Assembly: GCA_039028635.1 (NCBI GenBank)
Contig: JBCCHV010000072.1
Location: 1 to 32,138 of the forward strand
Direction: 5' to 3'
Length of the DNA: 32,138 nt
From: Acidobacteriota bacterium
Lineage (GTDB): Bacteria; Acidobacteriota; Thermoanaerobaculia; Multivoradales; JBCCEF01
In this document: positions 1-32,138 of the stretch, in pieces
Layout: every line of letters starts with the position of its first letter
Position numbering within the stretch: the first letter of the stretch is position 1
Notes under the pieces: generated by a model
What the model was told of the DNA's origin: nothing
The model's input: only the letters and a program-made list of their open reading frames with translations
Database searches by the model: none
Program-made: the position numbers and the translations under genes

Positions 1-48
1 CTCGGGCCCGGTCGCAGGTTGCCGACGAGTTTTTCAGCAGCCTGCTAG
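1..48 (-). repeat. Interspersed CTAG-CAG repeat, end copy at window edge
   Basis: Read on the minus strand, this stretch starts with CTAG followed by CAGGCTGCTGAAAAACTC, then a GCAACCTGC arm and a CCGGGCCCG tail. It matches the right-hand part of the repeat unit at 32070-32117 with only a few differences. The first arm GCAGGCTGC can pair with GCAACCTGC (one mismatch) as a stem-loop. The TAG of the CTAG is the stop codon of lptE, so the hairpin begins at the end of that gene. The copy runs off the window edge. It could act as a transcription end signal or be the remnant of a small mobile element. Confidence 0.75.
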
Positions 49-578
49 AAGCCTTCGAGCAGGTCGCTCACCATGGTTTCGGCAAAGGCTTCCGCCGCCT
101 CCTCGATGGCGTCGTTCTCGCGATCGAAGTAGTCCGTCGAGGAATCGTCGACGGCGTAGTTCTCGCGGAAGAGGTAGCGCTCGTTCTTCCACAGCTCCTC
201 TTCCGTCTCACGCTCCGTGAAGGCCACCTTGACGGTGATCGAGATCTCGTACTCGGTCGCGAGGCCTTCGGGATCGAAGGTGATCGGGGTGACCGCGAAC
301 TGCTCCACCGAGCCCTGCAGAAGGGCGTCTGAATCCTCAGCGCGTGCCACCAGGTCGAAGCGTCGACGGGTGGTCAGCTCATCGGCGATGGCGCGGGTCA
401 GGAACTGCTCGACCTGGGAGCGCTGGGTGCGGTTGACCAGAGCTTCCAGATAGACCGCCTCGATGTGTTCTGGAATGTTGACGCCCCGGCCGACCAGGGA
501 ATAGCCGCAGGACGACAACAAGGCGAGAAGGACCCCTCCGAGAACGCTCCGCATCCACCAGCCGGCTCCATCACGCAT
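45..578 (-). CDS. lptE: LPS-assembly lipoprotein LptE
   Basis: Predicted outer-membrane lipoprotein of 177 residues that plugs and supports the LptD barrel during LPS insertion into the outer membrane. The N-terminus has a short hydrophobic segment (about residues 10-21) and the lipobox LSSC with Cys24, followed by GYSLVGRG, the usual start of mature LptE. The rest is a compact alpha/beta protein with a Glu-rich C-terminus, normal length for the family. The chosen ATG overlaps the nusB stop by 8 nt; Met9 is an alternative start that would shorten the signal peptide. It is the last gene of ribH-nusB-lptE. Its TAG stop lies inside a repeat. The family is sequence-variable, so the call rests on lipobox, CGYSL start, size and organism type. 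Confidence 0.8.
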   Translation of the reverse strand: MRDGAGWWMRSVLGGVLLALLSSCGYSLVGRGVNIPEHIEAVYLEALVNRTQRSQVEQFLTRAIADELTTRRRFDLVARAEDSDALLQGSVEQFAVTPITFDPEGLATEYEISITVKVAFTERETEEELWKNERYLFRENYAVDDSSTDYFDRENDAIEEAAEAFAETMVSDLLEGF

Positions 579-1065
579 CGGTCGCTTTTCCTTTCATCAG
601 CCCATCGAGAAGGCCGTTGACGAATCGCCCCGACTGATCGGAGCCGTACTTCTTGGCCAGCTCGATGGCCTCGTCGACGACCACGAGCTTGGGAGTTTCC
701 TTCTGGTACCGCATTTCGTAGACCGCCAGCCGCAGCACGTTGCGATCGACCACCGGCATGCGCTCGAGGCGCCAGTTTTCGGCCTGCCCTTCGATCGAGC
801 CGTCGATCTCGGCGAGATGATCGACGGTGCCCTGTACCAGGATCTTGGCGAACTCGAGGGCGGCCTGCGGATTGCGCCGCCGCCCACCGCTGTCGGCGAC
901 GAACTCGCCGAGGTCGAAGGAGGCGAAGATCTGCGGCAGGTTGGACCGCCCGAGGTCGCGCTGGTAAAGCATCCGCAGGGCGATCTCGCGGGCGGCACGC
1001 CGCTTCCCGAGGGGCCGGCTGCTGCTCTCCGTCGCCAGCGGCGAGGCGCTGCCCGGATCGCTCAC
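571..1065 (-). CDS. nusB: Transcription antitermination factor NusB
   Basis: NusB pairs with NusE (ribosomal protein S10) on boxA RNA and supports antitermination of rRNA operons. The protein shows the family's conserved blocks: RRAAREIALRMLYQ near the start, DRNVLRLAVYEM in the middle and VVVDEAIELAKKYGSDQSGRF toward the end. I chose GTG at 1065, giving 164 residues, because it overlaps the ribH stop as GTGA and removes a low-complexity Arg-rich extension that would read antiparallel into ribH. The frame stays open upstream to 1239, but that part has no family similarity. It is coupled to ribH upstream and overlaps lptE downstream by 8 nt, a ribH-nusB pairing common in bacteria. Confidence 0.93.
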   Translation of the reverse strand: MSDPGSASPLATESSSRPLGKRRAAREIALRMLYQRDLGRSNLPQIFASFDLGEFVADSGGRRRNPQAALEFAKILVQGTVDHLAEIDGSIEGQAENWRLERMPVVDRNVLRLAVYEMRYQKETPKLVVVDEAIELAKKYGSDQSGRFVNGLLDGLMKGKATDA

Positions 1066-1541
1066 GGTGAGGTCCCGAGCTGCGGCAGCAGGCGGCTCAT
1101 CTCGAGAGCGGCGAGGGCCGCTTCGCGCCCCTTGTTCCCCGCTTTGCCACCGCTCCGCGCCTCCGCCTGGGCCGTCGTCTCGCAGGTCAAGACTCCGAAT
1201 CCGACGGCGATCCCGTGGTGATCGGCGACGTGCCCACATCCCTGATTGACGCGCGAGCAGACATAGTCGAAGTGCGGAGTCTCGCCGCGAATCACGATGC
1301 CGAGGGCGATCAGCCCATCGACCTCCGTGGTCGCGAGGCGCTCCAGCGCCGCGGGAATCTCCCAGGCACCGGGAACCCGTACCAGATGGATGTCCGATGC
1401 CGCCACGCCGTGGCGAAGCAGGGCGTCGATCGCCCCCCGGACCAGCTCTTCGACCAGGCGCTCGTTGAACCGCGAGGCGACGATGGCGAATCGCTGACCT
1501 CTTCCATCGAGATTTCCGACGCTCTCACGAATGTCGTTCAT
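1062..1541 (-). CDS. ribH: 6,7-dimethyl-8-ribityllumazine synthase
   Basis: Penultimate enzyme of riboflavin synthesis: it condenses 5-amino-6-ribitylaminouracil with 3,4-dihydroxy-2-butanone 4-phosphate. The 159-residue protein has all the landmarks: RFN at 24-26, PGAWEIP at 57-63, the catalytic-region GETPHFDYV (86-94, His90), and GVLTCETTAQAEARSGGK ending near 133, with Arg129 expected to bind phosphate. Length is typical. The ATG at 1541 is preceded by GGGAG. It is the first gene after a strong promoter (1592-1621), so ribH-nusB-lptE is probably one transcript. No other rib genes are in the window and no FMN riboswitch is visible in the roughly 45-nt leader. Confidence 0.95.
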   Translation of the reverse strand: MNDIRESVGNLDGRGQRFAIVASRFNERLVEELVRGAIDALLRHGVAASDIHLVRVPGAWEIPAALERLATTEVDGLIALGIVIRGETPHFDYVCSRVNQGCGHVADHHGIAVGFGVLTCETTAQAEARSGGKAGNKGREAALAALEMSRLLPQLGTSP

Positions 1542-1591
1542 GGGACTCCCTAAGAGGAGAGAAGGCAGACCAAACAGCGGGTGGGAAAATC

Positions 1592-1621
1592 AGTATAGGG
1601 CGCTCTCGAAGGCGCTGTCAA
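1592..1621 (-). promoter_or_regulatory. sigma70-type promoter for ribH-nusB-lptE
   Basis: On the minus strand TTGACA (1616-1621) and TATACT (1592-1597) are separated by 18 nt. The start point would fall near 1585, about 45 nt before the ribH ATG. This is a perfect -35 box and a 5/6 -10 box, in the gap between the membrane-protein gene and ribH. Confidence 0.85.
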
Positions 1622-1637
1622 CGCGCGCCCGAGGGCC

Positions 1638-2354
1638 TCAAAGGGCGCCGTCCGCGAGCTGCCGAAGGAACAGCCCATAGCGCGGAGCGAGCAAGGTCTT
1701 GACCGTCATATCGGTCAGAATTCCGGCCCCTCCGAGGGCCATCAAACGACCCTCGAGGCCGCTGAAGGGCCAACGACGTCCGACCAGGAGCGGGCGGGCG
1801 AAGAGCGCTCCCAAGAGCACGAAGGCCGCCACCCGCACCACCGACCATGGCACCCATGCGACGATGCTGCCGAAGACCCAAGAATCGGCCGCCACCGCGT
1901 AGTTGCCGACGAAGTAGCTCATGTAGGCCACCAGGGCGGAGCCCAGCACCAGGCCGAGATAGCCGCCGGTGAGATAGGTGAGGAGCACGAACAGGGAGAG
2001 ATGCAGCAGATGCTCCGGCAGAAAGGCCGCCGGGTTGTTCTCCCGCCCCAAGCCGGTTGCGATCCACTGGAACATCTCCTGGCGGTATGGCTCGCCGTTC
2101 AGGATGCCGGCCTTTGCCACCTCCGGAAGGGCGATCACCAGGGCGATGACCCCGGCGCTGAGCAAACCGGCCCAGACCATTCCCAGGCGCCAGGCGCCGA
2201 CGTAGTCCCGCTCCCCGACCCGGCGGGCAAACGCCGAGTAGAGGGTCAGAGGCGCCAAGAAAGGCAGCAGCCAGCGCCCTCCCGGGACGGCCACGATGGC
2301 CGGCAGCAAGCAGGTGGAACACAGCAGAAGAGCCTGGCGAAGGGTCATTTTCAT
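1638..2354 (-). CDS. Unrecognised multi-pass membrane protein
   Basis: I do not recognise this family. The protein (238 residues from ATG 2354) is mostly hydrophobic, with about five or six likely membrane segments: residues 4-24, roughly 55-75, 110-145 (possibly two helices around LLTYLTGGYLGLVLG), and 165-190 around WVPWSVVRVAAFVLLGALF. It ends with a short soluble tail containing ILTDMTVKTLLAPRYGLFLRQL. The small proportion of charged residues and the Gly/Ala-rich helices suggest a structural or transport role, but no motif supports a function. The frame is open further upstream, but that would read through the tRNA-Pro gene, so the first Met after the tRNA (MKM) was taken. It lies 52 nt beyond the tRNA and may share its transcript. 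Confidence 0.7.
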   Translation of the reverse strand: MKMTLRQALLLCSTCLLPAIVAVPGGRWLLPFLAPLTLYSAFARRVGERDYVGAWRLGMVWAGLLSAGVIALVIALPEVAKAGILNGEPYRQEMFQWIATGLGRENNPAAFLPEHLLHLSLFVLLTYLTGGYLGLVLGSALVAYMSYFVGNYAVAADSWVFGSIVAWVPWSVVRVAAFVLLGALFARPLLVGRRWPFSGLEGRLMALGGAGILTDMTVKTLLAPRYGLFLRQLADGAL

Positions 2355-2406
2355 GGCACCGCCGGAAACCGCAGGAGTTGGCTCGAGAGACCTTCGAAGG
2401 ACGACT

Positions 2407-2483
2407 TGGTCGGGACGCCGGGATTCGAACCCGGGACCCCCTGAACCCCATTCAGGTACGCTACCAGACTGCGCCACGTCCCG
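2407..2483 (-). tRNA. tRNA-Pro(GGG)
   Basis: A complete 77-nt cloverleaf can be folded on the minus strand: acceptor CGGGACG with CGTCCCG, a GGTTCGAATCC T-arm, anticodon stem CCTGA/TCAGG with loop ATGGGGT (anticodon GGG at 2447-2449), and an encoded 3' CCA (2407-2409). It follows the merR-like gene, the same ihfA-merR-tRNA-Pro order known from pseudomonads, which supports the neighbouring assignments. Confidence 0.97.
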
Positions 2484-2562
2484 ACCGCGGGCGAGCTTAC
2501 TACACCACTCCGGGGAGTAGAAGGCCTTTGCGCTGCTCGCGCGGTGTCGCCCGGAAAAGGGC

Positions 2563-2928
2563 TCAGGGGTCGAGCAGGGCGAGGATCTCGCGGGCTTCGC
2601 GCAAGGCGCGGCGCAGGCCCTCGGCGAGCTGATCGGAGGAGGCCGCGGGCTGAACCGGGGGCGACTCCGGGCCGCCATCGGCCATCTCTACGTCGAGCTT
2701 CTTCTTGGCACCGGCGATGGTGTACCCCTCCTCATAGAGGAGCTCCTTGATCCGCCGGATGACGGCGATCTCCTTCTCGCCGTAGACGCGCTGACCGGAA
2801 CGGCTCTTGTTCGGCTTGAGGGCCGCGAACTCGGTCTCCCAGTAGCGCAGCACATAGGGCGCGATGTCGAGCTCTTTGCAGGCCTCGCCGATCTTGTAAT
2901 AAAGGCGCTTGTGGACCTTGCCGGCCAT
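2563..2928 (-). CDS. MerR-family DNA-binding regulator
   Basis: Small regulator (121 residues) with a MerR winged-helix: YYKIGEACKELDIAPYVLRYWETEF (helix-turn-helix and first wing) and RVYGEKEIAVIRRIKELLYEEGYTIAGAKKKL (second helix pair). After residue 80 there is a Pro/Ser-rich linker and a short C-terminal helix, LAEGLRRALREAREILALL, which could dimerise. There is no metal-binding Cys set and no effector domain. Its ATG overlaps the stop of the upstream HU/IHF gene (TGATG), with GGAGG well placed before it, so the two are translationally coupled. This MerR type is typically found beside ihfA; its target genes are not evident here. Confidence 0.88.
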   Translation of the reverse strand: MAGKVHKRLYYKIGEACKELDIAPYVLRYWETEFAALKPNKSRSGQRVYGEKEIAVIRRIKELLYEEGYTIAGAKKKLDVEMADGGPESPPVQPAASSDQLAEGLRRALREAREILALLDP

Positions 2929-3254
2929 CAGCGATCGCCTCCGTCGCGCTCGTCCGTGACGATGTTCTTGAGTCGCCGGGCCGGCCGGAAGCTGAGGCCG
3001 TTGTGGGGCGGAATGAAGATGCGATTGCCGCTCGAGGGATCGACCCCGACGCGGCCGACCCGCTCCATCACCTCGAAGGTCCCGAAGTTCTTGATCCGCA
3101 CCGGCCGGCCGCCCCCCAGGCTCGTCTTGACGGTCGAAAAGATGGTATCGACGATGCGGGCCGCCTCATTGCGCGTCAATGCGCCGTGACGCTGGTAGAC
3201 AACGTCGATCAGGTCGGCTTTGGTCAGCCCCTTGCTCTGCTTCGCGTCGGACAC
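2928..3254 (-). CDS. ihfA: HU/IHF-family DNA-bending protein (IHF-alpha-like)
   Basis: Histone-like protein of 108 residues that bends DNA as a dimer. The start region KGLTKADLIDVVYQRHGALTRNEAARIVD is the HU/IHF helical base; the beta-arm core reads RIKNFGTFEVMERVGRVGVDPSSGNRIFIPP, with the intercalating Pro in DPSSG, followed by FRPARRLK. The arm is less Arg-rich than in HU. GTG at 3254 was chosen because a promoter lies at 3298-3326, upstream of this codon but inside a longer open frame. The order IHF-merR-tRNA-Pro supports an IHF-alpha role, and a second family member at 21077-21373 could be its partner. The alpha/beta naming is an inference from neighbours. Confidence 0.85.
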   Translation of the reverse strand: MSDAKQSKGLTKADLIDVVYQRHGALTRNEAARIVDTIFSTVKTSLGGGRPVRIKNFGTFEVMERVGRVGVDPSSGNRIFIPPHNGLSFRPARRLKNIVTDERDGGDR

Positions 3255-3297
3255 TCGATTGTTCAGCCTCGACCAACGATCCGGGTGAATTTTCTGC

Positions 3298-3326
3298 AGT
3301 ATAGGCGATCCCAAGGGAGCGCTCAA
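3298..3326 (-). promoter_or_regulatory. sigma70-type promoter for ihfA-merR
   Basis: On the minus strand TTGAGC (3321-3326) and TATACT (3298-3303) are 17 nt apart. The start point would be near 3291, about 37 nt before the GTG of the IHF-like gene and about 60 nt after the end of der. This position decides the start of the IHF-like gene, because an earlier ATG at 3368 lies upstream of the promoter. Confidence 0.75.
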
Positions 3327-3383
3327 ACTCTGTCGCCGAGGTGTCGGAAGCAGCCGCGACCGTGACATCGGACTTCGCCGACC

Positions 3384-4691
3384 TCAACGATCTCGCTTGC
3401 GAATCACCAGCCGCACCGGAATGCCGGGCAGGCCGAGCTCCCGACGCACGTGGTTCATCAGATAGCGCCGGAAGGTATCTGAACGGCGCAGCGTGCGGTT
3501 GGCGAACAGCATGAAGGTGGGCGGCTCGCTGCCGACCTGGGTGGCGTAGTAGACCTTCCAAGGCCGCCCCTTGAAGGCCGGCGGCTTGCGGCGCCGCAGG
3601 GCCTCCTCGAACAGCCGATTGACCTCGCTGGTGGTCAGACGCACGCCGTGGGCGGCGAGGGCCTCGTCGACCTGCGGGAAGACCTTTTCGAGAGCCCGTC
3701 CGGTGAGCGCCGAGATGTTCACTCGCAAGGGATGGGAGAGGATTTCGTCAAGGCGCGGAAAACTGAGGTCGAGCCGTTCCCGGCCCGCTTCGTCGAGCAG
3801 ATCCCACTTGTTGATCACCACCACCGCGGCCCGCCCGAGCTCCCAAATCTGGCCGGCGATGGCGAGATCGCCGCTGGTCACGCCGGCGGCCGCATCGATC
3901 ACCAGCAGAGCGAGCTGAGCGCGCTCGATCTGACGCCGGGTCATCATGATGGCGAGCTCCTCGGGAGTATCCGAGGCCTTGCTGCGGCGGCGGATGCCCG
4001 CCGTGTCGATCAGCAGGTAGCGGCGCCCATCGCGCTCGATGAGGGTGTCGACGGGATCCCGGGTGGTTCCCGCCACCGGCGTCACCAGGGAGCGCTCCTC
4101 CCCCACCACTCGGTTGAGCAAGGACGACTTGCCGACGTTGGGGCGTCCCACCACGGCGATGGTGGCGGCATCCGCCGGCGGCTCGATGTCGGGAATCTCG
4201 GGCAGACGCTCGATCAGCAGCTCGCGCAGATCGTTGATGCCGTCGCCGTGCTCCGCCGACACCAACACGGCGTCGGCGATGCCGAGGCCGTAGAACTCCG
4301 CGAAGCCTTCGCGAGCCTGGCGGGTATCGCCCTTGTTGACCACCAACAGGGTCGGCACGCCGCGGCTGCGTAGCTGTTCCCAAACCTCCTCGTCGGCCGG
4401 TACCAGGCCGTCCCGGCCATCCACCACCAGGATCAGAAGGTCACTCTCCTCGACCGCCAGGAAAACCTGCTGATTGAGGCCGAGAGGATCATCGCCCGGC
4501 ACCAGGCCACCGGTATCGATCAGCTGGATGGAGCGGAAATCGGCGATCTCGGCGGTGCCGACGATGCGATCCCGCGTCACGCCGGGCAGATCGTGGACGA
4601 TCGACTGGCGCCGGCCGACCAGACGATTGAACAGGGTCGACTTGCCGACGTTGGGCCGACCGACCACCGCCACCGTCGGTGTCAGGGACAT
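3384..4691 (-). CDS. der: Ribosome-assembly GTPase Der (EngA)
   Basis: Double GTPase needed for maturation of the 50S ribosomal subunit. The 435-residue protein has two G domains in tandem and a C-terminal KH-like domain. Domain 1: GRPNVGKST (11-19), DTGG (59-62), NKGD (119-122). Domain 2: GRPNVGKSS (182-190), DTAG (229-232), NKWD (294-297), SAL (327-329). The KH-like part from about 345 contains KPPAFKGRPWKVYYATQ and ends with the basic RLVIRKRDR. The ATG follows a strong GGAGGT. It lies 55 nt after the lipoprotein gene and is probably the last gene of an rnr-lipoprotein-der transcript; the next gene has its own promoter. Confidence 0.97.
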   Translation of the reverse strand: MSLTPTVAVVGRPNVGKSTLFNRLVGRRQSIVHDLPGVTRDRIVGTAEIADFRSIQLIDTGGLVPGDDPLGLNQQVFLAVEESDLLILVVDGRDGLVPADEEVWEQLRSRGVPTLLVVNKGDTRQAREGFAEFYGLGIADAVLVSAEHGDGINDLRELLIERLPEIPDIEPPADAATIAVVGRPNVGKSSLLNRVVGEERSLVTPVAGTTRDPVDTLIERDGRRYLLIDTAGIRRRSKASDTPEELAIMMTRRQIERAQLALLVIDAAAGVTSGDLAIAGQIWELGRAAVVVINKWDLLDEAGRERLDLSFPRLDEILSHPLRVNISALTGRALEKVFPQVDEALAAHGVRLTTSEVNRLFEEALRRRKPPAFKGRPWKVYYATQVGSEPPTFMLFANRTLRRSDTFRRYLMNHVRRELGLPGIPVRLVIRKRDR

Positions 4692-4746
4692 ACTTCGAGA
4701 CCTCCTCGGGGAGTGGCTGTCGCTGCGGCAAAGCGCCGCCAGTGAC

Positions 4747-5277
4747 CTACTCTTCCGTCTTGACCAGCTCGCGGAATAGGATCTTCCAGCGCCCGTCGCT
4801 ACGCTTGAGCTGGTAGCGCACCTGGTTCGGCTGGTCGATCACCTGCGAGATCTGGCGTTCGGAGCCGATGGCGATCACCTCGAGATCCCACAGCTCGAAG
4901 GTGGTCACGTAAGCGTTGGAGTACTGATAGACGTCGATTCGCTCGATGCTCACCTGCTTCGGCGTCGCCCTCACCCGCCGCCCGGCCTCGGCCAGCTTGC
5001 GGATGCGCTGCTCGACGGTGAACACCTCCTTCTCCGCCGCCAGGCCCTCGACCAGGCTGGTGTCTCCGGTCTCGTAGAACTGTCCGAGGGCCGGAAGATA
5101 GGCGTTGATCAGGGTCTCCACCTCAGGCCGAACGTCCTCGTTGCGCTGCGCCTCGTCGGCACAACCGGCGAGGAGAATGACCAACAGGGTCATCGCCATG
5201 GCGGTGAGGCAGCGGATCGACATCGGCGCGGATCTTAGCATCGCGGCTCCGGAGGTCAGCGGGATCGAGAAGCTCAT
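4747..5277 (-). CDS. Predicted lipoprotein, possible NTF2-like fold
   Basis: A 176-residue protein with an N-terminal hydrophobic stretch ending in the lipobox LLAGC (Cys39), so probably membrane-anchored outside the cytoplasm. The mature part begins acidic (ADEAQRNEDV), then a helical region around LINAYLPALGQFYETGDTSLVEGL, and a beta-rich C-terminal half ending RYQLKRSDGRWKILFREL. A helix-first, curved-sheet layout ending in W-K-I would fit an NTF2-like or IMS-like domain; this is a fold guess only. ATG 5277 was chosen because it overlaps the rnr stop as ATGA and follows AGAGGAGAGG. A shorter start at 5223 gives a more usual signal length but has no ribosome site. Confidence 0.7.
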   Translation of the reverse strand: MSFSIPLTSGAAMLRSAPMSIRCLTAMAMTLLVILLAGCADEAQRNEDVRPEVETLINAYLPALGQFYETGDTSLVEGLAAEKEVFTVEQRIRKLAEAGRRVRATPKQVSIERIDVYQYSNAYVTTFELWDLEVIAIGSERQISQVIDQPNQVRYQLKRSDGRWKILFRELVKTEE

Positions 5278-7364
5278 CCTCTCCTCTTTCGACCGCGCCG
5301 CGATGGCGGAGGTTCCCGCAGCTCGAGAATCAGTCCTCGCCGGCGCTCGTCGACCGCCGCCAGAACCGCTTCGAGGCGGTCGCCGAGCTCGAATCGGCGG
5401 CCGCTCCGAGAGCCCACCAAGCGACGATCTTTCGCCTCGAAGGTGAAGTACTCCTGGCCCAGCGCCGCCACCGGAATCAGGCCGGCTACCTGGAACCCCT
5501 CGAGCTCGATGAAGACCCCGAAGCGCTCGACGCCGGTAATCCGGCCGCTGAAGGTCTCGCCCCGGCGATCCGAAAGGTGGCGCACCAGCTTCCACTGCCG
5601 CAGGCTGCGCTCGGCCCGCGTCGCTCGGCGTTCCCGTTCGCTCGCCCGGCGCGCGATGAAGGGCAGTCGCCGGCGCAGGTCGGTGGGCAAGTCTCGACCG
5701 GTGAGCATGATCTTGAGGCAGCGATGCACCACCAGGTCCGGATAGCGCCGGATGGGTGAGGTGAAGTGGGTGTAGGCCGGCGCGGCGAGGGCGAAATGGG
5801 CACGATCGTCGCAGCCGTAGGTCGCCTGTCCCAGGGCGCGCATCACCAGCGCCGAGACAACGGACTCGCGATCGCTACCGGCGACGCGGCGCAGCAAGGC
5901 CGCGAAGTCCGCCGGTCGGGCCTCCTCCCCGAGGCCGAGGCCGAGGGGCGCCAGGGCCCGTTCGAGCTCGGCGACATCCTCCGCCCGAGGCCCGCGATGA
6001 ATGCGAAAGATGCCGCCATCGGAAAGCGCCCGGGCCACCGCCTCGTTGGCCATCAGCATCGCCTCTTCGACGATCCGCTGGGCCAGCGTGCGGGGTCGGG
6101 TCTCGACCGCCACCGCCGTTCCTGCCGCATCGAGGCTGACCTCGGCGACGGGAGAATCGAAGTCGAGGGCGCCACGCGCCTCGCGCCGCCGGCGGCGCTT
6201 GTCGGCCAGCTCTCCGAGGGCCCGCAGCCGGGCAGTCTCTTCGCCATCGTCCCCAGCGCCATCGAGCACCGCCTGGACCTCATCGTAGGTCCACCGCCGA
6301 TGGCTGCGAATCACCGCCGGCACGGCGTGCGCATCGATCACTCCACCATCGCCATCGAGGTCGAGAAACACCGACAGAGTCAAGCGGTCGACCTGCGGCT
6401 GCAGCGAGCACAAACCGTCCGAGAGCTGACTCGGAAACATCGGCAGGACCCGCCCCGGGAAGTAGACGCTCGTCCCGCGCCGGTAGGCCTCGAGGTCGAG
6501 GGGACTGCCCTCGGGAACGTAGTGGGCGACATCGGCGATGTGCACTCCGAGGCGGAGCCCGCCGGAGCCATCGGACTCGAGAGACAGGGCGTCATCGAAA
6601 TCACGCGTCGCCGCACCGTCGATGGTCAGGGTGTGAAGCGAGCGCAGGTCCCGCCGGCCATCGAGATCCGACGCCGATGGATGGTCGCCCAGGCGAGCGG
6701 CCTGGCGCAGGACGTCGGCGGGAAATTCGGTGGCCAGCTCGGCGGCGGCGATCACCACCGCTTCGTCCTGCCCGGCTTCGGAAGCATCACCAAAGTCGCG
6801 CCTCAGCTCGACCGCTCCACCGGCCATCTCTTCGACTTCGAGCCAACGGTTCCGGGGCAACCCCTGCCAACCGCCCCGCGGCGGCGCGGCCTTCGAATAA
6901 AAGGCGACCCAGCGGTTCTCTTCGTCCACCAAACCGACTCGCCGGCGCCGTGGCGCTGCCACCACCGTCACCACTTTGGCCTCCGGCAAGGACTGATCGC
7001 CGACTCGTCGGCGCCGACCGGCCAGTGGCCGAGCGATCACGCGATCCCCCGGCCGGGCTCCCTGGCGATTCTCCGGCGAGATCCAAGCGGCGGCTTCGGA
7101 AGCCTCGTCGGGCAAGCGCCAGGGACCTTCGTCAGGGCCCGTCTCGAGCACGCCGCGGAGCATGCCGACGGCTTCCGGTAGCACCATCCGGCCGCGCCAG
7201 CGAAGCGCCTTCCCGCGCCCCTCGAGAGCCGCCATCGCGGCCCTTTCGGAGTCCTCCCGAGGTGCCTCGAGACCCCGCGCTCCGGCTCTTTCGAGGCGAT
7301 TCTCGAGGTCCGCTTCGAGCCACTCACGCCCCCCTGGAATATCGATTGACACGGTCTCGGTCAC
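5274..7364 (-). CDS. rnr: Ribonuclease R (RNB-family 3'-5' exoribonuclease)
   Basis: Processive 3'-5' exoribonuclease that degrades structured RNA. The 696-residue protein has a divergent N-terminal region (1-235) with likely cold-shock-type folds, an RNB catalytic domain (about 239-570), and a C-terminal S1 domain (about 604-684, ETFSGRITGVERFGVFIELEGFQVAGLI). The catalytic metal-binding Asp set is intact in TIDGAATRDFDDA (Asp249, 255, 257, 258), with PSQLSDGLCSLQP and FTSPIRRYPDL further on. It ends in a basic tail (SRRGRKRRG). The start is GTG at 7364; a second GTG at 7352 is possible. The first gene of a probable rnr-lipoprotein-der unit, it starts only 20 nt from the divergent tRNA-Leu, whose promoter covers its start codon. 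Confidence 0.95.
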   Translation of the reverse strand: MTETVSIDIPGGREWLEADLENRLERAGARGLEAPREDSERAAMAALEGRGKALRWRGRMVLPEAVGMLRGVLETGPDEGPWRLPDEASEAAAWISPENRQGARPGDRVIARPLAGRRRRVGDQSLPEAKVVTVVAAPRRRRVGLVDEENRWVAFYSKAAPPRGGWQGLPRNRWLEVEEMAGGAVELRRDFGDASEAGQDEAVVIAAAELATEFPADVLRQAARLGDHPSASDLDGRRDLRSLHTLTIDGAATRDFDDALSLESDGSGGLRLGVHIADVAHYVPEGSPLDLEAYRRGTSVYFPGRVLPMFPSQLSDGLCSLQPQVDRLTLSVFLDLDGDGGVIDAHAVPAVIRSHRRWTYDEVQAVLDGAGDDGEETARLRALGELADKRRRRREARGALDFDSPVAEVSLDAAGTAVAVETRPRTLAQRIVEEAMLMANEAVARALSDGGIFRIHRGPRAEDVAELERALAPLGLGLGEEARPADFAALLRRVAGSDRESVVSALVMRALGQATYGCDDRAHFALAAPAYTHFTSPIRRYPDLVVHRCLKIMLTGRDLPTDLRRRLPFIARRASERERRATRAERSLRQWKLVRHLSDRRGETFSGRITGVERFGVFIELEGFQVAGLIPVAALGQEYFTFEAKDRRLVGSRSGRRFELGDRLEAVLAAVDERRRGLILELREPPPSRRGRKRRG

Positions 7365-7374
7365 TCTCTACAAT
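7346..7374 (+). promoter_or_regulatory. sigma70-type promoter for tRNA-Leu
   Basis: TTGACA (7346-7351), 17-nt spacer, TACAAT (7369-7374). The -10 box ends 9 nt before the first base of the mature tRNA-Leu. The element overlaps the start codon and first codons of rnr on the opposite strand. Confidence 0.88.
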
Positions 7375-7383
7375 CACTCGGGC

Positions 7384-7470
7384 GCGAAAGTGGCGGAATT
7401 GGTAGACGCGCAAGATTCAGGATCTTGTGGCCGCAAGGTCGTGGGGGTTCGAGTCCCCCCTTTCGCACCA
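7384..7470 (+). tRNA. tRNA-Leu(CAG)
   Basis: An 87-nt class II tRNA with acceptor GCGAAAG paired to CTTTCGC, D-arm GGCGGAATTGGTAGACGC, anticodon stem CAAGA/TCTTG with loop TTCAGGA (anticodon CAG at 7418-7420), a long variable arm TGGCCGCAAGGTCGT, T-arm GGGGGTTCGAGTCCCCC and encoded CCA. It is convergent with the glycosyltransferase gene that ends at 7492; no clear intrinsic terminator is seen in the 21-nt gap. Confidence 0.97.
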
Positions 7471-7491
7471 GTCATCTCGCTTCAACTCGAT

Positions 7492-8769
7492 TCAAATCTT
7501 CAGTAGGTCAGCGTAGCCCGCGCGGTAGCGCGCCGCGACGGCGTCCCAGGTGAGCTCCGCCTCGGCCTTGGCCCGCGCCCGGCTGCCCATTTCCCGACGG
7601 GCTCCAGGGTCCGCCAGGAGGTTGCCCAGGGCAGTCGCCACCGCCGCGCCGTCCCCTTCCGCCACCAGCCGCCCGTGGACGCCATCGTCGACCGCCAGCG
7701 GAATTCCCGAGATCCCCGAGGCCACCACCGGAAGACCGCTCGCCATCGCCTCGAGAATGACGTTGGGCAGGCCGTCGACGTTGCCCTTCGCGTCGTGGAC
7801 CGCCGGCAGCACGAAGACGTCGGCAGCGCGGTAGAGGTCCGGCAAGGTGTCGCGCAGCACCGCCCCCGGAAAGTGCACCCGGTGGCTCCAGGCGGCGGCT
7901 CGGCGGACCAGCTCTTCCTGCAGATCGCCGCCGCCGGCGAGCACCAGATGGGCCTCCGGGGCGTGGGCGAAGAGCGCGTCCAGGGCCGAGATCAGAACGT
8001 GGAAGCCCTTCTTGGTCGCCATGCGACCGACCCCGAGGGCGAGGGGCGCATCGACCGGAATGCCGAGTCGCTCACGCCAAGTCGAGGAAGCGCCTCGGGC
8101 CGCGGCGGGATGGAAGGCCGCCGTATCGACGCCATAGGGAATGACGCGCGAAGCCGACTCCGGAAAGCCCAGAGCACGCACCCGGTCGACGAGCTCGGGA
8201 GAGCAGCCGGTGAGCAGGCCGGCGCGACCGAGAGCCCGCCGCACGAAGGGGCGAAAGAGGGCCTTTTCGGCCATGAAGACGTCGCTGCCGTGGAGACCGA
8301 TGGCGAGCGGCACGGCGCCGTGTCCGTAGCTCGCCACCACCCCGTTGGGCACCACCCAGTGGGCGTGAACCAGATCGAAGGGTGGCTGCCCTGGTCGGCC
8401 TCCGCGCAGCCGGCGCCGCAGTGCCCGACGCGCTCCGAAGGCGTAGAAGGGGGCTGCCAGGGCGGCACCGCCCTTGACCGTTTCGTCGGCCTCCAGGCTG
8501 CGGCTGTAGCCCAGTACCTCGAGCTTCTCCGGGGCATAGCGGAAGCTCTCCACCGCGACTCCGCCATCGTCCCAAGACGCCGCCAGACCGGCGGTGTGAG
8601 GCGTCAGCACCGTCACGCGGTCGCCGCCGCGCACCAAGCCGCGGGCGAGATCGCGAATGAAGGGACCGGAGGTATCGGCCTCGAAGCGCGGATAGGTCTG
8701 GGTCAGGAAGAGGATCTCGAGCGGCCGGGACCGCCCGTTTCCTGGAAGCTCGGGCTCGGACACCGCCAA
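7492..8769 (-). CDS. GT-B glycosyltransferase, family GT4
   Basis: Cytoplasmic or membrane-associated retaining glycosyltransferase (425 residues). The N-lobe contains LFLTQTYPRFEADTSGPFIRDLARGL and the acceptor-side HAHWVVPNG; the C-lobe has GVGRMATKKGFHVLISAL and the donor-binding stretch GLPNVILEAMASGLPVVAS, typical of GT4. No signal peptide or membrane helix. The start is TTG (8769), placed 5 nt after GAGG; a GTG two codons later is possible. It is the last gene of a three-gene set with a GT2 (7-nt gap) and a UDP-galactopyranose-mutase-like protein, so its substrate is probably a lipid-linked surface glycan. The exact sugar cannot be read from the sequence. Confidence 0.9.
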   Translation of the reverse strand: MAVSEPELPGNGRSRPLEILFLTQTYPRFEADTSGPFIRDLARGLVRGGDRVTVLTPHTAGLAASWDDGGVAVESFRYAPEKLEVLGYSRSLEADETVKGGAALAAPFYAFGARRALRRRLRGGRPGQPPFDLVHAHWVVPNGVVASYGHGAVPLAIGLHGSDVFMAEKALFRPFVRRALGRAGLLTGCSPELVDRVRALGFPESASRVIPYGVDTAAFHPAAARGASSTWRERLGIPVDAPLALGVGRMATKKGFHVLISALDALFAHAPEAHLVLAGGGDLQEELVRRAAAWSHRVHFPGAVLRDTLPDLYRAADVFVLPAVHDAKGNVDGLPNVILEAMASGLPVVASGISGIPLAVDDGVHGRLVAEGDGAAVATALGNLLADPGARREMGSRARAKAEAELTWDAVAARYRAGYADLLKI

Positions 8770-8776
8770 CAGATCC

Positions 8777-9757
8777 TCAGTCCAGCCGTTCCTTGACCGA
8801 GTAGCTGTCGCGGCGCCGGAAGTTCTTGAAGGTGATCATCTCGCCGATGAGGCCGGTGGTCAGCACCTGGATCCCGAGCACCATCAGCAGCACGCCGAGC
8901 AGCAGCAGAGGGCGATTCGAGAGGGTGGCTCCGCCCATCCAGAGGATGGCGAGGTAGAGGTTGATGCCGAAGCCGAGGCTCAGCAGGGTCAGACCGATCA
9001 AGCCGAAGAGATGCAGCGGCCGGCGGGTGTACTTGGTGATGAAGAGAACGGTGATCAGGTCGAGAAGACCTTTGTAGAGACGATCCCATCCGTACTTGCT
9101 GCGCCCGAAGCGGCGCGGGTGGTGGGTGACCTCGATCTCGCCAATGGCGAAGCCCCGGCGGCTCGCCAGAACCGGGATGAAGCGGTGTAGCTCACCATAG
9201 ATGGCGACCTGCTCCAGCACCTCCCGGCGGTAGGCCTTGAAGCCACAGTTGAGGTCGTGCAGCGGCACCCCCGAGAGACGCCCGGTCACCCAGTTGAAGA
9301 GCTTCGACGGATAACGCTTGCCGGCCGGGTCGTGGCGTTTCTTCTTCCAACCCGAAACCAGGTCGAGATCATGCTCCTCGAGCTCCGCCAGGAAGCGCGG
9401 GATCTCCGCCGGATCGTCCTGCAGATCACCATCCATGGTGATCAAGACGCGACCGCGCGAATGGTCGAAGCCCGCCGAGATCGCCGCTGCCTTGCCGAAG
9501 TTGCGGCGCAGCCGCACCAGCTTGATGCGGCGATCTCGTCGGTGGATCTCGCGCACCCGGTCCGGCGTGCCGTCGCGCGAGCCGTCATCGACGAAGATGA
9601 CCTCGAAGCTCTTGCCGAGGCTTTCGAGCTCGGCCTTCACCCGCCGCGCCAGCTCGGCGACGGATTCGACTTCATCGAGCACCGGTACCAACACGCTGAC
9701 GTCGAGAGCCTCCGGCTCCGGTGCGTCTCGCGGGAACTCGACCGCTTGCGATTCCAT
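8777..9757 (-). CDS. GT2 glycosyltransferase, polyprenyl-phosphate sugar synthase type
   Basis: A 326-residue GT-A enzyme of the dolichol-phosphate-mannose-synthase / ArnC / GtrB type. The N-terminal domain has VSVLVPVLDEVESV, FVDDGSRDGT, NFGKAAAISAGFDHSRGRVLITMDGDLQDDP (the DGDLQDD metal-binding motif is complete) and DLNCGFKAYRREV. Two C-terminal membrane helices follow (about residues 235-265 and 280-305), as in the GtrB class. The expected role is transfer of a sugar from a nucleotide donor to undecaprenyl phosphate at the inner membrane. Ten nt separate it from the upstream flavoprotein gene and seven from the GT4 gene. Sugar specificity is unknown. Confidence 0.92.
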   Translation of the reverse strand: MESQAVEFPRDAPEPEALDVSVLVPVLDEVESVAELARRVKAELESLGKSFEVIFVDDGSRDGTPDRVREIHRRDRRIKLVRLRRNFGKAAAISAGFDHSRGRVLITMDGDLQDDPAEIPRFLAELEEHDLDLVSGWKKKRHDPAGKRYPSKLFNWVTGRLSGVPLHDLNCGFKAYRREVLEQVAIYGELHRFIPVLASRRGFAIGEIEVTHHPRRFGRSKYGWDRLYKGLLDLITVLFITKYTRRPLHLFGLIGLTLLSLGFGINLYLAILWMGGATLSNRPLLLLGVLLMVLGIQVLTTGLIGEMITFKNFRRRDSYSVKERLD

Positions 9758-9767
9758 GAGGGTGATT

Positions 9768-11102
9768 CTACCGGGCGACGGCGGGGCGCTCCGCCAGAAT
9801 GCGCTCGGCGGCGGTCTTGCCGCTGCGCATGGAGTGGTCCATGTTGAAGTACTGCCACTCGCCGAAGCGACCGGCGGTGAGGATTCCGTGCTCCGCCAGC
9901 CAGCCTCGAATGGTCTCGACGTGGCGCCCGTGATCGAGATCGTAGATCACGTAGGCGGGATGGATCTCCTCGGTGTAGACCAGCTCGATGGGATCGTCCG
10001 GCAGCAGGATCTTGGCCGCCCGCAGGCCCTCGATGGTCTTCTCGATGGCGCTGTCCCGATTCAGCGGACGCTCCTTCGAGAAGGCGACCTCGGTCGAGAT
10101 CGAGCTCTTGCCCGGCGGCGCCGTTCCGGGGCTGAAATTGGCCGGGAAGGACAGCCGATGGAAGGGAAAGACGTCCTCGTAGAAGTAGATCCAGTGCTTG
10201 TCCGAAATGTTCTCGCGGCCGATGCCGAGATTGACACAGTAGATGCCCTGGTAGCGCAGCCCTTCGCAGGCTCGCACCACCTCCGGCGGCGCTGCCGGCA
10301 CGAAGCGATGCACCAGGTGCAGGGGCAGGGTGTAGATCAGCCGGTCGAAGGGCACCACCTCGCCGTCGCTGAACACCACCTGCTTTTCCGGCAGCTCGAT
10401 GCGTACGGCGGTGCGCTCGAGCTCGATGTTGTTGACCCGCGCACCCAAGGCCTTCGGCAGCGGCTCGATGGCTCCCACCTTGGGATACCAGAAGTGGGAC
10501 GTCGCCCCGACCAGCTCGACGTCGCCGGTGAGGGCGCCGGCGACCACCCGCTCGACGTCCGGCGTCGGCACCCGGCGACCGATCCAGTTGAAGTCCATCG
10601 TCGAGGGCTCGACGGTCCAGAGCTTCTTGGCATAGGGGATCATCAGGTGCTCGGCGATGCCCTCCCCGAAGAATCCCCGCATCCACTCGTCATAGTTGCG
10701 TGGCGCGAATTCGCCGCGGGCCTGCGCTTCGACCGCTCGCACCAACCCGACGAGGCAATCCTTGACCACCGGAATCGGCAGTCCGAAGAGATGGGCCTGA
10801 AAGGGGAACGGGGTGTAGACGTCGGGGCCATGGTGGTAGATGTAGGCGCTGCGCTCCTGGGCGTGGAAGTTGTCCCCCAGCAGGTCGCGAATCAGGGCTT
10901 CCATCTCGGGATCGATGGTGAACAGAATGTGGGGCCCGAAGTCGAACAGGTAGCCGTCGCGCTCCATCGAGCGAGCCAGCCCACCGACTCGGCTCTCGCG
11001 CTCGAAAACCCGCCAGTGGGACTCCCCCGCCTGCTGGAAAGTGTAGGCGGCGCTCAGACCGGCCAGCCCACCTCCGAGGATCACATCGTGTCGTTGGCCC
11101 AT
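9768..11102 (-). CDS. FAD-dependent oxidoreductase, UDP-galactopyranose-mutase-like
   Basis: A 444-residue flavoprotein with an N-terminal FAD-binding Rossmann motif (GGGLAGLSAAY, 10-20) and a family-typical ERESRVGGLARSMERDGYLFDFGPHIL region. Near the C-terminus GRFGEWQYFNMDHSMRSGKTAAE closes the FAD site, and the middle has HWIYFYEDVFPFHRLSFP, reminiscent of the UDP-galactopyranose mutase and protoporphyrinogen-oxidase-like clan used in surface sugar synthesis. It is longer than classical Glf (about 370-390 residues), so mutase activity is likely but not certain. First gene of the set with the GT2 and GT4. GGAAG precedes the ATG by 9 nt. Confidence 0.8.
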   Translation of the reverse strand: MGQRHDVILGGGLAGLSAAYTFQQAGESHWRVFERESRVGGLARSMERDGYLFDFGPHILFTIDPEMEALIRDLLGDNFHAQERSAYIYHHGPDVYTPFPFQAHLFGLPIPVVKDCLVGLVRAVEAQARGEFAPRNYDEWMRGFFGEGIAEHLMIPYAKKLWTVEPSTMDFNWIGRRVPTPDVERVVAGALTGDVELVGATSHFWYPKVGAIEPLPKALGARVNNIELERTAVRIELPEKQVVFSDGEVVPFDRLIYTLPLHLVHRFVPAAPPEVVRACEGLRYQGIYCVNLGIGRENISDKHWIYFYEDVFPFHRLSFPANFSPGTAPPGKSSISTEVAFSKERPLNRDSAIEKTIEGLRAAKILLPDDPIELVYTEEIHPAYVIYDLDHGRHVETIRGWLAEHGILTAGRFGEWQYFNMDHSMRSGKTAAERILAERPAVAR

Positions 11103-11200
11103 GGATGAATCTTCCGTTGGCTGTCAGGAGGAAGGATCGCGGCTCGGCCGCGGGAGCGTCGTCGCGACCGGCGAGCTTCCGGCACCTCGGCGACTGCGCC

Positions 11201-11229
11201 ATTGTCGCCGATCGCGGCAGCGCCGTAAA
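11201..11229 (-). promoter_or_regulatory. Weak candidate promoter for the surface-sugar set
   Basis: On the minus strand TTTACG (11224-11229) and GACAAT (11201-11206) are 17 nt apart (4/6 match each), within the 133-nt gap before the flavoprotein gene. It starts right at the end of the BTAD regulator gene. The only other structure in this gap is a CGCGGC/GCCGCG stem-loop around 11138-11152 without a T run. Confidence 0.35.
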
Positions 11230-11235
11230 GGCCGC

Positions 11236-13503
11236 TCAGGTCATCAGGCGCTGATATTCGGCACCGGTTTCGGGCATCGGCTGGACCCCCAGCTCTCGAT
11301 CCAGCAGGGAGGTCAGTCGGTCGTACTGCCGCCGCACCAGGTCGCGCCGGCCCTGGCGGCTGAAGACCCGCATCAGCTTGAGATGAACCAGCTCTTGCAG
11401 GGGATCCTGGATCAAGGAAGCGCGCAGCACGTCGATCGCCTCCTCGAGCCGCTCGAGACGGAGATAGGCCTCCCCCAGCCCCCCCAGCAGCTCGAGGTAA
11501 CTCGCCTGCAGGGCCTCCCGGCTCTGCAGCAGCCAGGCCTCGTGCCGGCCGCTCAAGAACGGCCCGCGGTAAAGCGACCAGGCCTCTTCGAAGACGGTGG
11601 CGGCCACCCCCACCTGCTCGTCCCGCAAGCGCTCCCGGGCCTCGCCGACGAGGCGCTCGAAGCGCTGCGAATCGACCTCCCAATAGAGCTCCGGGTGGAG
11701 TTGATAGCTGCCGTCCTCGAACAGCAAGGGGGGCACCGGCAGGTCCTTTCCCAGGCTGCGCCGAAGATGGCTGAAGGTGGGGTGGAAGTTGTTGCGGATG
11801 ATGTCCTTTTCCTGCCCCGGCCAGAGCGCCTCCTCGATCTCCTCGCGGGTGGCCCGGAAGTCCGGCCGCGTCGCCAACAGGGCCACCACCAGGAAGGCTC
11901 GCCGGAGCGTCCAGCGGACCTTGCGGGTCGCGCCGTCGGGGAGGATTCGCTCGACCCGCCCCTCGCCGAGGAGCTGCAGTGTGAATCCCGGGGCGGGCCG
12001 CTCGCGGCGGATCTCGCGCAACGGTAGGCGGGCCAGGAAAGACCGCCAGTCGGTCGGTAGATCGGCGCGCCGGCGGAGCTGTCGAGCCAATCCCGGGCGC
12101 TCGGCGATCAGGCGACGGAGGGAGAGCTCGCCGAGGTGCTCCAGCAGCGAGCCCACCACCTCGTGGCCGAGGGGGCCGTGCAGGAAATCCGCCGCCCGCG
12201 GAACCGGCCGAAGATCGCGCAGCACGCTGATCAGGGCCGTCGCCACCACGTCGAGGCCGACCCCGACGGGCAAGCGCAGGATCTGCGCCAAGCGCTCGAG
12301 AGCCTCGAGGGGCTTGGGCACGGACGCCGCTCCGGAGGCCGCCGGCGCCGCCGCATCGAGCAGCTCGTCGATCACCGCCAGGGTGGCGGCGAGCTCCGCC
12401 TCCTGCGGCAGCTCGCGTTTCACCGCCAGGCCGGAGCGCAGGCCCTCGACCCGCGCTTCGAGCTCGGCGGCCAGGCGCCCAGCGCCCTCCAGGACCGCCC
12501 CCAGACGATCGAGCGGCAGGACAGCGACCAGCTCCGGCCACGATTCGGTGACCAGCGCTTCGAGGTCCTCTCCGGCAGCACCGGCAACGAACAGCTCCGC
12601 CGCCTCCGCCGGTCGCTGGCGCTGCCACTCGCGCCGACCGAGTCGGTGCTGCCAGTCGCCATCGCCCTCGGCGCGACCTTGCTGCCGCGTCCAGGCTCGC
12701 ACCAGGGTCGGGAGCCGCGGCCGGCCGCGGTCGACCGCCAGGCCCCAGGAGTCGACCAATCGCCGCAGGTCCATCAGCTCCTCGTCGTCCAGCAAACCGC
12801 GCCAGAAACCCTCCTCGAGATCATCGGTCAGGGACAGGCGATGACAGAGGCGGCTCAGCTCCGCCGGTAGCTCGGCCATCACCTCGTGTTGCAGGAAGGC
12901 CCGGATCGGGGCAAAGCCGAGAGCACCCTGCTCGAAGGTCTCGCCGTGGGCGAAGGCCTCGGCGACCTGCATCAAAGGCCGATACCAACCATCGGTCGCC
13001 TGTTGCAGCGCCCACTTCAGTCGTTCGCCGGGTTCACGCCCGACCACCGCCGCCCACAGATCCCCGATCTCTTCCTCGCGCAGCAGAAACTCCTCCGGGG
13101 CGATGCGAGTGATCGTCACCGGACCCTCACGCACCTTGCGGGGGGCCGCGAAGACCAGTCGTCGACCGCTCTCGAGCACGCTGGCGATGACCTCGATGGC
13201 GCCGGTCGGCAGGGTGGGCATCGCCGGCGCCACCAGCCAGCGGGAATCGCCGGCTCGGGCGCCGCTGACCACGCGGTCGAGGGATTCACGGCTCGCCAGA
13301 TCCTCGACCGCCAGCGGCTGGGCGTTGCCCTCTTCTCCCGCCACCAGGGCGTCGAGCACCCCTTGCTGGCCCGATCCGGGCCAGGACCAAAGCTGGATCA
13401 CCGGCCCGTCGAGGGCGTGGATTCGCCCGAGAAGGCGCTTGAAATGGGGGGTGCGACTACCGCGTCCGGGAAGCATGGCGGTTCGAGGAGCGGACCCCGG
13501 CAT
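11236..13503 (-). CDS. Large BTAD-type transcriptional regulator with degenerate NTPase-like N-terminus
   Basis: A 755-residue protein whose C-terminal third is an OmpR-like winged helix (about 506-602, WTLRRAFLVVALLATRPDFRA then EEIEEALWPGQEKDIIRNNFHPTFSHLRRSLG) followed by a bacterial transcriptional activation domain of TPR-like helices (about 608-753, ending RRQYDRLTSLLDRELGVQP). Residues 1-300 resemble the layout of STAND/MalT-like ATPases (IQLWSWPGSGQQGVLDAL), but the P-loop lacks the Lys-Ser/Thr, so nucleotide binding is doubtful. The middle (300-490) is helical and Leu/Ala-rich. In SARP/AfsR proteins the DNA-binding part is N-terminal; here it is near the end. Targets may include the adjacent sugar genes, by position only. 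The ATG has a perfect hairpin, not a ribosome site, just before it; Met10 is an alternative start. Confidence 0.8.
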   Translation of the reverse strand: MPGSAPRTAMLPGRGSRTPHFKRLLGRIHALDGPVIQLWSWPGSGQQGVLDALVAGEEGNAQPLAVEDLASRESLDRVVSGARAGDSRWLVAPAMPTLPTGAIEVIASVLESGRRLVFAAPRKVREGPVTITRIAPEEFLLREEEIGDLWAAVVGREPGERLKWALQQATDGWYRPLMQVAEAFAHGETFEQGALGFAPIRAFLQHEVMAELPAELSRLCHRLSLTDDLEEGFWRGLLDDEELMDLRRLVDSWGLAVDRGRPRLPTLVRAWTRQQGRAEGDGDWQHRLGRREWQRQRPAEAAELFVAGAAGEDLEALVTESWPELVAVLPLDRLGAVLEGAGRLAAELEARVEGLRSGLAVKRELPQEAELAATLAVIDELLDAAAPAASGAASVPKPLEALERLAQILRLPVGVGLDVVATALISVLRDLRPVPRAADFLHGPLGHEVVGSLLEHLGELSLRRLIAERPGLARQLRRRADLPTDWRSFLARLPLREIRRERPAPGFTLQLLGEGRVERILPDGATRKVRWTLRRAFLVVALLATRPDFRATREEIEEALWPGQEKDIIRNNFHPTFSHLRRSLGKDLPVPPLLFEDGSYQLHPELYWEVDSQRFERLVGEARERLRDEQVGVAATVFEEAWSLYRGPFLSGRHEAWLLQSREALQASYLELLGGLGEAYLRLERLEEAIDVLRASLIQDPLQELVHLKLMRVFSRQGRRDLVRRQYDRLTSLLDRELGVQPMPETGAEYQRLMT

Positions 13504-13508
13504 CGGCG

Positions 13509-13525
13509 GGCGAAGTCGCTTCGCC
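13509..13525. promoter_or_regulatory. Perfect 7-bp inverted repeat before the BTAD regulator
   Basis: GGCGAAG, a TCG loop and CTTCGCC lie 5 nt upstream of the ATG at 13503, where a Shine-Dalgarno site would be expected. It could be an operator for the regulator itself, an RNA hairpin limiting translation, or chance in GC-rich DNA. There is no T run, so it is not an intrinsic terminator. Confidence 0.35.
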
Positions 13526-13563
13526 GACGGTCGACGCCTTCACGGTCACGACCGGCGAGCGGG

Positions 13564-14367
13564 TCATTGGGCTGCTTCCTGCAGGCGATCACGAACCGCC
13601 TGCATGTCTTCCCAGGTGGGTCGCTTCCAGGACTGATTCCGCAGCAGGCCCGCTGGATGGTAGGTCACCCGCGTCTCGATGCCCTGCACCCGGTGCCAGC
13701 TACCGCGCATGCGACCCAAGGGCATGTCGGTGCCGAGCAGGGTCTGAGCGGCGACCCGACCGAGAGCGACGATGACCTTCGGCGCCACCGCCGCGATCTG
13801 GCCCTCGAGATAGGGCCGGCAGGCCGCCACCTCGTCCGGCAGCGGGTCGCGATTGCCCGGCGGCCGGCACTTGACGATATTGGCGATGTAGACCTGATCG
13901 CGCTGGTAGCCGATGGCGTCGAGAATCTTGGTCAGCAGGGCGCCGGCGGGCCCGACGAAGGGCAGCCCCTGGCGGTCCTCCTGAGCTCCCGGCCCCTCGC
14001 CGATCAGCATCAGGTCGGCCGCCGGATCCCCAGAGCCGAACACCACCCGCTGACGGCGCTCACAGAGACCGCAGCGACGACAATCGGCGGCTTCTGCCGC
14101 CAGCACCTCGAGAGAGCCAGCACCTTCGGTGGCAGGCGGCGCAGCGGCCGCGCTCGGCGGTGGGATGGGACGGTCGCCCGCGGGCTGACCGGCGAGCGAC
14201 CGGTCGCCGGCGTCGCGGCGCGGCGCGGGCTCTTGCGGCCCGACATCGAGGGCATCAACGGAAACGGCCGCGGTCCCGGAGGAACGCGGCCGGTAGGCTT
14301 CGGTGAACCCGAGATCGCAGAGATAGTCGGCCAGGGCACCGGAGTCCAGTGCCGGCCGGCGGCTCAG
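13564..14367 (-). CDS. Family 4 uracil-DNA glycosylase (Fe-S)
   Basis: Removes uracil from DNA. Numbered from a proposed CTG start, the 267-residue protein has the catalytic-loop motif GEGPGAQED (123-131) and the family-B loop HPAGLLRN (237-244). The four Cys expected to hold a 4Fe-4S cluster are Cys96 and Cys99 (CRRC), Cys167 (IVKCRPPGNRDP) and Cys183 (AACRPYL). A Pro/Ala-rich linker (about 28-88) separates a short N-terminal helix, ALADYLCDLGF, from the enzyme. No ATG, GTG or TTG was found between the rpoZ stop and this helix. CTG at 14367 overlaps the rpoZ stop (CTGA) and sits behind AGAGGA. An ATG at 14442 would overlap rpoZ by 79 nt with unlikely sequence. Function is sure; the start is not. 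Confidence 0.9.
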   Translation of the reverse strand: MSRRPALDSGALADYLCDLGFTEAYRPRSSGTAAVSVDALDVGPQEPAPRRDAGDRSLAGQPAGDRPIPPPSAAAAPPATEGAGSLEVLAAEAADCRRCGLCERRQRVVFGSGDPAADLMLIGEGPGAQEDRQGLPFVGPAGALLTKILDAIGYQRDQVYIANIVKCRPPGNRDPLPDEVAACRPYLEGQIAAVAPKVIVALGRVAAQTLLGTDMPLGRMRGSWHRVQGIETRVTYHPAGLLRNQSWKRPTWEDMQAVRDRLQEAAQ

Positions 14368-14603
14368 TGGACTTCCTCTTCGGGAGCTTCTTCGGTCTCG
14401 ATCACCGGCGGCTCGACCACCGGCGCCGGACCGTACTCCCACTCGACGACGTCTTGGCTGACCTCCGCCATCGCTGCCGTGGTCGGCTTGTCGTTGCCCT
14501 CGAGGCGGCGCCGACCGCCGCGAATCAACTGCTCGGCGCGGTGCGCCGCCACCAGGACGTAGCGAAACTTGCTGTCCATCTTTGCGGGAAATCTCTCGTC
14601 CAT
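14364..14603 (-). CDS. rpoZ: RNA polymerase omega subunit
   Basis: Small polymerase subunit that helps fold and hold beta-prime. Its 79 residues contain the conserved block DSKFRYVLVAAHRAEQLIRGGRRRL and KPTTAAMAEVSQ, followed by an acidic Pro/Glu-rich tail ending EEAPEEEVH. A clear GGAGGG lies 7 nt before the ATG. It is placed between gmk and the uracil-DNA glycosylase, and the gmk-rpoZ order is common in bacteria. The 142 nt between gmk and rpoZ hold no gene and no convincing promoter. Confidence 0.92.
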   Translation of the reverse strand: MDERFPAKMDSKFRYVLVAAHRAEQLIRGGRRRLEGNDKPTTAAMAEVSQDVVEWEYGPAPVVEPPVIETEEAPEEEVH

Positions 14604-14745
14604 GGGGATACCCTCCGTATCTACCTCGGCCCCTCGAGGGCCAGTTCTTTCGACTCGCTGTCGGTCGCGGATTCGCTCGCTGCGGTGGCTGACTCGGTCA
14701 ACTTCTCCGGAGACCACGGCTCCCCCGTCTTCCCCCCGACCGGAT

Positions 14746-15411
14746 CTATCGCGGTGCGGAACGACGAAAGTCTTCGAGGATCTGCTCGACCCGCGGTCGC
14801 ATGCGTTCCATCCGGCAGCGGCGGCCCGCGATGACGGCCGCCAGATCGGCCGCCGCAAGACTCGCATCGTCGTTGATGATAACACAGTCAAAACTTTCGT
14901 AACACTCGATTTCCCTGACAGATGCGGCGAGTCGGCGAGTGATGACGGCGGCATCGTCGAGGCCTCTCGAGCGCAGCCTGCGCTCGAGATCGCGATAGCT
15001 CGGAGGCAGCACCAGGACGGTGAGAATCCCCGGATATCGGCGTCGTAGCTGGTCGGCTCCCTGAACGTCGACGTCCAGCAGCACGTCGGTTCCCGCCTCC
15101 AAGCGGGGCTCGACCTCGTCCTTCGAGGTGCCATAGAGGTTGCCGTGCACCTCCGCCCACTCGAGAAAGCGATCCGCCGCCACCATCGCCTCGAAGCGCG
15201 CCCGGTCGATGAAGTGGTAGTCCTCGCCATCCCGCTCCCGACCGCGTGGCGAGCGGGTGGTGTGACTGACGGAGAAGACGATACGCCCCTGCTGGCGCTC
15301 CAGCAGAGCATCCACCAGCGTCGTCTTGCCGGCTCCGGAAGGAGCCGCCAGCAAGATCAGCTCCCCGCGCACCGTCGCCGCTGCCTCGACCGGCTGCGAC
15401 TCACTCGACAT
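14746..15411 (-). CDS. gmk: Guanylate kinase
   Basis: Phosphorylates GMP to GDP with ATP. The 221-residue protein carries the P-loop APSGAGKT (23-30), the GMP-binding SVSHTTRSPRGRERDGEDYHF (about 47-67), and LLDVDVQGADQLR in the core, ending with the usual helical RRCRMERMRPRVEQILEDF. The first 15 residues are a low-complexity extension. Its ATG overlaps the 3' end of yicC by 11 nt, giving the classical yicC-gmk-rpoZ order. Confidence 0.96.
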   Translation of the reverse strand: MSSESQPVEAAATVRGELILLAAPSGAGKTTLVDALLERQQGRIVFSVSHTTRSPRGRERDGEDYHFIDRARFEAMVAADRFLEWAEVHGNLYGTSKDEVEPRLEAGTDVLLDVDVQGADQLRRRYPGILTVLVLPPSYRDLERRLRSRGLDDAAVITRRLAASVREIECYESFDCVIINDDASLAAADLAAVIAGRRCRMERMRPRVEQILEDFRRSAPR

Positions 15412-16279
15412 TCTGCACCTGCTCGCGCAGCTGCTCGCAGAGAACCTTGCCGTCGAGCACCTGGCGGGTCATGGCGGCGTCGCGGCACTTGGCTCCCAGG
15501 GTATTGAGCTCACGGAAGATCTCCTGGGTCAGGAAATCGAGACGCTTGCCGACGGATCCCGCCTTGGCCATCACCTCGAGGAAGTGATCGAGGTGCGAGG
15601 TCAGGCGGTCGAGCTCTTCGGCGATGTCGCTGCGATCCACCAAGACGGCGACCTCTTGAAGCATGCGGTCTTCGTCCACCGGCACCTGCTTCAGGATGTC
15701 GGCCAGCCGCGTCCGCAAGTTCTCCGCGAGCTCGTCGCGCACCGTTTCCCGCGCCGCCGTCATCGCCTTGGCGAGGGCCGAGAGGGCCTCGATCCGCTGG
15801 CTCAGAACAGCGCGCAGCTTGTCGCCTTCGGACTGTCGCCCCTCGCGCATCTGCTCGAGGGCGCCGGCCGCCGCGCGCCGCAGGATCTCGCCGTCCTCGT
15901 CGCGCCATTCGACCTCGGCGACCTCGGTGGTGACCGCCTGAGGCACCGCCAACAGATCGGTGAAGGTCAGCGGCGCCGACACCCAGCCGCGCTCGCGCAG
16001 CCGCCCGACGGCCTCGTGGGTGGCGGCGATCACTTTCTCGTCGAGCAACAGCCGTGCCTCTCCCCGCTTCACCGGCCGGAGGTCGACGTTGGCGTCGACG
16101 CGACCGCGGAAAAGCTCGCCGGTGAGCAGCTCGCGGAGCTCCCCTTCCATCGGTCGCAGCTCGTCCGGCAGATGCAGGCGCAGCTCCAAGAAGCGATGGT
16201 TGACTCCACGCAGCTTGAAGGTGACTTCGAAGCGATCGTTGCTGAAGCTCTGTTGACCGAATCCGGTCATGCTCCTCAT
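15401..16279 (-). CDS. yicC: YicC-family endoribonuclease
   Basis: 292-residue member of the YicC/YloC family, reported elsewhere to be endoribonucleases. The signature MRSMTGFGQ starts the protein; the N-terminal half has VNHRFLELRLHLPDELR and the conserved C-terminal block reads GKRLDFLTQEIFRELNTLGAKCRD, ending REQVQNVE. The length is normal. The ATG overlaps the stop of the DUF374 acyltransferase gene (ATGA), and the gene overlaps gmk by 11 nt, so it is in the middle of a tightly coupled string. Confidence 0.93.
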   Translation of the reverse strand: MRSMTGFGQQSFSNDRFEVTFKLRGVNHRFLELRLHLPDELRPMEGELRELLTGELFRGRVDANVDLRPVKRGEARLLLDEKVIAATHEAVGRLRERGWVSAPLTFTDLLAVPQAVTTEVAEVEWRDEDGEILRRAAAGALEQMREGRQSEGDKLRAVLSQRIEALSALAKAMTAARETVRDELAENLRTRLADILKQVPVDEDRMLQEVAVLVDRSDIAEELDRLTSHLDHFLEVMAKAGSVGKRLDFLTQEIFRELNTLGAKCRDAAMTRQVLDGKVLCEQLREQVQNVE

Positions 16280-16941
16280 GACGTCTTCCCCCCTGGTGTC
16301 ACCAGCGCCTCGGCGCGTCGGCCGACCTCGCCGAGGCGCTCTTCGAGCAAGCGGCAGCCTTCCTCGGTGTCCGTTTCACGAGAGAACGACAGCGGCTCGC
16401 CGTGGGCGAAGCAGACCCGCGCCCCGGGAAGGGGAACGATCATGCGATCCCAGCTCCCCAGGCAGCGATAGCGGCTGGCCGCGAAGGCCACCGGTACCAC
16501 CGGCAAGCCGGTGGCCGCGGCGGCCAACACCACCCCGGCCTTGGCGACTTCCGGGGGTCCCTTGGGGCCGTCTGGCGCGAAGGCCAGATCCCAGCCGGCG
16601 CGCGCCTTCTTGAGCAGTCCCCAAAGGGCCGCCACCCCACCGCGGGTGGTCGAGCCGCGGGTCGAGCCGATGCCCAACCGGGCCGCCGCCCGGGCGGCCA
16701 GCTCGCCGTCTCGATGTTGGCTGATCATGATCGATATCCTACGGCCTCCGTAAGCCTTTGGCATCAGCAGCAGATGGCGATGCCAGCAAGCCAGGATGTA
16801 GGGACTTCCGGAGGACTCCAGGGCCCGCTGCGCAGCGTCCCCGTCGTGGTGGCGGCGCACCGTCGCGGCCAGGCCGCGCACGATCCAGGCGAGGAGCCAG
16901 GACCCGAGTGCGATCTGCCACTCCCGTTCGAGCTTGATCAT
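16276..16941 (-). CDS. DUF374-type lysophospholipid / lipid A acyltransferase-like protein
   Basis: A 221-residue member of the DUF374 group of the glycerolipid acyltransferase superfamily. Visible are an N-terminal hydrophobic segment (IALGSWLLAWIVRGLAATV), the acyltransferase-like ACWHRHLLLMP, ISIMISQHRDGELAARAA, GSTTRGGVAALW and FAPDGPKGPPEVAKAGVVLAA. The catalytic-type H-x4-D motif is not classical; His in CWHRH or SQHRD could serve. It lies 9 nt after the msbA-like gene and overlaps yicC. Lying next to lpxB and msbA, it may add an acyl chain to lipid A, in place of an LpxL-type enzyme. That is inferred from position. Confidence 0.8.
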   Translation of the reverse strand: MIKLEREWQIALGSWLLAWIVRGLAATVRRHHDGDAAQRALESSGSPYILACWHRHLLLMPKAYGGRRISIMISQHRDGELAARAAARLGIGSTRGSTTRGGVAALWGLLKKARAGWDLAFAPDGPKGPPEVAKAGVVLAAAATGLPVVPVAFAASRYRCLGSWDRMIVPLPGARVCFAHGEPLSFSRETDTEEGCRLLEERLGEVGRRAEALVTPGGKTS

Positions 16942-16950
16942 CGCGCCGCC

Positions 16951-18789
16951 TCACTCTCGAAACTGCAGATCGTAGAGCCGTTTGTAGGTACCGCCGAGGG
17001 CCAGGAGCTCGCTGTGGGTCCCGGCCTCGATCATGCGGCCGGCCTCCATCACCACGATGCGATCGGCCTTCATGACGGTCGACAGGCGATGCGCGATGAC
17101 CAGCGTCGTTCGGCCCTGCATGAGGTTGTAGAGGGCCTTTTGCACCAACGCCTCGGACTCGCTGTCGAGCTGTGAGGTGGCTTCGTCGAGGACCAGAATG
17201 GGGGCATCCTTGAGCAGGGCGCGGGCAATCGACAGGCGCTGGCGCTGACCGCCGGACAGGCGCAGGCCGCCCTCGCCGATGCGGGTCTCATAGCCCTCCG
17301 GCAAGTCCTGGACGAAGTCGTCCGCGAAGGCCGCTCGCGCCGCTTCGCGCACCCGCTCGAGGGGCAGATCATCGCGCCCATAGGCGATGTTGTTGCGCAC
17401 CGATTCGTTGAACAGCACCGTCTCCTGAGTGACCACACCGATCAAGGAGCGCAAGCTTCTGAGCTTGAGGTCGCGCAGGTCGATGCCGTCGATCGCCAGG
17501 CGGCCGCGGTCGGGATCGAAGAAGCGCGACAGCAGGTTCACCATCGTCGACTTGCCGGCACCGGAAGCCCCGACCAGGGCGACGATCTCACCGCGCCGGA
17601 TCACCAGATCGATATCTTCCAGGACCGGCTGCTGCTCGTAGCCGAAGGACACCCCTTCGTAGGACACGCCCTGCTCGACGCCATCGATGTGGCGAGCTCC
17701 GGGACGCTCCTCGATATCGTTCGGCACCGCCATCAGGCCGGAGACCCGGTGCGCCGCCGCCAGCGCCTCCTGCAGGATGAGGTTGACCTTGTTGAGCTTG
17801 CGAATCGGGTCATACATCAACATCAGCGTGGTGAGGAACATCACCAGCTGCGGGCCCGACATCTCGCCCTGATGAATTCTGCTGCCGGCATAGATGAGCA
17901 ACGCGACGGAACCCACCACCGCCAGCGACTCCACCACCGGGCTCGACAGATTGGAGAGTAGCTGGGCTCTCAAGTTGACCCGCTTGTGCTGCTCCGTCGC
18001 TTCGCTGAAGCGGCGATGCTCGAACTCCTCCATGCCGAAGGACTTGACCACCCGGTAGCCGCGCACCCCCTCGGACATCAGCGAGGCGATGTCGGCCATG
18101 CGCTCCTGGGAGCGGTGGCTGGTGCGCCGCATGCCTTTGCCGAAGCGCACGATCGGATAGACCAGCACCGGCGCCACCACCAGGCAGATGATGCCCAAGG
18201 AGAAATGGGTCGAGAGCAGCAATGCCGTGTAGAGGATCAGGGTGAGGGGTTGCTGGAAGAGGTCGAGCAGCCGGTTCGAGACGGCGTTCTGCATCAACGA
18301 GACGTCGTTGACCACCCGCGCCATCAGCTCGCCGGAGGTGTGCTCCGAGTGGAAGCGGCTCGACTGCCCCAGAATGCGCTCGTAGAGGTCGTTGCGGACA
18401 TCGGTCATCACCCCCAGACCGATGCGCTGGAAGGAGTAACCGCTGACGAAGTTGGCCAGATTGCGGATCAGGAAGACCAACCCGAAGAGGAGCGGCACGA
18501 AGATGTAGACATTGTCCTCGTCGACGTCGAAGCGCTCCTTGAGCCCGCCGTAGAAGCGGTCGAACTGCGCTGCGGCGTTGAAGAAGGAGGGTTTCTCACC
18601 CTCTTCGGCCTCGGCCACACCGAGCAGCGACGGACCGTCTTCGGATTGCAGAACCTCGGCGAAGATGGGCTCGATCAGCGCCGCCACCAGCGCCGAGGTG
18701 ACGGCGAAGGTGACGATCGCCAGCAAGGCGACGCCGGCGGTCGGCAGGTAGCGCCGGAAGTAGCGCCAGAAGAAGCTCGCGATCTTCAA
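16951..18789 (-). CDS. msbA: MsbA-type lipid A / polysaccharide ABC exporter
   Basis: Half-transporter (612 residues) that as a dimer flips lipid A or a related glycolipid across the inner membrane. About six membrane helices occupy residues 15-350, with a long loop at about 48-92 after helix 1. The ATPase domain has Walker A GASGAGKST (407-415), Q-loop Gln455, signature LSGGQ (511-515), Walker B with DEATSQLD (535-542) and switch His567. The start is a TTG that overlaps the lpxB stop (TTGA), with GGAGG 7 nt before it; no other start lies near the first helix. Its position directly after lpxB makes lipid A the likely cargo. General homology to multidrug exporters leaves substrate uncertain. 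Confidence 0.9.
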   Translation of the reverse strand: MKIASFFWRYFRRYLPTAGVALLAIVTFAVTSALVAALIEPIFAEVLQSEDGPSLLGVAEAEEGEKPSFFNAAAQFDRFYGGLKERFDVDEDNVYIFVPLLFGLVFLIRNLANFVSGYSFQRIGLGVMTDVRNDLYERILGQSSRFHSEHTSGELMARVVNDVSLMQNAVSNRLLDLFQQPLTLILYTALLLSTHFSLGIICLVVAPVLVYPIVRFGKGMRRTSHRSQERMADIASLMSEGVRGYRVVKSFGMEEFEHRRFSEATEQHKRVNLRAQLLSNLSSPVVESLAVVGSVALLIYAGSRIHQGEMSGPQLVMFLTTLMLMYDPIRKLNKVNLILQEALAAAHRVSGLMAVPNDIEERPGARHIDGVEQGVSYEGVSFGYEQQPVLEDIDLVIRRGEIVALVGASGAGKSTMVNLLSRFFDPDRGRLAIDGIDLRDLKLRSLRSLIGVVTQETVLFNESVRNNIAYGRDDLPLERVREAARAAFADDFVQDLPEGYETRIGEGGLRLSGGQRQRLSIARALLKDAPILVLDEATSQLDSESEALVQKALYNLMQGRTTLVIAHRLSTVMKADRIVVMEAGRMIEAGTHSELLALGGTYKRLYDLQFRE

Positions 18790-19928
18790 GCCAGCGCCTC
18801 CAGAGACTCGGCCACGGCTTCGGCGGCGCGTTCACTGGCACCGGCCGATCCCAGCCGCGGGCGCAGCTCGGAAAGCCCCTCTTGCAGGCGCCGTCGGCGT
18901 GCCTCGTCGCGCAGAATGGCGAGGGCCTCGACGGCGGTTCTTTCCGCCGACGCCTCCGCCTGCAGCAGCTCCGGTACCACCTCCCGGCCGAGCACCAGGT
19001 TGACCAGGCTGAAGTGGGGCAAGCGAACCAGCCGCCGCGCCAACCAGTAGGTCCAGGTCGCCAGGCGATACATCACCACCATCGGCGTGCCCAGCAACCC
19101 GACCTCGAGGGTCGCGGTCCCGGAGGCGGTGAGGGCGAGATGGCTGTCGGCCACCACCGCGAAGCGATCTTCTTCGACGATCTCGACCTGCCGAGACAGC
19201 GACGCGTCGGCGATCAGCTCCTCGATCCAGGAACGCGACAGCCCCTGCGCCTTGACCAGGCGAACGTAGAGCGGCACCTCTCGCGCCAGCCGTTCGACGG
19301 CTCCCAGCATGGCCGGCAAGAGGGCGCTGACCTCGCTGCGCCGGGACCCCGGCAGCAGGGCGATGCGGTAGGGCTCCTGGTCCGGCGCACCCTGCTGCCA
19401 CCGCTGCTCTAGCTGCGGCACTTCGTCGATCAGCGGGTGTCCGACGCAGGTCACGTCCATGCCGTAGCGGCGATAGAAGTCGACCTCGAAGGGAAACAGC
19501 ACCAGCATGCGGTCGACGCGTCGCCGAATGGTGTGGACCCGTCCCTTGCGCCAGGCCCACACCTGCGGGCTGATGTAGTAGATCACCGAGATGCCCTGAT
19601 CTTTGAGCGGACGAGCCAGGCGCAGGTTGAAGTCCGGCGAATCGATCAGCACCGCTGCCGACGGGCGACGGGCTTCGGCCTCCTTCACCAGCCGGGCGAA
19701 CAGGCGTCGCGCCCGCGGCAGGATCTTGAGCGCCTCGACGATTCCCACCACCGAGATCTCGGAGCTGTCCGCCACCGCCTCGAAACCGGCCTCCCGCAGC
19801 TCCGTGCTGCCCAAGCCGAAGGCCTCGAGACGCGGAAAACGGCGGCGCAGAGCGCGCAGCATGCGAGCACCGTGGAGGTCGCCGGAAGCCTCCCCGGCGA
19901 CGATCATCAAGGGACCGACGGAGGTCAT
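18786..19928 (-). CDS. lpxB: Lipid-A-disaccharide synthase
   Basis: GT19 enzyme joining UDP-2,3-diacylglucosamine and lipid X to form the lipid A disaccharide at the inner membrane. The 380-residue protein shows GEASGDLHGARML near the N-terminus, IDSPDFNLRLARPLK, YYISPQVWAWRKGRVHTIRRRVDRMLVLFPFE, VGHPLIDE and the C-terminal LLPGSRRSEVSALLPAML and ALTASGTATLEVGLLGTPMVVMYR, all family blocks. Length is normal. The ATG at 19928 lacks a good ribosome site; Met8 is an alternative. It overlaps the msbA-like gene by 4 nt and follows a small membrane-protein gene by 22 nt. Confidence 0.95.
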   Translation of the reverse strand: MTSVGPLMIVAGEASGDLHGARMLRALRRRFPRLEAFGLGSTELREAGFEAVADSSEISVVGIVEALKILPRARRLFARLVKEAEARRPSAAVLIDSPDFNLRLARPLKDQGISVIYYISPQVWAWRKGRVHTIRRRVDRMLVLFPFEVDFYRRYGMDVTCVGHPLIDEVPQLEQRWQQGAPDQEPYRIALLPGSRRSEVSALLPAMLGAVERLAREVPLYVRLVKAQGLSRSWIEELIADASLSRQVEIVEEDRFAVVADSHLALTASGTATLEVGLLGTPMVVMYRLATWTYWLARRLVRLPHFSLVNLVLGREVVPELLQAEASAERTAVEALAILRDEARRRRLQEGLSELRPRLGSAGASERAAEAVAESLEALA

Positions 19929-19950
19929 GGCAGCAGCTTCGGGAAAGCGA

Positions 19951-20145
19951 TCAAGGGAACGGTGCCGGCGGCCCGGACGGGAAGGGATACATCAACCAGG
20001 CGACCAGCAGACCACCGCCGACCATGCCGAAGAAGATCTGACAGAAGAGCTTGATCTGCTGCCGCCGCTCGCGTCGCCAGAGGGTGGTGAAGAAGAGGCT
20101 CACCAGCAAGGCGTAGAGCACCATCAGGAAGAAGTGGCTAAGCAC
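19951..20145 (-). CDS. Small two-helix membrane protein
   Basis: A 64-residue protein with two hydrophobic helices (about 2-22 and 36-52) separated by the basic WRRERRQQIK, ending in a Pro-rich tail YPFPSGPPAPFP. The basic loop suggests both ends face the periplasm. The GTG start is well supported by AAGGAG 7 nt upstream, and the gene lies 4 nt after the next membrane-protein gene and 22 nt before lpxB. I do not recognise the family. Position suggests a part in envelope or lipid A synthesis, or assistance to a neighbour; no motif shows this. Confidence 0.72.
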   Translation of the reverse strand: MLSHFFLMVLYALLVSLFFTTLWRRERRQQIKLFCQIFFGMVGGGLLVAWLMYPFPSGPPAPFP

Positions 20146-20149
20146 GTCT

Positions 20150-20548
20150 CTACTCCTTGCGCCCGAGGGCGATGTCCCAGACGTCGATCACCAAGAGCAA
20201 ATTCATCAGGCCGGCGGTGAGCAGGAAGGCGGTGCCGTAGTCGAAGCCGGCAGCCACCAGATCGCCCTCGTAGCCGAGCACGAACTCGAGGGCCAACCAG
20301 CCCACCCCCATGCCCATCGAGCCGATGGTGCCCAGGAGACTGAGGGGTTGCCCGGCGACGGGACGGTAGAGCTTGCCCTCGAGGGCGATGCCCACCAACA
20401 TCGCCACCGCCACCAGGACGAAGAAGATCAAAGCCCGGACGCGGCGACCGAGCAACAGGTGACCGAGGCCCGGAAACAGCAGCGCTCCCGCCGCCAGCTT
20501 GAAGGCGCGGGGAAAATCCGGCCGCGCCTCTTTCTCGCTTTGGTTCAC
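20150..20548 (-). CDS. Membrane protein with PGLGHLLLGRRVRA motif
   Basis: Protein of 132 residues with about four membrane segments. The first hydrophobic hairpin contains LLFPGLGHLLLGRRVRALIFFVLV, a Pro-Gly-x-Gly-His ... Gly-Arg motif of the TM2/DUF6677-like type found in small envelope proteins. The rest has a Gly-rich segment (LSLLGTIGSMGMGVGWLAL) and a last helix before LGRKE. Start GTG 20548 was preferred over GTG 20554 because it overlaps the HIT gene stop as GTGA and has GAGGAG 5 nt upstream. Function unknown; coupled to a HIT protein and followed by another small membrane protein and lpxB. Confidence 0.75.
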   Translation of the reverse strand: MNQSEKEARPDFPRAFKLAAGALLFPGLGHLLLGRRVRALIFFVLVAVAMLVGIALEGKLYRPVAGQPLSLLGTIGSMGMGVGWLALEFVLGYEGDLVAAGFDYGTAFLLTAGLMNLLLVIDVWDIALGRKE

Positions 20549-21060
20549 TCGCACTCCTCGGAGCCCGGTTCGGGCAAGGCGGCGAAGCGCTGCCGCAGGC
20601 GACGCCAGGCCGTTCGGACATCCTCCGGCACCACCCTCACGCTGCCCACGGCGGTCATGAAGTTGGTGTCGCCCCGCCAGCGCGGCACGACGTGGAAATG
20701 GTAATGGTCGGCGACCCCGGCGCCGGCGGCGCTGCCCAGATTCATGCCGAGATTGAAGCCCTCCGGCTCATAGACCTGCTGTAACACTCCTTGGCTGGTG
20801 AGCACCAGGGACCACAGCTCGCGCTGCGCCGCGGCGGGCGCCTGCCCCGGCTCCCGCCAGTGCTCGAGCGGTGCCACCATCAGGTGACCGCTGGCATAGG
20901 GAAAGCGATTGAGCAGAATGAGATGGAACCGGCCGCCGTGAACCACCAGCGAATCCGGCTCCTGCGGAGAACGGGCGGCGCTACAGAGAAAGCACTCGTC
21001 GCTCTTCATGGCGGCACTCGACACGTAGTCGAACCTCCATGGGGTCGACAAGCTCTCCAT
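20545..21060 (-). CDS. HIT-family nucleotide hydrolase/phosphorylase (Ap4A type)
   Basis: 171-residue HIT protein with the active-site triad motif HYHFHVV (His119, His121, His123) in GVADHYHFHVVPRWRGDTNFM and the family's Cys pair CFLC (23-26), often zinc-binding. The N-terminal MESLSTPWRFDYV matches the diadenosine-tetraphosphate phosphorylase-like branch, so it probably acts on dinucleoside polyphosphates or related adenylylated nucleotides. It lies 16 nt after the HU gene and overlaps the next gene by 4 nt. Confidence 0.92.
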   Translation of the reverse strand: MESLSTPWRFDYVSSAAMKSDECFLCSAARSPQEPDSLVVHGGRFHLILLNRFPYASGHLMVAPLEHWREPGQAPAAAQRELWSLVLTSQGVLQQVYEPEGFNLGMNLGSAAGAGVADHYHFHVVPRWRGDTNFMTAVGSVRVVPEDVRTAWRRLRQRFAALPEPGSEECE

Positions 21061-21076
21061 GGTGCGCAGCCGAAGG

Positions 21077-21373
21077 CTACTTCGTATTCAGGAGCTCGCG
21101 CAGCTCCTTGCCGGGCTTGAAGTAGGGAATCCGCTTCGCCGGCACCTGGACCTTCTCGCCGGTCTTGGGGTTGCGCCCCATCCGCGGCCCGCGATTGCGG
21201 ATGCGGAAGCTCCCGAAGCCTCGGAGCTCGATCTTCTCGCCCTCTTTGAGGGAGTGGACGATGCTGTCGAACACCGTGTTGACGATGATCTCGGCGTGCT
21301 TCTTGGTGAGCTGGGTGCTGCGTGCCACCTCGTCGACCAGCTCGGCCTTCGTCATCCCGTCTCGTACAGGCAC
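21077..21373 (-). CDS. HU/IHF-family DNA-bending protein (IHF-beta-like)
   Basis: Second HU/IHF protein of the window, 98 residues. It has MTKAELVDEVARSTQLTKKHAEIIVNTVFDSI, the core IELRGFGSFRIRNRGPRMGRNPKTGEKVQVPAKRIPYFKPGKELRELL, with the intact RNPKTG tip of the DNA-binding arm. It is closer to HU/IHF-beta than the copy at 2928-3254 and, lying after rpsA, matches the rpsA-ihfB order of Gram-negatives; the two could form a heterodimer. GTG 21373 follows a purine-rich AGGGGGAG; ATG 21355 (MTKAEL) is an alternative with less upstream support. Confidence 0.92.
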   Translation of the reverse strand: MPVRDGMTKAELVDEVARSTQLTKKHAEIIVNTVFDSIVHSLKEGEKIELRGFGSFRIRNRGPRMGRNPKTGEKVQVPAKRIPYFKPGKELRELLNTK

Positions 21374-21387
21374 GGCTCCCCCTCGCT

Positions 21388-21421
21388 AAAAAGAGTCGGC
21401 GGCGACCCGTGTGGGGCCGCC
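21388..21421 (-). terminator. Candidate intrinsic terminator after rpsA
   Basis: On the minus strand a GC-rich stem (GGCGG with CCGCC, inner CCC with GGG, one side with extra bases) is followed by GACTCTTTTT. It lies in the 58-nt gap after the rpsA stop and just before the HU ribosome site, so it could end or attenuate transcription into HU. Confidence 0.5.
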
Positions 21422-21431
21422 ACCGCCGGTT

Positions 21432-23327
21432 CTACTCTTCTTCTTCACCCGCGGAGGCATCGTCGTCATCGTCGTCCCCTTCGGAGGCTTCGATGACGAC
21501 GTGCTCGCGCGCCGCCTGACGGGTGGACTTCTCGATGCCGTCGGAACCACCGGCGCTACGCTCGAGCTCCTCGACCTCCTCGGAGGTCGGCTGGAGCAGG
21601 CCCCGCATGGTGAGGCCGACCTTCTTGTCGTCGTCCTCGATGCGCAGAATGCGAGCGCGCACCCAATCCGTGACCTGGAACTCCTCCTCGATCTTCTGCC
21701 CCGGAGCGATGTCGATCTCGCTGACGTGGGCGAGGCCTTCGAGGCCCTGGTAGATGTCGATGAAGAGACCGAAGTCGGTGACGTTCACGACCCGCCCGTC
21801 GACCGTGTCGCCGACGTGGTGGCTGGACACGAAGTCCTCCCACTCGTTAGGCATGAACTCCTTGATCGAGAGCGACACCCGCTGGTTGTTGACGTCGATG
21901 TTGGTGATCCGGGCCTTGACCAGATCGCCCTTCTTGAGCACCTCGCTGGGGTGCTTGACGCGCTTCGTCCAGCTCATGTCCGAAACGTGGATCAGACCGT
22001 CGATGCCCTCGGTGATCTCGACGAAGGCGCCGAACTCGGTGAGGTTGCGGACCTTGCCCTCGATGATGCTGCCCATCGGGTGGCTGTCCTCGAGCTCCTC
22101 CCAAGGATTGCGCTCGGTCTGCCGCAAGGACAGGCTGATGCGCCGCTGCCCCATGTCGAGCTCGGAGACGATGGCCTCGACCTCGTCGCCCACCTCCAGG
22201 ATGCGCGCCGGGTTGACCACCTTCTTGGTCCAGCTCATCTCGGAGACGTGGATCAGACCCTCGACGCCCTCTTCGATCTCGACGAAGGCACCGTAGTCCA
22301 CCAGGCTGACCACCCGACCGCGCACTCGCGAGCCGATCGGGTACTTCTTGTCGACCAGGTTCCACGGATCCTCGGACTTCTGCTTGTAGCCCAGCGAGAC
22401 GCGCTCCGTCTCGGGATCGAACTTGAGCACCACGATGCCGACTTCGTCGCCCACCGAGAAGTGCTCCGACGGGTGGTTGACCCGCCCCCAGGAGATATCC
22501 GTGATGTGCAACAGGCCGTCGATGCCGCCGAGGTCGATGAACACACCGTAGTCGGTGATGTTCTTGACCACGCCGTCGAGGCGGGCGCCTTCCTCGAGCT
22601 TGGTGATGGTCTCGGCCTTCTTCTTCTCGAGCTCCTTCTCGAGCACCGCCTTGCGCGACAACACGATGTTGTTGCGCCGCCGGTCGAGGCTGATGACCTT
22701 GAACTCGAGCTCCTCACCCCGCAACGATTCGAGGTGCTTGATCGGCTTGATATCGACCAGGGAGCCGGGAAGGAATGCCCGCAAACCCACGTCCACGGTG
22801 AGACCGCCCTTGATGCGGTCGATGATGCGGCCGGTGATGATCGAGCCGTTCTTGTAGGCGCTCTCGATCTCGTTCCAGCGCATCATGCGCTCGGCCTTCT
22901 GGCGCGAGAGCAGCACGTGCCCCTCGAGATCCTCGGTCTTCTCCAACAGGACCTGGACCTCGTCGCCCACCTCGACGGTGAACTCCTGGCCACGGCGGGT
23001 GAACTCGTTCTTCGGCACCAAACCTTCGGACTTGTAGCCGACGTCGATGATGACCTCGTTGGCGGTCATACCGATCACCGTGCCGGTGACGATCTCCCCC
23101 TCGCTGAGATTGCGCATGCTCTCGTCGTACATTTCGACGAGCTTCTGGTACTCCTCGTCCGCGCCATCGCCGGCCGCCTCGGCGTGCGGCTCCATGTTGA
23201 CGATGCGATCGGACGTGTCAGCCGACTCTTCGCTGACGGACTCGGTGGTGGCGTCGGCCTCGGGGGCGACGCTGACCTCTTCGACCGACGAAGTCGGCTC
23301 GTTGTTTTGTTCTTCCGTGGACTGCAT
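21432..23327 (-). CDS. rpsA: 30S ribosomal protein S1
   Basis: Ribosomal protein that brings mRNA to the 30S subunit. The 631-residue protein has six S1 domains at about 76-144, 160-226, 246-315, 331-403, 418-489 and 504-576; domains 3-5 have the strongest RNA-binding pattern (DYGVFIDLGGIDGLLHITDISW and similar). A 75-residue acidic N-terminal extension and an acidic tail (EGDDDDDDASAGEEEE) are unusual compared with the ~557-residue E. coli protein. The ATG follows a perfect AAGGAGGT at 10 nt. Transcription starts from a near-consensus promoter about 95 nt upstream, with a structured leader (see 23357-23396). Confidence 0.97.
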   Translation of the reverse strand: MQSTEEQNNEPTSSVEEVSVAPEADATTESVSEESADTSDRIVNMEPHAEAAGDGADEEYQKLVEMYDESMRNLSEGEIVTGTVIGMTANEVIIDVGYKSEGLVPKNEFTRRGQEFTVEVGDEVQVLLEKTEDLEGHVLLSRQKAERMMRWNEIESAYKNGSIITGRIIDRIKGGLTVDVGLRAFLPGSLVDIKPIKHLESLRGEELEFKVISLDRRRNNIVLSRKAVLEKELEKKKAETITKLEEGARLDGVVKNITDYGVFIDLGGIDGLLHITDISWGRVNHPSEHFSVGDEVGIVVLKFDPETERVSLGYKQKSEDPWNLVDKKYPIGSRVRGRVVSLVDYGAFVEIEEGVEGLIHVSEMSWTKKVVNPARILEVGDEVEAIVSELDMGQRRISLSLRQTERNPWEELEDSHPMGSIIEGKVRNLTEFGAFVEITEGIDGLIHVSDMSWTKRVKHPSEVLKKGDLVKARITNIDVNNQRVSLSIKEFMPNEWEDFVSSHHVGDTVDGRVVNVTDFGLFIDIYQGLEGLAHVSEIDIAPGQKIEEEFQVTDWVRARILRIEDDDKKVGLTMRGLLQPTSEEVEELERSAGGSDGIEKSTRQAAREHVVIEASEGDDDDDDASAGEEEE

Positions 23328-23356
23328 GGAACGGGATACCTCCTTGTTTGGGGTGT

Positions 23357-23396
23357 CAGGCTCGCGCCTGTGCTCTTCTCACGGGAAGAGCGTGAG
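23357..23396 (-). promoter_or_regulatory. Structured rpsA leader with alternative hairpins
   Basis: In the RNA, GCTCTTC can pair with GAAGAGC (23372-23391), or CTCACG with CGTGAG (23378-23396). The two stems share bases, so only one can form at a time. A third hairpin, CAGGC-GCGA-GCCTG (23357-23370), has a GNRA loop and is close to the AAGGAGGT site. S1 represses its own translation through leader structure in gammaproteobacteria; a similar control here is inferred. Confidence 0.45.
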
Positions 23397-23430
23397 CTCT
23401 CGGCAAGGCTCTGAGAACTCGGGATCACCG

Positions 23431-23459
23431 AGTATAGGGACCACCTAGAGGGGTGTCAA
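23431..23459 (-). promoter_or_regulatory. sigma70-type promoter for rpsA
   Basis: On the minus strand TTGACA (23454-23459) and TATACT (23431-23436) are 17 nt apart, the closest match to consensus in the window. The -35 box overlaps the TGA stop codon of queG (23456-23458). Confidence 0.9.
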
Positions 23460-24598
23460 CTGACAGATTCTTCGACACCTTCCGGGCCCTCGGCCCCCTT
23501 CCGTGACGCTCCCGTGACGGCCGCCGGAGCGTCCTCCCGAGGGCCTTCCACGGGGGCCTCCGGCGGCGCCTCTCCGGTGATCCGCCGCCAGGCCCAGGCG
23601 GCGTGCCGACGGACCACCGCATCGTCGTCCAGGAGGGCCCGGCGCAACGCCGGGAGATAGCCCTCGTCTCCCCGGTTGCCCATCGCGATGGCGGCATTGC
23701 GGCGCAACCCCTGGCGCTTCGCGCGCTGCATGGCGCTGCCTCGGAACAGCTCCTGATAGTCCTTTTCGCCGATCGCCAGCAGGCCCGCCAGGTCGAGCTC
23801 GCGGCGCGCCGGCGGCAGGTGGAAGTCGCTCTCCCGACCGCCCTCCTGGCGCCGAATGTTCCAGGGGCAGACCTGCTGGCAGATATCGCAGCCGAAAACC
23901 CACTCCCCGAGCTGCGGCCGCAGGTCCTCCGGGATGTCACCGCGATGCTCGATCGTCCAGTAGCTGATGCAGCGATTGGCGTCGAGGCGATAGGGCTCCG
24001 CCAGGGCGTCGGTGGGACAGGCTTCGAGGCAGCGAGTGCAGCGGCCGCAGAGGTCGGCGAGGGGCTCGGCGGGGGTGAGATCGAGACTGGTGAAGACCTC
24101 GCCCAGGAGAAAGAAGGAGCCGTCGCGGCTCAGCAGGCAGGTATTCTTGCCCTGCACGCCGATGCCGGCTCGGGCCGCCAGCTCGCGCTCCAGCACTGGT
24201 CCGGTGTCGACATAGGCGCGGGTCTCACACCCCGGGAAGGCCTCGCGAATGCGTTTCGCCAGCTTGCGCAGGCGCTTCCCCATCAGGTTGTGGTAGTCCC
24301 GCCCACGGGCATAGCGGGCGACGCCGGACCACAGGTCGCCGTCCTCCTCGCCGGCGCCTGCGAGGGGCCAATAGCGCAGCGCCACGCACAGCACGCTGCG
24401 CGCCCCCGGAAACAGCGTGGCCGGTTCGAGGCGCACCTCGCGGCGCTTTTCGAGCCAGGCCATCTCGGCGTGATCACCGCGCTCGAGCCAGCGCAAGAAG
24501 TGCTCTCCCCGGGCCACCGGCTCGAGTCCGGCGACGCCGGCGCGATCGAAGCCCAGCTCCCGGGCCCATGCGATGAGCGACTCGCTACGGTCTTCCAC
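23456..24598 (-). CDS. queG: Epoxyqueuosine reductase QueG
   Basis: Cobalamin- and Fe-S-dependent enzyme that makes queuosine from epoxyqueuosine in tRNA. The 380-residue protein has the N-terminal DUF1730-type region (RYARGRDYHNLMGKRL), YVDTGPVLERELAARAGIGVQGKNT with the family's catalytic Asp131, and two 4Fe-4S Cys sets: CGRCTRCLEACP (184, 187, 190, 194) and Cys210, CDICQQVCPWN (237, 240, 244). A HEAT-like repeat (about 300-340) follows, then a 40-residue Pro/Glu/Ala-rich tail not usual for the family. The start is GTG 24598 after GGATGGCAGG. Its end carries the -35 box of the rpsA promoter. Confidence 0.95.
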   Translation of the reverse strand: MEDRSESLIAWARELGFDRAGVAGLEPVARGEHFLRWLERGDHAEMAWLEKRREVRLEPATLFPGARSVLCVALRYWPLAGAGEEDGDLWSGVARYARGRDYHNLMGKRLRKLAKRIREAFPGCETRAYVDTGPVLERELAARAGIGVQGKNTCLLSRDGSFFLLGEVFTSLDLTPAEPLADLCGRCTRCLEACPTDALAEPYRLDANRCISYWTIEHRGDIPEDLRPQLGEWVFGCDICQQVCPWNIRRQEGGRESDFHLPPARRELDLAGLLAIGEKDYQELFRGSAMQRAKRQGLRRNAAIAMGNRGDEGYLPALRRALLDDDAVVRRHAAWAWRRITGEAPPEAPVEGPREDAPAAVTGASRKGAEGPEGVEESVS

Positions 24599-24651
24599 CC
24601 TGCCATCCTAGCTCGACCCTCCGACGCGGGACGCTGAGGCCCTTTCCGCCG

Positions 24652-24680
24652 TTGCCGCCACCCAGGCCTTGGAGTACAAT
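24652..24680 (+). promoter_or_regulatory. Promoter for the leucine-dehydrogenase-type gene
   Basis: TTGCCG (24652-24657), 17-nt spacer, TACAAT (24675-24680). The -10 box is identical to that of tRNA-Leu. It would give an untranslated leader of about 180 nt before the ATG at 24870. The queG start is 53 nt away on the other strand. No recognised riboswitch and no start-codon-led leader peptide with a ribosome site were found in the leader. Confidence 0.6.
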
Positions 24681-24869
24681 CCGCCGGTCGGTCGAAAACT
24701 CTCTGACACAGAGGGTTCCGCGCGCGAAGTCCCTCGCGACAGCCGAGAATCGCCCCGGCGGTTCTTCATCCCAGCAGCCGCCCAAGGCGGTCGCCACAGT
24801 GCCCGCACGGGCTCGTCGGGCCGGGGTTCGCGCGCGCCGCTTGCGCTCTATCGAAGAAAGTGAGGGGAT

Positions 24870-25964
24870 ATGGACACGTTCGGTCAGATGCTGGACATGG
24901 GACACGAGAGGGTACTGATCTGCTCGAACCCGGAGGTCGGCTTGAAGGCCATCATCGCGGTGCATTCCTCGGTTCTCGGGCCGGGCCTCGGCGGGGTCCG
25001 GATGTGGCCCTACAGCAGCGTGGACGAGGCGATGACCGATGTCCTGCGGCTGTCCCGCGGCATGACCTACAAGGCCGCCGCCGCCGGCCTCAACCTCGGC
25101 GGCGGCAAGGCGGTGATCATCGGCGATCCCAAGCAGGACAAGAGCGAGGCCCTGTTTCGCTCCTTTGGGCGCTACGTCGACTCCCTCGGAGGCCTCTACA
25201 TCACCGCCGAAGACGTCGGCACCGACATGGAAGACATGGACGCCATCTTCACCGAGTCGCGCTGGGTCACCGGCGTTGCCCCCGCCCTCGGCGGTAGCGG
25301 CGATCCTTCGCCGGTTACCGCCTACGGCACCCTGCAGGGCATCAAGGCGGCGGCTCGCTGGCGCTTCGACGACGCTTCCCTGAGCGGCAAGTCGGTCGCC
25401 ATCCAGGGCCTCGGCAGCGTCGGTCTCTATCTGGCGTCCTACCTCAAGGACGAAGGTGCCAAAGTCTTCGGCTGCGACATCGATCCCGAGGCCACCGCTG
25501 AAGCGGCTTCAAAGCACACCGTCGAGATCGTCCACCCGGACGAGATCTACGACGTCGACTGCGACATCTTCGCGCCCTGCGCCCTGGGCGCCGTGCTCAA
25601 CGACGACACCATTCCGCGGCTGCGCTGCTCGATCGTCGCCGGCGCGTCCAACAACCAGCTCCACGACAGCGACCGCCACGGCGCCGCCCTCAGCGACCGC
25701 AAGATCCTCTACGCCCCCGATTTCGTGATCAACGCCGGCGGCCTGATCAACGTCTACAACGAGCTCACCGGCTCCTACAATCAGGAACGGGCGCTGCGCA
25801 TGACGCGCAGCATCTTCCTCAATCTGACCCGGGTGTTCGAGATCGCCAAGGCCGAGAACATCCCCACCGCCGAAGCCGGCGACCGGGTGGCCGAGGAGCG
25901 CATGACCAAGATCAAGGCCCTGGGAGTTCGCCAGTGGGGCCGCTTGATCGACGAGCGACGCTAG
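24870..25964 (+). CDS. Leucine dehydrogenase-type amino acid dehydrogenase (Glu/Leu/Phe/Val family)
   Basis: NAD-dependent oxidative deaminase of branched-chain or related amino acids. The 364-residue length equals typical leucine dehydrogenases. Lys68 and Lys80 in MTYKAAAAGLNLGGGKAVIIGDP are the substrate-binding and catalytic lysines, TAEDVGT holds Asp115, and the Rossmann motif GLGSVG (180-185) followed by Asp203 suggests NAD rather than NADP. GEGG-type family features continue with APCALGAVLND and INAGGLINVYNE. GAGGGG precedes the ATG. It is the first plus-strand gene of the right part; its TAG stop is part of a repeat copy. Leucine versus valine or phenylalanine as preferred substrate cannot be settled by sight. 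Confidence 0.9.
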   Translation: MDTFGQMLDMGHERVLICSNPEVGLKAIIAVHSSVLGPGLGGVRMWPYSSVDEAMTDVLRLSRGMTYKAAAAGLNLGGGKAVIIGDPKQDKSEALFRSFGRYVDSLGGLYITAEDVGTDMEDMDAIFTESRWVTGVAPALGGSGDPSPVTAYGTLQGIKAAARWRFDDASLSGKSVAIQGLGSVGLYLASYLKDEGAKVFGCDIDPEATAEAASKHTVEIVHPDEIYDVDCDIFAPCALGAVLNDDTIPRLRCSIVAGASNNQLHDSDRHGAALSDRKILYAPDFVINAGGLINVYNELTGSYNQERALRMTRSIFLNLTRVFEIAKAENIPTAEAGDRVAEERMTKIKALGVRQWGRLIDERR

Positions 25965-25989
25965 CAGGTTGCTGAACAAGTCGCGCTAG
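25961..25989 (+). repeat. Solo copy of the CTAG-CAG repeat end
   Basis: CTAG is followed by CAGGTTGCTGAACAAGTC, then GCG and another CTAG. The first TAG is the stop codon of the dehydrogenase. Only one arm is present here, so it looks like a remnant or short version of the element at 31931-32117. Two more CTAG tetramers follow at 25997 and 26011. Confidence 0.7.
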
Positions 25990-26041
25990 CCGCCGACTAG
26001 GCGCGCGATGCTAGGGTGCCGGTGGAAGCCACCGACACGCC

Positions 26042-26947
26042 GTGATCGACACCTCCATCATCGTTCCCAGCCTCGATTCCCCGTGGATCGAGCGCACCCT
26101 CGCCGGCCTGCGCCGGGAAGGGGCTCCGGGAGACTCCGTCGAGGTGGTGGTGGTCGGCCGGGACAGCGCGGCGCAGATCCCGCGCGATGGCTCGGTCCGC
26201 TTCTTCCCCACCGAGCAGCCGCTCAATCCGGCGGCGGCGCGCAATCTCGCCATTGCCAAGGCACGCGGCGACAAGCTGATCCTGATCGATGCCGACTGTC
26301 GGCCACTCACCGGCTGGCTCGATCGCCAGCGCGCCAACCTCGAGCACCATCCGGTCGCCGGCGGCGCCGTGACCTTTCCGCGCCAGGGCTCGCGCTGGGC
26401 CTTGGCGGACAACATCGCCTCCTTTCACGGGCTGCTCGCCGATCGCCCCGCCGATAGCGCCACGGAGGGACCCCTCGGCACCCTCAATCTCGCCATCCAG
26501 CGGGCCGCCTGGGAGCGTGTCGGCGGCTTCGACGAGGCCCTCACCACCAGCGAAGACTTCGACTGGGTGCTGCGCTGCCGCCGCGCCGGCCTGACCACCG
26601 CCTTCGATCCCACGGCCGTCGTCGAGCACGCCGCGGTGCGGGAATCCCGCCAAGACCTCGAACGGCACGCCACCTGGTACGGGCGAAACTTTCACGATTT
26701 CGCCCGCCGCCATCCCCAGGCCTTCGGCACCGGCCCGACCTGGAGCAGCCGTCGGGCCCTCGCCCTGACCGCCCCCCTCAAGGCCTACGCCGCGGCCTAT
26801 GACATCTATCGCCGCAATCCCAGCCTGCGGGATGCGCGCCGCGCCTTCGGCGGTGTGGTGCATTTCAAGCGCGTCTGGTACCGCACCGTGGTCGCCACCT
26901 GGCCCGACCACCAGCCGCCGCCGGCAGGAGACTCCGATGGCCGCTGA
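26042..26947 (+). CDS. GT2-family glycosyltransferase
   Basis: 301-residue GT-A glycosyltransferase without membrane helices. It begins TSIIVPSLDSPWIERTL, has the conserved NPAAARNLAIAKARGDKLILIDADCRP (DAD-type metal site) and GTLNLAIQRAAWERVGGFDEALTTSEDFDWVLRCRRAGL (the ED motif of the catalytic base). The expected role is adding one sugar to a lipid-linked surface glycan in the cytoplasm. The start is GTG 26042; the ribosome site is weak. The gene opens the six-gene plus-strand cassette and overlaps the flippase gene by 11 nt. Confidence 0.9.
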   Translation: MIDTSIIVPSLDSPWIERTLAGLRREGAPGDSVEVVVVGRDSAAQIPRDGSVRFFPTEQPLNPAAARNLAIAKARGDKLILIDADCRPLTGWLDRQRANLEHHPVAGGAVTFPRQGSRWALADNIASFHGLLADRPADSATEGPLGTLNLAIQRAAWERVGGFDEALTTSEDFDWVLRCRRAGLTTAFDPTAVVEHAAVRESRQDLERHATWYGRNFHDFARRHPQAFGTGPTWSSRRALALTAPLKAYAAAYDIYRRNPSLRDARRAFGGVVHFKRVWYRTVVATWPDHQPPPAGDSDGR

Positions 26948-28370
26948 CACGGAAAGGCGCTTCCTGAGCTCGGCCCTTTCGGCCTACGGCAGCCAGCTCG
27001 GCCGAGTCGCCATTCGGACCCTGGCGGAGCTCGCCCTGGCACGCCTCATCCTGCCCGAGGACTGGGGCGTCTTCGGCCTCGCTCGCGCCGTCCTGGTGAT
27101 CGCCGGTCTGGTGCGCGACGCCGGCACCCAGTACCACCTGGTGCGCGACGAGCGGCGGCCCTACGGCGAGGTGCTGGTCTGGATCCTCACCACCGGCAGC
27201 CTACTCACCGTCGGCCTGGTGCTCGCCGCCGGCCTCTTCGCCGGCCTCGACCCGCGCCTGCCGGAGGTCCTCACCTGGTTTGCACCGTGGCTGCTCCTCG
27301 ACGGCCTGGCGATCGTGCCGAAGGTGTTCTTCGAGCGCCGCCTGGCGGTGCGCCGGCTGGTGGCGCCGGAGGTCCTGCGGGGCGCCCTCTTCGCCACTCT
27401 CGCGATCACCCTGGCGGCGCTCGGCTGGGGTGTTTGGAGCCTGGTCGCGGCCGAGCTCTCCGCAGCGGCCTTCTTCGCCGCTTTCGTCTGGCGTCGGGCC
27501 TGGGGCGAGATCCCCTTGGGCTGGGACCCGGCCGCTATTCCACCGCTGCTGCGGCGCAGCTCGCTGCTTTTCCTGATCGCCCTCGCGGCGGTTCCCATTC
27601 CCCACGTTCAGCGCTTCGTCATCGCCGCCTTCGACGAGTCCGCCAGCCTCGCCGTCGCCTTCTTCGAAAAGGCCTACGAGTGGGGCCTCCGACTGCAGAT
27701 CCTGGTCCTTCCGGCGCTGCTGCGGGTGGTCTATCCGGCGCTGGTCGAGTATCGCGGCAATCGCCAGCGCATGGTCGACGCCTACCGCCTCGGCACCGTC
27801 GGCATTCTCGCCCTCGAGACCCTCGCCGCCTACTTCCTGTTCTTCAACGCCGAGGTGGTGCTCCTCGACATCATCCTGGGCCCGAAGTGGGTGGCCGCCG
27901 TCCCGCTGCTCAAGATCCTCTGCTTCTTGCCCCTCGCCGACCCTTTCACTCGCCTCGGCGGCGAGGTCCTCAAGGTGCGCGAGGAGGACCGCACCTGGCT
28001 GGTGATCGTAATCGCCAATATGACTTCCCTGCTGGTCTTCGGCGTGCTGCTGGCACGCCCCTTCGGCGTCGCCGGCATGGCCTGGGCCAACTACCTGCTG
28101 CTCGGCAACCTGCTGATGGCCTGGCGCATGGCGAGCTTCTGCGGCCCCGCTTTCTGGCGCCTGCTGCGGGACCTGGCCTTCGTCTACCTGCTGCCCTTGC
28201 CCCTGTTCCTGTTGACGGCGGCGGTTTTCCCGGCCGCCTCCTGGAGCCGCTTCGCCGCCTCCATTGCGGCCTCGGCTCTGGTGGCGGCGGCCTTCCTCCA
28301 CCGCTTCGAGGGTCCGGTCAAGGACTTCTTCTTCCGCCCCTCGGCGGCCGCCGAGGGGGACCGCCGATGA
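26937..28370 (+). CDS. Wzx-like polysaccharide flippase (MOP superfamily)
   Basis: 477-residue membrane protein with about twelve helices, of the oligosaccharide flippase type that moves undecaprenyl-linked glycans across the inner membrane. Features typical of the family are the first amphipathic helix and SAYGSQLGRVAIRTLAELALARLILPEDWGVFGLARAVLVI, the repeated hydrophobic helices with short loops, and ILGPKWVAAVPLLKILCFLPLADPF in the second half. ATG 26937 was chosen because AGGAG is 6 nt upstream and it overlaps the GT2 gene by only 11 nt. It is followed by a GT4 gene with ATGA overlap. No polymerase (Wzy) or chain-length gene is near. Confidence 0.88.
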   Translation: MAADTERRFLSSALSAYGSQLGRVAIRTLAELALARLILPEDWGVFGLARAVLVIAGLVRDAGTQYHLVRDERRPYGEVLVWILTTGSLLTVGLVLAAGLFAGLDPRLPEVLTWFAPWLLLDGLAIVPKVFFERRLAVRRLVAPEVLRGALFATLAITLAALGWGVWSLVAAELSAAAFFAAFVWRRAWGEIPLGWDPAAIPPLLRRSSLLFLIALAAVPIPHVQRFVIAAFDESASLAVAFFEKAYEWGLRLQILVLPALLRVVYPALVEYRGNRQRMVDAYRLGTVGILALETLAAYFLFFNAEVVLLDIILGPKWVAAVPLLKILCFLPLADPFTRLGGEVLKVREEDRTWLVIVIANMTSLLVFGVLLARPFGVAGMAWANYLLLGNLLMAWRMASFCGPAFWRLLRDLAFVYLLPLPLFLLTAAVFPAASWSRFAASIAASALVAAAFLHRFEGPVKDFFFRPSAAAEGDRR

Positions 28371-29494
28371 CCCTGCGCATCGCCTTCGTGATGTCCGGCC
28401 TGGGAATCGTCGAGCGCGGCGCCGAAGCCTTTGTCGTCGAGCTCGCCGAGGCCCTGCGGGAACGCGGCGTCGCGGTCACCACCTTCGGCCGCGGCACGCC
28501 GCCGGTGCCGGACCGCCAGCTGTGGGCCGTGCCGCGGGACGCTCCCTGGCTGACGCGCCTCTATCGCTTCCGCTGGCTGCGCAAGGTCCTCGACACCCTC
28601 TGGCTCGACCCCCTCAACGTCGAGTGGGCAACTGCCTCCTGGAGCGCCCAGGGGCCTTTGCGGCGCGGCGACTTCGACGTCCTGGTGATGGAAGGGGGAC
28701 TGATCGGCGCCGCCATCGCCCGCCGGCTGCGCCGCCGCCGGGGCACCGCTTTCGTCGACATCGCCCACGGCAACAGTCCGAAATGGGAGCGCGCCTTCGC
28801 ACGCCAGGGGCCGGACCGCGTGGTCGCCTTCACCGGCGCCGCCGCCGAGATGATCGCCGCCGGCGCGCCGCAGGCCGCCATCGAGGTGATTCCCCACGGC
28901 GTCGACCTCGACCGCTTCCACCCCGGCGCTCCGCCGGCACCGTGCGAGCTACCCGCGCCGGTGGTGATGACCGCCGGCGCCCTCGACGACCACAAGCGCA
29001 TCGACCGCGCCATCGCCGCCGTCGCCGAGCTCCACCGGCGCGGCCGCCGGACCAGCCTGCTGGTCCTCGGCCGGGGCCCCCTCGCCGAACCTCTCGATGA
29101 GCTCGCCCATCGCCTTCTCGGCCGCCAGCACTACCGGCGCCTCGCCGTGCCGCGCGCCGAGATGCCCGGCTGGTTCACCGTCGCCGACGTGCTCACCCTG
29201 CCGTCGATCAGCGAGGCCTTTGGGCTCGCCTATCTCGAGGCCCTCGCCTGCGGCCTGCCCTGCGTCGCTCCCGACGATGCGGTGCGCCGGGAGGTCCTCG
29301 GCGAGGTCGGTCTCTATGCCGACCCGGAAGACACGGCGGCCTATGCCGACGCCTTGGCGGCGGCCCTCGATCGCGATTGGCAGAACCTGCCGCGGCAACG
29401 CGCCGAAGCCTTCTCGGCGCAAGCCACCATCGACGCCTACCAGCGCCTGTTCGAGACCCTGGCGGCGGAGCGACGCTCCGGGAGCCCACCGTGA
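28367..29494 (+). CDS. GT-B glycosyltransferase, family GT4
   Basis: 375-residue retaining glycosyltransferase. N-lobe: LRIAFVMSGLGIVERGAEAFVVELAEAL. C-lobe: VVMTAGALDDHKRIDRAIAAVAEL for nucleotide-sugar binding and SISEAFGLAYLEALACGLPCVAPD, the E-x7-E region of GT4. In the middle DIAHGNSPKWERAFARQGP and IPHGVDLDRFHP are usual. The ATG overlaps the flippase stop (ATGA); its own TGA overlaps the next start (GTGA). It is one of two sugar transferases in the cassette, so the repeat unit may be short. Confidence 0.9.
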   Translation: MTLRIAFVMSGLGIVERGAEAFVVELAEALRERGVAVTTFGRGTPPVPDRQLWAVPRDAPWLTRLYRFRWLRKVLDTLWLDPLNVEWATASWSAQGPLRRGDFDVLVMEGGLIGAAIARRLRRRRGTAFVDIAHGNSPKWERAFARQGPDRVVAFTGAAAEMIAAGAPQAAIEVIPHGVDLDRFHPGAPPAPCELPAPVVMTAGALDDHKRIDRAIAAVAELHRRGRRTSLLVLGRGPLAEPLDELAHRLLGRQHYRRLAVPRAEMPGWFTVADVLTLPSISEAFGLAYLEALACGLPCVAPDDAVRREVLGEVGLYADPEDTAAYADALAAALDRDWQNLPRQRAEAFSAQATIDAYQRLFETLAAERRSGSPP

Positions 29495-30261
29495 AGACCG
29501 CCTTGCCGCCGGTGTGGATGTACCACCACGTCGAGCCGCCACCGCTGACGCCGCCGGCCACCTTCCCGGGCAGTTACCTGACCCCCGAGGAGTTGGCGCG
29601 CCAGCTCGACTTTCTCGCCGACCGCGGCCTGCGCGGGGTCAGCCTGCGGCAGGCCGCCGGCGAGCCGAAAAACCGCCGTCAGGTCGCCCTCACCTTCGAT
29701 GACGGCTGCCGCTGCTTCGCCCGCCATGCCCTGCCGCTGCTGCGCGCCCGCGCCATGAGCGCCACCCTGTTCGTGGTCTCCGGCTCCCTCGGCGGCGACA
29801 ACCACTGGGACCGCGCGGCCGGCGAGCGGCGCGAAGAGCTCGCCGACGGCGACACCCTGCGCCGCCTGGCAGCGGCCGGCATCGAGATTGGCGCCCACAG
29901 CCGCAGCCACCCCCGCCTCGACCAGCTGCCGGCCGCCGACCTCCAGGCGGAAATCGCCGGCTGCCGCCGCGATCTCGAGACCCTCCTCGGCGAGCCGGTC
30001 GAGTCCTTTTGCTACCCTTACGGCCGTCTCGATCCCGCCAGCCGCGCCGCCGTCGCCGCGGCCGGTTTCACCAGCGCCGTTTCGATCCACGGATTCCCCC
30101 ACGCCCATCGCCGTGATCGCCTCGCCTTTCCACGCATGATCCTGGGACCCACCGAATCGAGCTTCGACCTCTGGCTGAAGGCCCGCGGCGCCTACTCCTG
30201 GTGGAGCCGCTTGCCGCGCCTCGGGATCACCGCCGCCCTGCGACGCTGGAGGCGGCGATGA
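29491..30261 (+). CDS. Polysaccharide deacetylase (NodB-like, CE4)
   Basis: 256-residue deacetylase with the CE4 motifs complete: TFDDG (68-72, base and first metal ligand), His136-x3-His140 (AHSRSH, metal) and CYPYG (174-178). No signal peptide is seen from the chosen GTG start, so it may act in the cytoplasm or on the inner-membrane face on lipid-linked sugars. GTG 29491 overlaps the GT4 stop (GTGA). It likely removes acetyl groups from hexosamine in the glycan made by this cassette, and the acetyltransferase next door may add them at other positions. Confidence 0.9.
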   Translation: MKTALPPVWMYHHVEPPPLTPPATFPGSYLTPEELARQLDFLADRGLRGVSLRQAAGEPKNRRQVALTFDDGCRCFARHALPLLRARAMSATLFVVSGSLGGDNHWDRAAGERREELADGDTLRRLAAAGIEIGAHSRSHPRLDQLPAADLQAEIAGCRRDLETLLGEPVESFCYPYGRLDPASRAAVAAAGFTSAVSIHGFPHAHRRDRLAFPRMILGPTESSFDLWLKARGAYSWWSRLPRLGITAALRRWRRR

Positions 30262-30794
30262 CCTGGTGGCCGCGCCTGCGGCGCGACTTCGGCCGCCTGC
30301 GCCAGGTCAAGGGCCGCTCCTTCTGGTCGGCCCTCCTCGACGGTCTGTTGTTCGATTCCGGCTTCCAGGCGGTGGTCGCCCATCGCTTCGCCCACGCCCT
30401 CAAGGGTTGGGGTGTCCCCCTGCTGCCGGCCATCGCCCGGCGCTGGTCGATCGGCTCCTGCGGCGTCGACATCCTGCCTCGGGCCGACATCGGCGGTGGC
30501 CTGATCATCGCCCATGGCCTCGGCCTGGTGATTGGCGGCGAGACCGTCATCGGCGAGGACTGCACCCTGCTCCACGGCGTCACCCTCGGCGAGGTGCGCT
30601 TCGACGAAACCGCCTGCCCGCGCCTCGGCGACCGCGTGACGGTGGGAGCCGGCGCCAAAATTCTCGGCGGCATTCGAATCGGGGACGATGCCATGATCGG
30701 TGCCGGATCGGTGGTGCTCCGAGACCTCCCGGATCAGGCCCGCGCCGCCGGCATTCCGGCACGCCTCCTGAGCTCTCCCGGCACCGATTCCTGA
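30258..30794 (+). CDS. CysE-like hexapeptide acetyltransferase
   Basis: 178-residue acyltransferase with a serine-acetyltransferase-type N-terminus (LLFDSGFQAVVAHRFAHAL) and a left-handed beta-helix of hexapeptide repeats from about 70 (VDILPRADIGGGLIIAHGLGLVIGGETVIGEDCTLLHGVTLG), with His86 and His106 in catalytic positions and CPRLGDRVTVGAGAKILGGIRIGDDAMIGAGSVV closing the helix. In a glycan cassette this branch usually acetylates sugars rather than serine. The ATG overlaps the deacetylase stop (ATGA). Confidence 0.87.
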   Translation: MTWWPRLRRDFGRLRQVKGRSFWSALLDGLLFDSGFQAVVAHRFAHALKGWGVPLLPAIARRWSIGSCGVDILPRADIGGGLIIAHGLGLVIGGETVIGEDCTLLHGVTLGEVRFDETACPRLGDRVTVGAGAKILGGIRIGDDAMIGAGSVVLRDLPDQARAAGIPARLLSSPGTDS

Positions 30795-30812
30795 TCTCCC
30801 GCGAGGTTCACC

Positions 30813-31934
30813 ATGCCGGCCAGCTCCGTTCTCCGTCACTTCGCCTTCGCCACTCTGCTGATCATCGGCGCGTCCCTCTCTCCCGCCGCGGCGCAGGCGC
30901 CGAGCTGTGATCGCCACAGCAGCTTGACCCCCTTCGCTCTCGACACGCGCAGCGGACGCGCTCTCCTCTCGGTGAGCGCCGGCGATGGGCGACGAGGCTT
31001 GATCGACCTGGCCGGCGATGCCGCCAGCGGTCGCCTTCACGCCGCCGACGAGCGGCCCGTGTTCGCCGGTTCCGTGGGCCCCGGAGAGCCCTTTGGAGTC
31101 GAACGCTGTGGCCGCGAGTGCCTGCAGCCGGTGCGCTGGCAGGAGGGCCGTTGGAGCCCTCTGGGCGAAGCCTTGACCATCCCCCGCCGAGCCACCGTCG
31201 CCACCACCTGGGACCTCTCCGGCTCCGCCTGGCTGGTCGCCCTCGAAGGCGATCCGGCGACCGCCCGGGCATTTCGCCTGGTGGCGCGCGAATGGCAGCC
31301 CATGGGTCAGCGGCCGGTCCTCCTCGATCGACCAGAAGCGGCCTATCCGGACGCCGCCGATCGCCAGGGAGTTCTCTTTGGCGGCCTGCGCTTCAGTGCC
31401 GGAGCAGATCCGGCGACGACGCTCTCGGGCCTGCCCCGGGGTGCCGCCGGCGAGCTCCTGCCGGCAGGCGGCGACGACCATCGGATCCTCCTCGATGAGC
31501 GTGGCCGGGTGTTTCGCTCGGCCGACGCCGGCCGCCGTTGGGAGCTCAGTCGCTGGACGCCCTGGGGAGTTCAGCAAACCCGCACCTGGGAGCCCGGGCG
31601 CGACTATCAAACGGTTCGGCCCACCGGCGATGGCCAGGGCGCCCTCGCGCTGGCCTGGTTCGATCGCCGCAACCGCGACCAGCCACGCTTGTACCTCACA
31701 ACTTGGGATTCCGAGAGCGGTTGGCGCACCCTCGCTGATCTCCCTCCGGAGATCTCGACCCTCGACGGCCAGGTCTTGGCCTACGACTACCTGCTCCGCC
31801 CCACCGCCGAGCGCTGGCTGCTGCTCACCGGCTGCGTCCACACGACCGCCAGCTCGCAGCTCTCCTTGCGCATCCTCGACGACGGCGGCGAGCTCTCGGG
31901 CCCTCGCCTGGTCCCGCTCACCAAGGTTCGCTAG
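30813..31934 (+). CDS. Secreted protein with Asp-box, unknown function
   Basis: 373 residues with a cleavable signal peptide (hydrophobic 8-24, cut expected after AQA at 29) so the protein is exported. It contains a BNR/Asp-box (Ser236-x-Asp-x-Gly-x2-Trp243) and many short strands with GRVFRSADAGRRW and ALAWFDRRNRDQPRLYLTTWDSESGW, which together suggest a beta-propeller related to sialidase-type repeats, without visible active-site residues. GAGG precedes the ATG. It is the last gene of the cassette, 18 nt after the acetyltransferase. It might bind or process the surface glycan. Its TAG stop is part of the downstream repeat. Confidence 0.7.
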   Translation: MPASSVLRHFAFATLLIIGASLSPAAAQAPSCDRHSSLTPFALDTRSGRALLSVSAGDGRRGLIDLAGDAASGRLHAADERPVFAGSVGPGEPFGVERCGRECLQPVRWQEGRWSPLGEALTIPRRATVATTWDLSGSAWLVALEGDPATARAFRLVAREWQPMGQRPVLLDRPEAAYPDAADRQGVLFGGLRFSAGADPATTLSGLPRGAAGELLPAGGDDHRILLDERGRVFRSADAGRRWELSRWTPWGVQQTRTWEPGRDYQTVRPTGDGQGALALAWFDRRNRDQPRLYLTTWDSESGWRTLADLPPEISTLDGQVLAYDYLLRPTAERWLLLTGCVHTTASSQLSLRILDDGGELSGPRLVPLTKVR

Positions 31935-32117
31935 CAGACTGCTGAAAAAGTCCGCTCCGCGACTTTTCCAACGCTGCTAGCTGTTTGTTTCAGGGGGCTA
32001 AGCGCCCCCTCGCCCGAAAAAGTGCGATTTTTCGGGCTCACCCCGTCTCACGGCTCCGCCGCCGGGCCCTCCGGGCCCGGAAGCAGGTTGCCGATGACTT
32101 TTTCAGCAACCTGCTAG
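31931..32117 (+). mobile_element. MITE-like repeat unit with CTAG at both ends
   Basis: The left end reads CTAG then CAGACTGCTGAAAAAGTC (31931-31952) and the right end GACTTTTTCAGCAACCTG then CTAG (32096-32117). The two 18-bp ends are inverted repeats with 16 matches, and CTAG could be a target duplication. The interior encodes no protein and contains several perfect stem-loops (31992-32010, 32012-32037, 32062-32080, 32083-32114). The left 50 bp are themselves a smaller CTAG-bounded palindrome. The size, ends and lack of a gene fit a small non-autonomous element; families with short palindromic targets (IS5- or IS1182-type) are possible relatives, by inference only. Confidence 0.6.
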
Positions 32118-32138
32118 CAGACTGCTGAAAAAGTCCGC
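32114..32138 (+). repeat. Start of the next copy of the repeat unit, cut by the window end
   Basis: The last 26 nt (32113-32138) repeat 31930-31955 exactly, giving a 183-nt spacing. The CTAG at 32114 is shared between the unit before it and this one. The window ends inside this copy. Confidence 0.7.

Follow-up and report, generated by a model that had tools for sequence, protein, structure and literature searches.

A short CTAG-bordered repeat element frequently seated on TAG stop codons in an Acidobacteriota genome

Repeat copies and gene ends in the window

The window is the whole of one contig (C72, 32,138 bp) from an Acidobacteriota genome (G000) of 6.28 Mb in 117 contigs, which is ~95% complete. 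A first-pass annotation had reported that three genes here end on copies of one repeat, and the TAG stops of all three do coincide to the base with its leading CTAG. On the minus strand lptE (45–578; Pfam LptE, PF04390) stops at 45–47, within a CTAG (45–48) that closes a right end of the element truncated by the contig start (1–48, minus strand). This right end forms a hairpin, GCAGG..CCTGC, like other right ends (fold −17.3 kcal/mol, z −1.8). The 3' end of lptE is natural, as the orthologue in a genome of the same genus (G238) also terminates in LLEGF-stop. A related element lies at the lptE stop in G238 too (C2 near 378016), with the opposite end facing the gene when judged by eye. These elements look like two independent insertions at one stop.

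The second gene, on the plus strand, encodes a Glu/Leu/Phe/Val-type dehydrogenase by Pfam (24870–25964) and has its stop at 25962–25964. It ends on a worn, one-ended remnant of the repeat, CTAGCAGGTTGCTGAACAAGTCGC (25961–25984, plus strand), for which no partner end was found and whose hairpin is not significant (fold z +0.7). The G238 orthologue is of equal length (364 aa) and ends in TAA without an element.

The third gene (30813–31934, plus strand) encodes 373 aa and stops at the TAG of CTAG 31931–31934. Its earlier label as an Asp-box protein was not confirmed, with zero Pfam matches, and its G238 orthologue ends 3 residues off the same point. The stop opens a complete 187-bp element (31931–32117, plus strand) that consists of a left end (31931–31980), internal hairpins, and a right end (about 32070–32117). 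The CTAGs at its borders, 31931–31934 and 32114–32117, may be read as a target duplication. The left end is terminator-like (31931–31991, plus strand), with a stem CUAGCAG...CUGCUAG at 31931–31980 followed by CTGTTTGTTTC at 31981–31991. It folds with −31.6 kcal/mol across 80 nt (z −2.9); a simple terminator scan did not flag this copy. A second, tandem element is represented by its start only (32114–32138, plus strand) as the contig end truncates it. The fourth CTAG at which the repeat begins in the window, at 32114, is the junction of these two elements and no gene lies there.

Overall, the window contains 11 CTAGs where 42 would be expected. Rfam at gathering scores matched two tRNAs only in the window and nothing at the three repeat sites. 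Both window ends (1 and 32138) fall within elements, and this is true of many further contig ends in G000. Members of this family break the assembly, and where a copy lies at a contig end its partner is unreadable.

Ends, borders and copy number of the element

The sequence CTAGCAGNNTGCTGAA has exactly 200 exact copies genome-wide, 99 forward and 101 reverse. For further analysis, 138 stretches around 196 listed copies were taken together with the window, giving 139 sequences (584 kb) in which 199 ends were found. These were assembled into 164 element records, with a partner end defined by ≤6 mismatches within 460 bp. A recognisable partner is present in 79 records, spanning 101–431 bp, with 59 of them at 187–259 bp, and many copies are arranged as facing pairs. 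The other 85 records have no partner within 460 bp, and many of them adjoin contig edges.

Both ends of the element begin with CTAGCAGRYTGCTGAAAAA, and terminal inverted repeats of 19–22 bp are found on both sides. The partner border in the 79 two-ended elements is CTAG in 57, TTAG in 8, and another sequence in 14, including a single CTAA. Tandem elements hold one CTAG in common, as at 32114 in the window, which is expected if one element inserts into the existing CTAG border of another. Being short, non-coding and bounded by terminal inverted repeats, the element has the make-up of a MITE. By its sequence, the repeat forms the terminal inverted repeats of this multi-copy MITE.

Seating on TAG stop codons

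Genes were called with a simple custom caller based on codon usage, resulting in 539 genes in the sampled loci. Those of at least 300 nt end in TGA (219), TAG (190), or TAA (18). From the 199 ends, 26 abutting another element and 13 at a contig edge were set aside, leaving 160 for assessment; a few abutting ends escaped the pattern filter and count as off-stop. The TAG is the in-frame stop of a called gene at 78 of the 160 ends. The other 82 comprise two where the gene reads through to a TGA 12 nt inside the repeat, one overlap with a gene on the opposite strand, and 79 lying beside genes.

As each element has two ends, the fair counting unit is the element. After removal of 28 with nested or edge flanks, 51 of the 79 two-ended elements are readable on both sides. 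The copies in the window fall outside this set, two having no partner end and one a partner at the contig edge. Among the 51, 39 are seated on a TAG stop, 12 of these on two stops. The three cases in the window are hence neither chance nor hand-picked. The wording that the repeat always supplies the stop was too strong, with 82/160 ends and 12/51 elements off-stop. It had also been put forward that the strand of the repeat follows the gene. This follows automatically from both ends reading CTAGCAG inwards, and is ruled out as a sign of function.

CTAGs outside the elements provide the reference. The sampled G000 loci contain 32 free CTAGs at stops, 65 in intergenic DNA and 37 in coding sequence (36, 71, and 46 with narrower margins), while 797 kb of G238 contains 98 at stops (5 two-sided), 205 elsewhere between genes and 278 in coding sequence. 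Thus about a third of free non-coding CTAGs are stops. Relative to those of G238, the elements are strongly enriched at stops (OR 8.2, p 6e-10), as are the 28 best-preserved copies, of which 18 are at stops (OR 4.2, p 6e-4); these p-values assume independent copies. Within genes the picture is reversed, as only 2/51 elements overlap a gene without ending it, compared with 278/581 free CTAGs at coding positions.

The raw stop share is affected by how the loci were retrieved. A CTAG that bears a stop is protected from mutation and a free CTAG is not, so retrieval through an exact CTAG favours copies with a stop-protected CTAG and inflates the share. Around 18 of the first 100 ends located through just the inner portion of the repeat have no CTAG. 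The raw 39/51 hence overstates the preference, which nonetheless persists in the well-preserved set. The stop share is 18/28 in well-preserved copies compared with 21/23 in the others (p 0.04), and the higher share in worn copies is expected either from this sampling bias or from retention.

Other genomes agree with a stop preference, but more weakly. Where the TAG is kept in the border, 10/18 ends in G238 are on a TAG stop, six are elsewhere, and two are within a gene; three further ends have a border without TAG. Loci from other genomes, some of which belong to the same phylum, provided 162 ends. A frame of at least 150 codons ends at the TAG in 38 of these, compared with 2 and 15 for the other two frames, whereas 754 free-CTAG readings give shares of 11%, 7%, and 16% for the same three frames. 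A frame of at least 100 codons runs to the TAG on at least one side in 21/44 distinct pairs versus 99/315 free CTAGs (p 0.04), and TAG-ending frames occur on both sides in 6/44 versus 14/315 (p 0.02).

Natural gene ends

Fifteen element-ended genes and 82 control genes were compared with their orthologues in the sampled part of G238. The end residue is identical in 10/15 element-ended genes and 28/82 controls, and the end lies within 3 residues in 13/15 and 59/82, respectively. None of the 15 is shortened by >3 residues, compared with 15/82 controls, a difference not significant alone (p 0.12). These comparisons uphold both the proposal that the repeat persists at natural 3' gene ends and the view that its genes are not cut short. 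A contrary case is GAPDH at locus L136, shorter by 6 residues than its G238 counterpart.

The ssb gene provides the one clear empty site seen. SSB ends DDDDIPF in both species, and while the G000 element sits exactly at the stop, G238 reads TTCTAG there without an element. This site, together with the CTAG borders, suggests that CTAG is duplicated upon insertion. The stop codon of the relative was also tried as a guide to the ancestral stop. It proved uninformative, with CTAG stops in 4/13 orthologues of element-ended genes and 1/8 of free-CTAG genes, no clear excess for the former, as stop codons turn over fast.

Convergent genes sharing an element

Both convergent neighbours end at the element borders in 12/51 elements, compared with 5/303 free non-coding CTAGs with two-sided stops in G238 (p 8e-8). 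Convergent genes can overlap their stops by 4 nt at CTAA, TTAA, CTAG, and TTAG (PMC2174442). The natural explanation for the two-stop sites is insertion into a CTAG shared by both stops. Such an ancestral shared CTAG was not seen in G238 at the two pairs examined, ssb and GAPDH. There the neighbour of ssb lies >1 kb away and that of GAPDH is convergent across a 15-bp gap with no shared CTAG.

Overlaps of this kind do occur in the relative. In C1 and C2:260001-420000 of G238, 9/95 convergent pairs have an overlap of exactly 4 nt formed by a YTAR tetramer (5 at CTAG, 4 at TTAG/CTAA), one of them involving a called gene of just 90 nt. These nine represent a pool of possible two-stop targets. The 33 free convergent pairs in the G000 loci contain no 4-nt stop overlap, which is not significantly different from the 9/95 in G238 (p 0.11).

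Hairpins and orientation

Left and right ends were classed by custom sequence patterns. At the left end the stop codon forms the base of a long stem, after which comes a U-rich tract, with CTGTTTTTTCCG and CTGTTTGTTTCA as the commonest tails. Among the ends of two-ended elements with a placeable stem, 66/79 left ends have at least 6 T in the 12 nt after the stem, compared with 1/74 other ends; the loci are 16% T. Left ends thus have the shape of an intrinsic terminator, a G+C-rich stem-loop and then a U-tract, although their stems carry internal mismatches. It had been suggested that the repeat acts as a stop-plus-hairpin mRNA end. The left end fits this by prediction, from its U-tract and the orientation described below, whereas the other ends do not (1/74).

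Among elements with a single stop and a single left end, it is the left end that faces the stop in 27 cases and the other end in 10 (p 0.008). The best-preserved pairs have a bias of 16:7 (p 0.09). Counted as single ends, 48/81 left ends and 26/68 right ends are on stops (p 0.014, with 11 unclassified ends left out). These features suggest that the left end may terminate transcription.

A transposase within the same ends

The element is not limited to this genome. At least 117 stretches, drawn from genomes of many phyla, match the pattern CTAGCAGRYTGCTGAAAAASTC, and CTAGCAGNNTGCTGAAAAA is present in 21/297 genomes of the same phylum, G000 included. In L294 (genome G229, same phylum) and L267 (a Schlesneria MAG of another phylum) the same ends enclose an intact transposase in an element of 1.3–1.4 kb with CTAG at both sides. 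Both proteins score above the NCBIfam IS5-family cut-off (NF033581) and contain DUF772 and DDE_Tnp_1. For L267 the IS1182 model scores 214 bits compared with 211 bits for IS5, yet it is below its own cut-off, as it also is on the other IS5-type proteins examined. Two more loci, L266 (a Thermoleophilia MAG) and L273 (an Acetobacteraceae MAG), each contain two broken pieces of the same transposase family, all below the cut-off.

The termini are hence common to transposase-encoding IS5 elements in other genomes and not in G000. A protein search of G000 found no IS5-type transposase and no DUF772, and no autonomous partner was found in this assembly, which is 95% complete and broken at many repeats. 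The copies may therefore be immobile now, or the partner may be missing from the repeat-broken assembly. The sole DDE_Tnp_1 gene (L374, G000:C54:33030-33647) was rejected as a resident mover as its inverted ends, GCCACTGCTGTCCCACAAA, begin with GCCACTGCTGTCCCAC and are unrelated.

In E. coli, IS5 is reported to duplicate YTAR targets (PMC10359306). CTAG is one of the YTAR tetramers, and the element borders (CTAG in 57/79, TTAG in 8, CTAA in 1), along with the single empty site, agree with a duplication of this type. We infer that an IS5-type transposase moved the G000 copies.

A different arrangement is found at L293:1141-2958 (G259:C4:67640-69457), where a double-domain Y1 (IS200-like) transposase lies with REP-like hairpins between the same CTAG ends. 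It appears as if a pair of IS5-type ends had captured a RAYT system.

Interpretation

The observation that genes end on this repeat is real and general, and the repeat is a known kind of element at an unusual address. It is probably an IS5-type MITE that targets CTAG and, by duplicating it, leaves the stop codon intact, with copies at gene ends retained or favoured. The MITE would be non-autonomous and moved, now or formerly, by an IS5-family DDE transposase that would cut at CTAG, and after repair CTAG would flank the insert on both sides. Where the CTAG holds a TAG stop the gene would retain its stop and full length, making the insertion harmless at the protein level. Convergent genes sharing a CTAG as a 4-nt stop overlap would each obtain their own stop, ~200 bp apart. 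The scarcity of CTAG, loss of insertions within genes, and retention at stops would then combine. The left end would place a stem-loop and then a U-rich tract immediately 3' of the stop. As it faces the stop more than expected by chance, retention probably reflects in part selection for, or tolerance of, termination. Selection rather than targeting may lie behind the stop enrichment.

A stronger form of this reading is tentative and, taken as a whole, somewhat doubtful. The element would be a portable stop codon plus terminator that settles on TAG stops, preferentially at CTAGs in overlapping convergent stops, where each gene would obtain a stop of its own through the duplication, the two transcripts would be set apart and insulated by the insert, and the host would keep such copies because they end transcription.

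Several other explanations were considered. Plain tolerance, in which any CTAG is hit, genic copies are lost, and stops are the harmless remainder with neither preference nor function, is rather improbable. It accounts for the near absence from genes and the natural C-termini through a CTAG target and lost coding insertions, it gains from the inflation of the stop share by CTAG-dependent sampling, and outside G000 and its sampled relative the elements surpass free CTAGs by just ~1.5-fold (21/44 vs. 99/315). However, stop CTAGs are still preferred over others of the same layout, with stop:non-stop ratios of 11:1 for elements vs. 30:31 for free CTAGs in convergent and 14:7 vs. 59:119 in tandem layouts. 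Well-preserved copies overall also prefer stops, two-stop sites are strongly over-represented (12/51), and the left end faces the stop 27:10. Active targeting, in which the transposase prefers CTAG at transcribed gene ends, guided by terminator structure, supercoiling between convergent genes, or a longer context, so that the stop is a target and not a survivor, is somewhat unlikely. The gradient of enrichment, from two-stop to one-stop to other intergenic to coding sites, would follow from targeting, but the identical gradient is predicted by selection and retention. The stop share is moreover lower in well-preserved than in worn copies (18/28 vs. 21/23). The lack of 4-nt stop overlaps in free convergent G000 pairs (0/33 vs. 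9/95 in G238, Fisher p 0.11) points towards targeting, as do the lptE elements of both species, whose opposite ends facing the gene, by eye, suggest two events.

A REP/RAYT-like system, in which a tyrosine (Y1) transposase makes the palindromic units as proposed for GTAG REPs, is very unlikely. Four other genomes carry DDE transposases between these termini, with the gene intact in two of them, and the long terminal inverted repeats, bordered by CTAG at either side, suit a DDE element. Two loci in G000 that partially match Y1 above the Pfam cut-off might be counted in its favour, but neither has such termini when 3.2 kb is searched with ≤3 mismatches. Its remaining support comes from G259, where the same termini surround a double Y1 transposase and REP-like hairpins, and from GTAG REPs, which supply TAG stops as well (PMC3733652). 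Least credible is that the repeat imposes a new, premature stop. Of the three reading frames that run into the repeat, one meets its stop at the TAG, so random truncation would be expected to produce a number of such endings, and GAPDH at L136 is 6 residues shorter than its G238 counterpart. Nonetheless, the TAG frame is used by 78 genes and the TGA frame by 2, none of 15 genes is shortened by >3 residues, and SSB retains its C-terminal DDDDIPF. As a general rule, truncation is refuted by this C-terminal comparison.

An IS5-type MITE at CTAG would represent a simple route to a harmless, possibly useful transposon, in which a palindromic target containing a stop is copied on insertion. A single insertion keeps the stop and doubles it where convergent genes overlap. 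The YTAR set reported as the IS5 target comprises the same four tetramers (CTAA, TTAA, CTAG, TTAG) as convergent stop overlaps (PMC2174442). How transposons choose targets, how genes overlap, and how terminators arise are thereby connected in a way that can be tested. For annotation, a CTAG adjoining these repeats is often a genuine gene end.

Relation to known repeat systems

ERIC, NEMIS, and RUP differ from the CTAG MITE in termini and target. They resemble it in being non-coding, 70–300 bp long, bounded by terminal inverted repeats, and strongly folded as RNA beside genes, and the part of the source considered here does not describe stop-codon seating for them (PMC3733652). There is also a close likeness to the IS5 family (NF033581) and its derived MITEs, as the termini are the same as those of complete IS5-type elements elsewhere, one in another phylum, and the CTAG borders agree with the YTAR duplication in E. 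coli (PMC10359306). The G000 elements differ in being 101–431 bp long and highly structured with no transposase found in the genome, and in their strong concentration on TAG stops, two-stop sites included. MITEAba12 is likewise a short MITE whose mover is a resident IS, but it makes 9-bp target duplications (PMC6382973). One of its copies at the 3' end of a gene truncates that gene by a premature stop, the opposite of the CTAG MITE (PMC6382973).

That short repeats can provide TAG stops has been published before for GTAG REPs, which are palindromic, lie 3' of genes, and often give the stop (PMC3733652). Both systems occur between tandem and convergent genes (PMC3733652). GTAG REPs have a GTAG tag at one end of a 20–40 bp palindrome, whereas the elements here have CTAG at both ends of 101–431 bp, two-sided terminal inverted repeats and a link to DDE transposases, and two convergent genes can each be served by a border of their own (compared with PMC3733652). 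Nor were ends of this kind found beside a RAYT gene of the same genome, at the two Y1 loci of G000 (3.2 kb, ≤3 mismatches). What is different here is a DDE-type element, a palindromic CTAG able to serve two genes, and an orientation bias. Literature searches limited to open-licence papers brought up no account of IS5-type MITEs seated on stops, which is weak evidence of absence. In G259, two short elements (L295 and L296) contain the REP-like hairpins of L293 too.
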